Assembly: GCA_903845935.1 (NCBI GenBank)
Contig: CAIMZI010000027.1
Coordinates: 1-64,000, forward strand
DNA: 64,000 nucleotides
Origin: an uncultured beta proteobacterium
GTDB taxonomy: Bacteria; Pseudomonadota; Gammaproteobacteria; Burkholderiales; Burkholderiaceae_C
Direction: 5' to 3'
Below the pieces are notes generated by a model, which was not told the DNA's origin, searched no databases, and saw only the letters and a list, made by a program, of their open reading frames with translations. Position 1 is the stretch's first letter; each line of letters begins with the position of its first letter. The position numbers and the translations under genes are program-made. Positions 1-64,000 of the stretch are shown in pieces.

Positions 1-849
1 ATGCCCCTGGCCACCAGCAAGCGCATCGCCAAGATCGCCTTCACCGGTTCCACCACCACCGGCCGCGTGATTGCCCAAGCCGCTGCCAACAACCTGATTC
101 CCGCCACGCTGGAACTCGGCGGCAAGTCGCCCAATGTGTTCTTTGCCGACATCATGGACAAGGACGACGGCTTCCTGGACAAGGCCATCGAAGGTCTGGT
201 GCTGTTTGCATTCAACCAGGGTGAGGTCTGCACCTGCCCATCGCGCGCGCTGATTCAAGAATCCATCTATGACAAGTTCATGGAACGTGTCTTGAAGCGC
301 GTGGCCGCCATTGCGCACCAGAACCCGCTCGACACCAACAGCATGATGGGCGCACAGGCTTCCAAAGAGCAGCTCACCAAGATCCTGTCCTACCTGGACC
401 TGGGCAAGCAAGAAGGCGCAGAAGTGCTGTCCGGCGGCAACCAGGCCCACCTGGGCGGCGAGCTCGAAGGCGGCTACTACGTGCAGCCCACGCTGTTCAA
501 GGGCCACAACAAGATGCGCATCTTCCAAGAAGAAATTTTTGGACCGGTGCTGGCCGTGACCACCTTCAAGGACGAAGCCGAAGCCCTGGAAATCGCCAAT
601 GACACGCTGTACGGCCTGGGCGCCGGCGTCTGGAGCCGCAACGGCAATGTGGCCTACCGCATGGGCCGCGCCATCAAGGCCGGTCGCGTCTGGACCAACT
701 GCTACCACGCCTATCCCGCACACGCGGCCTTCGGCGGCTACAAGGAATCCGGCATTGGCCGCGAGACCCACAAGGTCATGCTCGACCACTACCAGCAAAC
801 CAAGAACCTGTTGGTAAGCTACAGCGAAAGCAAGCTCGGTTTCTTCTAA
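1..849 (+). CDS. Aldehyde dehydrogenase, C-terminal part (5' end outside window)
   Basis: ALDH motifs [26 protein letters not shown] (catalytic Cys region), [22 protein letters not shown] open at window start. Confidence 0.93.
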
Positions 850-1057
850 AGCGAAGAAGGATTTCGATGGGTGTTTGACGCCTATCGTTAACCAAGCCCC
901 CTGCACGACGGCAACGTGGCGCAGGGGCGCAAACCAACCAGCGCGACGGCCGGGTGGGGTAAGAGCCGATTTGTGGTACTCCACCATGAGGCGATTGCCC
1001 CACCCGGCCGTTGCGCTGCGAGCGCCAACAGCGCAGCCTTAAACCAGGAGACACAGC

Positions 1058-1432
1058 ATGGTCGAAAAAGTCATCGCCACCCCCGCAGCACTCGAACTGG
1101 TGGCCTTTCTCAAAACCAAACACGGACCGGATTTGATGTTTCACCAGTCCGGCGGTTGCTGCGACAACAGCGCAGCCAATTGTTTTTTGCCCGGCGAAAT
1201 CACCATGGGCGCGGGCGATGTGTACCTGGGCGATGTGGGTGGCAGCCCGTTCTACATCGGCCGCGCGCAGTACGAATATTGGCGCCATACCCAACTCATC
1301 ATCGACGTCATCGAAGGCCATGGCGGCACCTTCTCGCTCGAAGGCCCCGAGGGCAAGGCCTTCCATACCCGCTCGCGCGTATTCACCGAGGCCGAGATGG
1401 CCGAACTGGCGGCTGAAGAAGTGCCGCATTGA
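1058..1432 (+). CDS. DUF779-family protein
   Basis: HQSGGCCDNSAANCF motif; position directly downstream of an aldehyde dehydrogenase is typical of this family. Confidence 0.8.
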   Translation: MVEKVIATPAALELVAFLKTKHGPDLMFHQSGGCCDNSAANCFLPGEITMGAGDVYLGDVGGSPFYIGRAQYEYWRHTQLIIDVIEGHGGTFSLEGPEGKAFHTRSRVFTEAEMAELAAEEVPH

Positions 1433-1440
1433 CCTAGGTC

Positions 1441-2471
1441 AGCCTTTACCTTTCCATCGTCCTGTCGGTCGCGGTGTTGGTGTTTTCGCTGGTATTTTTT
1501 CAGCACCGCCAGGAGGAACTGCAGAACGTCACCGCCACAATCTGATCTGGACGAGGCAGCCCGTCAAATCAGCGCCGGGGTGAATTGCAGCACCAGATAC
1601 CAGTGCTCAGCGGCGATGACTTCGGCCGTGTGGCCTGCTCCTTCAACAGCATGGCCGTGGCCCTGCACGAGTCGAGGCGGCAGACGGAAGAATTGTTGCA
1701 GACCCTGGAGACCAAGGTGCAGGAGTGCACCCGAGCGCTGCTGGCCGCGCGCGCCGAGGTGGTGCAGGACACCGTGCGCATGGTGGATAGCCAGGCCTCC
1801 CTGCAAAAGGTACGCATCGTCTGCGAGCTCGACGCCGCCCTGCCGCTGATCTGGGTTGACGCCGATCTGATCAAGCAGGTGGTGATGAACTTGCTGGTCA
1901 ACGCGCAGCAGGCGATTGTTGGCAGCGGCGTGGTGACGGTGCAGACGCGCCTGTGCGCCGATGCCAGCCATCCGCAACAAGGGGCACAACCCGCCATGGT
2001 GGAGCTGACTGTGTCGGACAGCATTCCCGGCATCCACAGCGAAAGCGGCTTGCGCCATTTCGGCAAAAAGCTGCCGCTCTATGTCTCGCTGTTGCAGCGT
2101 TTCGCCCTGGCCTTGCGCATTGCGGTTGAGCAACTGGAGCGGGCCTGCGCGCGGGGTGACTGGGCTCTGGGCCGCCGGGTGATACACACCATCAAGGGCA
2201 ACGCGCTGAATCTGGGTGCCAGTGATTGCGGACAGCTGTGCCATGGCGCGGCGAAGAGGCAGAGGACGCGCTGGTCCGCTTGCAAGCCATGCTGCGCAGC
2301 GGCAATGCCGAGTCCGATGCCTTTTGTGTGAGCAGGGCAAGTCTGCCGCGTCAGTCCCTGGGAGCGACTTTTGACGCGGTGCTGGCCCTCGCCAGGGAAT
2401 ACGAATTCGACCGTGCATTGGAGCTGCTGCAGCAGGTGCAGCCGGACTCCACAGATACGGCACTGCAATAG
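1441..2471 (+). pseudogene. Remnant of hybrid sensor histidine kinase (TM - HAMP - partial HATPase - HPt)
   Basis: Frame 1 reads LYLSIVLSVAVLVFSLVFFQHRQEELQ (TM), in-frame TGA at 1543-1545, then HAMP-like GELQHQIPVLSGDDFGRVACSFNSM, partial HATPase VVMNLLVNAQQAI, HPt-like HTIKGNALNLGA, then a frameshift into ORF 2226-2471; no H-box or G-boxes seen. Confidence 0.75.
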
Positions 2472-2662
2472 CCCGATGCAAGCACCTGTGTCCGGTTTCT
2501 ACAAGCCCCGGGCGGATACAAATCATCAAGAAGCTTGATGTGCGGTAGCTTTTGACGGAATAAATAAAACTATATTTTAATTATATATCTGCAAATGTTG
2601 ATAATTGCGTTGCGAATAAGCCGCATAAATGATAAATGTGGAATAAACTGAGGGTATCGCCA

Positions 2663-2678
2663 AGGCACAGCTTCTGCA
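2663..2678 (+). promoter_or_regulatory. Candidate sigma54 (-24/-12) promoter: aGGCACagcttctGCa
   Basis: GG-N10-GC spacing, close to TGGCACG-N4-TTGCA; upstream of the regulatory half of the gvp locus. Confidence 0.55.
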
Positions 2679-2792
2679 ATAAGCAGTCAGAGTGCCCCGA
2701 TAGGTTGCCGGACAAGACGTGCAGTCTTGGTACAGGGCATTCACTGTCAAAGCGCTGGCTTACGGCGCGATGTTCTCGGGCTATCCCTCACC

Positions 2793-3416
2793 ATGCGTAC
2801 GCTCATCGTCGTGCCAATCATCCATACCGAGCAGGATATGGGTTCCTTGATCACGCAGATCAAACGGGAGTACATAGCCCGTTTCGGCCAGGAGAAATGG
2901 TGCCAGCACCTGCAATCCATTGATGAAGTCTGGCTGGGCATACGCCAGATGATCACCGTGCTGGAGTTGCCCTACCCGTCGGTGCATCTGTATCAGGACG
3001 GTCTGCCTATTTGCGGCAAAGAGGCCGAAATCGTGCGCGATGTGGCCGCACAGGGCAGCACTAACCACCAGTTGCTGGTAGAGCTCATGCAGCGCGGCGC
3101 CACCTTGCAGGGCACAGAAGACGCGCAGTTGCTGCTGCAGGAATACCGCCTTCACCAGGGCGATCTGCGCGAAACCACCCCGGACCACGAGCAGCAACGC
3201 AGCGATCTGAGCCGCAGCCTGTTGCTGCAACGCGACCGCTTTATTGCCCAGCGTATCAACGCAACGCTGCCGGCCGGGCAGATCGGACTGCTATTTTTGG
3301 GATTGGCGCATTCGGTGGAGGCACTGCTTGGCGCAGACATTCTGGTGCGGCATCTGCTGCCGGCATTGCGGGAAAAACAGGGAAAGATAAGAAGCACAAA
3401 TGACGAACACGAATAG
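2793..3416 (+). CDS. Uncharacterised gas-vesicle-locus protein, first gene of regulatory operon
   Basis: ORF with internal start MRTLIVVPIIHTEQDMGS; overlaps the NtrC-type gene by 17 nt, suggesting co-transcription. Confidence 0.6.
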   Translation: MRTLIVVPIIHTEQDMGSLITQIKREYIARFGQEKWCQHLQSIDEVWLGIRQMITVLELPYPSVHLYQDGLPICGKEAEIVRDVAAQGSTNHQLLVELMQRGATLQGTEDAQLLLQEYRLHQGDLRETTPDHEQQRSDLSRSLLLQRDRFIAQRINATLPAGQIGLLFLGLAHSVEALLGADILVRHLLPALREKQGKIRSTNDEHE

Positions 3417-4962
3417 CCTCAAGGGGCCTGCCGGGCCACCCCAAGCGACGGCCCGGGTGCTGGTGGTCGATGACCTTGCCGATGCGCGCTGGATTCTGAC
3501 GAACCTGTTGCGCATCGAAGGATTGGAATATTCCGAGGCCGCAAGTGGTGGGGCCGCGCTGCATTCCATCCGGCAGAATGCGCCCGACCTGGTGCTGCTC
3601 GATGTGGGCCTGCCCGACATGGATGGCTTTGAAGTGCTGGCGCGCATCAAGGCGCTGGACAAGGCGATACCGGTGGTGATGATCACCGCCAACGGCAACA
3701 CGCTGGATGCGGTGCGCGCCATCCGCAATGGCGCTTTTGACTACCTGGCCAAGCCCTTTCACAACCAGGATGTGGCGCTCACCGTGCGCCATGTGCTGGC
3801 GGAAACGGAAGCCCGCCGCCAGGTGCGCCAGATTCACGACGCCTCCGCCCTGCCGGATTCGCTGATGGAAAAAATGGGCCAAAGCGCCGCCGTGCAGGGC
3901 ATACAGACCGAGGTGGACCGGGTCGCCGCCACCAACTTTTCGGTGTTGGTGACGGGCGAATCCGGTACCGGCAAGGAGTTGGTGACCCAGGCCATACACG
4001 CACGCAGCCTGCGGGCCGACAAGCCCTTTGTGGCGCTCGACTGCGGCTCCATTCCGGACAATCTGATCGAGAGCGAACTCTTCGGCCATGAAAAAGGCTC
4101 CTTCACCGGCGCGCACCAGGCCAAGGCCGGTGCCTTTGAATTGGCCGCAGGCGGCACCATTTTTCTGGACGAAATCGGCAACCTGCCGCTGGCCATGCAG
4201 GGCAAGTTGCTGCGGGTGTTGGAAACCAGGCGCATACACCGCATCGGCAGCACCAGGGAGACCGCAGTGGACTTCCGCGTCGTGGCAGCCACCAATGCCA
4301 ATCTGCTGGACATGGTGGAGAAGCAGACCTTTCGTGGCGACCTCTACCACCGCCTGGCCGAGTACACCATCTCCATACCGGCGCTGCAGGATCGCAAGGA
4401 AGATCTGGCCTTTCTGGTCAACCGCTTCCTGCTCCAAACCAACAAGGAATTGGGCAAGCAGGTGCGCGGCCCCAATGCCCCCGCCTGGGAACTGATACGC
4501 GCCTACGGCTGGCCGGGCAATGCGCGCGAACTGCGCAACCAATTGCGCCGTGCGGTGCTGCTGTGCGACGAGCCGGATGGAATGATCACCCCCAGGTATC
4601 TGGGCATGATTAGTGGCACCCAGGTCAGTTGCCTGCAGGCACCGGTTGGGGCGGTGCCCGGTGGCAGCGGCTGCTGGTCTGAGGCCGGGGTCTCGCCGGC
4701 CTGTCTGCTCTGTGATTCAGCCAACGAACGGCTCAAGGCCGGGGCTGACCTGCCGCTCAAGGACCTGACCGCCCGGGTGGTCTCGCAGATTGAACGCTCG
4801 GTGCTGCTCAAGGCGCTGGAGGTGACGCAATGCAACAAGGCGATGGCGGCGCGCATGCTGCACATTGACTACAAGACCCTGCACAAGAAATTGAAAGAGC
4901 ACGCCATTTTCTCCAACCCGACTCTCACGGAGCTGCGCGCGCCGGCTACCGGAGCGCCCTAA
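3400..4962 (+). CDS. NtrC-family sigma54-dependent response regulator
   Basis: REC domain (VLVVDDLADARW, DLVLLDVGLPDMDGFEVL), Walker A GESGTGKE, GSFTGA loop, GGTIFLDEIGNLP, C-terminal Fis-type HTH (NKAMAARMLHIDYKTLHKKLKE). Confidence 0.93.
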   Translation: MTNTNSLKGPAGPPQATARVLVVDDLADARWILTNLLRIEGLEYSEAASGGAALHSIRQNAPDLVLLDVGLPDMDGFEVLARIKALDKAIPVVMITANGNTLDAVRAIRNGAFDYLAKPFHNQDVALTVRHVLAETEARRQVRQIHDASALPDSLMEKMGQSAAVQGIQTEVDRVAATNFSVLVTGESGTGKELVTQAIHARSLRADKPFVALDCGSIPDNLIESELFGHEKGSFTGAHQAKAGAFELAAGGTIFLDEIGNLPLAMQGKLLRVLETRRIHRIGSTRETAVDFRVVAATNANLLDMVEKQTFRGDLYHRLAEYTISIPALQDRKEDLAFLVNRFLLQTNKELGKQVRGPNAPAWELIRAYGWPGNARELRNQLRRAVLLCDEPDGMITPRYLGMISGTQVSCLQAPVGAVPGGSGCWSEAGVSPACLLCDSANERLKAGADLPLKDLTARVVSQIERSVLLKALEVTQCNKAMAARMLHIDYKTLHKKLKEHAIFSNPTLTELRAPATGAP

Positions 4963-5004
4963 CAGGCGGCCTGCCGCCACAGTCAACACAAAGGATGGAG
5001 CGCC

Positions 5005-5613
5005 ATGTCAGACAAGAAACGTAGCGAGGAATTCGCAGTCGGCAAGGAGCGGGTGGAAGAAATCGGACGCCGCCTGGGCACTTTCTTCGGCAAAACGCCA
5101 CCGGCGGCGGGTGCTGGCTTTTTCTCCGGTCTGGGCAGCCTGATCGAGCAGCTGGGTGTGCTCGTGGAGCAGGCGGAAAAGGCCGGCGGTGCGGTGCACA
5201 GTTCCGGCTCCTTCAAGGTCGGCCCGGGTCGGCAGCAAAAGAAAGGCGTGTACGGTTTTACGGTGAAGTCGGCCGTGGGCAACCAACCGCCCCAGGTCGA
5301 GCCCTTTGGCAACATCCGCCAGGATGACGCCGGCAAACTGGTTGCGGTGCACGAGATCCGCGAGCCCATGGTGGATGTGTTTGACGAAGCGGACCGCGTG
5401 CTGATTGTGGCCGAGCTGCCTGGCATGGAAGAGAAGAACCTGCACATTGAACTCAACGGCGACATTCTGCTGATTTCGAGTGAAGAGGTGGAACCCCGGT
5501 ATCGCAAGGAGCTGCTGCTGCCCGGCAGCTTCACCGGCAGCCAGATGACATTCCATTGCCGCAACGGCGTGCTGGAGATCCAGCTCCTGAAAGACGGAGA
5601 ACTGCCATCATGA
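5005..5613 (+). CDS. gvpH: Hsp20/alpha-crystallin family protein, GvpH-like
   Basis: N-terminal LGTFFGK region plus C-terminal alpha-crystallin core (EPMVDVFDEADRVLIVAELPGMEEKNLHIELNGDILLI); located in gvp locus. Confidence 0.75.
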   Translation: MSDKKRSEEFAVGKERVEEIGRRLGTFFGKTPPAAGAGFFSGLGSLIEQLGVLVEQAEKAGGAVHSSGSFKVGPGRQQKKGVYGFTVKSAVGNQPPQVEPFGNIRQDDAGKLVAVHEIREPMVDVFDEADRVLIVAELPGMEEKNLHIELNGDILLISSEEVEPRYRKELLLPGSFTGSQMTFHCRNGVLEIQLLKDGELPS

Positions 5614-7766
5614 AAACCAGCAGCGAGGGCACAGTCAGCCTGAAGGTCGCCGAGGCCCTGAGTAAGGATGTGGGCCGGGCCCTGGCGCGCTTGGATCCGG
5701 CCGACATGCTGCGCCTGGGCGCGCAGATCGGCGACATCGTGGAAATATCCGGTAAGCGGCGCACCGTCTGCAAGCTCATGCCCGCCTTCATGGAGGCGCG
5801 CGGTGTTGCCAGGGTGCAGCTCGACGGCCTGTCGCGCGGCAATGCCGGCGTGGCCCTGGATGAGCCGGTAGTGGTGAAAAAAGTGAATGCGCAGGCTGCG
5901 GTGCGCATCGTGTTGTCGCCCGCCACCAGTGGCCTGTCGGACCGCGATCTGGCCTATATCGGCAACCGCCTCGATGGCTTGCCGGTGCTGGAGGGCGACC
6001 GCATCCGCGGCACCCTTTTCGGCAGCCGCTCGCTGGACTTTCTGGTGCGCGAGACCTCGCCCAAGGGTGCGGTGCTGATCTCGCCCCAAACCCTGCTGTC
6101 GGTGGGGCCTGCCCTGACCGAGGCCAAGGCCCAGGCGGCCGGACGGGCCACGTTTTCGTACGAAGACATTGGCGGCCTGAAGAAAGAGGTGCAGCGCGTG
6201 CGCGAAATCATTGAGCTGCCGCTGCGCTTTCCGGAGGTGTTCACAAGGCTGGGTATCGACGCGCCGAAGGGCGTGCTGCTGTACGGGCCACCGGGATGCG
6301 GCAAGACGCTGATTGCGCGGGCCGTGGCGCATGAAACCGATGTGCGCTTTTTCTCCATCAGCGGCCCGGAGATCATGCAGAAGTTTTACGGCGAGTCCGA
6401 AGGCTTTCTGCGCAAGCTCTTTGACGACGCCACCAAGCAGGCCCCCAGCATCATCTTCATTGACGAGATCGACTCCATCGCCCCCAAGCGCGAAGACCTG
6501 GGCGGCGAGCACCAGGTGGAGCGGCGCGTCGTGGCGCAGTTGCTCAGCCTGATGGATGGCCTCAAGGCCAGGGGCCAGGTCATCGTCATTGCTGCAACCA
6601 ATATTCCCAACGCCATCGATCCGGCCTTGCGCCGCCCGGGCCGCTTTGACCGCGAGGTCGCCATCCCCATTCCGGACCGCCACGGCCGCCAGGAGATTCT
6701 TGAAATCTATACCCGTGGCATGCCACTGGCCCAGGACGTGGACCTGCCCGGCCTGGCCCACGTCACGCATGGCTTTGTAGGCGCTGACCTGGAAGCGCTG
6801 TGCCGCGAGGCTGCCATGATTTGCATCCGACGCATCCTGCCGGAGATCGACTTTGCCCAGGCCACCATTCCCTACGAATCGCTGCAAAAGCTCGAACTCG
6901 GCAAGGACGATTTTGTTGCCGCGCTGCGCGAAGTCGAGCCCTCGGCGCTGCGCGAGGTGTTTGTCGAAGTGCCCGACACGCAATGGGACGATGTGGGTGG
7001 ACTGGAGAGCCCCAAGCGCCTGCTGCGTGAGCTGCTGGAATGGCCCCAGCAGTATGGCGAACTGTTCACGCAAGCCGGCGTCAAACCTTTGAAGGGCGTG
7101 CTGCTGTGCGGTCCCCCGGGCTGCGGCAAGACCCTGCTGGCCAAGGCCGCGGCCAGTGCCACCCAGGTCAACTTCATTTCGGTCAAGGGCCCGGCGCTGA
7201 TGTCCAAGTACATCGGCGAATCCGAGCGCGCCGTGCGCGAGGTCTTCCACAAGGCCAAGCAGGCCTCGCCCTGTCTGGTGTTCTTTGACGAGATCGACGC
7301 ACTGGTGCCCCGGCGCGGCAGTGGTGCGGGGGACGCCGGTGTCAGCGAACGGGTGGTGGGCCAGTTTCTGGCCGAGCTCGATGGCGTGGAGAAGCTGAGC
7401 GGCGTGCTGATTCTGGCTGCCACCAACCGCCCGGACATGGTGGACCCGGCCCTGCTGCGCCCGGGCCGCTTTGATGTGGTGGTGGACATTCCCGTACCCA
7501 CCGAGGCCGAGCGTCTGGCCATCCTGCGCGTGCATGTGCGCAACAAGCCGCTCGCCCAGGATGTGCGCCTGGAGGACATCGCTGCCGCTGCCGTGGGCGC
7601 CACAGGTGCCGATCTGGAGGCCCTGTGCAACCGGGCTGCACTCAACGCCATCCGCGAGCGCATCGCCGCTATGCAGCAAGCAACTGGCAGCGCTGCGGCC
7701 GAAAACGCCCCTTTGGTGATTGGCGCGCGCCATTTCGCCAGCGCCGCACAGGACGGGAAGCCATGA
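5610..7766 (+). CDS. CDC48/VCP-like AAA+ ATPase with two AAA domains
   Basis: CDC48 N-domain-like start; two Walker A (GPPGCGKTLIARA, GPPGCGKTLLAKA), two Walker B (IIFIDEIDSIAPKRE, LVFFDEIDALVPRRG); ATG 5610 overlaps the preceding stop. Confidence 0.92.
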   Translation: MKTSSEGTVSLKVAEALSKDVGRALARLDPADMLRLGAQIGDIVEISGKRRTVCKLMPAFMEARGVARVQLDGLSRGNAGVALDEPVVVKKVNAQAAVRIVLSPATSGLSDRDLAYIGNRLDGLPVLEGDRIRGTLFGSRSLDFLVRETSPKGAVLISPQTLLSVGPALTEAKAQAAGRATFSYEDIGGLKKEVQRVREIIELPLRFPEVFTRLGIDAPKGVLLYGPPGCGKTLIARAVAHETDVRFFSISGPEIMQKFYGESEGFLRKLFDDATKQAPSIIFIDEIDSIAPKREDLGGEHQVERRVVAQLLSLMDGLKARGQVIVIAATNIPNAIDPALRRPGRFDREVAIPIPDRHGRQEILEIYTRGMPLAQDVDLPGLAHVTHGFVGADLEALCREAAMICIRRILPEIDFAQATIPYESLQKLELGKDDFVAALREVEPSALREVFVEVPDTQWDDVGGLESPKRLLRELLEWPQQYGELFTQAGVKPLKGVLLCGPPGCGKTLLAKAAASATQVNFISVKGPALMSKYIGESERAVREVFHKAKQASPCLVFFDEIDALVPRRGSGAGDAGVSERVVGQFLAELDGVEKLSGVLILAATNRPDMVDPALLRPGRFDVVVDIPVPTEAERLAILRVHVRNKPLAQDVRLEDIAAAAVGATGADLEALCNRAALNAIRERIAAMQQATGSAAAENAPLVIGARHFASAAQDGKP

Positions 7767-8617
7767 GCGCCGCCACACCGGATGCGGCGGAGCGCGGCAT
7801 TTACCTCTATTGCCTGGCGCGTCCGCAATGCCTGGCGCTGCTGGCGGGTGCCTCGGCCCCACGCGCGGTGGACTTGCGTTTTCCCGTGACGGCACTGGCC
7901 GATGCCGGGGCGCAGCAGCAGCTGGTGGCGGTAATCAGCGAAGTGGAGATTGCCGACTTTTCCGAGGAGAACCTGCAGACCCTGCTGTGGGTGGGCGAGC
8001 GCGCCGGCCTGCACGAGCTGGTGGTGGCCGGCGTGATGGACAGCTCACCGGTGCTGCCGGTCAAGTTTGGCACGCTCTTTCGCTCCCACGCCAGCCTGGC
8101 CCAATTCATGGTATGCCACAGGGACGCCATAGAGCAGGGCCTGGATCTGCTGCACGACAAGGCCGAATGGAGCGTGAAGGCCTATGTGCTGGACGAGGAG
8201 CTTGCCCGCGCCCGCTTCGCAGAGGAAGACGCCGGTGTCGCCCTGCGCCGCTCCACCCTGTCGGATTCGCCAGGCGCGCGCTACCTGCAGCAAAAGCAAC
8301 TCGATGCGATGGTGGAGAAGGCGTTGGATGCCGGTGTGGCGCGCACCGGCGCCGCGCTACAGCAGGCCTTGCAAGCGCAGGCTGCGGCGTCCACCACCCT
8401 GCGCTGCCATTCCAGCACGATCACCGGGCGCGCAGAGCGCTTGGTGTTCAACGCCAGCTTTCTGCTGGCGCCGCAAGCGCTGCCGGCGTTCAACCAAACC
8501 CTGGCCGAACAGCAGGCCTTGTGCGAGGCCATCGGCCTGGGCCTGGAACTGCGCGGACCCTGGCCACCCTACAACTTCTGCCCTGACTTGAGCGGGGGCA
8601 CACAGGCTGAACCCTGA
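7763..8617 (+). CDS. gvpF: Gas vesicle protein GvpF/GvpL family
   Basis: GIYLYCLARPQ start, VLPVKFGTLF motif, C-terminal LELRGPWPPYNFCP; start overlaps upstream stop. Confidence 0.85.
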   Translation: MSAATPDAAERGIYLYCLARPQCLALLAGASAPRAVDLRFPVTALADAGAQQQLVAVISEVEIADFSEENLQTLLWVGERAGLHELVVAGVMDSSPVLPVKFGTLFRSHASLAQFMVCHRDAIEQGLDLLHDKAEWSVKAYVLDEELARARFAEEDAGVALRRSTLSDSPGARYLQQKQLDAMVEKALDAGVARTGAALQQALQAQAAASTTLRCHSSTITGRAERLVFNASFLLAPQALPAFNQTLAEQQALCEAIGLGLELRGPWPPYNFCPDLSGGTQAEP

Positions 8618-10533
8618 TGCCAAAAACAAGCACTGCAGAGCATTTCGCACTGGCGGCACTGGACACCGTTTCGTCAAGCCTGGCGTTTCTGGATGAACGC
8701 GGGGGCATTCTCTCGACCAATATGCCTTGGCAGGAATTTGGCCGTGCCAATGGCGGCTCGGCGGCGCAAGCGGCAGGGGCGGAAAACTACCTGACTATTT
8801 GCGACCAGGCCACAGGCGCCGGTTCCGAGGGAGCGCAGGCGATGGCGCAGGGCATTCGCGCGGTAATTCAGGGCCGACAGGGCAGGTTCGAACTCGAATA
8901 CCCCTGCAATTCGCCGACTGAAAAGCGCTTCTTTATTGCCCGTGTCAGCCGCTTTGAGTTCGAAAACCAGGTTCGCGTGGTCGTCACCCATGAAGACATC
9001 TCCCGGCGCCAGATGCTGGAAGAGGCCTTGGCAGCCAAGTCGCAAGCCATGGAGCAGTGCGCTGCCGAACTGGTGATTGCCAATGCCTTTACGGACAAAT
9101 ACCTGTACCGCATGCTGCTGGGCGCCATTCCGTTTTCGCTGCTGTTTATTGACACCAGCTTGCGCGTGCTGTCGGCCAACCGGAACTTTCTGGAAAAGTC
9201 GCACCGCACCGAGGAGAACACCCTGGGCAAGCGCATACGCGACATCTTCCCGGAAGTGATCATGGAGTTCACGCAGCTGGAAAACAAGGTGCGCACGGTG
9301 ATCGAAACCGGCATTACGCTGCCGGGCTCGCACATGACTTACCGGGCGCCGGGCATTCCGGTGCGGGTTTATTTTTATACCGTCATTCCGATCAAGTCGA
9401 GCAACGTTGTGGTGCGTGCCATGCTGGTGATGGACGATGTGACGGAGAAACTGGCCCTGAGCGCCAAGGCCAGCCTGGCCGAGCGCCATCTGGCCAGCGT
9501 GGTGGAAAGCGCCAATGACCTGGTCATCTCCACCGACCGGCACGGGCGCATCACCAGTTGGAACAAGGCGGCCGAGCGCATCACCGGCTTTAGCAACGCG
9601 GATGTGTCGGGACGCCTGCTCACCAACCTGTGCGAAGTGGTGGAAGACCGCAACATGGCTAGCTTGATTCAGCAGCAGGTCAATGGCGGTGCGGTGGAAC
9701 TGTGCGAGCGCAATCTGGTGGCCCGCTCGGGCACGCTGATTCCGGTGGATTGGTCTTTCTCGCCCATTCCGGACGAAAACGGCAAGGCCATTGGCGTGGT
9801 GGTGGTGGGGCGCGACCTGTCGGAGCGCCGCGCCCTGGAGCAGCATCTCTACCAGACCGAAAAGCTCGCCGCACTGGGCGTGATGGCCGGCGGCATTGCG
9901 CATGAGTTGCGCAACCCGTTGTCGGTCAGCTTTTCTGCGGCGCAGTTCCTGTTGGATCCTCCGGACAAGCCGGAGTTTCACCAGGAATGCGTGAAGAAAA
10001 TCCTGGAAGGCATTGAACGCTCGTCGGTGATCATCGAGAACCTGCTGCGTTTTGCCAGGCCTTCATCGAGCAACCAGGCCGAGTCCCTCAATCTGGTGGA
10101 CCTGGTGCGCGAGACCGTCAATGTGCTCACGCCCCAGGCCAAGGTGCTCAAGATCAACCTGGTGCAGGAATATGCAGAGCCCGTCGTACCCCTTGTGGGC
10201 AACGCCAATCTGTTGCAACAGGTGATCATGAACCTGGTGCTCAATGCCTACCACGCCATGCCGCAGGGTGGCGATATCCACCTCGCGGTGCGGCGCGAGG
10301 CCGACATGGCGCTGGTCAGCGTGCGCGACGCCGGTTGCGGCATTGCGCCGGCCGACATGGGACGCTTGTTTGATCCCTTCTTCACCACCAGGCCATCAGG
10401 GCAGGGCACCGGCCTGGGCCTGTCGATTTGCCACACCATCGTCAAGCAGCACCGCGGCACGCTGGTGGTGGAGAGCAACCTGGGCCAGGGCAGCCTGTTT
10501 GTCGTGCGCCTGCCGCTGGCGCTGGAGACCTGA
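8617..10533 (+). CDS. PAS-domain sensor histidine kinase
   Basis: Several PAS regions (LVISTDRHGRITSWNKAAERITGFSNADVSGR), H-box GGIAHELRNPLS, N-box QVIMNLVLNAYHAMP, G-box GTGLGLSICHTIVKQHRG. Confidence 0.93.
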   Translation: MPKTSTAEHFALAALDTVSSSLAFLDERGGILSTNMPWQEFGRANGGSAAQAAGAENYLTICDQATGAGSEGAQAMAQGIRAVIQGRQGRFELEYPCNSPTEKRFFIARVSRFEFENQVRVVVTHEDISRRQMLEEALAAKSQAMEQCAAELVIANAFTDKYLYRMLLGAIPFSLLFIDTSLRVLSANRNFLEKSHRTEENTLGKRIRDIFPEVIMEFTQLENKVRTVIETGITLPGSHMTYRAPGIPVRVYFYTVIPIKSSNVVVRAMLVMDDVTEKLALSAKASLAERHLASVVESANDLVISTDRHGRITSWNKAAERITGFSNADVSGRLLTNLCEVVEDRNMASLIQQQVNGGAVELCERNLVARSGTLIPVDWSFSPIPDENGKAIGVVVVGRDLSERRALEQHLYQTEKLAALGVMAGGIAHELRNPLSVSFSAAQFLLDPPDKPEFHQECVKKILEGIERSSVIIENLLRFARPSSSNQAESLNLVDLVRETVNVLTPQAKVLKINLVQEYAEPVVPLVGNANLLQQVIMNLVLNAYHAMPQGGDIHLAVRREADMALVSVRDAGCGIAPADMGRLFDPFFTTRPSGQGTGLGLSICHTIVKQHRGTLVVESNLGQGSLFVVRLPLALET

Positions 10534-10946
10534 TGGCAGAAGGCGTCAAGGTGTTGGTGGTGGATGACGAGGCCGGTGTGCGCTGGGCCATGGAGATGAT
10601 CCTGCTGCGCAATGGCTTCTTCGTGTCCAGCGTGGGCAGCGGCGAAGAGGCGCTCGCCTGGCTGGGCCGCAACAGCTGCCAAGTCATTCTGATGGATGCC
10701 AAGCTCGGAGACATCGAAGGGGTCGAGCTGGCCCGCAAAATCCGCAAGCAAGCGCTGAGCACGGCGCCGGTAATTCTGGTCTCGGGCTATTTTTATAAAG
10801 ATGACAGCACCGTGCAGCGCAGCCTGGTGGCAGGCGACATTGCGGCCTTTGTCACCAAGCCTTTTCGCCATGAAGACATCCTCAAATCCATCGCTTGCGT
10901 GCTGATGGCAGGAGCGTCCTCCCTAACTATGGCGCCGACTCCCTAG
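10533..10946 (+). CDS. Single-domain response regulator (receiver)
   Basis: VKVLVVDDEAGVRWAMEMIL, QVILMDAKLGDIEGVELA, VTKPF; start overlaps kinase stop. Confidence 0.9.
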   Translation: MAEGVKVLVVDDEAGVRWAMEMILLRNGFFVSSVGSGEEALAWLGRNSCQVILMDAKLGDIEGVELARKIRKQALSTAPVILVSGYFYKDDSTVQRSLVAGDIAAFVTKPFRHEDILKSIACVLMAGASSLTMAPTP

Positions 10947-11041
10947 TCTGTTTGTGCGCTCGGACACCGTTCTGCGCGATTGAGAATACATCTGTTGTTT
11001 TTAAGTGTTTGCAGTCGCTCTTTAGTTGCTATTTACCCACG

Positions 11042-11056
11042 GAAACAGATCGTTTC
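11042..11056. promoter_or_regulatory. Inverted repeat GAAAC-AGATC-GTTTC upstream of the gvpA sigma54 element
   Basis: Perfect 5-bp arms with 5-nt spacer, 16 bp upstream of the -24 element. Confidence 0.35.
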
Positions 11057-11072
11057 AAACCTCCTCAATACT

Positions 11073-11088
11073 TGGCACGGGCTATGCA
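11073..11088 (+). promoter_or_regulatory. Candidate sigma54 promoter of gvpA: TGGCACGggctaTGCA
   Basis: Near-consensus TGGCACG-N4-TTGCA with exact GG-N10-GC spacing, about 85 bp upstream of gvpA. Confidence 0.8.
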
Positions 11089-11173
11089 ATCACTACAAGT
11101 GACGAAGGGCTTAACCCCGTACTTCGTATAGAAAAATACGGTAACCAGGGGTCAATATGTTAGGAGAAAGATT

Positions 11174-11392
11174 ATGGCAAAAGTACAGAAATCAACAGAC
11201 TCTTCGAGTTTGGCTGAAGTCGTCGACCGCATCCTGGACAAGGGCATCGTGATTGATGCCTGGGTCAAGGTTTCGCTGGTTGGTATTGAGCTGTTGTCGA
11301 TCGAAGCACGCGTGGTGATCGCGTCGGTCGAAACCTACCTGAAGTATGCAGAGGCAATCGGCCTCACATCCAGCGCAGCAGCTCCGGCCTAA
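11174..11392 (+). CDS. gvpA: Gas vesicle structural protein GvpA
   Basis: [55 protein letters not shown], the canonical GvpA core; AGGAGA RBS. Confidence 0.98.
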
Positions 11393-11418
11393 AAGACCGA
11401 AGTGAGTTGGCTTGTCTG

Positions 11419-11442
11419 CCGGGAAGGTTTACCCCTTTCCGG
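11419..11442 (+). promoter_or_regulatory. gvpA-gvpC intergenic RNA hairpin
   Basis: ccgggaagg-tttacc-cctttccgg, 9-bp stem with one G-U pair; no clear U-tract. Confidence 0.5.
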
Positions 11443-11554
11443 TGGATATTTCCACATATCGAATTCGCGCGCAGAGTGGCGTATTGCAGCACGAATCAGC
11501 AAATCATTCTGCCGCAGAGGGGCTGCACTGCCAGCCCGACAGGAGAGTATAAAA

Positions 11555-12391
11555 ATGACCAGTTTGCAAAACCAGGTGGCGACATTGATGCAAGGAATTG
11601 CCAGTGTGGCCCGCGAAAGAGTCAGCGCCGTGCGTGCCATCAAGGCGGACACCGCCAGCATGCTGCAGGCCTACGACCAGGAGCGAGGCGATATGGCGAG
11701 CGCCTTGCGCGCCGGGCTGGAAGCGGACCGCATGAGTCGCTCCGCCGAAGTGCTGGAAATTCGCGACAACGCGAACCAGATGAGCCAGGACTTCCGCTTG
11801 GACCATGCGCAGATGGGCGCCGCCCTGCGCCAGAGCCTGCTCGAATCCCGTGAGTCCGTCGTCAGCGCGGTTCAGTCTCTGTGTATCGAGTTCACCGAGG
11901 AGCGCCTGCAGTTTGCCAAAGCCCACCGCAAGATGGCCAAGGCACAAGGCAAGGCGCTGGCAAAGGACCGGCTAGAGCGCTCGGATGCGGTTGCCGCCAT
12001 GATGCAATCCTTCAACAAGGCCCATCGCCAGATGGCCGGCACACTGCGCGGCAACCTGACCCAGTCGCGCCACCATCGCTCGCATGCCTTGCAGGAGTTG
12101 ATGCGCGGCTTTCATCCCGCACGTGCAAGCCGGCGTGGCACAGCAGTGCCGGCCCGCAAAAGCGCACAACACACCGCCTTTGCCTGGCCCGTAGCCGCAC
12201 CGGTTGCCGCCGCAAAGGCCGCCGTACTGGCTCTGCCGATGGCAGCGGTTCTGCCGCAAGAACCCGTGGCAGTCGCTGCACCCGAGCCAGCACCGGAGCC
12301 CGTGTCGGAACCGGTACATGTACTGCAAGCGGAAGTCATTGAGGGTACGCGGCACTTCAAGCCCACGCCGGGCAAGGGCAAGAAAAAGTAG
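11555..12391 (+). CDS. gvpC: GvpC-like repeat protein
   Basis: Start MTSLQNQ with AGGAGAG RBS; repeat units YDQERGDMASALRAGLEADR / FRLDHAQMGAALRQSLLESR / FAKAHRKMAKAQGKALAKDR / FNKAHRQMAGTLRGNLTQSR with periods 40, 40, 33 aa; immediately follows gvpA. Confidence 0.72.
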   Translation: MTSLQNQVATLMQGIASVARERVSAVRAIKADTASMLQAYDQERGDMASALRAGLEADRMSRSAEVLEIRDNANQMSQDFRLDHAQMGAALRQSLLESRESVVSAVQSLCIEFTEERLQFAKAHRKMAKAQGKALAKDRLERSDAVAAMMQSFNKAHRQMAGTLRGNLTQSRHHRSHALQELMRGFHPARASRRGTAVPARKSAQHTAFAWPVAAPVAAAKAAVLALPMAAVLPQEPVAVAAPEPAPEPVSEPVHVLQAEVIEGTRHFKPTPGKGKKK

Positions 12392-12472
12392 CGCATGCCG
12401 CTTCCTGAGCCGGGTGTCTGACAGCACGCACCCGGCAGGAAGTCCATTTACAAAACAACAGGAGTAGGTGCA

Positions 12473-13498
12473 ATGAGCCAGGCCAATGAGTTAACCGTTC
12501 TGACCTTGGAAAAAAAGGCCAATTTTGTAGAAACTCCGTATATCCAGGGCGTGTCTGAGCGCGCACTGGACTACATCAAGGCCGGCTACCCGGTGCACCT
12601 GAGTGGGCCGGCCGGGACCGGCAAAACCGCCCTGGCAATGCACGTGGCCGCGCAGCTTGGACGCCAGGTCGTGTTGATCCACGGTGACGATGAGTTCGGT
12701 AGTTCGGACTTGATTGGTGGCCAGACCGGCTACAAATCCACCAAGGTGGTGGACAACTACATCAGCTCCGTTTTGAAGCAGGAAGAGTCGGTCTCCAAGC
12801 AGTGGGGCGACAACCGCCTCACCACCGCCTGCAAGTACGGCTTCACCCTGATTTACGACGAGTTCACGCGCTCGCGCCCCGAGGCCAACAACGTGTTGTT
12901 GTCGATTCTGGAGGAGCGCCTGCTGGAGTTGCCAGATGCCCGCACGGGCGACGGCTACCTGCAGGTGCATCCGAACTTCAGCGCCATCTTCACCAGCAAC
13001 CCGGAAGAGTATGCGGGCGTGCACAAGACGCAGGATGCCCTGATGGACCGGATGATCACCATCAAGGTCGGGCACCACGATTACGAGACCGAGGTGGCCA
13101 TCACCCAGGCCAAGTCCGGCATCCCCTGGCGCCAGGCCAAATCGATTGTGGACATCGTACGCGAGTTTCGCGATCTGGGCGTCAACAATGCCCGCCCCAC
13201 GATTCGTGCCTGCATCATGCTGGGCCGTATTGTGGCCAACCGCCAGGGAACGGTGTCGGCAGGTGACCCGGGGTTCCGCCTGCTCTGCCATGACGTGCTG
13301 AATGCCGATTGCCTGAAGGTCACGCACGACGGCAAAGTGGCGGGTCTGGAGCGTCTGGACGAAATCATCACGCGTTGCTGCCCGGTGACACCGGCGCTGA
13401 TACAGGTGCCGGCCCAGGAAGAATGCGCAGCGCCGGCTGCGGTGCGCCTGCACAAACCCGCGGCGCCACAGCGCAAGGGAGCCGTCCATGGCCACTGA
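12473..13498 (+). CDS. gvpN: Gas vesicle AAA protein GvpN
   Basis: NFVETPYIQGVSERALDYIKAGYPVHLSGPAGTGKTALAMHVA, YDEFTRSRPEANNVLLSILEE. Confidence 0.97.
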   Translation: MSQANELTVLTLEKKANFVETPYIQGVSERALDYIKAGYPVHLSGPAGTGKTALAMHVAAQLGRQVVLIHGDDEFGSSDLIGGQTGYKSTKVVDNYISSVLKQEESVSKQWGDNRLTTACKYGFTLIYDEFTRSRPEANNVLLSILEERLLELPDARTGDGYLQVHPNFSAIFTSNPEEYAGVHKTQDALMDRMITIKVGHHDYETEVAITQAKSGIPWRQAKSIVDIVREFRDLGVNNARPTIRACIMLGRIVANRQGTVSAGDPGFRLLCHDVLNADCLKVTHDGKVAGLERLDEIITRCCPVTPALIQVPAQEECAAPAAVRLHKPAAPQRKGAVHGH

Positions 13499-13832
13499 GA
13501 AACGCGGCGTCATGCACATCAAGACCATGGCGGCGTTGGTGGATGCCCGCCGCGCGCGCACCTCCGCCGGTGCGCTGCTGGAACTTGCCATGCTGGAGAT
13601 GGAGAAGCAGCGGCTCAAGAAAGAGATGCTGCGTGCGGAAAGCCGCGGTGCGGAAATTGGGGCGCGCATGCAAGACATTGAAGCCAAGCAATGCCGGCTG
13701 CAGTCTTTTGTGGAGCGGGCTGAGACGGACTTGCCCGTAGCGCAAGGCAGCGTAGCACCGGGCTCTGCGCCACCGTTTCCGGTCTTTACCGCGCCCACCG
13801 ATGGGCTCAAGCGCAGGGCCTTGGCCTATTAA
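13488..13832 (+). CDS. Small coiled-coil gas vesicle accessory protein (possible GvpV by position)
   Basis: Overlaps gvpN end; charged helical core LEMEKQRLKKEMLRAESRGAEIGARMQDIEAKQ. Confidence 0.65.
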   Translation: MATEKRGVMHIKTMAALVDARRARTSAGALLELAMLEMEKQRLKKEMLRAESRGAEIGARMQDIEAKQCRLQSFVERAETDLPVAQGSVAPGSAPPFPVFTAPTDGLKRRALAY

Positions 13833-13864
13833 ACACAAAGAATATTTTTCCGGAGTGGAACGCC

Positions 13865-14095
13865 ATGCCAGCAAAACCAAGGTCCAAGATTACATCCTCT
13901 TTGCGCACCGCAGCCTTCAGGCTGTGTCTGGTTCGGACCAGCCGGGGCCTGGTCTATCGACTGCGCCGGGAGATCAAGACCATGCGCCGCCTGCATGCGG
14001 ATTCCTATCTGGACGTGCTCAAGTCTGCACGCTGTGGTTGTCTTCGCACCAGTGCGGATATCAGCCACCTGCGCTCCATTCCCTCACTGATGTAA
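13865..14095 (+). CDS. Small basic protein in gvp locus, uncharacterised
   Basis: 76-aa ORF with GGAG-like RBS between two gvp genes, same strand. Confidence 0.45.
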   Translation: MPAKPRSKITSSLRTAAFRLCLVRTSRGLVYRLRREIKTMRRLHADSYLDVLKSARCGCLRTSADISHLRSIPSLM

Positions 14096-14102
14096 CACCA
14101 CC

Positions 14103-14864
14103 ATGACCTCCGAACACAAGGCCGAACCCGGCCACTATCTTTACGCCATTGCCGATGCCGTTGAAGGACATCCGGGTTATGGAGCCATCGGCATCAATGG
14201 CGCCGCGGTCTATACGATTGCCCTGGGCCCGGTGATGGCGGTGGTGAGCGACCTGAGCGAAAAGCGCCTGCGCCCCGAGCGCAAAAACCTGTCGGCCCAC
14301 AACGGTGTCATCAAAACCCTGATGGAGGAAACCACCGTGCTGCCGGTGGCCTTTGGCACCATTGCCGACAGCAACAAGGCGCTGTTGAAAATACTCAAGA
14401 CCAACCGCGCCACCTTTGTGGAACAACTCGATCTGGTGCGCGGCAAGGTGGAGCTGGGACTACGCGTGGTGCTGGATGTGCCCAATATTTTTGGCTACAT
14501 GGTGGGCCGCCATACCGAGCTGGCCGAGATGCGTGACGAGGCGATCGGCAAGCAGCATGGGCTGTCGCAAAACGACAAGATCGAGATTGGCCGCTTGTTT
14601 GACCATCTGCTCAAGCAGGACCGAGAGGAGCATGCGGCTTCGGTGATGGATGTGCTGGGCCCCCGCTGCAATGACATCAAGCTCAACCCCTCGCGCGAAG
14701 AGAAGGAAGTCATGCACCTGGCCTGTCTGGTGGACCGCGACAAGCAGAAGAGTTTTGAAGACGGCGTATTTGAGGCGGCCAAGCAGTTTGACAACAACTT
14801 CGCGTTTGACTTCAACGGCCCCTGGGCACCGCACAATTTTGTGAGTGTTTCCGTTGCCGCTTGA
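14103..14864 (+). CDS. gvpF: Gas vesicle protein GvpF/GvpL family
   Basis: GHYLYAIADA, TVLPVAFGTIA, FDFNGPWAPHNFV. Confidence 0.93.
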   Translation: MTSEHKAEPGHYLYAIADAVEGHPGYGAIGINGAAVYTIALGPVMAVVSDLSEKRLRPERKNLSAHNGVIKTLMEETTVLPVAFGTIADSNKALLKILKTNRATFVEQLDLVRGKVELGLRVVLDVPNIFGYMVGRHTELAEMRDEAIGKQHGLSQNDKIEIGRLFDHLLKQDREEHAASVMDVLGPRCNDIKLNPSREEKEVMHLACLVDRDKQKSFEDGVFEAAKQFDNNFAFDFNGPWAPHNFVSVSVAA

Positions 14865-14873
14865 GAGACTTTC

Positions 14874-15245
14874 ATGCTGATTCTTGACGACCTGTTGCTC
14901 TCGCCCCTGATGTGGATCTTCAGGGAGATCAATGACACGGTACAAAAGGAGCAGGCTGGAGAGGCCGAGTCGGTGACCCGCTCGCTTAGCGAGCTGTACA
15001 TGCAGCTCGAAACCGGCAACATCACCGAGGCCGAGTTCGAGGCCCGGGAGACGATGCTGCTGGACCGGCTGGACGCCATCCGCGAGCGCAACGAGGGCCT
15101 GGCCGAGGAAGACGGCGCAGCGGAGGATGGTGACGAACAAGACGAAGAAGACGAAGAAGACGAGGAAGACGAGGAAGAGGAAGAGGAAGAGGAAGAGGTC
15201 CGGGTTGAAGGGGCGCCCGTCGGCCCTGTGAAAGACCGGACGTGA
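14874..15245 (+). CDS. gvpG: Gas vesicle protein GvpG with acidic C-terminal tail
   Basis: MLILDDLLLSPLMWIFREINDTVQKE and GNITEAEFEARETMLLDRLDAI are GvpG hallmarks. Confidence 0.9.
   Translation: MLILDDLLLSPLMWIFREINDTVQKEQAGEAESVTRSLSELYMQLETGNITEAEFEARETMLLDRLDAIRERNEGLAEEDGAAEDGDEQDEEDEEDEEDEEEEEEEEEVRVEGAPVGPVKDRT
15132..15197 (+). repeat. GAA/GAC/GAG trinucleotide low-complexity tract in gvpG
   Basis: gacgaacaagacgaagaagacgaagaagacgaggaagac...gaggaagagg encodes a D/E-only tail. Confidence 0.85.
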
Positions 15246-17179
15246 GCACCCTTGCGGCACCGGACTTCCTGTTGGATGCGGAGCTGCGTCTGCTCTTCTT
15301 CGGCGGCAAGGGTGGCGTTGGCAAAACCACCTGCGCCAGTGCCTGCGCCCTGCAACTCGCCCACAGCCATCCGGAACGTCTGTATGTACTGGTCTCCACG
15401 GATCCCGCGCATTCCCTGCTGGATTGCTTTTCCGGTGCGCTACCACCGGCTAATCTGACGCTCAGGGAAATTGATCCGCAGGCCTGTCTGCTGCGCTTCA
15501 AGGCCCTGCATGAAGACCATTTGCGCACCATTGCCCTGCGCGGCACATTTCTGGACGCGTCCGACATCGGACAGCTGGTGGACCTGTCCATGCCCGGCAT
15601 GGACGAGATGATGGCGCTGCTGGAAATAGTGGCCTGGGTCAAGGAGGACCGCTATGCCTGCATCGTGGTCGATACTGCCCCGGCCGGCCACACCCTGCGC
15701 ATGCTGGAACTGCCGGCAATGATGGTCCAGTGGATTGCGGCACTGGACGCCATGCTGGCCAAACACCGCTACCTGGCACGCGTGTACCGGGGCAGCTACC
15801 GCAGCGATGCGGTGGACGACTATCTGCAAGACGCCGCTGCCGATTTGACCGGCTTGCAAGCCCTGCTGGCTGATGCCGCACGCTGCCGGTTTGTCCCTGT
15901 GATGCTGGCCGAGGAATTGAGCCTCCATATCACCCGCGGTCTGGTTGCCGAACTGGAGCGGTTGGGGCTGTGCGTGCGGGACATCGTGGTCAACCGCCTG
16001 CTGGCAGAAGCTGCGGCCTGCCCTGCTTGCCTGGCCAGGGCGCGGCAACAAAGCCTGGGTATCGCACAGGTGCTGCAGGCCTTTGCGCAGCACAGGCTCT
16101 GGGGCTTGCCGCTGGTGTATGAAGAGCCCACCGGGCTGGAGGCATTGGCGCAGTTGTGGGCACAGGTGCGACCCTTGTCACATGCTGTCTGGACGACTGT
16201 CGGCATGGCCGCAAGTCCTGCCGCAACACCGCAGCCCTTCGTCATCCACGCACCGGCGCTGCCACCGGAATGCACCACGCTGCTGATGTTTGCCGGCAAG
16301 GGCGGCGTGGGTAAAACTACCCTGGCCTGTGCCACGGCGCTGCGCCTGGCCGAGGAGCGCCCCGGCAAAGAGGTGCTGCTTTTCTCGATTGATCCGGCCC
16401 ATTCGCTGGCTGCCTGTCTGGAACTTCCGGTCGGCCCGCATGAAGTGCGGGTTGCTGCCGGACTGAGCGCGATTGAGCTGGACGCACAGGCCGAATACGC
16501 CGTCCTCAAGCAGGAATATGCCAGCGAGTTGAAGGGCGTTTTCAAGCGCGAGTCGGCGCAGTCCGGCGTCGGCCTTGCGTTTGACCGGGAAGTCATGGAG
16601 CGCATGCTCGATGTGGCGCCGCTGGGGCTCGATGAGGTGCTGGCGATCACCCGCATCGTGGACTTGATGGACCGCAGGCGCTACGACACCTTTGTGCTCG
16701 ACACCGCGCCCACCGGCCATTTGCTGCGTTTCCTCGAAATGCCGGAGCTCATTGACCAGTGGCTCAAGACCTTCTTTGCGCTGTTTCTGAAGTACCGCCA
16801 GCTGTTCTGGTTTGAACGCATCACCCAGACCATGGTCACGCTGTCGCGCCGCATCAAGCGGCTGCGGCGCATGCTGGTCGACGCACAGCAGGCCGCGCTG
16901 GTGCTGGTCAGCATTCCGACGGAGATGGCCTATGCCGAAAGCGCCGACCTGTTGGCAGCCTGCGCGCGCATGGGCATTGCCGTACCCCTGCAGTTCATCA
17001 ACCTGGTGGACCGCCCATCGCACTGCCCGGTGTGCGCCCTGGTCCGGCGTAGCCAGGAACCGGTCCTGGAAAAGATGGCGGCCACTGCGGCGGGACGTCC
17101 GGTGGCGCAGGTCTTCCGCCAGGACGAACCCCGTGGCGTAGAACGGCTGCGGGCCCTGGGCCGCGAACTCTACGCCTAG
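15242..17179 (+). CDS. Tandem ArsA/Get3-like ATPase of gas vesicle locus
   Basis: Two deviant Walker A motifs (FFGGKGGVGKTTCAS, MFAGKGGVGKTTLACA), two DTAPTGH-type motifs (DTAPAGHTLRMLELP, DTAPTGHLLRFLEMP), a CPxC motif in each half. Confidence 0.92.
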   Translation: MSTLAAPDFLLDAELRLLFFGGKGGVGKTTCASACALQLAHSHPERLYVLVSTDPAHSLLDCFSGALPPANLTLREIDPQACLLRFKALHEDHLRTIALRGTFLDASDIGQLVDLSMPGMDEMMALLEIVAWVKEDRYACIVVDTAPAGHTLRMLELPAMMVQWIAALDAMLAKHRYLARVYRGSYRSDAVDDYLQDAAADLTGLQALLADAARCRFVPVMLAEELSLHITRGLVAELERLGLCVRDIVVNRLLAEAAACPACLARARQQSLGIAQVLQAFAQHRLWGLPLVYEEPTGLEALAQLWAQVRPLSHAVWTTVGMAASPAATPQPFVIHAPALPPECTTLLMFAGKGGVGKTTLACATALRLAEERPGKEVLLFSIDPAHSLAACLELPVGPHEVRVAAGLSAIELDAQAEYAVLKQEYASELKGVFKRESAQSGVGLAFDREVMERMLDVAPLGLDEVLAITRIVDLMDRRRYDTFVLDTAPTGHLLRFLEMPELIDQWLKTFFALFLKYRQLFWFERITQTMVTLSRRIKRLRRMLVDAQQAALVLVSIPTEMAYAESADLLAACARMGIAVPLQFINLVDRPSHCPVCALVRRSQEPVLEKMAATAAGRPVAQVFRQDEPRGVERLRALGRELYA

Positions 17180-17207
17180 CCTCTTATTGAATCACTGGAG
17201 AAATCAC

Positions 17208-17549
17208 ATGACGAATGCAAGCGGATATGGACATGACGACACGCAGCAAGCCGAATTTGTGCTGACCGGCGAAGCGGACCTGCCCCCGCCGCCAGCCGTC
17301 CCACCCGTGAGCAGCATGAAGCAGGCGCTGCTTACCCGGCTGGTGCTGATGGCACAGCGCTACCGCCAGGAGGGGCAAATGCGCCAGGCCACAGAAATGT
17401 TCTGGGCGCTGATCAAGGACTATCCGGACACGCCGGAGTCTGAAACCGCGAAGGCCGAACTGCTCAAACTGGCCGAGGGCCATGAACGCGCCGGCAATCT
17501 GCACATGGCTCGCGGCATGTACGAGCAGTTGATGGAACTGGAAGACTGA
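17208..17549 (+). CDS. TPR-like small gas-vesicle-locus protein
   Basis: Helical repeats LMAQRYRQEGQMRQATEMFWALIKDYPDT / LAEGHERAGNLHMARGMYEQLMEL. Confidence 0.6.
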   Translation: MTNASGYGHDDTQQAEFVLTGEADLPPPPAVPPVSSMKQALLTRLVLMAQRYRQEGQMRQATEMFWALIKDYPDTPESETAKAELLKLAEGHERAGNLHMARGMYEQLMELED

Positions 17550-17570
17550 ACCCAAGCCAGGAGGACCAAC

Positions 17571-17765
17571 ATGGCCATCACAGACGCAAGCAGCGCCTCA
17601 CTCTGTGAGCTGCTGGACCGGGTGCTGAACACTGGTGTAGTCGCCATGGGCGAGGTGGTGATTTCGGTCGCCGGCGTGGACCTGATTTATCTGAATCTGA
17701 ACCTGCTGCTGACCTCGGTGGAAACCGCCCTGGTGCAGTCCCGCCTGTTACAGGAAAGAACATGA
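17571..17765 (+). CDS. GvpA-family protein (GvpS/GvpA2 type)
   Basis: SLCELLDRVLNTGVVAMGEVVISVAGVDLIYLNLNLLLTSVET. Confidence 0.88.
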   Translation: MAITDASSASLCELLDRVLNTGVVAMGEVVISVAGVDLIYLNLNLLLTSVETALVQSRLLQERT

Positions 17766-18103
17766 AAAACGCCTTTCCCTATCTCTTTGCGAATGAGCCG
17801 CAGGCCGCCCATGCCGCTGCACCCAAGGCAGCCAACGGCTCGCCCCGCATTGCGCTCAACCCCGAGAGCGTGAAAAACGGCCTGGGTCAACTGGTGCTGA
17901 CCCTGGTGGAGCTGGTGCGCCAGTTGCTGGAGAAGCAGGCCATGCGGCGCATCGAAGGCGGCTCCCTGACCGAAGACGAGATTGAACGCCTGGGCCTGAC
18001 CTTTTTGGAGCTGGACCAGCAGATGACCTGGCTGAAAAAAGAGTTCGGTCTGACCGACAAGGACCTGAATCTGGATCTCGGCCCGCTGGGCAAGCTGCTC
18101 TGA
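17762..18103 (+). CDS. gvpK: Gas vesicle protein GvpK
   Basis: RIALNPESVKNGLGQLVLTLVELVRQLLEKQAMRRIEGGSLTEDEIERLG. Confidence 0.96.
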   Translation: MKNAFPYLFANEPQAAHAAAPKAANGSPRIALNPESVKNGLGQLVLTLVELVRQLLEKQAMRRIEGGSLTEDEIERLGLTFLELDQQMTWLKKEFGLTDKDLNLDLGPLGKLL

Positions 18104-18150
18104 ACCGGGCCCATCCACCGCCCACGGCGCATGAACTCAAAGGACAAACC

Positions 18151-18501
18151 ATGGACACCCCGGTAAAGCAACAACGCAGCATGACGCACTCGGTGCAGTC
18201 GGCCACTCTGGCCGATGTGCTGGAGCGCATTCTGGACAAGGGCCTGGTGATCGCCGGCGACATCAAGATCAAGATCGTGGACATCGAGTTGCTCACCATC
18301 CAAATCCGACTGCTGGTGTGCTCGGTCGACAAGGCCCGCGAAATGGGCATCGACTGGTGGACCACCAGCCCCTACCTGAATGCCAAGCTGGTGGAGCAAA
18401 CGCCCAGGACCGAAGACCTGCTCGTGCGCATTGCCCGCCTGGAGGCGGCCGCACAGACTGCCGAATCGCTGCCGGTGGCAGCGGTCACGGTGGGGGCATA
18501 A
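18151..18501 (+). CDS. gvpJ: Gas vesicle protein GvpJ
   Basis: SATLADVLERILDKGLVIAGDIKIKIVDIELLTIQIRLLVCSVDKAREMGIDWW. Confidence 0.92.
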   Translation: MDTPVKQQRSMTHSVQSATLADVLERILDKGLVIAGDIKIKIVDIELLTIQIRLLVCSVDKAREMGIDWWTTSPYLNAKLVEQTPRTEDLLVRIARLEAAAQTAESLPVAAVTVGA

Positions 18502-18557
18502 GACAGGCCCCAGGCCATGGCGCATTGTGTGGTGGATGACGAAGCCGACATGCCGCT

Positions 18558-19184
18558 TCAGCGCTGCGCCAAAGCCAGGCGTATTGCCAGGCCGGCAAAC
18601 ACCGTGGCGGCGGCACGGTTCATCCACTGCTGCGCGCGTGCCGAGCCGCGCAACCGTTGGCCCAGCGTCGCTGCAAAAAAACTGATGGCGCCAAAGCTGA
18701 CCAGCGTGGCGACCAAGAAAATGGCGCCCAGCTGCGCCAGTTGCAGCGCCACCGAGCCCCTTGCCGCATCGACGAATTGGGGCAGAAACGCCAGAAAGAA
18801 GAACACCACCTTTGGGTTGCTCAGGTTCATGAGGACGCCGCGCGCAAAGAGCTGCTGCGGCTTCAGGGCCGCAGGCGGTGCGCCGCCGCTGTCCGATATC
18901 GGCGCACCAAACGCCTGCCAGGCCAGGTAGGCCAGGTAGCCCGCACCGGCAAACTTCAACACCACAAAGGCAGTCTCTGATGCCGCAAAAACGGCTGCCA
19001 GCCCCAGAGCAATGGCCGTGGTGTGCACCACCAGACCACCACACAGGCCCAGCACCACCAGCATGCCGGCGCGCCTTCCATGGCTGGCCGATTGCACCAG
19101 CACAAAGATGTTGTCCGGCCCGGGCGTGATGCCCAGCAGCAGCGAGACACCTAAAAAGGCGAAGGCGGTTTGGTGTGTCAGCAT
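18558..19184 (-). CDS. LysE/RhtB family amino-acid exporter
   Basis: LLLGITPGPDNIFVLVQSASHGRRAGMLVVLGLCGG. Confidence 0.9.
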   Translation of the reverse strand: MLTHQTAFAFLGVSLLLGITPGPDNIFVLVQSASHGRRAGMLVVLGLCGGLVVHTTAIALGLAAVFAASETAFVVLKFAGAGYLAYLAWQAFGAPISDSGGAPPAALKPQQLFARGVLMNLSNPKVVFFFLAFLPQFVDAARGSVALQLAQLGAIFLVATLVSFGAISFFAATLGQRLRGSARAQQWMNRAAATVFAGLAIRLALAQR

Positions 19185-19215
19185 GGGGCGATTGGCAGCG
19201 CGGCCAGGCCAGGGC

Positions 19216-19845
19216 TTAGGCGCCGAGCTGGTAGCTGCCGCGTCCGCGCTTTTTCACCGCGCCGGATGCAATGACCTTTTTCAGTGAAACGCCGACCGAG
19301 CCCAGCGGCAGGCCAGCACCGTCAGCCACCTTGGCGCCGGTCAGTTCCGCCCACTCGCCAAGCTTGAGGACCGTCTTCAGATAGTCCAGAACCTTGCTGT
19401 CGTTGGCGGTCAGTGCCCCCGCATTGCCGGTCTTCTTGGGAGTCGGTTGTGCTGCCGTTTTGGCGGCTTTGGCTACGCGCTTGGCGGTGAGCATCGGCTT
19501 GATCACCGCGTCCTCGGCCACCTCGTTCTGTGCCAGCGCTGCGGCACGGGCCCTGGGGCGCGGCAGGGTCGCCACCACATCCATCACCGGGTTGGACAAA
19601 TCGGAAGCGGTAGCGTACAAATTCTTGAGCTGCTGTTCGAGTGCCAGCAAATCCTGCGACAGCCGGGCCAGCATCTTGAAGTGGGTAAAGGCCTGTTCGC
19701 CTTCGGCCTGAAAGGGCTGGCTGGCCACGGTCGCCACCATATGCTCGGCCTGCTCGCGTACCGCCCCAGCAACCACCACGGTGGCCTTGTGCAGCGCCTG
19801 CCCTGCTTGCTGAATAGCCGAGAGCGTAGTTTTAGACAACGACAT
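19216..19845 (-). CDS. Uncharacterised protein, phasin-like helical N-terminus and basic C-terminus
   Basis: Intact ORF starting MSLSKTTLSAIQQAGQ; helical AEHMVATVASQPFQAEGEQAFTHF region, C-terminal TANDSKVLDYLKTV...VGVSLKKVIASGAVKKRGRGSYQLGA. Confidence 0.55.
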   Translation of the reverse strand: MSLSKTTLSAIQQAGQALHKATVVVAGAVREQAEHMVATVASQPFQAEGEQAFTHFKMLARLSQDLLALEQQLKNLYATASDLSNPVMDVVATLPRPRARAAALAQNEVAEDAVIKPMLTAKRVAKAAKTAAQPTPKKTGNAGALTANDSKVLDYLKTVLKLGEWAELTGAKVADGAGLPLGSVGVSLKKVIASGAVKKRGRGSYQLGA

Positions 19846-19866
19846 ACCAATCCTTTATAAATAGTT

Positions 19867-19904
19867 GCAGCACCGCCAAACATTGATTTGGATGGCGGTG
19901 CTGC
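19867..19904 (-). terminator. Candidate terminator hairpin downstream of the OYE gene
   Basis: GCAGCACCGCCA / TGGCGGTGCTGC perfect 12-bp stem between two minus-strand genes; weak U-tract. Confidence 0.55.
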
Positions 19905-19923
19905 ATTATTTTAGTCGGCTGGA

Positions 19924-20997
19924 TCAGGCCAGGGTGGGATAGTCGGTGTAGCCCTTCTCACCGGGCGTATAGAAGGTGGACATGTCGGGCTCGTTGAGCG
20001 CGGCACCGCTCTTCAGACGCGCCACCAGATCGGGGGTGGTGAGGAAGGGGCGGCCAAAGGCAATCAGGTCGGCGTCGCCCGAGACCAACAACGCTTCGGC
20101 ACTTGCCGCATCAAAGCCGCCGGCTGCGATGTAGGTTTGTTTGAAGGCCGCGCGCAACTGCTTTTTGCCTGCTGCGGGAACTGCGGGTGCGCCCATGGCC
20201 GAATGGTCGAGCTGGTGCAGATAGACCAGGCCCAGTGCAGAGATTTTTTGCACCAGTTCCAGGAACTGGGCATCCACGCCTTCAAAGGCGCCGGTGCCGT
20301 TGAACACGCCATGCGGTGAAATGCGCATGCCCACCTTGTCGGCGCCTATGGCGTTGACACAGGCCTGCGCCACTTCCAGTGCAAAGCGGTTTCTGCCTTC
20401 GGCGCTGCCGCCGTAGCCGTCGTTGCGCGTATTGACATTGGCGTTCAGAAACTGCTCGATCAAATAGCCATTGGCCGCATGCAACTCGATGCCGTCAAAG
20501 CCTGCCTCAATTGCCAGTTTGGCGGCTGTCGCGTATTCGGCCACGGCCTCTGCAATGTCGGACTCGGTCATGGTCGTCGGTGCGCTGTGTGGCTGCATGC
20601 CGGAGGAGTCGGTCCACATCTCACCGGGGCAAACCTCGGCAGCGGGGCCGACCACGCGGGCACCGGCTGGCAGATTGGCCAGGTGTGCCACGCGTCCGCA
20701 GTGCATGAACTGTACAAAAATCTTGCCGCCCTGGTCATGCACGGCATCGGTCACCAGACGCCAACCCGCCACCTGTTCGGCATTGAACAGGCCTGGAATG
20801 CGCGCATAGCCCAGGCCGTTGGGTGAGGGCGAAACACCTTCGGTGATGATCAGTCCGGCCGTGGCGCGCTGGGCGTAGTAGCTGGCCATCAGCGCGTTGG
20901 CTGCGTTGTTTTCCACGGCGCGGCTGCGCGTCATGGGCGCCATGACGGTGCGGTTGGCAAGCTCAATGGAGCCGAGTGCGTAGGAATCAAAAAGCAT
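19924..20997 (-). CDS. Old Yellow Enzyme family NADH:flavin oxidoreductase/alkene reductase
   Basis: NRTVMAPMTRSRA, GFDGIELHAANGYLIEQFLN, FGRPFLTTPDLVARL. Confidence 0.95.
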   Translation of the reverse strand: MLFDSYALGSIELANRTVMAPMTRSRAVENNAANALMASYYAQRATAGLIITEGVSPSPNGLGYARIPGLFNAEQVAGWRLVTDAVHDQGGKIFVQFMHCGRVAHLANLPAGARVVGPAAEVCPGEMWTDSSGMQPHSAPTTMTESDIAEAVAEYATAAKLAIEAGFDGIELHAANGYLIEQFLNANVNTRNDGYGGSAEGRNRFALEVAQACVNAIGADKVGMRISPHGVFNGTGAFEGVDAQFLELVQKISALGLVYLHQLDHSAMGAPAVPAAGKKQLRAAFKQTYIAAGGFDAASAEALLVSGDADLIAFGRPFLTTPDLVARLKSGAALNEPDMSTFYTPGEKGYTDYPTLA

Positions 20998-21124
20998 GGG
21001 TTTCTTTCGTGGGTCAGGTTTGTAAAGGGGAGATTAAGGGCTGTAGATGTGTCTGATCTGTCGGTTTTCCAGAGCGCTTGCATTTTCTGAGGTAAATTGG
21101 GCCAGCCACTACCTGCCCCACATC

Positions 21125-22468
21125 ATGACCGAAGTTCAAAGTCCCCTTGTGTCAAGCTACCTTCCTTCGGATGACCCCTTGCGCAGGACGCTGCACAACG
21201 AGGTGCATGCCAGGCCGCAGGCGCGCATCCGTATGCCGGCCCTGGTCGTATATGTGGCCGTCATCAACGAAGGCGTCAGCCGCGAGCAGGAGTGCGAGCA
21301 CCTGCGCCAGTTGCCGGGTCAGCAGGATTTGGGGCTGGAGCGCATGCAGGGCAATTTTCTGCGCCTGCGCCTGGAGGGCTACACCCTGAAGTGGGAGCGC
21401 CACAGCGAATTCACGCGCTACTCCCTGGTGCTGCCGTTGCCCGATCAGGCCCTGCTGGGAGCGAGCGAGCCGCATTTACCTGAATTCTTGCAGTTGCCGC
21501 CGCAATGGTTGCGCAGCATCCCGGGGCGCACCATTGCGGCCATCCAGGTGGTGATGGTGCATGGCGATTTAGGCGATATGGAGGGCACGCTGGAACGGGC
21601 CCAACAGGGGTTTGGCGAACATCCGATCGTTGCCTCGGTGATGGGCCGCGGCGGTCACTCCTTGGTGCTGACCGATTTCATGCTGCGTGACAGTGGTTTC
21701 GAGCGCATGCTGGTGATTGCGCCCACGGGCACACCGCAAACTCGGGCCGGTCGTATCTCGCAGCGTCTGCTGGAACTGGAAACCTACCGCCTGATGGCCT
21801 TGCGCGGTCTGCCGGTGGCCAAGGAACTGGCGCCCATGCTGGGCGCCTCCGAAACCGAGCTGGCCGAGATCACCGGTCGTCTGGAAAACAAATCTGCTGC
21901 CGATCAGGACCTGCTCGACGCCTTGGTTTCGCTGTCGGCGCGGGTGGAGCGCGCCACCGCCGCGCATATGTACCGTTTCTCGGCCACCCGTGCCTATGAG
22001 GCCCTGGTGCTGCAGCGCATTGCCGAGCTGCGCGAGGCCACCATACCCGGCTTCCAGACCCTGGGCGAATTCATGCAGCGCCGACTGTCTCCGGCCATGG
22101 CAACCGTGGCGGCTACCGCGCAGCGGCTCACTTCGCTGTCCGAGCGGGTGGCGCGTGCCAGCGCCCTGTTGCGTACCCGAGTGGACATTGCCACCGAACT
22201 GCAGAACCAGCAACTGCTGGCCAAGCTCACGCGCGGCCAGGAAATGCAGCTGCACCTGCAGACCACGGTGGAAGGGCTGTCGATTGCCGCGATTTCCTAT
22301 TACGTGGTCAGCCTGTTGCTGTACGGCGCAAAAGCGCTCAAGGCCACCGGCCTGCCGGTCAACCCAGAGGTGGCAGTAGGCGCATTGATACCAGTAATTC
22401 TGTGGGCGGTCTGGAGCGCCACGCGGCGCATCCACAAAAGCGTGACCGCCCTGACCCACCAGCCCTGA
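21125..22468 (+). CDS. DUF3422-family membrane protein
   Basis: DDPLRRTLHNEVHARP N-terminus; C-terminal TM segments LSIAAISYYVVSLLLYGAKAL, VGALIPVILWAVW. Confidence 0.8.
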   Translation: MTEVQSPLVSSYLPSDDPLRRTLHNEVHARPQARIRMPALVVYVAVINEGVSREQECEHLRQLPGQQDLGLERMQGNFLRLRLEGYTLKWERHSEFTRYSLVLPLPDQALLGASEPHLPEFLQLPPQWLRSIPGRTIAAIQVVMVHGDLGDMEGTLERAQQGFGEHPIVASVMGRGGHSLVLTDFMLRDSGFERMLVIAPTGTPQTRAGRISQRLLELETYRLMALRGLPVAKELAPMLGASETELAEITGRLENKSAADQDLLDALVSLSARVERATAAHMYRFSATRAYEALVLQRIAELREATIPGFQTLGEFMQRRLSPAMATVAATAQRLTSLSERVARASALLRTRVDIATELQNQQLLAKLTRGQEMQLHLQTTVEGLSIAAISYYVVSLLLYGAKALKATGLPVNPEVAVGALIPVILWAVWSATRRIHKSVTALTHQP

Positions 22469-22488
22469 GGTCTGGCGGCCGCAGGTTC

Positions 22489-23238
22489 CTACAGGCGCGA
22501 GAGCAGCTCTGCCTTCTTGCTGCTGTATTCCTGTTCGCTCAAGAAACCGCGGCTTTGCAGGGCCGCCAGCTTTTCAATGCTGGCAAAAATATCGCTGTCG
22601 CCTGCAGAAGAAGCCACCGCGTTGTTGGTCGGTGCGTAGCTATTGCTATAGCTGGGGGCAGGGGCATAGATCGGTGCCGGGGCCAGGGGCGGCAGGCCGT
22701 TGATCGTGACCACCGGCAGGCGGGACAGATCCACATAGCCGTATTGGCTGGAGAACGTCACCGAATAGCCGCCGCTTTGCTGCTGCGAAACACCACCGAT
22801 GTTGTGGTCCAGCGTGTCATACACAATGACCTGTCCGTTGGACTCTATGGCCAGGCGGTGCGCCTGGGAAAAATAGGCGTAACGCATGCCGTTCTGGCCG
22901 CCCGAGGTATTGGGAAACTTCAGGTCCGGACCCCACCAGTTGGGCTGCGCTGCCACTTCCACATACAGGCCGGGTTGGTTATAGCTCAGGCGCGACAGTT
23001 CGGCGCACAGGTTGTCGACGCGGCCCTTGAGGTAGTTGTTGAACATGTCGCCAATCATGGTCATGCCGCCCTGCATCCACTGGCCGGAACCACCAAATTC
23101 ATAGTGGCTGAATTGCGCCATGCTGCCGTTGCCGTTGATCACGGAAGTGAGCATGCTTTGCACCGCATCAAAGCTGAAGCCGTGGCGCTGGGCGATGTCT
23201 TGTACGGCATTGACGCCAATGGGGGAGAGTTGAGCCAT
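22489..23238 (-). CDS. SHOCT-domain containing protein
   Basis: C-terminal IEKLAALQSRGFLSEQEYSSKKAELLSRL. Confidence 0.7.
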   Translation of the reverse strand: MAQLSPIGVNAVQDIAQRHGFSFDAVQSMLTSVINGNGSMAQFSHYEFGGSGQWMQGGMTMIGDMFNNYLKGRVDNLCAELSRLSYNQPGLYVEVAAQPNWWGPDLKFPNTSGGQNGMRYAYFSQAHRLAIESNGQVIVYDTLDHNIGGVSQQQSGGYSVTFSSQYGYVDLSRLPVVTINGLPPLAPAPIYAPAPSYSNSYAPTNNAVASSAGDSDIFASIEKLAALQSRGFLSEQEYSSKKAELLSRL

Positions 23239-23350
23239 GGGATACCCAGGTTGAGTCGAAATCAAAAAAGCCCGAGTGCCACGCAACTTCGGGAAAACCC
23301 TGCACTGTAGTGCATTCCCAAGTTGGTGCATGAATCGGCCGCAACGGCGC

Positions 23351-23758
23351 TTAGGCGTAAGGCTCGGCCAGGGCCCTGGCATAGGGTTGCAAAAATAAGG
23401 CCAGTTCGTCCTTGGCAAAGGGTTTGGACAGAATGCCCAGCACCCTGATGTTGAGGCTTTCGCAGACCAGTCGGGCGGCTTGCTTGATGTCGCTGGACAG
23501 GCCGCTGCTGATAATCACCGGCTCCACCGGTTGCGACTCAGCCAGTTGGTAGATCAGCTCAAAGCCATCCACGTCGGGCATCGACAGGTCCAGCACCAGG
23601 GCGTGAAAAACCAGCGCGCGCCTGGCCAGGGCCAGCTCTGACGCGCACGTAAACGCTTGCGCCTGGTAGCCCAGCGCCTGCAGCATGCTGCAAATCAGCG
23701 CCAGCGTGGGCACATCGTCGTCCACCACGGCTATCTCTAAATGTTGACTATTTTGCAT
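23351..23758 (-). CDS. Response regulator receiver protein
   Basis: IAVVDDDVPTLALI, ALVLDLSMPDVDGFELI, LSKPFAKDEL. Confidence 0.9.
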   Translation of the reverse strand: MQNSQHLEIAVVDDDVPTLALICSMLQALGYQAQAFTCASELALARRALVFHALVLDLSMPDVDGFELIYQLAESQPVEPVIISSGLSSDIKQAARLVCESLNIRVLGILSKPFAKDELALFLQPYARALAEPYA

Positions 23759-25546
23759 TCAATCCTCCCTTTGCCTCGCCTCTGAATCGCAACCCAGCGC
23801 GACCCAGCGTCCGTGCAAGGCCTCCAACGCATCGAGGTCGGCATTCCCGGCCAGTTCGCCGACCAAGGTGGCTGCCTCCTGGTTCTGCGGACAGCGCTTT
23901 TCCAAGGCCTTCGCCCAATCCTGCAGACGCCCCAGCCGTCCCATGCGGATCAGCTCGCCCAGGTTGTGTAGATCTTGTTCGGGCAGGGGCTGCAGGGCCA
24001 TTGCGGCTCTCGGGATGTTCGGCGAAAACGCGGGCAAGTGCTGGAGTGGCCGACTGTGTGTAACGGCTTCAAAGCTCAGCTCCAGATCCAGCACAAAGCT
24101 GAAGTTGCTGCCGATGCCGCGCGTGCTTTGCACCGCAATCCGGCTGCCCATGCGTGTGATCCACTGGGCTGCAATGGCCAGTCCCAGACCCAGACCATGG
24201 ATGTCTGCGGTATTGCTGCCGCGCTTGAGTGGCTCGAACACATGGTCCACATCGGCCGAGTCCATGCCGCGGCCATTGTCCTCCACCGAAAAGCGCAGCT
24301 TGCTGCGCTGCGCCTGGGGGCCTTCCAGCGACAGCGAAAATATCACCACACCGGCCCGCGTGTACTTGCAGGCGTTGTCCATCAGAATGCGCAACACCTG
24401 CGTCAGCCGCCCCTCGTCCACCACCATCGCGGTTGGCAGAGCCGCGCCCAACTGGATGAAAAACTGGTTGTCGGTATTTGCCGTGGCAGCGTCACCAATC
24501 AGGCGCAGGCTGTGCAGATAACCCTCTAGCACCACCAGCTCGGGCTCCAGCTGCTCCGGCGCAATCGTCGAATGGCTGTATTCCAGCAGGTCCTCAATCA
24601 GGCGCAACAGATGCATGCTGCTGCGTTCCACCACGCAGAGTTGCTGCAGCTCTTCGCCGCTGGCATTCTTTCGCATCAGGCTGACATGGCCCAGCATGGT
24701 GTGCAAAGGGGTGCGCAATTCATGGCTGACCGAGGACAGAAAGAGCGTCTTGGCGGCCTCGGCCCGTTCGGCGGCCTGGCTGCGTTCCAGCAGTTGCGCA
24801 TTGCGGATAAGCAACTCGCTTTGGGTCGACTTGAGGTCTGAAATGTCGAGCACGATGACGATACCGCGCACCGGCTCTGCGGATAGCTGGGACAGCGCCA
24901 CCAGGGCCGGGATGCGGCGTCCATCGGCGTGCAGGTATTCCTTTTCGTAGGGCAGGCTACCACCGCGAAGCGTCATCTGTTGGACGCTGCGCAGCGTGAG
25001 GTCCATGGTGTGCGGTGCGGTCAAGGTCTGCCAGTTCAGCTGCCCGGCCTCCAGCGCCTGTCGTTCCAGTCCGAGCATGTTCAAGAAGTAATCATTGGCT
25101 TCGAAAATCTCGCCATCCGGTCCGGCGATGAAGATGCCCACCACATTCGACGCCATCAGGGAGAAGCGCAAGTGCGTGCGCTCCGGTGCGCCCAGGCTCA
25201 AGACGCGCTCGACCACGCAAATGAATGCGCCCTCGTCCGAGTCCGCTCTGGCACTCCAGCGCCCACGCATGGATAGTTGGTTGCGGCGGCCTGCCAAGCG
25301 GAACTCGCGGTAAAAGCTGCTGCGCCGGGTAATGGCTTGTTGGACCTCGTGCTGCAGTTCCACCCGTGCACTGGCGTCCACAGCGGCCAGCAGATCCGTC
25401 AGGCTGCTAACCGGCGAAGCGCTGCAGCCCAGCAGCTGGCAAGCGGCAGCATCGGCAAAAAAGGTCTTGGTGTTGTCGCTGTAAGACCAGAAACCGGTAT
25501 GGCCACCCTCGGCCAACAGGTTTAACAAGGCGAGGGCACTGGACAT
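23759..25546 (-). CDS. PAS-domain sensor histidine kinase
   Basis: SHELRTPLHTMLGH, VLRILMDNACKYT, GLGLGLAIAAQWI. Confidence 0.93.
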   Translation of the reverse strand: MSSALALLNLLAEGGHTGFWSYSDNTKTFFADAAACQLLGCSASPVSSLTDLLAAVDASARVELQHEVQQAITRRSSFYREFRLAGRRNQLSMRGRWSARADSDEGAFICVVERVLSLGAPERTHLRFSLMASNVVGIFIAGPDGEIFEANDYFLNMLGLERQALEAGQLNWQTLTAPHTMDLTLRSVQQMTLRGGSLPYEKEYLHADGRRIPALVALSQLSAEPVRGIVIVLDISDLKSTQSELLIRNAQLLERSQAAERAEAAKTLFLSSVSHELRTPLHTMLGHVSLMRKNASGEELQQLCVVERSSMHLLRLIEDLLEYSHSTIAPEQLEPELVVLEGYLHSLRLIGDAATANTDNQFFIQLGAALPTAMVVDEGRLTQVLRILMDNACKYTRAGVVIFSLSLEGPQAQRSKLRFSVEDNGRGMDSADVDHVFEPLKRGSNTADIHGLGLGLAIAAQWITRMGSRIAVQSTRGIGSNFSFVLDLELSFEAVTHSRPLQHLPAFSPNIPRAAMALQPLPEQDLHNLGELIRMGRLGRLQDWAKALEKRCPQNQEAATLVGELAGNADLDALEALHGRWVALGCDSEARQRED

Positions 25547-25548
25547 GC

Positions 25549-26331
25549 TCAGTCCGAGCCCGTCGCCAGTTGCTGATCACTCAAGCTGACCTGGCGGTAA
25601 TCGCGCGGACCCAGGCCATAGCGGTGGCGAAAGGCACGCGAAAAGTCGCTGGCATTTTGGTAACCAGCCTCCTCTGCAATGGTCTGAATTTGCTGCTTGC
25701 CGCGGCAGAGTTTGGCCCTGGCCGTCTCCAGCCTTTGTGTGATCTGGTATTCGGAAACCGTCATGCCCAGGTGCTTGCGAAACAATTCGCTCAGGCGCCG
25801 TTCGCTCATGCCGAGCTTGCGCGCCAGTTTCTCCTGCGCCAACCATTCCTGCCCGGCTTCCTGCAGTAAGGCCAGTGCCGTCGTCACGAGTTTGTTTTCC
25901 CCATTGGCTTCCTGCATTGTCTTCGGCGGCAGTTCCACGGCAGCCGGGCCCCTCAGGCCGCCAGTGCGCAGGTGTACATAGACCCGGGCCATGACCTCCT
26001 CCGAACTAAAGGGCTTGCCGATGTAGTCCACGCCGCCCGCAGCAAAGCCATCGAGCTTGTGCTGCAGCCGGGTGTTGGCCGATAGAAATATCACCGGAAT
26101 GGGGGCGGTGCGCGGGTCCGCCTTGAGCGCGCGGCAAACGGCATAGCCGTCCATGGCGGGCATGGCCACATCCAGCAGAATCACATCGGGCTGGCCCTCG
26201 CGCGCCTTGCGCAGACCATCGACCCCGTTGAGCGCCACCATGGCGTCAATCGGTTCGTTCTGGAAATAGCGCAGCAACAGCGCTACGGATTCCATCAGGT
26301 CATCAATGATCAGGATTTCTGCGCGCTGCAT
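25549..26331 (-). CDS. Response regulator with AraC-type HTH output
   Basis: ILIIDDLMESVALLLRYF, DVILLDVAMPAMDGYAVC; AraC HTH IQTIAEEAGYQNASDFSRAFRHRYGLGPRDYR. Confidence 0.93.
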   Translation of the reverse strand: MQRAEILIIDDLMESVALLLRYFQNEPIDAMVALNGVDGLRKAREGQPDVILLDVAMPAMDGYAVCRALKADPRTAPIPVIFLSANTRLQHKLDGFAAGGVDYIGKPFSSEEVMARVYVHLRTGGLRGPAAVELPPKTMQEANGENKLVTTALALLQEAGQEWLAQEKLARKLGMSERRLSELFRKHLGMTVSEYQITQRLETARAKLCRGKQQIQTIAEEAGYQNASDFSRAFRHRYGLGPRDYRQVSLSDQQLATGSD

Positions 26332-26570
26332 GGCTGGTGTGTGGATGGGAACGCAAAACGGAAGCAGTGCTTAACTTTCATTCATTCATACGACCGCATT
26401 ATGTGTAGCGCGCGAGGATCCGCGTTCGTGGCGAAAAAAAATAGTCGGTCAATGCATGGAAAAAATGGGTTTATGCATACTTTTCCGTGCACCTGCCACC
26501 GATGATTGCGCCAAGCTGCGGGCCATCCAGGGCTTAGCCGCAGCATCAACAACAGAGGGGTGTTTGAAAA

Positions 26571-28631
26571 ATGTCGAACAAGGCGGTGCTTGCAGAGTTC
26601 GAGAGCGGCCAAGCAACTCTGCAGCTTGCTGCGGCACCACGAATCGCAGCCCTGCAGGCGCAGGTCGGCCTGCTGCAAACCGTGGTCGACCGCGTGCCGG
26701 GCATGACCTACCAGTTTCAACGCATGGCCGACGGCCAGTACCGTCTACCCTTTGTCAGCCAGGGCGTGAACGACATACTGGAGCTCAGCGCAGAGGAGGT
26801 GCAGCGCGACGTGTCACTGACCTTCGGACGCATCGTGCCCGAGCATCTGCAGCGTATCCTCCAAGCCATTGACCAGTCCTTTGCCACGCTCAAGGGTTGG
26901 TCGGACGAGTGGCAGGTGAGCCTGCCGCGCCAGGGACTGCGCTGGCATCGCGGCATGAGTGCGCCTCCCCTGCGCCAGCCAGACGGCTCCACCCTCTGGG
27001 TGGCGCATGTGCAGGACATTACCGAGCAAAGGCAGCTGCAGGACGAGCTGGCATTGCACCGCGACAACCTGGGCGCCATGGTGCAGGAGCGCACGCTGGC
27101 ACTGCACCAGGCGCTGGAGCAGGCCCAGAGCGCCAACCGCGCCAAGAGCGAATTTTTGTCCAGCATGAGCCACGAAATTCGCACCCCGCTCAACGGCATC
27201 ATTGGCCTGGCCCAGGTGGGCATACGCACGCCGCAACTGGCCCAGGCCAGGCCCTACCTGACGCAAATTCAGGAATCGGGGCGCCTGCTGCTGGCGCTGG
27301 TCAACGACGTGCTGGATGTGGCCAAGATCGAGGCCGGCAAGCTCAGCCTGGAGCATGGGGTTGTCATGCTGCGCGAGAACATCGCACGCGCCGTGGCGCT
27401 GGTGCGTCCGCGCGCCGATGCCAAGGGCCTGGAGTTGCGCATCGAACTGGACCCAAGCCTGCCCACGGCGATTGTGGGCGACGATACGCGCCTGATCCAG
27501 GTGCTCAACAATCTGCTGAGCAACGCCGTCAAATTCACAGCCAAGGGCGCAGTCACCGTGCGCGCCTGCGCCTCGCTGGCAGAGGGCAGAGGATGGCTGC
27601 AAGTCTCGGTGCTCGACACCGGAATCGGCATGGGCGCCGACCAGATCGCACGCCTGTTCACCCCGTTTGCGCAGGGCGACACGTCGATTGCACGCAAGTA
27701 CGGCGGCACTGGGCTGGGGCTGACCATTAGCAAGCAGCTGGTGGAGCTGATGGGCGGGCAGATCGACCTATCCAGCCAGGCCGGTCTGGGCTCTTGCTTT
27801 AGCGTGCGCCTGCCGGTACAGGTGGCCTTGGCGCCGACGTCGGCAGCCCAGGCCGAAAGCAGTGGCGCGACGCTGCAGCGCCTGGCGGGCATGCGCATCC
27901 TCGCGGCCGAGGACGATCCGGTCAACCAGTGGGTGCTGCGCGAGCTGCTGGAACAGGAAGGGGCCGTCATCCAGATTGAGGCCGACGGTCTGCTGGCACT
28001 GGACCTGCTGGCCGGCGCACAGCACTTTGATGCCCTGGTGACCGACATCCAGATGCCCGGCATCAATGGCTATGAAACGGCGCGCCGTGCCCTGGACTTG
28101 CGCCCGAGCCTGCCGGTCATTGGCCTGAGCGCCTACGCCATGCCGCAGGATAGCCAGCGCTGTCTGGATGCCGGCATGCGGGCCCACATCACCAAACCCG
28201 TGGACGTGAACCAGTTGGTGCATGTCTTGCTGCAGGCCTGCGATCGGGTCGCCGCCACGCCAGCGTCCGCGGCCGAAGCCGCCCGGTCGCTGGTGGACTG
28301 GGCCGAGCTGGACCAGCGCCTGAACAAGGCGGCCAGCCGAAGGCAGTTCTTGCAGACCTTTGTGGACTTTTATGCCGACGTACCCGCAGCCATGTTGCGT
28401 CATCTGTCAGCGGGCGAGCATGAGGCGCTGCAGCAGCTGGTGCACAAGCTGCAAGGCTCGGCCGGCTTTCTGGGTGCTGCTGGCACCCAGGCCAAGGCGC
28501 AACAGCTGGAATTGCTGCTGATGCACTCAAGCGTCCTTCCTGGTGACCTGGTGCAACAACTGGCGGCCCGGCTGGACCAGTTGTTGGCTCAGGTTGTCCA
28601 GCGTTTGCAAGAGCCGAACAGCGCTACCTAA
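26571..28631 (+). CDS. PAS hybrid sensor kinase with REC and HPt domains
   Basis: [49 protein letters not shown], HPt region [14 protein letters not shown]. Confidence 0.93.
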
Positions 28632-28635
28632 GCCC

Positions 28636-29034
28636 ATGACAAGCCCGGCAGCCACGGCTCAGGACTCTAGCGAGCGCAGCATCAGCGTTGTTGCCGCAGC
28701 GCCCGCCATGCACTTCACTCTGCAGCGCCATGCCGATGGGCTTTACGCCTGCGCCGCATGCAGCGAAGCCTGTGTTGATGGGCTGCAGCTGGCGCGGGCT
28801 GCCAGGCCTGCAGACTGGGTCCGGCAGTGGTTCAACCGGGTCTTGCCCACAGACCTGCCAGGCATTGTTTTTGCCATCGAGACTGCGGCTCTCAACCGTC
28901 GGCCGCTGCAGCTGCAATGGAGCCACCATATTCCGGGCCAAGGCATCCAGTCCCTGCAACTGCGCTCCGGTGAACCCCAGCCCCTGGCCGATCGCAGTCA
29001 GCTGTGGCGGTGCCAGGTGCTAGCTACTTTTTGA
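28636..29034 (+). CDS. Small PAS-like protein with CAACSEAC cysteine cluster
   Basis: PAS-like layout WVRQWFNRVLPTDLPGI...LQLQWSHHI; co-directional with flanking sensory genes. Confidence 0.45.
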   Translation: MTSPAATAQDSSERSISVVAAAPAMHFTLQRHADGLYACAACSEACVDGLQLARAARPADWVRQWFNRVLPTDLPGIVFAIETAALNRRPLQLQWSHHIPGQGIQSLQLRSGEPQPLADRSQLWRCQVLATF

Positions 29035-29050
29035 ATTTTCAGGAGGAAAT

Positions 29051-29431
29051 ATGAACGTGCAATTTGAAGGCAGGAATGTATTGACGGACCTGCACGCCTT
29101 GATTGACAGCCAGCTCGATGCGCTGGATTTTGGCGTCATCGCCTTTGACGCAGGCATCGTGGTGCGGCGCTACAACCTGACCGAATCCCAGGCCACCGGG
29201 GTCAAGCCGGAGCGGGTCATAGGCTGCCATCTGTTTACCGAAGTGGCGCAGTGCATGAACAACTTCATGGTGGCGCAAAAGTTTCTGGACGCGAGCGAAG
29301 CCGCACGCCCCCTGGACGAGAGCCTGGACTTTGTGCTGACCTGGCGCATGCGCCCGACTCCGGTCAAGCTGCGCCTGCTCTCCCATCCCGACATCGGTTT
29401 GCAGTATCTGCTGCTCAAGCGCACCTCTTGA
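29051..29431 (+). CDS. Photoactive-yellow-protein-like PAS protein
   Basis: QLDALDFGVIAFDAGIVVRRYNLTESQATGVKPERVIGCHLFTEVAQC...FVLTWRMRPTPVKLRLL aligns with PYP from memory; Tyr42, Glu46, Thr50 and Cys69 equivalents retained. Confidence 0.7.
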   Translation: MNVQFEGRNVLTDLHALIDSQLDALDFGVIAFDAGIVVRRYNLTESQATGVKPERVIGCHLFTEVAQCMNNFMVAQKFLDASEAARPLDESLDFVLTWRMRPTPVKLRLLSHPDIGLQYLLLKRTS

Positions 29432-29443
29432 GCGGAGCAGGCG

Positions 29444-30166
29444 ATGCCACAGAACTTTGAAACCTTGTACGAGGAGCTGCTGCAGTTTCTGTACCGCACC
29501 CCCTGGGGACTGGTGCAGGCCACGCGCAAGGGCGATATCCAGATGCTCAACCCGGTGGCCGCCAAGCTGCTGATGCCGCTGGCATTCAACGGGCGCTTGG
29601 ATAACATTTTTGATCTGTTGCGCAGCGGCCGACCCGAACTCCAGGCCCTGGTGGAAGCCAGCACGCAGCCCTATTGCGTGGTCTGCGAAGACCTGCCCCT
29701 GCCCGGCATGTACCAGCAGGTCGTGGGGGCCGCGCCCAGCAGTGTGAGCATCAGCATCTTCGCGCAGAATCAGGACCTGCTGATGCTGGTGTTGCGCGAG
29801 TCATACCTTGTGGAGCGGGTCGGCAACCCGAGCCAGGCGGCGGAACTGCATGCGCTACAAAATCTGCAGCAACTGGGCGTGATCAAGACGCGTCAGGCCC
29901 TGGTTCACTGGTCCAATCCGACGGCGCAACGCATGCTGGGCTATTCGGGCAAGCAGTTGCTGGGCGCCCCGTTTACCGATCTGTTTGCCAATGGCGTGGG
30001 CGAAATGCTGTTGGAAGCCTGCATGCCCACCCTGATGGCGGGCGCCAGCTACTCCAACCGTCTGACCCTGTTGCCACGCTCGGGCGGCACTGTGACGCTG
30101 GACCTCACCGCCACCAGCACTGCCCAGCCGGAAATTCTCTGGACCTTGATGGAGGTAGTGGCTTGA
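29444..30166 (+). CDS. PAS-domain protein without recognisable output domain
   Basis: [33 protein letters not shown] and [30 protein letters not shown]. Confidence 0.65.
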
Positions 30167-30344
30167 GGATAGGTCGATGGGTCGGCATTGGAAGGTGCCA
30201 GTTCGGGGAATTGTCCGCAGGCCGGCAACAATAGGGCCCAAATTTTGGTTTTATCCTGACCTAAGTCAGTTTCATGGCCTTGGTTTGGTGAACAATGGGT
30301 GCCTAGCCATCCGGCGGGCGGATGCATCCATTACAAAGACCCAT

Positions 30345-32144
30345 ATGAATCTCACAAACATCGGGATAGGCAAGCGTCTGGGCATTGGATTCGGGATTGT
30401 CATCCTGCTTCTGGTGCTGGTCGCGACAATTGCAGTCAGCCGCATCAACCACATGAGCGACAGCGCCAACAGCATCCTCAAGGACCGCTATGTCAAGGTG
30501 GCGATGCTCAATGAAGTCCAGGATCACCAGAACAACCAGGCGCGCTTTCTGCGCAATGCCATCATTTCGGCCAAGGACGCCGAGCAAATGAAGTCCTGGC
30601 TGCTCAAGTCGGACGCCGAGTCCACCGCCAACACCGAACTGTTCAACAAACTTAAACCGCTGGTCCGCAGCCAGACAGGGCTGGCATTGATGGAGGCTAC
30701 TTTGCCCAAGCGAGCGGTCTATGCCGAAGCGCGCGGCAAGCTGACCAAGCTGCTGGAGGAAGGCAAGTTGGATGAAGCTGGAAGCTATCTGCTGGTGGAC
30801 TTCCAGACTCCGCAAAAGGAATATTTTGATGTCGTGCAGGCGTTGATCATCCACCAGGAAGATGCGATGGCCCGAGACGGCCAGACCATGGAGGCGGATG
30901 GTGTGTTTGCCAAGAGCATGACCGAGGGCTTGACCGTATTAGCCGCGCTGATTGCCGCCTTGGTGGCGGTGACTCTGGCGCGCTCGATTACCGGGCCTAT
31001 TGGCGAGGCCGTGGCCTTTGCCTCCAAGGTGGCCGGTGGAGATTTGAGCTCCAGCGTCTCCAACCGTTACGGCGATGAGACCGGTGCGCTGCTGGCAGCC
31101 TTGGGCCATATGCAGGAAAACCTGGTGCGCATTGTGGGCAACGTGCAGCGTGGCTCCGAAGGGGTGGCCACCGCCAGCGCCGAAATTGCCCAAGGCAATA
31201 ACGACCTGTCGGCGCGTACCGAGCAACAGGCCAGCGCGCTGGAGCAGACGGCCGCCTCAATGGAAGAGCTGAGCTCCACCGTGCAACAAAATGCCGACAC
31301 GGCGCGCAAGGCCAACCAGCTGGCCATGACGGCATCCGGCGTTGCCATCCAGGGCGGCGAGGTGGTGGGCCAGGTGGTCCAGACCATGAAGGGCATCAAC
31401 GACGCCTCGCGCAAGATTGCCGACATCATCGGCGTGATCGATGGCATTGCCTTCCAGACCAATATCCTGGCGCTGAATGCCGCCGTGGAAGCCGCGCGTG
31501 CCGGAGAACAGGGGCGTGGCTTCGCCGTTGTGGCCAGCGAGGTGCGTTCCCTGGCTGGACGCTCGGCCGACGCCGCCAAGGAAATCAAGACCCTGATCGG
31601 CGCCAGCGTGGAGCGGGTGGAGCAGGGTACGACCTTGGTCGATCGGGCCGGAGCCACCATGAGCGATCTGGTGGATTCGATCAAACGGGTGACCGATTTG
31701 ATGGCCGAAATCAGCGCTTCCAGCAGCGAGCAGGCCGCCGGTGTCAGCCAAGTGGGCGAGGCCGTGACGCAAATGGACCAGGTGACGCAGCAGAATGCCG
31801 CATTGGTGGAAGAAATGGCCGCTGCCGCGTCGAGCCTGAAGTCTCAGGCCAGCGAGCTGCAGCAAACCGTGGCGGTGTTCAAGCTGGGGTCCGGAGCACA
31901 AGCGGCCTTCCTGCCCAAGGCCCATGTCCGGGCGCCCGCTCAAAAGGCCGCGCCCTTCAAGGGTCAGGAGCGTCGCCTGGATGCGCCCGCACCGCGCCCG
32001 GCACCGGCAGCAGCCGCACGGCCTGCACCCATGAGGGCAGCCGTTGCGCTGCCCAAGCCCGCCGCCGCGAAGCCTGCTGCCAAGCCCGCACCCAAGGTGG
32101 TGGCATCGGCCAGCAAGTCCGATGACGAGTGGGAGACTTTTTAA
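30345..32144 (+). CDS. Methyl-accepting chemotaxis protein (4HB type) with C-terminal WETF tether
   Basis: TM plus 4-helix bundle N-terminus; MCP hairpin [52 protein letters not shown]-terminus DDEWETF. Confidence 0.96.
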
Positions 32145-33259
32145 AACAACACCACGCCGCGGATCGACTCGCCGCTCTTCATCAGCTCGAAGCCCTTGTT
32201 GATGTCTTCGAGCGGCATGGTGTGGGTGATCAAGCTGTCGATGTTGATCTTGCCTTCCATGTACCAGTCCACTATTCTTGGCACATCGGTGCGGCCCCTG
32301 GCGCCGCCAAAGGCCGAGCCCTCCCACTTGCGGCCTGTCACCAACTGAAACGGCCGGGTGCTGATTTCGGCACCGGCCTCGGCCACGCCGATGATGATGC
32401 TGCGGCCCCAGCCCTTATGTGTGCATTCCAGCGCCTGGCGCATCACCTGGGTGTTGCCAATGCACTCAAAACTATAGTCGGCGCCGCCATCGGTTAACTG
32501 CGTGATGGCATCGACGATATTGCCGCCCGCTGCCTCAATGTCCTTGGGGTTCAGGAAGTGCGTCATGCCAAATTGACGCGCCATGGCTTCGCGTGCCGGG
32601 TTCAAATCCACGCCAATGATCTTGTCGGCGCCCACCATCTTCAGCCCCTGAATCACGTTCAGGCCAATGCCGCCCAGACCGAACACCACGGCGTTGGCGC
32701 CGGCCTCCACCTTGGCCGTGAAGATCACCGCACCAATGCCGGTGGTGACGCCGCAGCCGATGTAGCAGACCTTGTCAAAGGGCGCGTCCGAGCGGATCTT
32801 GGCCAAAGCGATCTCTGGCACCACGGTGTAATTGCTGAAGGTGCTGGTGCCCATGTAGTGAAAAATCGGGTCGCCATTCAGGCTGAAGCGGCTGGTGGCG
32901 TCGGGCATCAGGCCCTTGCCTTGCGTGCCGCGGATCAGCTGGCACAGATTGGTCTTGCGGCTCAAGCAGAACTTGCAGCTGCGGCATTCCGGCGTGTACA
33001 GGGGGATGACATGGTCGCCCTTCTTGAGGGTGGTGACGCCCGGTCCCACATCGACCACAATGCCCGCGCCCTCGTGGCCCAGGATGGCGGGGAATATGCC
33101 CTCGGGGTCGGCGCCGCTCAGGGTGTAGTAATCGGTGTGGCAGATGCCGCTGGCCTTGATTTCGACCAGCACCTCGCCCGCGCGGGGGCCTGCTAAGTCA
33201 ACGGTTTCAATGGTCAGCGGTTGACCGGACTTCCAGGCGACGGCGGCTTTGGTTTGCAT
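32141..33259 (-). CDS. frmA: S-(hydroxymethyl)glutathione dehydrogenase / class III alcohol dehydrogenase
   Basis: [57 protein letters not shown]. Confidence 0.95.
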
Positions 33260-33412
33260 GGGATTTCCTTGGTGCGTAGGGGGGCGGTGAGCGTCTGCAA
33301 TCGGTGGCTTGTCTGCGATTATGGTTTGTAAGGCCGCAGCCGAAGTGAACGCGCCAAATCGGCTGTCCGACTTAGGCACGTTAAGCTCAAGCTCCTTGAA
33401 TAGGAGTAGTGA

Positions 33413-33718
33413 ATGATCGAAGGACTGGTAGCGGGCAACATCTGGGGCGAACCCGAAAAGCGCATGGGCAAGAACAGCAGCATTTTTGTCGTGGCCAAGG
33501 TGCGGGCGCAGGGCACGCAGCCGGAGTTGGTGATCACCAATGTGATCGCCTTCGACACTGTGGTTTGCAAAGACCTGCTGGCGCTGCGCGATGGCGACGC
33601 CGTGTCGCTCTGCGGCAGCCTGTCGCCCAAGGTCTGGATCGACAAGCAGGGTGTGAGCCGCGCCGCGCTGGACATGATTGCCAGCCGGGTGATGGTTCTT
33701 GAGGCGAGCGCGCAATAG
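33413..33718 (+). CDS. SSB/OB-fold-like small protein
   Basis: LVAGNIWGEPEKRMGKNSSIFVVAKVRA...VVCKDLLALRDGDAVSLCGSLSPKVWIDKQG resembles an OB-fold layout. Confidence 0.6.
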   Translation: MIEGLVAGNIWGEPEKRMGKNSSIFVVAKVRAQGTQPELVITNVIAFDTVVCKDLLALRDGDAVSLCGSLSPKVWIDKQGVSRAALDMIASRVMVLEASAQ

Positions 33719-33793
33719 GTGCCAGCGCGGTGTGCCATGAAAGGCCATTGCAGACCGGGCTGCGCTTAGCCCAGCGGCTGCCGATAATGGGCG

Positions 33794-34786
33794 ATGTCCA
33801 AGACCACACTCTCCATGCTCGATCTGGTGGCCGTCCGCGAGGGCGGTAGCGTTGCCGAGGCGATTGCCATCGCCGTGCAAACCGCGCAGCACGCCGAGCA
33901 ACTAGGCTTCACCCGCTACTGGCTGGCCGAGCACCACAACATGCCGGGACTGGCCTGCTCGTCCACCGCTGTGCTGGTCGGCCATATCGCCGCCGCAACG
34001 AAAAGCATACGCGTGGGCTCGGGCGGCATCATGCTGCCCAACCATGCGCCGCTGGTGGTGGCCGAGGCCTTTGGCACGCTGGAGGCCATTTACCCGGGTC
34101 GCATCGATCTGGGTCTGGGCCGCGCGCCCGGCACCGACCAGATCACCATGCGCGCCCTGCGCCGCAACCGCGCCGAGACCGAGGAGGACTTTCCACGCGA
34201 GGTGGCCGAACTGCAGCAGTTGCTGGGGCCCATCCAGCCCGGCCAGCGCGTGATCGCCTCGCCCGGTGCGGGCACCAAGGTGCCGATCTGGCTGCTGGGC
34301 AGCAGCCTGTTTTCGGCGCAGCTGGCAGCGCAACGCGGCCTGCCCTATGCCTTTGCCTCGCACTTTGCGCCGCGCATGCTGATGCAGGCCATAGATCTCT
34401 ACCGCAGCATGTTCCAGCCATCTGCCACGCTGGCCAAACCGCGTGTGGTGGTGGGTGTCCCGCTGGTGGCCGCCAGCACAGACGACGAGGCGCAGTTCCT
34501 GGCCAGCAGCATCTTCCAGCGCGTCTCGGGAATTGTGCGCGGCGAGCGAAAGTCGCTGCAGCCGCCGCTGGCAGGCTACCTGGAAAGCCGCGACCATCAA
34601 GAGCGCGCCGCGATTGCCGACTTTTTGGCCATGGCCGTGATCGGCGGACCGGCCACGGTGGCCGAGCACTTGAAAAAAATCGCCGAAGTGACCGAGGCCG
34701 ACGAGCTGATGCTGGTCTGCGATATTTTCGATACCAAGCTGCGCCTGCGTTCGTTAGAGATTGCAGCGGCGGCCATGTCCGCCTGA
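33794..34786 (+). CDS. LLM class flavin-dependent oxidoreductase (luciferase family)
   Basis: [60 protein letters not shown]. Confidence 0.95.
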
Positions 34787-34799
34787 GTAGGGGTAGCGC

Positions 34800-36167
34800 T
34801 TAGCGCAGCTGCGTCTTCAACAGCAGCAGTCGCTCGGTGCGCGAAATGGCAATGCGGGCGCAGGCATCGATGATGCGGTCTAACATCTCCGGCGCCAGCG
34901 TTGCCAGAAATTCCACGGGGCCGATTTCGCCTGCCACCATGCGCCCGGAATTGAGCAATGCCACAGCACTCCCGGCGGGTCCCAGGCAACGGTACATATA
35001 TGCCGTCAGAGGGGAGACGGTCAGGTCATTCTTGGAGTCCTGGGGTCTGCCCTTTTCCAGCAGCAGCAGGATTTGCGTGTCCAGGCCCGGCGTGTCGGGG
35101 CCTTGTGGCAGGTAGTCCTCAATGCGTTCCGGTACGCCCTGTGGGGAGCGGATGTCGCCCAAAAACATGGACACCGGGCCGTTGCCGCCGGTGGCTCTTG
35201 CCAGCGCTTCGATGATGCTGATGGAGGTGATCTTCAGGCGCAAGAAGGCGCAGGTAAAGTCGATATTGGTGGCAGCGGCTGCCGTCAGACGCAGGAACTC
35301 CTGCGGCGAGGGTTGCTCGCCGTAGCGGCTGAACACACGCCCGGGTTGCAGGGAGTCCAGAAACGCCTGCATGCGGCTCAGCGCTTCGCGGTAATCCTGC
35401 AGGGTGTAGACGCCCACCGAGGCCAGGGGCGCATTCGATTCTTCAATCAGCAGCCAGGTGGCGGACACGAAGCGGGCCGGATCGGGCTCGGCAAAGCCGC
35501 CCACATCGCGATTGGCCATGCGGATAGCGTCGCTCATCACAGCGCCAACATAGCTATCAAGCGCGGCCCCATCCGACATTCCCAGCCGCTTGCGTGCCTG
35601 CTGGCGCACCCGTTCTGCCAGGGCCTGGCTGCAGTCCCGGCCATCGGCTTCGGGCGCGCGAAAGGGCACCGTCGCCTCGATGCAGGCGAGCACGGCAATC
35701 AGGTCTGGTTCTGCGAGATGCGGCTGCAGCAGGCGTGCGGCCACCACGGCACTGAAGAATTCGTTCATGCCCCCAAAAAGCGGCAGCGCCTGGCCGGAAT
35801 GAAAGCCAAACAGTTCCAGGCAGAGCTGCAGGGTGCGGTCGTCGGCGGCGATGTCGCGCAGCAACATGTCGTCGCCCAAGCGGCGCGCCAGGGGGTGCAG
35901 CAGGTCGGCCGCCCGGGCTGGGAAACCGTCGTCCAGCTGGATATAAACGAGGTCGTGAAAGCTGGCCGCCAGCACCTGGCGTGGGCTCATGCCTTCGCAC
36001 ATGTAAAGCGCATGGCCCGAGCTATGGTAATGCCGTCTGGGACTTTCCATGGCGCTGTGGATCAGCACTGCCATGTGTTCAACCTGCGCTATGGAAACCC
36101 GGGCCTGCAGTGCGTCAAACGAGGCCTGCAGAAGCTGGATGAAGCGGTTGATGTTGGCAATCGTCAT
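34800..36167 (-). CDS. HD-like phosphohydrolase-type protein, function unknown
   Basis: HYHSSGHALYMCEGM and VLAASFHDLVYIQLD resemble an HD metal-binding arrangement. Confidence 0.5.
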   Translation of the reverse strand: MTIANINRFIQLLQASFDALQARVSIAQVEHMAVLIHSAMESPRRHYHSSGHALYMCEGMSPRQVLAASFHDLVYIQLDDGFPARAADLLHPLARRLGDDMLLRDIAADDRTLQLCLELFGFHSGQALPLFGGMNEFFSAVVAARLLQPHLAEPDLIAVLACIEATVPFRAPEADGRDCSQALAERVRQQARKRLGMSDGAALDSYVGAVMSDAIRMANRDVGGFAEPDPARFVSATWLLIEESNAPLASVGVYTLQDYREALSRMQAFLDSLQPGRVFSRYGEQPSPQEFLRLTAAAATNIDFTCAFLRLKITSISIIEALARATGGNGPVSMFLGDIRSPQGVPERIEDYLPQGPDTPGLDTQILLLLEKGRPQDSKNDLTVSPLTAYMYRCLGPAGSAVALLNSGRMVAGEIGPVEFLATLAPEMLDRIIDACARIAISRTERLLLLKTQLR

Positions 36168-36253
36168 GCTGCTTTCAAGGGTAGGTGGGTTCGCCGTCGC
36201 GTGCTGGAATGGTATCGTACACAAGCACCTCAACAACACCTCGCGGGAAGTCT

Positions 36254-38398
36254 ATGGAAAAGAAAGCCGGTTTGCGTTGGGCCTGGTTATTGCCCTTGCT
36301 ACCCGTGCTGCTCGGTGTACTGTTGCTGGACAGCCCCGGCCAAAGGGCCTTGCGCAATAGTCAGTTTGACCAGTTCCAGCGTTGGCATCCGCGCGTCTAC
36401 GAAGCCGTTCCGGTGCGGGTGCTTGACGTGGACGAAGAAAGCCTGGCCCGCTTGGGGCAGTGGCCCTGGCCACGCACCCGGGTGGCCGAACTGCTGAACA
36501 AGCTGGGTGCTGCCGGCGTGGCAGCGGTGGGATTTGACGTCCTATTTGCCGAACCCGACCGCACCTCGCCCAAGGTGGCGGCCGAGCAATGGAACTTGAG
36601 CGGCCAACAGCGTGCCACGGTGTTAGCCCTGCCCGACCACGACGCCGTCCTCGCCAACAGCCTGGAGCAGGGCGACGCGGTGTTGTGCTTTGCCGGACTG
36701 GATGGAGCGGGCCAGGTCGGCGCCGCGCGGGTGGCAGAGTCGCGCATGCCGCTGCAAAAATCGCGATTTGTTTATTTGGGTGAGCCGCAGCCCCGTTGGC
36801 TGCATCACTTTGATGCGGCAGTCAGTTCCTTGCCGGCTCTTGAAAAGGCGGCCAAGGGCAACGGCGCCATGAACTTTGTGCCCGATGGCGACGGTGTGGT
36901 GCGCCGCGTGCCGCTGGTGTTTCAGATGGGCGGCACGCCAGTAGGCACCCTGGTAAGCGAGACGCTGCGCGTGGCTCAGGGCAGCAACAATGTGGTGCTG
37001 AAAAGCGCGGGGCATGACAGCGGCCTGGCCGAGGTCCGCGTCGGCGACGCCGTCATCCCGACCACGGCGCAGGGTGAGATGTGGCTGCATTACACCGAAC
37101 CTGTGAAGGCGCGTACGGTGCCGGCCTGGAAGCTGCTGGCGGGCCAGGTGCCTGCCGATCAGCTGGCCGGTCACATCGTGCTGCTGGGCAGCTCGGCCCA
37201 GGGTCTGGTGGATCTGCGCTTCAGCCCCATGGGCCTGATGCCCGGCGTGGAGGCGCACGCGCAGGCACTGGAGCAAATCCTGAGCAAGCATTTTCTGGAG
37301 CGTCCGAGCTGGGCGCGTGGCCTGGAGTCGCTGGTGCTGACGCTGTGCTGCCTGCTGGTGGGTCTGCTGGCCATGCGCCTGCGTGCCTTGGCGGCGGCTT
37401 GCGCCACCCTGGTGCTGCTGGTGGGACTGCTGGGCGGCGCCTGGTGGGCCTTTGTGTCGCAGCGCCTGCTGCTGGACGCGGCCACGCCGGCCCTGGGTGT
37501 GCTGCTGAGCTACATGGTCTGCAGTCTGTGGCAACACTTCAGCAGCGAGCGCGAGCAACGCTGGATCAAGAGCGCCTTTTCGCGCTACGTCTCGCCCAAC
37601 CGTGTCGCCCACCTGGTGGCGCACCCGGGCGACATGGCTCTGGGCGGACGGCGCCAGACCTGCAGCTTTGTCTTCACCGACTTGACCGGCTTTACCGGCC
37701 TGATGGAAAGCATAGATCCGGCACTGGCGGTCAGCCTGCTCAACGACTATCTGGACCAGATGGTTGCGATTGCCTTTCGCTTTGACGGCACACTGGACCG
37801 CATCGTGGGCGACGCCGTGGCCATCATGTTCTCGGCGCCGGTGCCCCAAGTGGACCACCGGGAACGGGCCCTAGCCTGTGCGTTGGAAATGGACGCGTTT
37901 GCCAATGGCTTTTCCAGCCAGGTTCAGCGGACCGGCATAGCCTTTGGCATGACCCGCATCGGCGTGCACTGCGGCGAGGTGATTGTGGGCAACTTTGGCG
38001 GCAGCACCATGTTTGACTACCGCGCACTGGGTGACCCGGTCAACACCGCAGCAAGGCTGGAGAGTGTTAACAAGCAGCTGGGCACGCGCATCTGTGTGTC
38101 GGAAGACATACTGCGTGGCAATCCGGATGCCCTGGTGCGAGCGGTAGGTAGGCTGTTGCTCAAGGGCAAGGAGCAGGCCTTGGCGGTGTTTGAGCCGGTG
38201 TTGGAAGATGCGCTGGTACGCGCGCCGCTGGAAGAATACCGCGCCGCCTTTGATGCCATGCAGCTGGAGTTGCCCGAGGCCGCCAGTCGCTTTGCACAGC
38301 TGGCTCAGGCCTGGCCGCAGGACCCCTTGGTGCAACTGCATCACCAACGCCTAAGCGCCGGGGAGCGCGGCGACCTGATGGTGATGAGCGAGAAATAA
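36254..38398 (+). CDS. CHASE2-domain adenylate/guanylate cyclase
   Basis: CHASE2 core RVLDVDEESLARLGQWPWPRTRVAELL; TM helices; class III cyclase TCSFVFTDLTGFTGLMESI, GDAVAIMFSAPV. Confidence 0.93.
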   Translation: MEKKAGLRWAWLLPLLPVLLGVLLLDSPGQRALRNSQFDQFQRWHPRVYEAVPVRVLDVDEESLARLGQWPWPRTRVAELLNKLGAAGVAAVGFDVLFAEPDRTSPKVAAEQWNLSGQQRATVLALPDHDAVLANSLEQGDAVLCFAGLDGAGQVGAARVAESRMPLQKSRFVYLGEPQPRWLHHFDAAVSSLPALEKAAKGNGAMNFVPDGDGVVRRVPLVFQMGGTPVGTLVSETLRVAQGSNNVVLKSAGHDSGLAEVRVGDAVIPTTAQGEMWLHYTEPVKARTVPAWKLLAGQVPADQLAGHIVLLGSSAQGLVDLRFSPMGLMPGVEAHAQALEQILSKHFLERPSWARGLESLVLTLCCLLVGLLAMRLRALAAACATLVLLVGLLGGAWWAFVSQRLLLDAATPALGVLLSYMVCSLWQHFSSEREQRWIKSAFSRYVSPNRVAHLVAHPGDMALGGRRQTCSFVFTDLTGFTGLMESIDPALAVSLLNDYLDQMVAIAFRFDGTLDRIVGDAVAIMFSAPVPQVDHRERALACALEMDAFANGFSSQVQRTGIAFGMTRIGVHCGEVIVGNFGGSTMFDYRALGDPVNTAARLESVNKQLGTRICVSEDILRGNPDALVRAVGRLLLKGKEQALAVFEPVLEDALVRAPLEEYRAAFDAMQLELPEAASRFAQLAQAWPQDPLVQLHHQRLSAGERGDLMVMSEK

Positions 38399-39013
38399 CT
38401 AGCGGATGGAAACTTCTACGCGCCGGTTGCGTGGTTCGGGCGTCTGGTCGGGCGTTGGCACCAGCAGGTTGCGCTTGCCGTGCGACTCCACCGTCAGCGC
38501 ATCGACCTTCAGGCCCCGGCTCTTGAGCAAATCCGCCACCACCTGGGCGCGTTTGAGCGACAGGGCATCGTTCAAATCCGCGTTACCCACGGTATCGGAA
38601 TGTCCGATGATGGACATGTCAGCCGTTGCGCGTTCTTCGGGCTCTTTCAGAATTTGCGGTATCAGAGCCAGGGACGCCGCCGTCAACTGTGTTCCGCCAC
38701 TCTCAAAATAGAGGAAGAAGTGCTCTGGCAACTGTGGCCTTGCGGTGATGGCAACGTCGAAGTCTTTTTGGAATCTGACGTCGTCCGATGGTGCTGCCGG
38801 GGTCGAGCCGTCCAGCAAGGCGGCGTAATGCGCCTGATCAATCACTTGCTGGCCACGCGGGCCGCTGATCAGCACCTTGCCGACGCTGCCGTCGGGGCTG
38901 GCCAGCAGGGTCACGTAAGACCGGTTTTGGTGTGGCGGTGGTGTCGCGCAACCGGCCAGCAAGGCCAGGCAGATGCTGGCCAGCAGGCGGCTTGAGAGGG
39001 CAGTGCGCTTCAT
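38399..39013 (-). CDS. OmpA-family lipoprotein
   Basis: Lipobox LLAGC; OmpA signature IIGHSDTVGNADLNDALSLKRAQVVADLLKSRG. Confidence 0.9.
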   Translation of the reverse strand: MKRTALSSRLLASICLALLAGCATPPPHQNRSYVTLLASPDGSVGKVLISGPRGQQVIDQAHYAALLDGSTPAAPSDDVRFQKDFDVAITARPQLPEHFFLYFESGGTQLTAASLALIPQILKEPEERATADMSIIGHSDTVGNADLNDALSLKRAQVVADLLKSRGLKVDALTVESHGKRNLLVPTPDQTPEPRNRRVEVSIR

Positions 39014-39459
39014 TGCTCAGCCCCTTCTACCAGCACCACAAATTGGGTGCCGCGCACGCCAATGGTTCCGGTGGGGGTCTTTACCGACACTGCATCGGGC
39101 TGCAGTTTGGCGATCACGCCCGACACGTAGTTCATGCTGCCCTTGGCCAGCTTGGTGCCCAGCTTGAGCTTGCCCTGAGCCGGTGCATACAGGTATTCGT
39201 CCACGCTCAACTCGGTGTCGGGACCAAAGGACATCACGGTGTCGTCCTTGAAGGTGACGCCCATGCTGCTCTTGGGCCCGGTCTTGAGCTGGCTGCCCTG
39301 GAATAAAGGCGTTCCCAGTTGGGCCGCCACCTTGTTTTTGCCGGTGGTGACAGAGGCTTCGCCCGACAGGGTCTTGACGTAGCCGATGGCGGAATCATCC
39401 GCCCAGGCCGACAGGGAAGCTGCCAGCAGAAAATAAAAAGCGATGGATTTGATCTGCAT
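39010..39459 (-). CDS. FecR-domain protein
   Basis: Signal peptide MQIKSIAFYFLLAASLSAWA; FecR core LFQGSQLKTGPKSSMGVTFKDDTVMSFGPDTELSVDEYLY...VKTPTGTIGVRGTQF. Confidence 0.88.
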   Translation of the reverse strand: MQIKSIAFYFLLAASLSAWADDSAIGYVKTLSGEASVTTGKNKVAAQLGTPLFQGSQLKTGPKSSMGVTFKDDTVMSFGPDTELSVDEYLYAPAQGKLKLGTKLAKGSMNYVSGVIAKLQPDAVSVKTPTGTIGVRGTQFVVLVEGAEQ

Positions 39460-39491
39460 GACGTACTTCTGAAAGTGGCTGGCGGCAGATC

Positions 39492-41579
39492 TTACACCGC
39501 AGGCGTATAGCGTTCGACCTGCACGGCGCAGTCGTAAAAGGTGGCGGCCCGACCCATGTCGGTCAGGCGCTCGCTGGTGAGCTCGTTCACATTGCTGCCG
39601 TCCAGGCCGAGCTTGCGCCACCACACGCCCAGGCCATTGACGACCCCGGGGCGGGCACGCTGGTTGACGCGCACGCTGCAGCGGTAGCTGCCGCGGTCAT
39701 TGAAAATGCGTACAAGGTCACCGGATACGACGCCCCGCTGCTCCGCATCGTCCGCGTGCATTTCCAGCAACGGCTCACCCTCGATGTCGCGCAGGCTTTT
39801 GACATTGACAAAGGTGCTGTTGAGAAAGTTGCGCGCCGGCGGCGAGATCATGGCCAACGGGTAGATGTCGCCCGCCTTCGCGGTTTCGTAGTTGGGCAGG
39901 TAGTCGGGCAGGCCGTCTTGGCCCAGATCGACCAGGCGCTGGCAGAAGAACTCGCATTTGCCGGAGGGGGTCGGGAAGCCGCCCTGCGCAAATGGCGCAT
40001 CGGCCAGCGTCATGGTGGCAAAACCTTGCTTCAGCAGTTCGTCAAAATCTACCTTCTCGCCAAAGGCCTGGCGCACCAGAGTCAGGTCGTCATCGGCAAA
40101 GCAGGGCTCGGTGAAACCCAGGCGCGCGGCCAGCTCGCGGAATATGGCGGTGTTGCTGCGCGCCTGGCCCACCGGTGCAATGGCCGGGCGATTCAACACC
40201 ACGTCGGTATGGCCGTAGGTGGTGTGGATATCCCAGTGCTCCAGCTGGGTGGTGGCCGGCAGAATGTAGTCGGCGTAGTCGGCGGTATCGGTCTGGAAAT
40301 GTTCCAGCACCACGGTAAACAGCTCTTCCCGCGCAAAGCCTTGCACCACCCGGCCGGAGTCCGGTGCCACGGAGACGGGATTGCTGTTGTAGACGATCAA
40401 GGCTTCCACCGCGGGGCCAAATTCCGGGCTGGTAGTTTGTAAGAGCGCACCGCCAATGGCGCTCATGTTGAGGGTGCGCGGCTGGCGTGCGCCCAACAAA
40501 TCGGGGCGCTGTAGCGCGGCCTTGTTGGTGGGGAAGGCGCCGGAATTGGATAGCAGCAGGCCACCGGCGCGTGATTTCCAGGCGCCGGTGAGGGCCGGCA
40601 GGCAGGCCACTGCGCGCACCGCATTGCCACCGCCACGCGTGCGCTGCATGCCATAGTTCAGACGTATCGCCACGCTCTTGCCGGCCTTGCAGGCTTCACC
40701 ATATTCGCGTGCCAGGCCTTCTATTTCTGCCGCCGTGATGCCGCAGACCTCGGCCGCGCGCTGTGGGCTCCATTGCAGGGCACGCTCGCGCAAGGCTTCC
40801 CAGCCGACGGTGTGCTGGGCGATGTAGTCGGGGTCAAGCCAGTCGTTGCGGATCAGTTCAAACATCATGGCCAGGGCCAAGGCGGCGTCGGTGCCCGGGC
40901 GCAGTGCGATGTGCTGATGGCATTTCTCGGCGGTCTCGGTCCGGCGCGGATCGATGCAGATGATTTTTGCGCCAGCGCGTTTGGCGCTCTGCACATGGCG
41001 CCAGAAATGCAGATTGCTGGCAATCGCATTGCTGCCCCAGATCAGGATCAGATCGGACTCGGCAAAGAACTCCATCTTCATGCCTAGCTTGGCACCCAGG
41101 GTGTATTCCAGCGCGGTGGCTCCGGCAGAGGAACAAATGGTGCGGTCCAGCAGCGAGGCACCCAGTTTATGGAAGAAGCGCGCAGCCATGCCGTCGCCCT
41201 GCACCAGGCCCATGGTGCCGGCATAGCTATAGGGGAGGATGGCCTGCGGATTGCGTGCCGCAATTCCCTTCAATCGCGTGGCAATATCGCTGAGCGCGGC
41301 ATCCCAGCACACCGCCTCGAACTGGCCGCTGCCCTTGGGGCCTGTGCGTTTGAGCGGTGTGAGAATGCGCTCCGGGTGGTAGCTGCGCTCGGTATAGCGC
41401 GACACCTTGGTACACAGCACGCCGGCGGTGTGCGTGTGCTCAGGGTTGCCGTGGACCTTGATGGCCACACCGTCTCGCACGCTGGTCAGCAGCGAACAGG
41501 TGTCGGGACAATCGTGTGGGCAAGCACCGAGCACTTCAAAGCTGCCGGTAGCGATAGGGGGGAAGGAAGAAACGTGCAT
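39492..41579 (-). CDS. Molybdopterin-dependent oxidoreductase (formate dehydrogenase/DMSO reductase superfamily)
   Basis: ACPHDCPDTCSLL, LIWGSNAIASNLHFWRH, IICIDPRRTETAE, MDH C-terminal domain. Confidence 0.93.
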   Translation of the reverse strand: MHVSSFPPIATGSFEVLGACPHDCPDTCSLLTSVRDGVAIKVHGNPEHTHTAGVLCTKVSRYTERSYHPERILTPLKRTGPKGSGQFEAVCWDAALSDIATRLKGIAARNPQAILPYSYAGTMGLVQGDGMAARFFHKLGASLLDRTICSSAGATALEYTLGAKLGMKMEFFAESDLILIWGSNAIASNLHFWRHVQSAKRAGAKIICIDPRRTETAEKCHQHIALRPGTDAALALAMMFELIRNDWLDPDYIAQHTVGWEALRERALQWSPQRAAEVCGITAAEIEGLAREYGEACKAGKSVAIRLNYGMQRTRGGGNAVRAVACLPALTGAWKSRAGGLLLSNSGAFPTNKAALQRPDLLGARQPRTLNMSAIGGALLQTTSPEFGPAVEALIVYNSNPVSVAPDSGRVVQGFAREELFTVVLEHFQTDTADYADYILPATTQLEHWDIHTTYGHTDVVLNRPAIAPVGQARSNTAIFRELAARLGFTEPCFADDDLTLVRQAFGEKVDFDELLKQGFATMTLADAPFAQGGFPTPSGKCEFFCQRLVDLGQDGLPDYLPNYETAKAGDIYPLAMISPPARNFLNSTFVNVKSLRDIEGEPLLEMHADDAEQRGVVSGDLVRIFNDRGSYRCSVRVNQRARPGVVNGLGVWWRKLGLDGSNVNELTSERLTDMGRAATFYDCAVQVERYTPAV

Positions 41580-41615
41580 GGCGTATGGTAATTCTTACGG
41601 CGCCATAATGTTTGC

Positions 41616-42806
41616 ATGAAGCTGATCTCCAACATAGTTTCCGCGGCGCCCGCTATGGCCGCCATACGCCGTGATTTGCATGCCCACCCGGAGCTGTGTT
41701 TTCAGGAGCTGCGCACCGCCGATGTGGTTGCGGCCAAGCTCACCGAATGGGGCATCCCGATTCACCGCGGCTTGGGTACCACCGGTGTGGTGGGGATTAT
41801 CAAGACGGGCAGCAGCGAGCGCGCCATCGGTCTGCGTGCCGACATGGATGCGCTGCCGCTGCAGGAGTTCAACACCTTTGCCCATGCCAGCGTGCATGCC
41901 GGCAAGATGCACGCCTGCGGCCACGACGGCCACACCGCTATGCTGCTGGCGGCGGCCCAACACCTGGCGACTCACCACAATTTTGATGGCACGGTGTATC
42001 TGATTTTTCAACCGGCCGAAGAGGGCGGAGGCGGTGCCCGGGAAATGATCAAGGAGGGGCTGTTCAAACAGTTTCCCATGGATGCGGTGTTTGGTATGCA
42101 CAACTGGCCGGGCATGGAACTGGGCCAGTTTGCCGTCAGTGCCGGACCGGTAATGGCCTCGAGCAACGAGTTCAAAATCACGATTCGCGGCAAGGGCGGC
42201 CACGCTGCCATGCCGCACAACGCGCTCGATCCGGTGCCTGTGGCAGCGGCCATGGTGCAGGCCTTTCAAACCATCATCAGCCGCAACCTGAAACCGATTG
42301 AGGCCGGTGTCATTTCGGTCACCATGATTCACGCCGGCGCAGCCACCAATGTCATTCCGGATAGCTGCGAGCTGCAGGGCACGGTGCGTACCTTCAGCAT
42401 TGCCGTGCTGGACCAGATCGAGCAGCGCATGCGGGTAGTGGCCGAGCATACGGCGGCTGCATTCGGACTGAGCTGTGCATTTGAGTTCCGTCGCAATTAC
42501 CCGCCCACCATCAACGCCGCGTCCGAGGCCGACTTTGCGCGCGGCGTCATGGCCGAACTGGTGGGGCCACAGCGCGTGATTGCGCAGGAACCGACCATGG
42601 GCGCAGAAGACTTCTCGTTTATGCTGATGGAAAAGCCAGGCTGCTATGTGTTCATAGGCAATGGTGACGGCACGCACCGCGACATGGGCCACGGCGGCGG
42701 GCCCTGCATGCTGCACAACCCGAGCTACGACTTTAATGACGCGCTGATTCCGTTGGGTGCGAGCTATTGGGTGCGGCTGGCTGAGGCCTGGCTCAGGCCT
42801 GTCTGA
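41616..42806 (+). CDS. M20-family amidohydrolase (hippurate hydrolase/aminoacylase type)
   Basis: RRDLHAHPELCFQE, GLRADMDALPLQE, MHACGHDGHTAMLL, MGAEDFSFML. Confidence 0.95.
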   Translation: MKLISNIVSAAPAMAAIRRDLHAHPELCFQELRTADVVAAKLTEWGIPIHRGLGTTGVVGIIKTGSSERAIGLRADMDALPLQEFNTFAHASVHAGKMHACGHDGHTAMLLAAAQHLATHHNFDGTVYLIFQPAEEGGGGAREMIKEGLFKQFPMDAVFGMHNWPGMELGQFAVSAGPVMASSNEFKITIRGKGGHAAMPHNALDPVPVAAAMVQAFQTIISRNLKPIEAGVISVTMIHAGAATNVIPDSCELQGTVRTFSIAVLDQIEQRMRVVAEHTAAAFGLSCAFEFRRNYPPTINAASEADFARGVMAELVGPQRVIAQEPTMGAEDFSFMLMEKPGCYVFIGNGDGTHRDMGHGGGPCMLHNPSYDFNDALIPLGASYWVRLAEAWLRPV

Positions 42807-42811
42807 AGCAG

Positions 42812-43201
42812 TCAGGCGGTTTTGTTCAGCAAGCGGCCATTTTCAAACCGGTCCAGCGCCTTGGAAATTTGAATCGCCGCCGCACTGGGGTATTGCTGAA
42901 TCACTTCCTTGGTGCTGCGGTCTGTCAGTTGAATCACGGCGCGACCGCTGGTCTGGTCCACCACAAAGGCCAAGGCCGGGTTGAGTCGATCCATTTTTGC
43001 CTGCAATTCAAGCACCTGGCTGGCCAGCTTGGACGCTGTCACGGCCTTGGGAGCTGCCTGGCTGATTGGCTTTGCTGATGTGTCGTCGGCCGTGCTGGGC
43101 TGTACCGATGCAAGCGGAGCGCTCTTGCGGCTAGCCGACGCGGGCGCGTTCACCACGCTGGCCAGGCCAGATGCAATGGTGGAGGAAGAAACGGCAATCA
43201 T
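42812..43201 (-). CDS. FlaG-like flagellar protein
   Basis: NPALAFVVDQTSGRAVIQLTDRSTKEVIQQYPSAAAIQISKAL. Confidence 0.75.
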   Translation of the reverse strand: MIAVSSSTIASGLASVVNAPASASRKSAPLASVQPSTADDTSAKPISQAAPKAVTASKLASQVLELQAKMDRLNPALAFVVDQTSGRAVIQLTDRSTKEVIQQYPSAAAIQISKALDRFENGRLLNKTA

Positions 43202-43282
43202 TTGCCTATTCTTCGGACGTTTTTCCGAGATCTTGAGGATTGCTTGTGTAAAGTTGCGCTCAGCGCACCCGGCCGCTGTCCT

Positions 43283-44377
43283 TCAGTGCCTGCGCTGGAA
43301 GTCCTGCATGAAGTCCAGCAACTGGTCTACAGCCGCCAGGCCCAGGGCGTTGTAAATGGAGGCCCTGATGCCGCCAATGGCGCGGTGACCGCCCAGGCCC
43401 GAAAACCCGGCAGCGCTGGATTCGGCCAGAAAGCTGGCTTCCAGTTCCTTGGATGGCAGTTCAAACACGGTGTTCATCAGGGAGCGGTCCGCAGGCTTGG
43501 CGCGACCCCGGTAAAAGCCGCCGCTGCCATCGATAAAACCGTAAATTTTCTGCGCCTTCTGCTGATTGATCGCATCCACCTTTTTCAGGCCACCGATCTG
43601 GTGCAGCAGCCAGCGCGTGACCAAGAGCGTGACATAAATGGAAAAAACCGGCGGTGTATTGAAGTTGGAATGGCTGGCGATCTGGGTGCCGTAGTTGAGA
43701 AAATCCGGCAGATCGCGGTTGACCGATTCCAGAATCTCATCGCGCAGCAACACCATGGTGACGCCCGCCGGGCCAATGTTCTTTTGCGCGTGGGCGTAGA
43801 TGATGGAGAAGCGCTCGGCCTCGCAGGGGCGGGACAGAAAGTCCGAGGACATATCGCAGACGCGCGGCACATCGTCCCGGCCCAGCACCCGTTGAAACTG
43901 CAGTCCTTCGACCGTCTCGTTGGACACATAGTGCAGGTAACTGGCGTCCTCTGAGAATGCCAGCTCGTCGTCGGTGGGCAGGCAACGATAGCCGCTGGAC
44001 TCACCGCTCCAGATCACACGCACCGGGCCTTCGCGCCGTGCATCGGCAATCGGTTTGGAGCTCCAGTAGCCGGTCTGCACATATTCCGCAGCCTGGGTTT
44101 TTCCGCGCAGCAAGCTCATGGGCACCATCGAGAACTGCTGTGTGGCGCCGCCCTGCAGCATCAGCACATGGTAGTTTTTTCCAAGGCCCAGCAGGCTGCG
44201 CACATTGTCTTCCAGCTCGGTGACGACGGCGGCAAACCAGTCCGAACGGTGGCTGATGCCCAGCAGTGACAGGCGCGTGCCCGGTACCTCCATGATCGCC
44301 TGTTGAATCTCAGCCAGCACGCAGGCGGGCAAGACACCGGGGCCGCCGGAAAAATTCAGTTGGTTGAAGGGATTCAT
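43283..44377 (-). CDS. serC: Phosphoserine aminotransferase
   Basis: MNPFNQLNFSGGPGVLP, GISHRSDWF, DMSSDFLSRP, YAHAQKNIGPAGVT. Confidence 0.95.
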   Translation of the reverse strand: MNPFNQLNFSGGPGVLPACVLAEIQQAIMEVPGTRLSLLGISHRSDWFAAVVTELEDNVRSLLGLGKNYHVLMLQGGATQQFSMVPMSLLRGKTQAAEYVQTGYWSSKPIADARREGPVRVIWSGESSGYRCLPTDDELAFSEDASYLHYVSNETVEGLQFQRVLGRDDVPRVCDMSSDFLSRPCEAERFSIIYAHAQKNIGPAGVTMVLLRDEILESVNRDLPDFLNYGTQIASHSNFNTPPVFSIYVTLLVTRWLLHQIGGLKKVDAINQQKAQKIYGFIDGSGGFYRGRAKPADRSLMNTVFELPSKELEASFLAESSAAGFSGLGGHRAIGGIRASIYNALGLAAVDQLLDFMQDFQRRH

Positions 44378-44415
44378 GGTTGGGCCCGGTATGCTTGAGT
44401 GGGAGACTGCGTTCA

Positions 44416-45651
44416 TCAAGGTCTGGGAACCAGGCCGTAAAGGAGTTCGCTGAATGCGGCTTGCGCTTTTTGAATATGCGCATTTTTGTAGGGAAACAGG
44501 TTTTCTATATCCATGGCATGAACCACGCCGCCGTGGTCGATTTCAAACAGTAGCAGGTCGCCGTCACGGGTTTCGGCACAGTCCATCACCAGGTAATCGA
44601 GCTGCATGCGTTCGGCTATGGCCTGGAAGGCCGTGCGGTGCTTGTAGACAAAGCTGTCAAAGGCCTGCATAAACCTTGCCTCTTCGCTGCGTTTCCAGGC
44701 TTCCTGGTACATGCCCGCGTTGACGTAATGCACCATCCATTGGGTGGAAATGGCCATGTGGCAGACAAAGGGCTGGCCCGCGATCAGCGCAATGCGAATT
44801 TTTTTGAAGAAGCCGGTGTTATCGCTGTAGTCGATGAAGGGCGCCATAAAGAAGTCCGGCCCAGCCACTCGGGACAAATACACGGCCACATCCTCCGGGA
44901 CGCTGATCTTGTGCAGGTCGGCTCCGGCCTGAGAGTCCAGGGGGCGCAGGATGAGCGGAAAATCGGTGTCGGCAATCAGCGCCGACAAGGGTGTTTGACC
45001 CGCCGCCAGCGCCTTGAGTTGCGACCGGGTGACGCGTACCGTGGGCGGCATACGCAGGTGCGCTATGCCGGCGAGCACGGTGCTGGCCATGTCGCGTCCA
45101 GTGTGGCGCAGGTAGCGGGGCCGGTTCAGCACCGGTTGGGCCCAGCCGCTCAGCCCCAGGTCCAAGGCGTCCAGCAGTCGGCGGTTGTCGTCCGAATCGG
45201 CAATGCCCACAAACAGCACGTCGTGCTCAGGCATATCGGCCAGCAGGTCTGCGCCAGCAAACACGTAATGGAAGATCAGCTCGATGTCGGACTCTTCGAG
45301 TAGGCATTCCAGCGGCGTGTAGGATTGGATGCTGCCCTGGGTCACCAGCACCAAGAGGCGCAGCCGGGTCGGTTGGATGCGCGCCGCAAGGCGGTAGCTA
45401 CGCTCAAGCGACAGCGCCTCTTGCTGCAAGGCCAGCCCCAGCTCTTTCTGGTTGAGGCACTGCAGGGCGATGGACAGATTCATCAGCAGCAGCGGATTGT
45501 TGGCCTGCGCTGCGCTGCGCACAAGCATTTGGTCCGCCAAGGCGCGTATGTCGTCGCCCGCGATGCTGGCGCGCAAAAAAGGCGCCAGTCCAAGGTACTG
45601 GACCAGCCCGGCTGCGAGAGGATCGAAGGAGCTCATGGTGTGAAGGGACAT
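44416..45651 (-). CDS. ATP-grasp-like protein with helical N-terminal region
   Basis: FPLILRPLDSQAGADLHKI, LDYLVMDCAETRDGDLLLFEIDHGGVVHAMD resemble ATP-grasp layout. Confidence 0.6.
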   Translation of the reverse strand: MSLHTMSSFDPLAAGLVQYLGLAPFLRASIAGDDIRALADQMLVRSAAQANNPLLLMNLSIALQCLNQKELGLALQQEALSLERSYRLAARIQPTRLRLLVLVTQGSIQSYTPLECLLEESDIELIFHYVFAGADLLADMPEHDVLFVGIADSDDNRRLLDALDLGLSGWAQPVLNRPRYLRHTGRDMASTVLAGIAHLRMPPTVRVTRSQLKALAAGQTPLSALIADTDFPLILRPLDSQAGADLHKISVPEDVAVYLSRVAGPDFFMAPFIDYSDNTGFFKKIRIALIAGQPFVCHMAISTQWMVHYVNAGMYQEAWKRSEEARFMQAFDSFVYKHRTAFQAIAERMQLDYLVMDCAETRDGDLLLFEIDHGGVVHAMDIENLFPYKNAHIQKAQAAFSELLYGLVPRP

Positions 45652-45762
45652 CCGATTCCGGAGTTGCTTCCAGGGGAAGCGTTCAAGACTGATTTTCCCA
45701 GCGGGGCAGTTGCAAAAGCGCGTGAATTGGCGGGTAAAGAACCGGCTTATTCGCAGCTCCAA

Positions 45763-46530
45763 CTAGCTGGGAAAACGTCTTTGTGCGATGTAAAGCAGGC
45801 CGTCAAAAATCAGGTTGTCCACCAGTTCAAACGGCCGCGTCATGGTGGGTTCCATCTTCCAGGCCGCACCGCCGGTCATGATGCATCGGGGCTCGGCGCC
45901 GCAGTGCTTGCGCACATGCTGCACCATACATTCCACCGCGCCGGCAATGGCGTAGGTGCCGCCGCTGGTCAGCGCATCGCTGGTGTTGGTGGGAAAGGGC
46001 TTGACCTCGCCGGTGGGCACATGCAGGCCGGCGGTGCCGGACTCCAGTGCGCGCAGCATGATGCCGTGGCCGGGCAGGATCAGTCCGCCCAGAAATTTGC
46101 CGCTGGCGTCCACCGCTTCGACGGTGACGGCGGTGCCCACCATCACCAGCACCATGGGCTGTGCCGGTCCGGTGGCGAGCAGATATTGGAAGGCGCCAAT
46201 CATCGCCACCCATCGGTCTGAGCCCAGGCGTGCTGGGTGGTCATAGCCGTTGCGCAGACCGGCCTCGGCCTCGCTCGCCACCACCCATTGCGGCGCCACG
46301 TCCCAGGCTTCCATCTGGTTCTCCACCCGGCGGCGAATCACATCGCTGGCCACCGCGCAGCCCAGCACATGCTTGGGTGGTTTGATCTCGCTCCACGGGC
46401 CTTCTGCCAGTTTTTCAATATTTTCCAGAAACTCGGCTCCCTGCTCCAGCGGTTGGGCTCCGCTGCGGGGAAAGTCGTAAAGCGCCCATTTCAGACGCGT
46501 GTTGCCAATGTCCAGTGCAAGAAAGGTCAT
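45763..46530 (-). CDS. coaX: Type III pantothenate kinase
   Basis: [41 protein letters not shown]. Confidence 0.95.
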
Positions 46531-46542
46531 GTGTGCAACCGA

Positions 46543-47646
46543 TCAGCCTTGACGCCAGGGCATGCCACTCAAGCGCCAGCCGCCCTTTTTGCCGCGCTGG
46601 GCCTGGCTGTCGGGGTCACCCTCGAAGCCTTCCAAGATGTTGAAGGCCTGCAGGCCGAGTTCAGTTGCTCGCTTGGCGGCGGCGATGGAGCGCACGCCGC
46701 TGCGGCACAGCAGCAGAACTTTTTTTCCGCCGGATGCTGCTTGCAATTGCGTATCAAAGTCTGGATTGAAGGCCATGCCCGGCCACTGCTTCCAGGCCAC
46801 GACCGAAGCGCCGGGTACAAAGCCCACCCATTCGCGCTCGGCGTCGGTGCGCACATCGACCAGCACCGCTTCACCGGCCAGCCACCAGGCATGGGCCAAG
46901 GCTGCGCTGATGTCGCCGGCATAGCCCTCAGCCGCCTGGGGGCTGCCTGCGCCATCGGCGTCGTGGCGCAGTCCGGAACTTAGGTTGGCGGCTACCGCCT
47001 CGTCAATGCGCCGGGGTTTGGGAAGTTGAAGTGTGTCCATGATGGTGGTGAATTCCTGCAAGGTTTTGCCTGCGACCCGGGCGTTGTGCGCCTTTTCCTG
47101 GCCGATGCTGGAGTGGCTGCGTCCCTGGTAGTCGTGGCCCGGCCAGATCGTGGTGGCGTCGGGCAAGGTGAACAGAATCTGTGTCAGGCTGTGGTACATC
47201 GAAGCCGCGCTGCCCGATTGGAAATCGGTGCGGCCGCAGCCGTTGATCAGCAGGGTGTCGCCGGTAAACACATGGTTGCGCCAGACATAGCTCATGCTGC
47301 CGCTGGTATGGCCGGGTGTGTGCAATGCCTTGAAGGTTTCGCCGCCAAAGCTCAGCGTGTCGCCGTCGGCCAGTTGCACCGCTGCGGTGCCTATACCGCA
47401 GCCGGAGGGCACCGCCGTCTTGGCGCCGGTGTGTTCGGCCAGCAGGCCGGAGCTGGTGATGTGGTCGGCATGGGCATGGGTTTCCACTGTCCATTGCAGT
47501 CGCAACCCATGCTGCATGAGCACTGCCAGATCGCGTTCAATTTGCTCGTCGACCGGATCGATGATTAGCGCATCGCGCGTGGCAGAGTCAAACAGCACAT
47601 AGGTGTAGGTGCTGGAGGCGAGGTCAAAAAGCTGAATGGGTTGCAT
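46543..47646 (-). CDS. Persulfide dioxygenase (ETHE1-like MBL fold) fused to rhodanese
   Basis: ETHAHADHITSSG, LHTPGHTSGSMSYV, CGRTDFQSGSAASMYHSL; C-terminal rhodanese loop LLLCRSGVRS. Confidence 0.93.
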   Translation of the reverse strand: MQPIQLFDLASSTYTYVLFDSATRDALIIDPVDEQIERDLAVLMQHGLRLQWTVETHAHADHITSSGLLAEHTGAKTAVPSGCGIGTAAVQLADGDTLSFGGETFKALHTPGHTSGSMSYVWRNHVFTGDTLLINGCGRTDFQSGSAASMYHSLTQILFTLPDATTIWPGHDYQGRSHSSIGQEKAHNARVAGKTLQEFTTIMDTLQLPKPRRIDEAVAANLSSGLRHDADGAGSPQAAEGYAGDISAALAHAWWLAGEAVLVDVRTDAEREWVGFVPGASVVAWKQWPGMAFNPDFDTQLQAASGGKKVLLLCRSGVRSIAAAKRATELGLQAFNILEGFEGDPDSQAQRGKKGGWRLSGMPWRQG

Positions 47647-47723
47647 GACTGATCCGGTTCGCAGTGTAGCCACTTGTTGCGGCTCAAATCCGCTTCGGCT
47701 CCGATTGGCACCTGCGGTTTACC

Positions 47724-48014
47724 CTAGCCTATGCGCGCCAGCAGGGTTTCCATGTCCTTGACCATGGCGGCTAGATCGGTCTTCTGCGTCTCGTCGGGCT
47801 GGATGCGGGTTTGCAATTCCTGCTCCAGAAAACACACCGTCATGCGCAAATAGGTGCTGTCCAGCGCCTTGCGCACGGCGGAGAATTGCTGGCCGATCTT
47901 CAGGCAGTTCTCGCCCTCTTCCACCATGCGCTGAATGCCGCGCAGCTGGCCCTCGGCGCGACGCAGGCGATTGAGCACGTCGGTTCTGGCGGTTTGGTCT
48001 TTCAAAACGCTCAT
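47724..48014 (-). CDS. CsoR/FrmR-family transcriptional repressor
   Basis: LNRLRRAEGQLRGIQRMVEEGENCLKIGQQFSAVRKALDS. Confidence 0.88.
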   Translation of the reverse strand: MSVLKDQTARTDVLNRLRRAEGQLRGIQRMVEEGENCLKIGQQFSAVRKALDSTYLRMTVCFLEQELQTRIQPDETQKTDLAAMVKDMETLLARIG

Positions 48015-48119
48015 GGCGCAGGTCTCCGAAGGTGTGTAGCTAAAGATTGCCATTGTCACTGCCCAGTCATGCTTTTTTGCACAGAAGGGATTGATCTAGA
48101 CGGTTTTATTTTTGGCAGC

Positions 48120-48800
48120 TCAAATTGATTCCGGTCCATCAGCTTCTTCAACATCCAGCCCATCGGGCAGACCTTGGTGATGCCGAACTGGAACATGTTG
48201 GTGCCTACAAAGGCGGTAAATGCCAGCCACCCATGCGATACAAGCAGCGGGCTGGCGTCAATGCCAAGAGCGCCAGCGAGATCAGGAAAAAGCTGCCGGC
48301 GACTCCATGCGGCGCCGGTACAGCGCGTAATACAGGGTTGGACACCAGAATGCCGAAGATCAGGGAGGTCGCCATGCCTAAGCTGGAGTTGATCGGAATC
48401 GGGCTCATGTACGGCCCCATCAGGCCGGAGACAAAGGCCATGGGCAGCCGGTCAGCGCCTTGCTCTGAAAAGCGGCGGCAATGCGGCTGGAGATACCCAG
48501 GGGGAGTACGGGGTGCGTCACGCCGGGCGCTTTGGTATTGCGCGTCTGCAGTATCTAGCGTCTAGCGCGGCCTTGCTGACAAAACCCTTGCCCTGCAGGT
48601 TGCGGGTGCGTTCTATCTGGGTCTGGGCATGTTGCATGCCAACCTGGGCCTCGCGGTCGTCAATCGTTGCCAGCACCGTGCCGCTGGCTGCCGCGCTGGA
48701 TTGCACGGTGACGGTGAGCACGCCGACGACCTGCGCCCAGACTGGAGCTAGCAGCAAAAAGACAGAGCCCGGCGGCGTGCTTGAGCAAGCGGGGGCACAA
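48120..48800 (-). pseudogene. Degenerate RND efflux remnants: MFP fragment, RND permease fragment, DUF2892-like fragment
   Basis: Minus strand, in order: MFP-like [49 protein letters not shown]-like [33 protein letters not shown]; then NMFQFGITKVCPMGWMLKKLMDRNQ; no continuous ORF. Confidence 0.65.
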
Positions 48801-48855
48801 TAGAGCGGATTGCAGTGTTGGTATGCGGTAATTTATACCCTTTACGGTATTTTAT

Positions 48856-48940
48856 ATACGGGTATGGGTATAGTTTCGTTCATAACCCATGGGCTTTTTC
48901 GTTTGATTTAGATCAGTTCAGTCCATACGGGTATGGGTAT
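48856..48940. repeat. Two perfect 16-bp direct repeats ATACGGGTATGGGTAT
   Basis: Identical copies at 48856-48871 and 48925-48940, 69 bp start to start. Confidence 0.9.
48903..48916. promoter_or_regulatory. Candidate FNR/ANR box TTGATttagATCAg upstream of ccoG
   Basis: One mismatch to TTGAT-N4-ATCAA. Confidence 0.6.
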
Positions 48941-48974
48941 TATTGGCATCATTTATTGAAGTTAGAAGTTCCAA

Positions 48975-50429
48975 GTGTCTGAATCCAAATCCACGGCAAG
49001 AAAGATCATTCCCATCACGGCGGAGCCCACCGGTTTGCCACCCGGTGCCGACATCGAGATGGTGTCGCTCTACCAAGCCACCAAGAAGATTTATCCGCGC
49101 AGTGTGAAGGGGCTGTTTTCGCGCTGGCGCTGGATCCTGGTGTTTTTGACGCAAATCATCTTTTACGGTCTGCCCTGGCTGGAATGGGGCCAACGCCAGG
49201 CCGTGCTGTTTGATCTGGGCGCGCGGCGCTTTTACATCTTCGGCCTGGTGCTGTATCCACAGGACTTCATCTATCTCACCGGCATTCTGGTGATTTCGGC
49301 CTATTCGCTATTCCTGTTTACCGCCGTGGCCGGGCGCCTGTGGTGCGGCTATGCCTGTCCGCAGACCGTTTATACGGAAATTTTCCTGTGGCTGGAAAAA
49401 CTGGCCGAGGGCGACCGCTCCATGCGCATGCGCCGCGATGCCGCGCCCTGGACCCTGGAGAAGTTCGCCCGCAAGGCTGCCAAGCAATTCATGTGGATTA
49501 CGCTGGCGCTATGGACCGGCTTTAGCTTTGTCGGCTATTTCACGCCGATTCACACGCTGGCCGGTGAATTTGCCCAATGGAACCTGGGTTCCTGGGAAAT
49601 TTTCTGGACCTTCTTCTACGCCTTTGCCACCTGGGGCAATGCCGGCTTCATGCGCGAGCAGGTCTGCAAATACATGTGCCCCTATGCGCGCTTCCAGAGC
49701 GCCATGTTTGACAAGGACACGCTGATCGTCACCTATGACCAGGAGCGTGGCGAGCCGCGCGGTGCGCGCAGCAAAAAGGCCGATCCGGCCAAGCTCAACC
49801 TGGGCTCCTGCGTCGACTGCAGCCTGTGCGTGCAGGTGTGTCCCACCGGCATCGATATCCGCAACGGCCTGCAATACGAATGCATTGGCTGCGGTGCCTG
49901 TGCCGATGTCTGCGACGAGGTCATGGACAAGTTGGGCTATGCGCGCGGTCTGGTGAAATACACCACCGAGCATGCGCTGGAGCAGAAGTGGACCAAGGCA
50001 CAAACCCTGAGCCATGTGTTCCGTCCGCGCGTACTCATTTACACCGCCATCCTGGTGCTGGTGCTGGCGGCCATGGGCATCAGCCTGGCCTTGCGCACAC
50101 CGTTCAAGGTGGACGTGGTGCGTGACCGCGGCTCCCTGGCCAGCCTGGCCGAGGGCGGCAAGATCGAGAACGTGTTCGGCATCCAGATCATGAATGCCAC
50201 CGAAAGCACGCAGAAGTTTCATATTGCTGTGGAGGGGCTGCCCGGACTGAGCGTTGCCAGCGAAACCGATGTGGTGATCGAGTCCACCCAATCGCGCTGG
50301 GTGCCGGTGCGCCTGCAACTGCCCTACGATGGGGCCGAGCCGGGTTCGCACACCATTCACTTCCAGATTGAAGCCCCTGGCATGGGCAAGACGGTGAACG
50401 AGAAGGCGGTGTTCATCGTTCCGCGCTAG
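48975..50429 (+). CDS. ccoG: Cytochrome c oxidase accessory protein CcoG (FixG/RdxA)
   Basis: GRLWCGYACPQTVYTEIFLWLE, CKYMCPYARFQSAMFD, GSCVDCSLCVQVCPTGIDIRNGLQYECIGCGACADVCDEVM. Confidence 0.97.
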   Translation: MSESKSTARKIIPITAEPTGLPPGADIEMVSLYQATKKIYPRSVKGLFSRWRWILVFLTQIIFYGLPWLEWGQRQAVLFDLGARRFYIFGLVLYPQDFIYLTGILVISAYSLFLFTAVAGRLWCGYACPQTVYTEIFLWLEKLAEGDRSMRMRRDAAPWTLEKFARKAAKQFMWITLALWTGFSFVGYFTPIHTLAGEFAQWNLGSWEIFWTFFYAFATWGNAGFMREQVCKYMCPYARFQSAMFDKDTLIVTYDQERGEPRGARSKKADPAKLNLGSCVDCSLCVQVCPTGIDIRNGLQYECIGCGACADVCDEVMDKLGYARGLVKYTTEHALEQKWTKAQTLSHVFRPRVLIYTAILVLVLAAMGISLALRTPFKVDVVRDRGSLASLAEGGKIENVFGIQIMNATESTQKFHIAVEGLPGLSVASETDVVIESTQSRWVPVRLQLPYDGAEPGSHTIHFQIEAPGMGKTVNEKAVFIVPR

Positions 50430-50455
50430 ACCAATAACCTGCTGGAGACAAGAAG

Positions 50456-50737
50456 ATGAAACAAAAATGGATGTGGATTGCTTGGCCTTCGTTTCTGATG
50501 GCCGGGGTGCTGGAACTGCTGGTCTTTGCCGTGGTGGACCCGCAGGACATGCACTGGTTTGGCCAGCCCTTTGACATCTCCAGGCAGGCCGCCTACACGC
50601 TGGGATTCTTTGTGTTCTGGTTCGTCATCGCGATTGCCGGGGCACTGACCACCTTGCTGGCCATGTCACCGTTTGAGGTGAATCGCTGCCCCGTGCCGGT
50701 GTGCGACAGGCCAGAAGACTGCAGCAAGCTGAAATAG
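50456..50737 (+). CDS. Small two-TM membrane protein downstream of ccoG
   Basis: Hydrophobic segments WPSFLMAGVLELLVFAVV and AYTLGFFVFWFVIAIAGALTTLL; Cys-containing C-terminus RCPVPVCDRPEDC. Confidence 0.7.
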   Translation: MKQKWMWIAWPSFLMAGVLELLVFAVVDPQDMHWFGQPFDISRQAAYTLGFFVFWFVIAIAGALTTLLAMSPFEVNRCPVPVCDRPEDCSKLK

Positions 50738-50821
50738 GCAAGCGGGCTGTGGGCCGACCAACGGCCCCAGCATTGCAGACGCGTCGGTATGTAAGCCAGC
50801 ATGGGCATAAATCGTTTACAG

Positions 50822-50843
50822 TTGACGTTTACGTAAACGTCAA
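50822..50843. promoter_or_regulatory. Perfect 22-bp palindrome TTGACGTTTACGTAAACGTCAA upstream of icmF
   Basis: Exact self-complementarity; 43 bp upstream of the icmF start. Confidence 0.85.
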
Positions 50844-50885
50844 GCGCCAGAATAGGCGCGGCTGCAACCCCACCCGAGGAAGACC

Positions 50886-53800
50886 ATGACCGATTTATCC
50901 GCCGAATTCAAGGCGCTTGCCAATTACCGCCCCACCCACAAGGTGCGCTTTGTTACCGCTGCCAGCCTGTTTGACGGGCATGACGCGGCCATCAATATCA
51001 TGCGCCGCATCCTGCAGGGCATGGGAGTCGAGGTGATCCACCTGGGCCACAACCGCAGCGTCGAGGAGGTGGTGACCGCCGCCTTGCAGGAAGACGTGCA
51101 GGGCATTGCCATCAGCTCCTACCAGGGCGGGCATGTGGAGTATTTCAAGTACATGGTGGACCTGCTCAAGGCCCGGGGCGGGGCGCACATCCAGGTGTTT
51201 GGCGGCGGCGGCGGCGTCATCGTGCCACCCGAAATTCGCGAGCTGCACGCCTATGGCGTCTCGCGCATCTACAGCCCCGAAGACGGCCAGAAGATGGGAC
51301 TGCAAGGCATGATTGGCGAGATGGTGATGCGCTGCGACCAGGACATCACTTCCTATGCGCCCAAGAATGTGGACGCCATCCAGGGCCACACGGAAGCCAG
51401 CTGGCGCGCCCTGGCCCAGTTGCTCACCGCCGTGGAAGCCGGCAATGCCGATGCTGTGCTGATGGACACGCTGCGCAGCCAAGCTGCTGCCCGCACCATC
51501 CCTGTGATCGGCATTACCGGCACCGGTGGCGCCGGCAAGTCGTCCCTGACCGACGAGCTGATCCGCCGCCTGCGCCTGGACCAGGACGACAGCCTGCGCA
51601 TTGCCGTGATCTCCATCGACCCGTCGCGCCGCAAGAGCGGTGGCGCGCTCTTGGGTGACCGCATCCGCATGAACGCCATTTCGCCCTGGCAGAACGGCCC
51701 GCGGGTCTTCATGCGCAGCCTGGCCACGCGGGAGTTTGGCTCCGAAATTTCTGCAGCCCTGCCGGACGTGATCCTAGCCTGCAAGGCGGCCGGTTTCGAT
51801 CTGGTCGTGGTGGAAACCTCCGGCATTGGCCAGGGCGATGCAGCCATCGTGCCCTTGGTCGATGTGCCGCTGTATGTGATGACGCCTGAATTTGGCGCGG
51901 CCAGCCAGCTGGAAAAAATCGACATGCTGGACTTTGCCGAGTTTGTCGCCATCAACAAGTTCGACCGCAAGGGTTCGGCAGATGCACTGCGCGATGTGGC
52001 CAAGCAGGTGCAGCGCAACAAGGAAGCCTGGACCCTGCCTCCCGAGCAGATGCCGGTGTTTGGCACCATGGCCGCCCGCTTTAACGACGATGGTGTGACG
52101 GCACTGTATCAGTCCATGCTAGCGCGCCTGCAAGCCCTGGGTCTCAAGACCCTGGAGCAAGGCCTGCTGCCCAAGGTGGACGTGCGCTTTAGCTCGAATC
52201 AGATGCCGGTGGTTCCCGCCGCCCGTACGCGTTACTTGGCCGAGATCAGCGACACGGTGCGCGGCTACAAAGCCAAAGCCCGCGCCCAGGCCACCTTGGC
52301 TCGCGAGATCCAGCAACTGCGCGCCGCAGCAAAGATGCTGGAAGTGGGCAAGCCCGGCAAGGCCCGCGCGTCTGAAGCCGCCATCGATCTGGCCCAGCAG
52401 CGCGAAGCCAATCAGGACCCCGCGGCCCACAAGCTGCTGGTCCAATGGCCGGAAATGCAGAAGGCCTACGCCGGTGACGTGTACGTGGTGAAGATCCGCG
52501 ACAAGGAAATCCGTACCGCGCTCACCAGCAAGTCCTTGAGTGGCACCACCATCCGCAAAGTGGCCCTGCCGCAGTACGAGGACCATGGCGAAATCCTGAA
52601 ATGGCTGATGCTGGACAACGTGCCCGGCAGCTACCCGTATACGGCAGGCACCTTTGCCTTCAAGCGCGAGGGCGAGGACCCCACGCGCATGTTTGCCGGG
52701 GAGGGCGATGCCTTTCGCACCAACAAGCGCTTCAAGCTGCTCAGCTCCGGCATGGCGGCCAAGCGCCTGTCTACCGCCTTTGACTCGGTCACGCTCTACG
52801 GCCACGACCCGGACCGCAGGCCCGACATCTACGGCAAGGTCGGCAACTCCGGCGTATCCATCGCCACCATAGACGATCTGAAGGTGCTGTACGGCGGCTT
52901 TGATTTGTGCAACCCGGCCACCAGCGTCTCGATGACGATCAACGGCCCGGCGCCCAGCATCCTGGCCATGTTCATGAACGCGGCCATCGACCAGAACATC
53001 GAGAAGTTCCAAACCGACAACGGCCGCGAACCCACCGACACCGAAACGAGCAAGATCAAGGAATGGGTGCTGGCCAATGTGCGCGGCACGGTGCAGGCCG
53101 ATATCCTGAAGGAAGACCAGGGCCAGAACACCTGCATCTTCTCCACCGAGTTTTCATTGAAGGTGATGGGCGACATTGCCCAGTACTTTGTGCACCACGA
53201 TGTGCGCAACTTCTACAGCGTCTCGATCAGCGGCTACCACATCGCCGAGGCCGGTGCAAACCCCATCAGCCAGCTGGCCTTTACGCTGTCCAATGGCTTC
53301 ACCTTCGTTGAAGCCTATCTGGCGCGCGGCATGCACATTGATGACTTCGCGCCGAACCTGAGCTTCTTCTTCAGCAACGGCATGGACCCGGAATACACCG
53401 TGATGGGCCGCGTCGCCCGCCGCATCTGGGCCGTGGCCATGAAGGAACGCTATGGCGCCAACGAACGCAGCCAGAAGCTCAAATACCACATCCAGACTTC
53501 CGGGCGCAGCCTGCACGCGCAGGAAATCCAGTTCAACGACATTCGCACCACGCTGCAGGCCCTGATTGCCATTTACGACAACTGCAACAGCCTGCACACC
53601 AACGCGTTTGACGAGGCCATCACCACGCCGACAGAAGACAGCGTGCGCCGTGCCATGGCGATCCAGCTGATCATCAACCGCGAATGGGGTCTGGCCAAGA
53701 ACGAGAACCCGGGGCAGGGCGCCTTCATCATCGAAGAGCTGACCGAACTGGTGGAAGAGGCTGTGCTCAAAGAATTCGAAGCCATTGCCGAGCGCGGCGG

Positions 53801-54182
53801 CGTGCTGGGTGCCATGGAGACCGGCTACCAGCGCGGCAAGATCCAGGACGAGAGCATGACCTACGAAATGCTCAAGCACACCGGCGAGCTACCCATCATC
53901 GGCGTCAACACCTTCCGCAACCCGCACGGCGACCAGGTGCAGGACAAGCTGGAACTGGCCCGCTCCACCGACGAGGAAAAGCAAAGCCAGCTGCGTCGCC
54001 TGGAAGACTTCCATGCCCGCAATGCGGACAAGGCCCCGGCCATGCTCAAGACCTTGCAAAAGGCCGTGATCGAAAACCAGAACGTGTTCGAGGTGCTGAT
54101 GGACGCAGTGCGGGTTTGTTCACTAGGCCAGATCACCAACGCATTGTTTGAGGTGGGTGGGCAGTACCGGCGCAATATGTAA
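50886..54182 (+). CDS. icmF: Fused isobutyryl-CoA mutase IcmF (B12 domain, G-protein chaperone, mutase domain)
   Basis: [54 protein letters not shown]; mutase [35 protein letters not shown]. Confidence 0.96.
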
Positions 54183-54186
54183 GGCG

Positions 54187-55371
54187 TCAAGCCGCTTGGG
54201 AGCGCAGGCTTTGCAGTTCGTCTACCAGCGCGCGCAGCCCGATGGCTTGAACCTCATCGCCCAGGGGATAGCTGTCCGACCCGCCATGCACCATCCAGCG
54301 TTTGGCGGGCTTCAAGTCCTCGCAGGCGGAATAAAAGCCGCGGCGGGGTTTGCTGGCTGCGCCCCTTTTGATTTCGATGGCCCATAAGCCAAGCCCGGGC
54401 ATGTCCAGCAGCAAATCGATTTCTGCGCCATTGCTGCTGCGGTAGAAGCCGTTGGCGGTATTGAGTGGTGCGACGTTGAGCAAGTTTTCCACCACGAAGC
54501 CTTCCCAACTGTTTCCCAATACGGGGTGTGACAACAGGGCCTCGTGGGATGTAACACCGAGCAGTGCATGTACCAAGCCACTGTCGCGCACATACAGCTT
54601 GGGTGACTTCACTAGGCGCTTGCCCAGGTTGCTGTGCCAAGGCTGCAAGCGGCGCAGCAGCATCAGGTCGACCAGCATGTCTAGATAGCGGTGTACGGTC
54701 TTGGCATCGATCATCAGGTTCTTTCCGAGCTGCGCCACATCCAGCAAGCCGCCCTGCTGGTGTGCCAACATGGTCCACAAACGGCGCAGCGTTTCCGAGG
54801 GAATGCGTGTACCGTAGCTGGGGATATCCCGTTCCAAATAGGTGCTGATCAGGTTCTGACGCCAGACCAAGCTCTTGGCATCGCTGCGAGCCAAAAAACT
54901 GTTGGGAAAACCGCCACGCAGCCACACCAGGTCTTGCTGCTGGGCACCCAGTTCCAGCGCCTGCAACGGGGGCAGCTCCAGATAGGCGATGCGTCCTGCC
55001 AGGCTCTCGCTGGACTGGCGCAACAATTCGCCCGAGGCCGAACCCAGCAACAAGAAGCGGCCGTTGGCCACCCCTTGGCGTCGGCCACTATCGATGCTGC
55101 CGCGCAGCACCTGGAACAGGGCCGGCATTTGCTGCACTTCGTCCAGAATGACCAGATGGTTTTCGTGCAGCGACAGGTAAGCCTCCGGTGCGGTCAGCCG
55201 CTGCCGGTCGTTGGGGCTTTCCAGATCCAGATACAGACTGTTTTTTTGCTGTTCGCGCACCTGGTGGGCCAGTGTGGTCTTGCCCGCCTGGCGCGGGCCG
55301 AGCAAGGCAACGGCGGGAAAGTCAGTCAGCGCTTCCTGAACCAAGGGGTACAAATGGCGTTCAATCATCAA
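54187..55371 (-). CDS. AAA ATPase with DUF4143 domain
   Basis: ALLGPRQAGKTTLAHQVRE, HLVILDEVQQMPALFQVLRG, LLLGSASGELLRQSSESLAGRIAYLEL. Confidence 0.93.
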   Translation of the reverse strand: MMIERHLYPLVQEALTDFPAVALLGPRQAGKTTLAHQVREQQKNSLYLDLESPNDRQRLTAPEAYLSLHENHLVILDEVQQMPALFQVLRGSIDSGRRQGVANGRFLLLGSASGELLRQSSESLAGRIAYLELPPLQALELGAQQQDLVWLRGGFPNSFLARSDAKSLVWRQNLISTYLERDIPSYGTRIPSETLRRLWTMLAHQQGGLLDVAQLGKNLMIDAKTVHRYLDMLVDLMLLRRLQPWHSNLGKRLVKSPKLYVRDSGLVHALLGVTSHEALLSHPVLGNSWEGFVVENLLNVAPLNTANGFYRSSNGAEIDLLLDMPGLGLWAIEIKRGAASKPRRGFYSACEDLKPAKRWMVHGGSDSYPLGDEVQAIGLRALVDELQSLRSQAA

Positions 55372-55438
55372 TGTATTATAAGGATTACGATACTATAATT
55401 GCATGGTTATTTCAACTGAGCTTTGCGTCAGAGGCGTT

Positions 55439-56197
55439 CTATTGCGCGGCCTTGGTTAGCACCACCTTCTGGTACAGTCCGCCAAAATAGGTCTGCTTCT
55501 CGACCTTGGCAAGGGCCGCACCCTCGGGTAGCCAAGTGGTGATCGCGTTATTCCACACATCCATGGCGAAGGGCTCCAGCGTGGTGAGCACCGGCACCAT
55601 CAGGTAGCGAAACGGGTTCCAGGACTTTGGCTTGTGGTAGTCCACAAAAATCAGCTTGCCGCCCGGCTTGGTCACGCGCAGGGCCTGGGCCACCGTCTTG
55701 CGCCGCACATCGGTGGGCATTTCATGCAGCAGAAAAAACACCACCACATCCTCAAAGCTGCCATCTTCAAAGTGCAGGTCGGAGGAGTCCTGCAGCAGGG
55801 CGTTCACGCGGCTCGGGTCGGCGCCGGCGAGCTTGAGCTTGGCATGCAGGTTGTTGATCTGGATGGGGGCCACATCGATCACGGAAATGCTGCCCTTGGG
55901 GCCCAGGCGGCGCACCAGGTGTTCGGTGAAGTCGCCATAGACGCAGGCCACCTGCAGCACGCGCCCGTTGATCACCGCACCCATTTCCTGCAGGGCGGCA
56001 TCACGCAGGCGCGCGAAGTTTCCCCACAAAATCAGGTTGACCAGCCACTGGCGCTCGAAGATGTGAACGGCGCGCGGGTGCAGATAGGCCCACCAGTAGG
56101 TGTTTTGCAAATACGCAGGGATGGGCGCGAGCGGGCGCAGGCTGAGAATTTGTGAGGCTTGCGGCTCTAGGCCACTTGAGGATGGATGTGAACTCAA
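55439..56197 (-). CDS. rquA: RquA-like methyltransferase-fold protein (rhodoquinone biosynthesis)
   Basis: YLQNTYWWAYLHPRAVHIFERQWLVNLILWGNFARLRDAAL, VLQVACVYGDFTEHLVRR, FFLLHEMPTDVRRKTV, LIFVDYHKPKSWNPFRYL, LEPFAMDVWNNAI, TYFGGLYQKVV. Confidence 0.78.
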   Translation of the reverse strand: MSSHPSSSGLEPQASQILSLRPLAPIPAYLQNTYWWAYLHPRAVHIFERQWLVNLILWGNFARLRDAALQEMGAVINGRVLQVACVYGDFTEHLVRRLGPKGSISVIDVAPIQINNLHAKLKLAGADPSRVNALLQDSSDLHFEDGSFEDVVVFFLLHEMPTDVRRKTVAQALRVTKPGGKLIFVDYHKPKSWNPFRYLMVPVLTTLEPFAMDVWNNAITTWLPEGAALAKVEKQTYFGGLYQKVVLTKAAQ

Positions 56198-56373
56198 AGA
56201 TAAACCTTCAATACCGGATCCTGCCAGTATTCCATAAACCGTGGGGACGTTTCTTGCTCGCTGCGGCAGTGGCTTGCCAAGCTGTCAAAATCGAAGCTCC
56301 AAAGAACCCCGGCTGACCGCCCACTCCAATTCGACGCCATGCACCCGCTTTCCGATTTTCCCATCACCCACAA

Positions 56374-57387
56374 ATGGCCCGCACCCAAGCCATTTCCGAG
56401 GGCAGTGGCTTGAGGCCGCAGCCTCGCGTCAAACCCTCGGCCTGGGGCGGTTTGCTGCTGCTGGTGGTGGCCATGGCCTGCTTTGTGGTGCTCGACACCA
56501 CCACCAAGCGAGTCACGGTCGAGGTGCCGATGTTGATGGCCCTGTGGGTGCTATTCGTGGTGCAGGCGTTGGTCACCGGCGGCTATGTGCTGGTGGTGCG
56601 TGGTGGGGCCAGCCTCAAGACGACTCATCCGGGCCTGCATCTGGCGCGCGGCGGCCTGCTGTTGGTGGTGCAAATGCTGGCCTTCTTCAGTCTGAAATAT
56701 CTGCCTGTGGGCGAGTACACCGCGCTGGCCATGACCACGCCGCTGGTGGTGACCCTGCTGGCCACGCGCTTTCTGGGCGAGCATGTGTCGCCCATGCGCT
56801 TGGTGCTGGTGGCGCTCGGCCTGGTCAGCACCCTGGTCATCGTGCGTCCGGGTAGCAACGCGATCGGCTGGGCCATGCTGCTGCCGCTGGGCCTGGTGCT
56901 GTTCAATGCGGCCTATCAGCTATTGACGAGCAGAATGGCGCGCACCGAAGACGCGCTCAGCACGGTGTTCTACACCTGCAGCACCGCCTTGATTCTCTCC
57001 AGCCTGCCCCTGGTCTGGGTGTGGCAGCCAGTGGACTCCCTGAACCTGTGGCTGGGTCTGCTGCTGATGGGCGTGGCCGCCGCCTGCGGCAACCTGTTTT
57101 TTATCCTGGCCTTCGAGCGCGCCCCGGCCGCTACGCTGATGCCGTATATGTATTTGCAGATTGGTTTTGGCATCCTGGGCGGCTGGCTGGTGTTCGACCA
57201 CATGCCCGACTTCTGGGCCCTGGTGGGCATGGGCATGATTGCCGCCTGCGGTGTGGCCGGTGGCTTGCTCACCCTGTACGAGACGCGCAAGCGGCAACAC
57301 GAACTGGAGGTAGACAGGACCCGGGACGACGTGACAGGCAACGCCGTTTTGGTCCCCCGCCCAGCGGGCTCCACCGCACTGCGCTGA
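56374..57387 (+). CDS. DMT/EamA-family transporter
   Basis: Ten hydrophobic segments with EamA duplication; MTTPLVVTLLATRFLGEHVSPMRLVLVALGLVSTLVIVRPG. Confidence 0.92.
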   Translation: MARTQAISEGSGLRPQPRVKPSAWGGLLLLVVAMACFVVLDTTTKRVTVEVPMLMALWVLFVVQALVTGGYVLVVRGGASLKTTHPGLHLARGGLLLVVQMLAFFSLKYLPVGEYTALAMTTPLVVTLLATRFLGEHVSPMRLVLVALGLVSTLVIVRPGSNAIGWAMLLPLGLVLFNAAYQLLTSRMARTEDALSTVFYTCSTALILSSLPLVWVWQPVDSLNLWLGLLLMGVAAACGNLFFILAFERAPAATLMPYMYLQIGFGILGGWLVFDHMPDFWALVGMGMIAACGVAGGLLTLYETRKRQHELEVDRTRDDVTGNAVLVPRPAGSTALR

Positions 57388-57390
57388 GCA

Positions 57391-58311
57391 TCATGCGGGG
57401 CTTGCGGGCTGCGCGGCTTGCAGCGTTTGCATATGCTCACAAATCGCGCCCGGCGTGGTCACCCAGATGGTGCCCGCATCGCGTGCGATGGCAATGTGCC
57501 GCAGCGCGCGGCGCAGATGGCGCAGGCGGTAGGGCTGGCCGACGATGTAGGGGTGCAGCGCAATGCCCATCACCAGGCTTTGTTGCTTGCTTTGATTCAG
57601 CATCTCGTCGAAGTTGTCTATCACCATGTCGGCAAAGGCGCTGCCGTCGAGGTGCCTGCCCATGATCATCGGGATGTCGTTGAGCTCTTGCGGGTAGGGG
57701 ATGGACCAGAGCGCCCGGCCGCTGCGTGTCTGCATCTGCATCGGTTGGTCGTCGTGCGCCCAGTTGAGCGTGTAGCCATAGCCCTCTTCGGACAGCAGGT
57801 CGGGCGTGGCGCGGCTCTCCGATATCCACGGTGACAGCCAGCCTGCGGGCGGCTTGCCCTGCAGCTGTTCGATGCGCGCGCGGCATCCGGCCAGCAGTTC
57901 GCGTTCCTGTTCCTCGGTGTAATCGGACTGGCGGAAGGAGTTGCTGTGGCCGTGGCCCACCAGCTCGTCACCACGGGCCATCACCGCCTGCAGCAGATCC
58001 GGGCAATGCTCCATCAGCGCGGTGTTGATCAGCGCGGCTGTGGGCAGGCAGAGTTGGTCAAACAGCTCCAGGCAGCGCCAAGCGCCCACGCGGTTGCCGT
58101 ACTCGCGCCAGCTGTAGTTCAACACATCGGGCTGGGGCGAGGCCGGGCCAATGCCTGCGCCCAGGCCCTCGCCAAAGGCAAAGTGCTCCAGGTTAAAGCC
58201 GATGTAGACCGCCAGTCGTTTGCCATCCGGCCAGCGGAAGTCCGGGCGCTGCGTGATAGCGCTGTAGGCAAAGCGGCCGCTGTCGGGGATGGACGGGAAG
58301 GTCATGGTCAT
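57391..58311 (-). CDS. Polysaccharide-deacetylase family protein (allantoinase PuuE-like)
   Basis: FRWPDGKRLAVYIGFNLEHFAFG, NRVGAWRCLELFDQL, LVGHGHSNS, LHPYIVGQPYRLRHLRRAL. Confidence 0.85.
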   Translation of the reverse strand: MTMTFPSIPDSGRFAYSAITQRPDFRWPDGKRLAVYIGFNLEHFAFGEGLGAGIGPASPQPDVLNYSWREYGNRVGAWRCLELFDQLCLPTAALINTALMEHCPDLLQAVMARGDELVGHGHSNSFRQSDYTEEQERELLAGCRARIEQLQGKPPAGWLSPWISESRATPDLLSEEGYGYTLNWAHDDQPMQMQTRSGRALWSIPYPQELNDIPMIMGRHLDGSAFADMVIDNFDEMLNQSKQQSLVMGIALHPYIVGQPYRLRHLRRALRHIAIARDAGTIWVTTPGAICEHMQTLQAAQPASPA

Positions 58312-58313
58312 GT

Positions 58314-58727
58314 CTAGAACACCGCCAACCCGGCGCGCACCAGCATCCATTCGGCGCTGTCGTTCCACACATCCATCTTCACAATCTTGCCCTGCTTCAC
58401 TACATAGCGGTCCACATAGCGGTTGCCCTCGAACGGCGTGCCGTCCAGCCACTCGCCATAGAGTGTGCCGATGTTGTAGACGGTGGCCTCCTCATCGGTG
58501 GCCCCGGCCACCAGGTCGGTCTGCTCAAAGCGCTTCTTCACCCACCTGTAACGCCCGGCGTTGAAGGCGCTGGTCTCCGACGGGTCGCGCATGGGCCGGC
58601 CCCCGGTGAAGCGGATGCGCAGCTCGGGCGAGGTGAAGGCGCGTGCGCCCACCGGGTCCGGGATCATGACGATGCGCAGAAATTCCTCCACGATTTCCTT
58701 GGGGCCGGGGCTTGTATCGGGGGTCAT
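58314..58727 (-). CDS. SnoaL/NTF2-like protein
   Basis: VEEFLRIVMIPDPVGARAFTSPELRIRFTGGRPM..FEGNRYVDRYVVKQGKIVKMDVWNDSAEWML. Confidence 0.75.
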   Translation of the reverse strand: MTPDTSPGPKEIVEEFLRIVMIPDPVGARAFTSPELRIRFTGGRPMRDPSETSAFNAGRYRWVKKRFEQTDLVAGATDEEATVYNIGTLYGEWLDGTPFEGNRYVDRYVVKQGKIVKMDVWNDSAEWMLVRAGLAVF

Positions 58728-58941
58728 GCTGTTCCTTATTTGTATATATGGGGGCCTGCCCTGCGCGCAAATGCGCCGCTGGCCCTGCACTGCTTCCAAG
58801 CAGTTTTTGTTCCAGGGCGACATGCACCTTTGCATCACCCAGTGCACTGTTTTGCGCGCAATCCATGCCGCAGCATGATGCGTGCCGCACAAGGCCAGTG
58901 CATTTTGCATACAGTCCGTGCGCGGATTGCATACAAAACGC

Positions 58942-58956
58942 TGGCACGGCGTTTGC
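58942..58956 (+). promoter_or_regulatory. Exact sigma54 consensus TGGCACGgcgtTTGC before the ABC operon
   Basis: Full match to TGGCACG-N4-TTGC; lies 3 bp before the first possible ATG. Confidence 0.45.
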
Positions 58957-58959
58957 GTA

Positions 58960-60009
58960 ATGAATGAGCATATGAACGCAGTCGCCTCACCCTCCAGTGC
59001 CATTGAAGTTGTTGGCTTGACCAAGCGCTACGGCGCGGGCAAGCCGGCCGTGGACAACATCAACCTGCGAATTGCCAGCGGCAGCTACTGCTGCCTGCTC
59101 GGGCCTTCGGGCTGCGGCAAGAGCACCACGCTGCGCATGATCGCCGGCCATGAATCGGTGAGCAGCGGCGACGTGCTGCTGGAGAACCGCAACATCACCG
59201 GCCTGCCCGCCGCCGAGCGCGGCACGGCCATGATGTTCCAGAGTTTTGCGCTGTTTCCGCACCTGAGCGCACTGGACAACGTGGCCTTCAGTTTGAAGAT
59301 GAAGGGCGTGGCCAAGACCGAGCGGCAGGCAAAAGCGCAGGACCTGCTGGAGCGCGTGGCCATGGGCCATCTGGCTGCCCGCAAGCCAGGTGAGTTGTCC
59401 GGCGGCCAGCAACAGCGCGTGGCTCTGGCGCGCGCCCTGATTACGCAACCCAAGGCGCTGCTGCTCGATGAGCCGCTCTCCGCCCTCGATCCTTTTTTGC
59501 GCATCCAGATGCGCGCCGAGCTGCGCCGCTGGCAAAAGGAACTGGGCCTGACCTTCATCCACGTGACCCACTCGCAGGAAGAGGCGATGGCCCTGGCCGA
59601 CACCATGGTGGTGATGAACCACGGAATAATTGAACAAAGCGGCTCGCCGCACACCGTCTACAACCGGCCGCTGAATGAATTTGTGGCGCGTTTCATGGGC
59701 GGCCACAACGTGATTGAAACCCCCGCCGGCAAGATCGGCGTGCGCACCGACCAGACCCGCATTGTCCGCGCCGATGCGCCCGAGATTGCCGGCCTGCCCA
59801 GCATCGCCGCTGTGGTCACGGATGTGGAATACCAGGGCACCTATGTGCTGCTGGGCCTGCAAAACCCGGCATCTACGCACGCCGTGGTCAGCAGCGCCGA
59901 ATACTCCGTCATGTTGTCCGAAAGTCAGTTTGCAGCAACGCCCTTTACCGTGGGCGACAGCGTGCAGCTGGCCTGGACGCCCGCATCGGCCCACGCCCTG
60001 CAGGCCTGA
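58960..60009 (+). CDS. ABC transporter ATP-binding protein (PotA-like)
   Basis: LLGPSGCGKSTTLRMIAG, LSGGQQQRVALARALITQPKALLLDEPLSALD; alternative start at 58972. Confidence 0.95.
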   Translation: MNEHMNAVASPSSAIEVVGLTKRYGAGKPAVDNINLRIASGSYCCLLGPSGCGKSTTLRMIAGHESVSSGDVLLENRNITGLPAAERGTAMMFQSFALFPHLSALDNVAFSLKMKGVAKTERQAKAQDLLERVAMGHLAARKPGELSGGQQQRVALARALITQPKALLLDEPLSALDPFLRIQMRAELRRWQKELGLTFIHVTHSQEEAMALADTMVVMNHGIIEQSGSPHTVYNRPLNEFVARFMGGHNVIETPAGKIGVRTDQTRIVRADAPEIAGLPSIAAVVTDVEYQGTYVLLGLQNPASTHAVVSSAEYSVMLSESQFAATPFTVGDSVQLAWTPASAHALQA

Positions 60010-60075
60010 GCCGCCCCCATTCCCCCACCCCCACCCTTCGCAAGAAGTTTCACCAGCCCCTAAGGAGTTCCTCCC

Positions 60076-61350
60076 ATGTCAGACATCATCGATTCCCTTG
60101 ACGCCCTTGCCATGCAGCGTCGCACCGTGCTCAAGGGCACGGCCGGCATTCTGGCCGCGGGTATGTTCCCGTCCATTCACGCAGCGGAACCTATCGTGCT
60201 GCGCTACCTGGGCACGGCGGTGAACCAGGACAAGGAAATTGCCGACAAGTTCAAGGCCGACACCGGCATCGAAATCCAGTACGTGGCCGTCACCACCGAC
60301 GACGTCACCAAGCGCGCCGTCACTGCGCCCAACAGCTTCGATCTGATCGACACCGAGTATTTCTCGCTGAAGAACATTGTGCCCACCGGCAACCTGAAGG
60401 GCATTGATACCAAGCGCATCAAGAACGCCGACAAGATCACCAGCTTGTTCACCACCGGCACCGTGGCCGGCAAGAAGGTCGGCGACCAGGGCACGGCGCC
60501 CAAGAAAACCATTTACCTCGAAGGCGAAAAGAGCAAGGTCTTCGCTAAGAGCCCGACCCAGTTCATGTCGCTGATCCCCACCGTCTACAACGCCGACACC
60601 CTGGGCATTCGCCCCGACCTGATCAAGCGCCCCATCACCTCCTGGGCCGAGCTGCTGAACCCCGAATTCAAGGGCAAGGCCGCGATCCTGAACATCCCCT
60701 CCATCGGCATCATGGATGCAGCCATGGTCGTGGAAGCCATGGGCATCTACAAGTACCCCGACAAGGGCAATATGACCAAAAAGGAAATTGACCTGACTAT
60801 CAAGACCCTGATTGAAGCCAAGAAGCAAGGCCAGTTCCGCAGCCTGTGGAAAGACTTCAACGAGTCCGTCAACCTGATGGCCTCCGGCGAAGTGGTGATC
60901 CAGTCGATGTGGAGCCCCGCCGTGACGGCCGTGCGCACCAAGGGCATTGCCTGCACCTTCCAGCCGCTGAAAGAAGGCTATCGCGCCTGGGCTTCCGGCT
61001 TTGGCCTTCCCGCCACCCTGTCCGGTAAGAAGCTGGACGGTGCCTACGAGTTCATCAACTGGTTCCTTGACGGCTGGGCCGGTGCCTACCTCAACCGCCA
61101 GGGCTATTACAGCGCCGTGCTCGACACCGCCAAGGCCAAGATGGAAGCCTACGAGTGGGCCTACTGGATGGAAGGCAAACCCGCTGCGCAAGACATCAAG
61201 AGCCCGCACGGCGACCTGCTGGCCAAGAAGGGCGAAGTGCGCGACGGCGGCAGCTACGAAGCGCGCATGGGCGGCATCGCCTGCTGGAACGCCGTGATGG
61301 ACGAGAACGCCTACATGGTCCAGAAATGGAATGAGTTCGTAGCGGCATAA
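60076..61350 (+). CDS. ABC transporter substrate-binding protein (spermidine/putrescine-type)
   Basis: Tat/Sec-like leader RRTVLKGTAGILAAGMFPSIHA; IVLRYLGTAVNQDKEIADKFKADTGIEIQYV. Confidence 0.9.
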   Translation: MSDIIDSLDALAMQRRTVLKGTAGILAAGMFPSIHAAEPIVLRYLGTAVNQDKEIADKFKADTGIEIQYVAVTTDDVTKRAVTAPNSFDLIDTEYFSLKNIVPTGNLKGIDTKRIKNADKITSLFTTGTVAGKKVGDQGTAPKKTIYLEGEKSKVFAKSPTQFMSLIPTVYNADTLGIRPDLIKRPITSWAELLNPEFKGKAAILNIPSIGIMDAAMVVEAMGIYKYPDKGNMTKKEIDLTIKTLIEAKKQGQFRSLWKDFNESVNLMASGEVVIQSMWSPAVTAVRTKGIACTFQPLKEGYRAWASGFGLPATLSGKKLDGAYEFINWFLDGWAGAYLNRQGYYSAVLDTAKAKMEAYEWAYWMEGKPAAQDIKSPHGDLLAKKGEVRDGGSYEARMGGIACWNAVMDENAYMVQKWNEFVAA

Positions 61351-61374
61351 AGTTGAACAAGACACCGAAGTGAT

Positions 61375-62295
61375 TTGCATATGAGTTCTCACGTACCCAA
61401 TTCACATCCGGTGTCTGCTCGCGCACCGGGCCGCACACTGGCGGCCTGGTGGCAGGCGCTGCCCTTGACGACTGTTTTTGCGCTGTTCTTTCTGGTGCCG
61501 CTGGCGTTGGTGCTGATGGTCAGCTTCTGGGACTACAACCAGTACGAAATGCATCCGGACTTTACGTTCAAAAATTACCTCGCCGTGTTCGACGGCTGCA
61601 TCTCCGGTGACGACCTGTGCGTCACCTTCAAGACCTATCTCTCCACGCTCAAGTTCAGTCTGCTGGTCTGGCTGCTGACGCTACTTATAGGCTTCACCGT
61701 CTCTTATTTTCTGGCCTTCCATGTGCGCTCCAGCGGCGTGCAGGTGGTGCTGTTTGTGCTGTGCACGATTCCGTTCTGGACCTCCAACGTCATCCGAATG
61801 ATTGCCTGGGTGCCGCTGCTGGGCCGCAATGGCCTGGTCAATGACGCGCTGGTGCATCTGGGGGTGGTCGATCAGCCGGTGGAGTGGCTGCTGTTCTCCA
61901 GCTTCTCGGTGGTGCTGGCCTTTGTGCATTTATTCAGCACCTTCATGATCGTTCCGATCTTCAATTCCATGATGCGCATTGACCGCAGTCTGCTCGAAGC
62001 CGCTGCCGACAGCGGCGCCACTGCCTGGCAGACCCTGTGGAATGTGATCGTGCCGCTGTGCCGCACCGGCATCATCATCGGCTCCATTTTTGTCATCACC
62101 ATCGTCATGGGCGACTTCGTCACCATTGGCGTGATGGGCGGGCAACAGATTGCCTCGGTCGGCAAGATCATCCAGGTGCAGACCTCGTATCTGCAGTTCC
62201 CGCTGGCTGCCGCCAATGCGGTGATCCTGCTGTCGGTGGTGCTGATGATCATCTGGGCCTTGACCCGAATGGTAGATATCCGGAAAGAACTTTGA
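61375..62295 (+). CDS. ABC transporter permease
   Basis: TM helices; EAA-like loop LLEAAADSGATAWQTLWNVIVPL. Confidence 0.93.
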   Translation: MHMSSHVPNSHPVSARAPGRTLAAWWQALPLTTVFALFFLVPLALVLMVSFWDYNQYEMHPDFTFKNYLAVFDGCISGDDLCVTFKTYLSTLKFSLLVWLLTLLIGFTVSYFLAFHVRSSGVQVVLFVLCTIPFWTSNVIRMIAWVPLLGRNGLVNDALVHLGVVDQPVEWLLFSSFSVVLAFVHLFSTFMIVPIFNSMMRIDRSLLEAAADSGATAWQTLWNVIVPLCRTGIIIGSIFVITIVMGDFVTIGVMGGQQIASVGKIIQVQTSYLQFPLAAANAVILLSVVLMIIWALTRMVDIRKEL

Positions 62296-62297
62296 CC

Positions 62298-63182
62298 ATG
62301 AAAGAAAAACGCGCCCCCGGCTTCTGGCTCTTGGCGATCTTCTTCGCGGCCTATGTGCTGTTCCTCTACGGGCCCATGCTGGTCATTGTGGTCCTAAGCT
62401 TTCAGGGACCTGAGGGCGGCCTGACCTTTCCCATGCGCGGATGGTCCACCCACTGGTTCCACAAACTGGCCGACGGCCTGGGCTCGGTGGACATTGGCTC
62501 GGCGCTGTGGCGCTCACTCGGACTGGGCCTCACCGTCATGGCCTTCACCGTGGTGTTTTCGGTGCTGGCGGGTCTTGCCTTTCGCAAGAAGCTCACCGGC
62601 GGCAGCGTGCTGTTCTTTGTGGTGGTGGCCAGTCTGATCATGCCGTCCATCATCGTCTCGCTGGGTATTGGCCTGGAGTTCCGTTTGCTGGATGCCGGCA
62701 TCAAGAAGCTGCTGGAGGCCTGGGGAATGCAGGGCACGTTGGACAACTACGGCACTGCCCTGGGCATCTACACCTCGGCCCTGGGCGCGCACCTGACCTG
62801 GACGCTGCCCTTTGGTCTCCTGATCATGTTTGCCATCTTCAACCGCTTCAACCCGGCCTATGAAGAAGCGGCGCGCGACCTGGGTGCCACGCCCTGGCAG
62901 GGTTTCCGCCATGTGGTGCTGCCGCTGATTGCGCCCTCGGTGGTCGGCATTGGCATGTTCGGCTTTACTCTCAGCTGGGACGAGATTGCACGCACCTCGC
63001 AGGCCATTGGCGATGTCAATACGCTTCCGTTGGAACTACAGGGCCTCACCACCACGGTGACCACACCCTCCATTTACGCACTGGGCACCGTCACCATGGT
63101 GGTGTCCTTCTGTGTCATGGGCTTGGCGGTCGGCCTGTCCAGCCTGTTGAGCAAGCGTCAGAAAGCAGGGCGCCATGACTGA
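62298..63182 (+). CDS. ABC transporter permease
   Basis: TM helices; EEAARDLGATPWQGFRHVVLPLIAP. Confidence 0.93.
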   Translation: MKEKRAPGFWLLAIFFAAYVLFLYGPMLVIVVLSFQGPEGGLTFPMRGWSTHWFHKLADGLGSVDIGSALWRSLGLGLTVMAFTVVFSVLAGLAFRKKLTGGSVLFFVVVASLIMPSIIVSLGIGLEFRLLDAGIKKLLEAWGMQGTLDNYGTALGIYTSALGAHLTWTLPFGLLIMFAIFNRFNPAYEEAARDLGATPWQGFRHVVLPLIAPSVVGIGMFGFTLSWDEIARTSQAIGDVNTLPLELQGLTTTVTTPSIYALGTVTMVVSFCVMGLAVGLSSLLSKRQKAGRHD

Positions 63183-63894
63183 GCCGGTCCTGCTGACCGA
63201 GAACGACATTTACGAGCGCATGGTAGCGACCATTCTCGACCACCGTCTGCCGCCCGGAACCAAGCTGGTGGAAGACCGGCTGGCCACCGCCTTTGGCGTG
63301 TCGCGCACCCGCATCCGCCCGGTGCTAGTGAGGTTGGCCAATGAGCAAATCGTCACCCTTACGCTCAACCGTGGCGCCACCGTAGCCCAGCCTTCTGAGG
63401 CGGAAGCGCGCGAGGTGTTCGAGGTGCGGCGCATGATTGAGCCGACGCTGATTGCCTGCTTTATCAAGCAGGCCAGTGGCGACGACATCGCTGTGCTGTC
63501 GCAATGCATTGCGCAGGAAGAGGATGCGCGCAGGGTGGGCGACATGCGTCGCGCCATCCGCCTCTCCGGTGACTTCCATCTGCACATTGCCAACGCCTCG
63601 CAGCACCAGACCCTGGGCCGCATCCTGCGCGAGCTGGTGTCTCGCACCTCGCTGATTTTGATGACCTACCGCGCCGATGTGCAACCGCAGTCCGAGTCCA
63701 GCCGCTGCGGCTGCCAGGAGCACCGCGCCCTGCTGGATGCCATCCGCTTGCGTGATGCCAGGGAGGCTGCGCGTCTGATGGGCGAGCACCTGGCGCAACT
63801 CGAATCGCAGCTGCAATTCAGCCAGGGCGATGACGCCGTGCCTGATCTGCTGTCGTTGTTTGGGTCCGAGCCGGCTTTGCTTTCCGAGGCCTGA
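63175..63894 (+). CDS. GntR-family transcriptional regulator (FCD type)
   Basis: IYERMVATILDHRLPPGTKLVEDRLATAFGVSRTRIRPVLVRLANEQIVTL; FCD-like helical C-terminus. Confidence 0.93.
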   Translation: MTEPVLLTENDIYERMVATILDHRLPPGTKLVEDRLATAFGVSRTRIRPVLVRLANEQIVTLTLNRGATVAQPSEAEAREVFEVRRMIEPTLIACFIKQASGDDIAVLSQCIAQEEDARRVGDMRRAIRLSGDFHLHIANASQHQTLGRILRELVSRTSLILMTYRADVQPQSESSRCGCQEHRALLDAIRLRDAREAARLMGEHLAQLESQLQFSQGDDAVPDLLSLFGSEPALLSEA

Positions 63895-63897
63895 GCC

Positions 63898-64000
63898 ATG
63901 CGCCGAGTGCTGTTGATCAACCCCAATACATCCGCCTCCATCAGCGCGCTGCTACAAAGCCATGCGCAGACCGCAGCCGGGCCGCAGGCCCAGGTGTTGA
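63898..64000 (+). CDS. Asp/Glu/hydantoin racemase family protein, N-terminus only
   Basis: MRRVLLINPNTSASISALLQSHAQ; truncated by window end. Confidence 0.75.
   Translation, partial: MRRVLLINPNTSASISALLQSHAQTAAGPQAQVL

Follow-up and report, generated by a model that had tools for sequence, protein, structure and literature searches.

The window, by which we mean the whole 64-kb stretch of DNA analysed here, carries a gas-vesicle gene cluster in which the gvr operon and gvpA follow one another on the + strand. The operon is headed by a conserved gene with no Pfam match (2793-3416), whose orthologues precede gvrA in relatives. It continues with gvrA itself (3400-4962), followed by genes for an HSP20-like protein (5005-5613; the gvpH equivalent, assigned by synteny and by PF17886/PF00011 matches at cut-off level), a CDC48-type AAA ATPase (5556-7766; PF00004 and PF02359; the coordinates are those of the longest open reading frame and the true start may be later), a GvpF/GvpL protein (7625-8617; PF06386), a PAS histidine kinase in a gvrB-like position (8617-10533; PF08448, PF00512 and PF02518) and a single-domain receiver in a gvrC-like position (10428-10946; PF00072). 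The next gene, at 11174-11392 and also on the + strand, is gvpA, encoding the main gas vesicle protein (PF00741, E 2e-17); the identical protein is found in genome G214. The locus therefore holds gvrA together with equivalents of gvpH, gvpF, gvrB and gvrC, with the extra gene at 2793-3416 in front; the equivalence with the Serratia genes is one of position and domain (gene order in PMC4982088), not of protein sequence. As a side observation, relatives of the protein encoded at 2793-3416 adjoin HSP20 and CDC48 genes in the gvp clusters of Methylocella and Methylosinus.

The product of gvrA is an NtrC-family sigma54 activator, as the first-pass annotation had recognized. It consists of a receiver domain, a sigma54-interaction AAA+ domain and a Fis-type helix-turn-helix (HTH) domain, and PF00072, PF00158 and PF02954 were all matched. 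Its sigma54-contact loop reads GSFTGA, the Asp region is conserved, and the recognition helix, DYKT..KLK, is nearly invariant across the compared genomes. The genome also encodes RpoN, with a single PF04552 match (E 2.2e-64). Searching the genome contigs with GvrA returned generic NtrC relatives only.

A -24/-12 box, TGGCACGGGCTATGCA, is located at 11073-11088 on the + strand, 85 nt upstream of the gvpA ATG (11174). The GG at 11074-11075 and the GC at 11086-11087 are separated by 10 nt, giving the exact GG-N10-GC spacing in a TGGCAC/TTGC context, and 11 of the 12 positions specified in TGGCACGNNNNTTGCW agree. A matrix scan covering every position on either strand of the window ranked this as the top sigma54 site, and its score was reached by 0.1 hits per shuffle in a control of 20 shuffles of the whole window; the matrix weights were approximate, while the 12-position consensus count is independent of them. 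Genome-wide, the looser pattern TGGCACGNNNNNTGCW has 16 exact matches versus five for its reversed control. Taken alone, the gvpA box is thus just moderately rare, and the case for it is made by position and conservation. Neither a sigma70-like promoter nor a terminator-like site on the gvpA strand was found at 10500-11600. Sigma54 promoter geometry would place the transcription start 12 nt past the GC element, at 11097-11099 (+).

Conservation was assessed on gvpA upstream regions from plasmids and from genomes at successive ranks around this one (its family, order, class and phylum). The box is kept at the equivalent place in 24 distinct gvpA promoters while their flanks diverge, and the promoters bearing it span Burkholderiales, other Gammaproteobacteria and alphaproteobacterial plasmids. 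It scores 12/12 in G214 and G534, 11/12 in G1514 and 10/12 in G801; on plasmids, the scores are 10/12 in Methylocella and Methylosinus and 11/12 in Thiodictyon. Several members of clade g740 have boxes of 10-11/12, and a box is present in every member of genus g123 for which upstream DNA was available. Of the 23 genomes searched, 17 yielded a GvrA orthologue (E < 1e-100). Five of the other six are those with a box-less gvpA, and the last is an assembly of 82% completeness. The gvpA loci on Spartinivicinus and Octadecabacter plasmids (L118 and L120) likewise have no box and no GvrA nearby. Gene order is also shared: gvrA, HSP20, CDC48, GvpF/L, kinase and receiver genes stand ahead of gvpA in G214, and the same set minus the receiver does so in G801. 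The near-consensus box with exact spacing that had been called in the first pass can therefore be retained and, given its conservation and its co-occurrence with the activator, we consider it real and functionally credible as a sigma54 promoter.

The site from which the activator might act is a second conserved element, which emerged from an alignment of 13 gvpA upstream regions (the window and 12 from genus g123; L151, which would have been the 14th, is truncated by its contig end). In this alignment a palindrome with the consensus CTATGG-N8-CCATAG is kept, while the stretch containing the dyad at 11042-11056, to which we return below, has completely diverged. The window copy, CTATGGCGCCGACTCCCTAG, lies at 10927-10946 (+), has one mismatch, extends over the final codons of the receiver gene ahead of gvpA, and is the only match with two or fewer mismatches in the window. 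It is situated about 110 bases farther upstream than the dyad and falls just outside the interval 10947-11070 that had been proposed for footprinting. The palindrome was spotted by inspecting the alignment and then tested on an overlapping promoter set, although some members of that set (G801, Thiodictyon and clade g740) stand far from the sequences in which the motif was first noticed. With the search limited to 300 nt from the box, a copy with at most one mismatch was present in 16 of the 24 distinct sigma54-type gvpA promoters (0.01 expected from shuffles). Between 73 and 273 nt separate it from the box, depending on the promoter, and often two copies stand in tandem at 20 bp; this fits an enhancer rather than a core promoter element. 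No clear copy was found in the Methylocella and Methylosinus plasmids, although the box and GvrA are present there; G534, which also has both, shows a weak copy only, and the copy in G1514 has a 9-nt spacer. A pattern search of the genome gave ten one-mismatch palindromes versus three for the control, so the motif alone is not specific. As judged from sequence, the palindrome at 10927-10946 is likely to be the GvrA enhancer and a better candidate than the dyad. No GvrA binding sequence was found in the open-licence papers searched, and the CTATGG-N8-CCATAG operator motif appears to be undescribed in them.

Other elements of these promoters were considered as well. The string CTGTTGTTTTTAA, common to the window and G214, and the CAACA direct repeats of clade g740 had been candidates for activator sites and were dropped once the palindrome was found. 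In seven promoters the best match to an IHF-like element precedes the box by 51-55 nt; the best match in the window (11/13) is at another position, with a shuffle P of 0.72. Clade g740 also has extra gvpA copies (L134, L135, L142, L144 and L145), which carry the palindrome 340-380 nt upstream of the ATG; in printouts of these copies we noted by eye a box-like TGGCATG-N4-TTGTT, with GT in place of GC at -12.

Whether the cluster forms a closed regulatory loop, as the first-pass annotation had proposed, depends on the region ahead of the gvr operon. Within 1600-3400 of the window we found no palindrome, even allowing three mismatches, and the sole box upstream of the operon is the degenerate AGGCACAGCTTCTGCA at 2663-2678 (+), which agrees at 9/12 positions and is probably nonfunctional. 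In this genome the activator's operon thus does not appear to bear the activator's own predicted site and promoter, and the proposed loop is not supported. The arrangement differs in G1602, G1609 and G1611, where a 10-11/12 box precedes the first gene of the gvr operon (L184, L183 and L185, respectively) by 69 nt. Farther upstream are two palindrome-like sites with 2-3 mismatches, whose centres lie 106-107 and 126-127 nt from that box. This suggests that, among the relatives compared, positive feedback on the gvr operon may operate in these three only.

Taking these observations together, we consider it highly probable that RpoN and GvrA, the latter acting at the palindrome at 10927-10946, drive gvpA, with the gvr operon standing outside the same control. 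RNA polymerase carrying sigma54 would transcribe the gvpA operon from 11073-11088, starting near 11099. The activity of GvrA would be controlled by its own receiver domain and probably also by the neighbouring PAS kinase and receiver. Once active, it would bind the palindrome, about 160 bp upstream, loop to the polymerase, and use ATP hydrolysis, via its GSFTGA loop, to open the promoter. As the gvr operon would not share this control here, the logic would be feed-forward, running from signal to GvrA to gvpA, rather than that of a closed loop.

Classical sigma54 promoters, exemplified by glnA and NtrC, combine a GG-N10-GC box with palindromic sites roughly 100-200 bp upstream and an activator of the NtrC family. 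The gvpA promoter resembles them in its box, its upstream palindrome and its NtrC-family activator, and differs from glnA/NtrC in the sequence of the predicted site, here CTATGG-N8-CCATAG; relative to the classical promoters, the IHF-like element is found in some relatives and is weak in the window. The closest known system is that of Serratia sp. ATCC 39006, in which the gvpA1 start has been mapped with -12/-24 sites and gvpA1 expression is lowered in gvrA, gvrB and gvrC mutants (PMC4982088). In an rpoN mutant of the same strain, gas vesicles and gvpA1-gvpY transcription are lost and gvrA-gvrC are unchanged (PMC11778176). Sigma54/GvrA control of gvpA is already established in that organism, and our core finding may best be read as a further case. 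The two clusters share the sigma54 -24/-12 box upstream of gvpA and an NtrC-type GvrA whose operon, which gvrA heads in Serratia, also includes gvpH, gvpF genes, gvrB and gvrC (here, their equivalents). Nevertheless, there are two differences. The first is one of layout, as in the window the gvr operon precedes gvpA in the same orientation; an inverted operon order has been reported for Psychromonas ingrahamii and Desulfomonile tiedjei (PMC4982088). The second is that a GvrA site is predicted here, whereas none was found in the two Serratia papers (PMC4982088 and PMC11778176).

Among the alternatives, the one that survives best is that the box is used by another NtrC-family protein, such as NtrC, and that the palindrome belongs to a different regulator. 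The genome does encode several further proteins with sigma54-activator domains, and one-mismatch palindromes exist elsewhere in it. However, the box and GvrA co-occur across clades, GvrA is encoded in the same cluster as gvpA, the palindrome also stands before the gvr operons of three relatives, and the Serratia GvrA orthologue (assigned by position) controls gvpA1 (PMC4982088), and we regard this explanation as unlikely. Read-through from the gvr operon as the main source of gvpA transcripts, with a secondary role for the sigma54 box, would make the conserved, positioned box and enhancer pointless and would sit poorly with a gvpA product required in great excess. Such read-through is absent between the two Serratia operons (PMC4982088), though the operon order differs there. 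Even with the gvr operon directly upstream on the same strand, a gap of 227 nt and no terminator-like site on that strand between the receiver gene and gvpA, we consider this explanation improbable, and clearly more so than a different activator.

A third explanation is the one originally put forward, in which the activator docks at the GAAAC-AGATC-GTTTC dyad, GAAACAGATCGTTTC. The dyad is indeed present beside the box, at 11042-11056. Chance alone would give 1.4 perfect 5-bp dyads with loops of up to 10 nt in the 126 nt that precede the box, where one was observed. With up to one mismatch allowed, GAAAC-N5-GTTTC was found in none of the other 23 distinct sigma54-type gvpA promoters; in the close alignment of genus g123 with the window, the dyad sits in a fully diverged stretch. 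Moreover, its centre lies about 50 bp from the predicted start, and sigma54 activator sites are usually farther away than this. Owing to its chance-level frequency and its absence from the other promoters, we rejected GAAAC-N5-GTTTC as an activator operator and judge the dyad to be outside the system; binding there is very improbable. What probably does hold of the earlier proposal is the role it gave to the protein encoded at 3400-4962, as the co-occurrence of box and activator and the Serratia precedent both argue for GvrA driving gvpA. Finally, that the box is a functionless chance match, for which the 16 looser-pattern matches in the genome against five for the control might be cited, has a negligible probability given its same-place conservation in 24 promoters with diverging flanks.

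Returning to control by GvrA at the palindrome, we think it probable, with somewhat less confidence than for the window itself, that CTATGG-N8-CCATAG, single or as a 20-bp tandem 73-273 nt from the box, is the GvrA operator of proteobacterial gas-vesicle clusters, and that the related sites before gvr in G1602, G1609 and G1611 turn feed-forward into a positive-feedback switch. GvrA/sigma54 control of gas vesicles was previously known from one tractable enterobacterium. The present comparison would extend the switch to Burkholderiales, other Gammaproteobacteria and alphaproteobacterial plasmids, and it names a predicted 20-bp operator that is directly mutable. Some lineages seem to have added positive feedback; this one seems not to have done so. 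A defined operator and promoter would furthermore aid the expression of gas-vesicle clusters in new hosts.

A leader hairpin, CGAAG-N14-CTTCG, lies at 11103-11126 (+), at the 5' end of the mRNA as predicted, and hardly varies between the window and genus g123. These sequences share CGAAGG[GA]...CC[CT]CGTACTTCG, beginning at about +5 of the predicted transcript, and both arms of the stem are invariant. In most other clades the sequence differs but folds into a hairpin at this position (z of -3.6 to -1.1 in G214, G801, Methylocella, Methylosinus and g740); the fold z is unconvincing for G534, G1514 and Thiodictyon and for the window taken by itself, whose leader fold is not unusual (z -0.94). 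Support for the hairpin thus comes from its recurrence across clades and not from the fold score of the window. Comparing the window with Methylocella by eye, two stem pairs have apparently changed on both sides (ACGAAG/CTTCGT versus CCGGA/TCCGG). The hairpin has no Rfam match; a reasonable guess is that it protects or stabilises the abundant gvpA mRNA. At the other end of the gene, an inverted repeat without a T run, CCGGGAAGG-TTTACC-CCTTTCCGG, was seen by eye at 11418-11450, after gvpA, and might set the ratio of gvpA to the downstream genes. Farther along in the gvp operon, 15242-17179 encodes a 645-aa ATPase of the ArsA type that has two ATPase regions; its gene stands between gvpG and that of a TPR protein and is conserved in G214.
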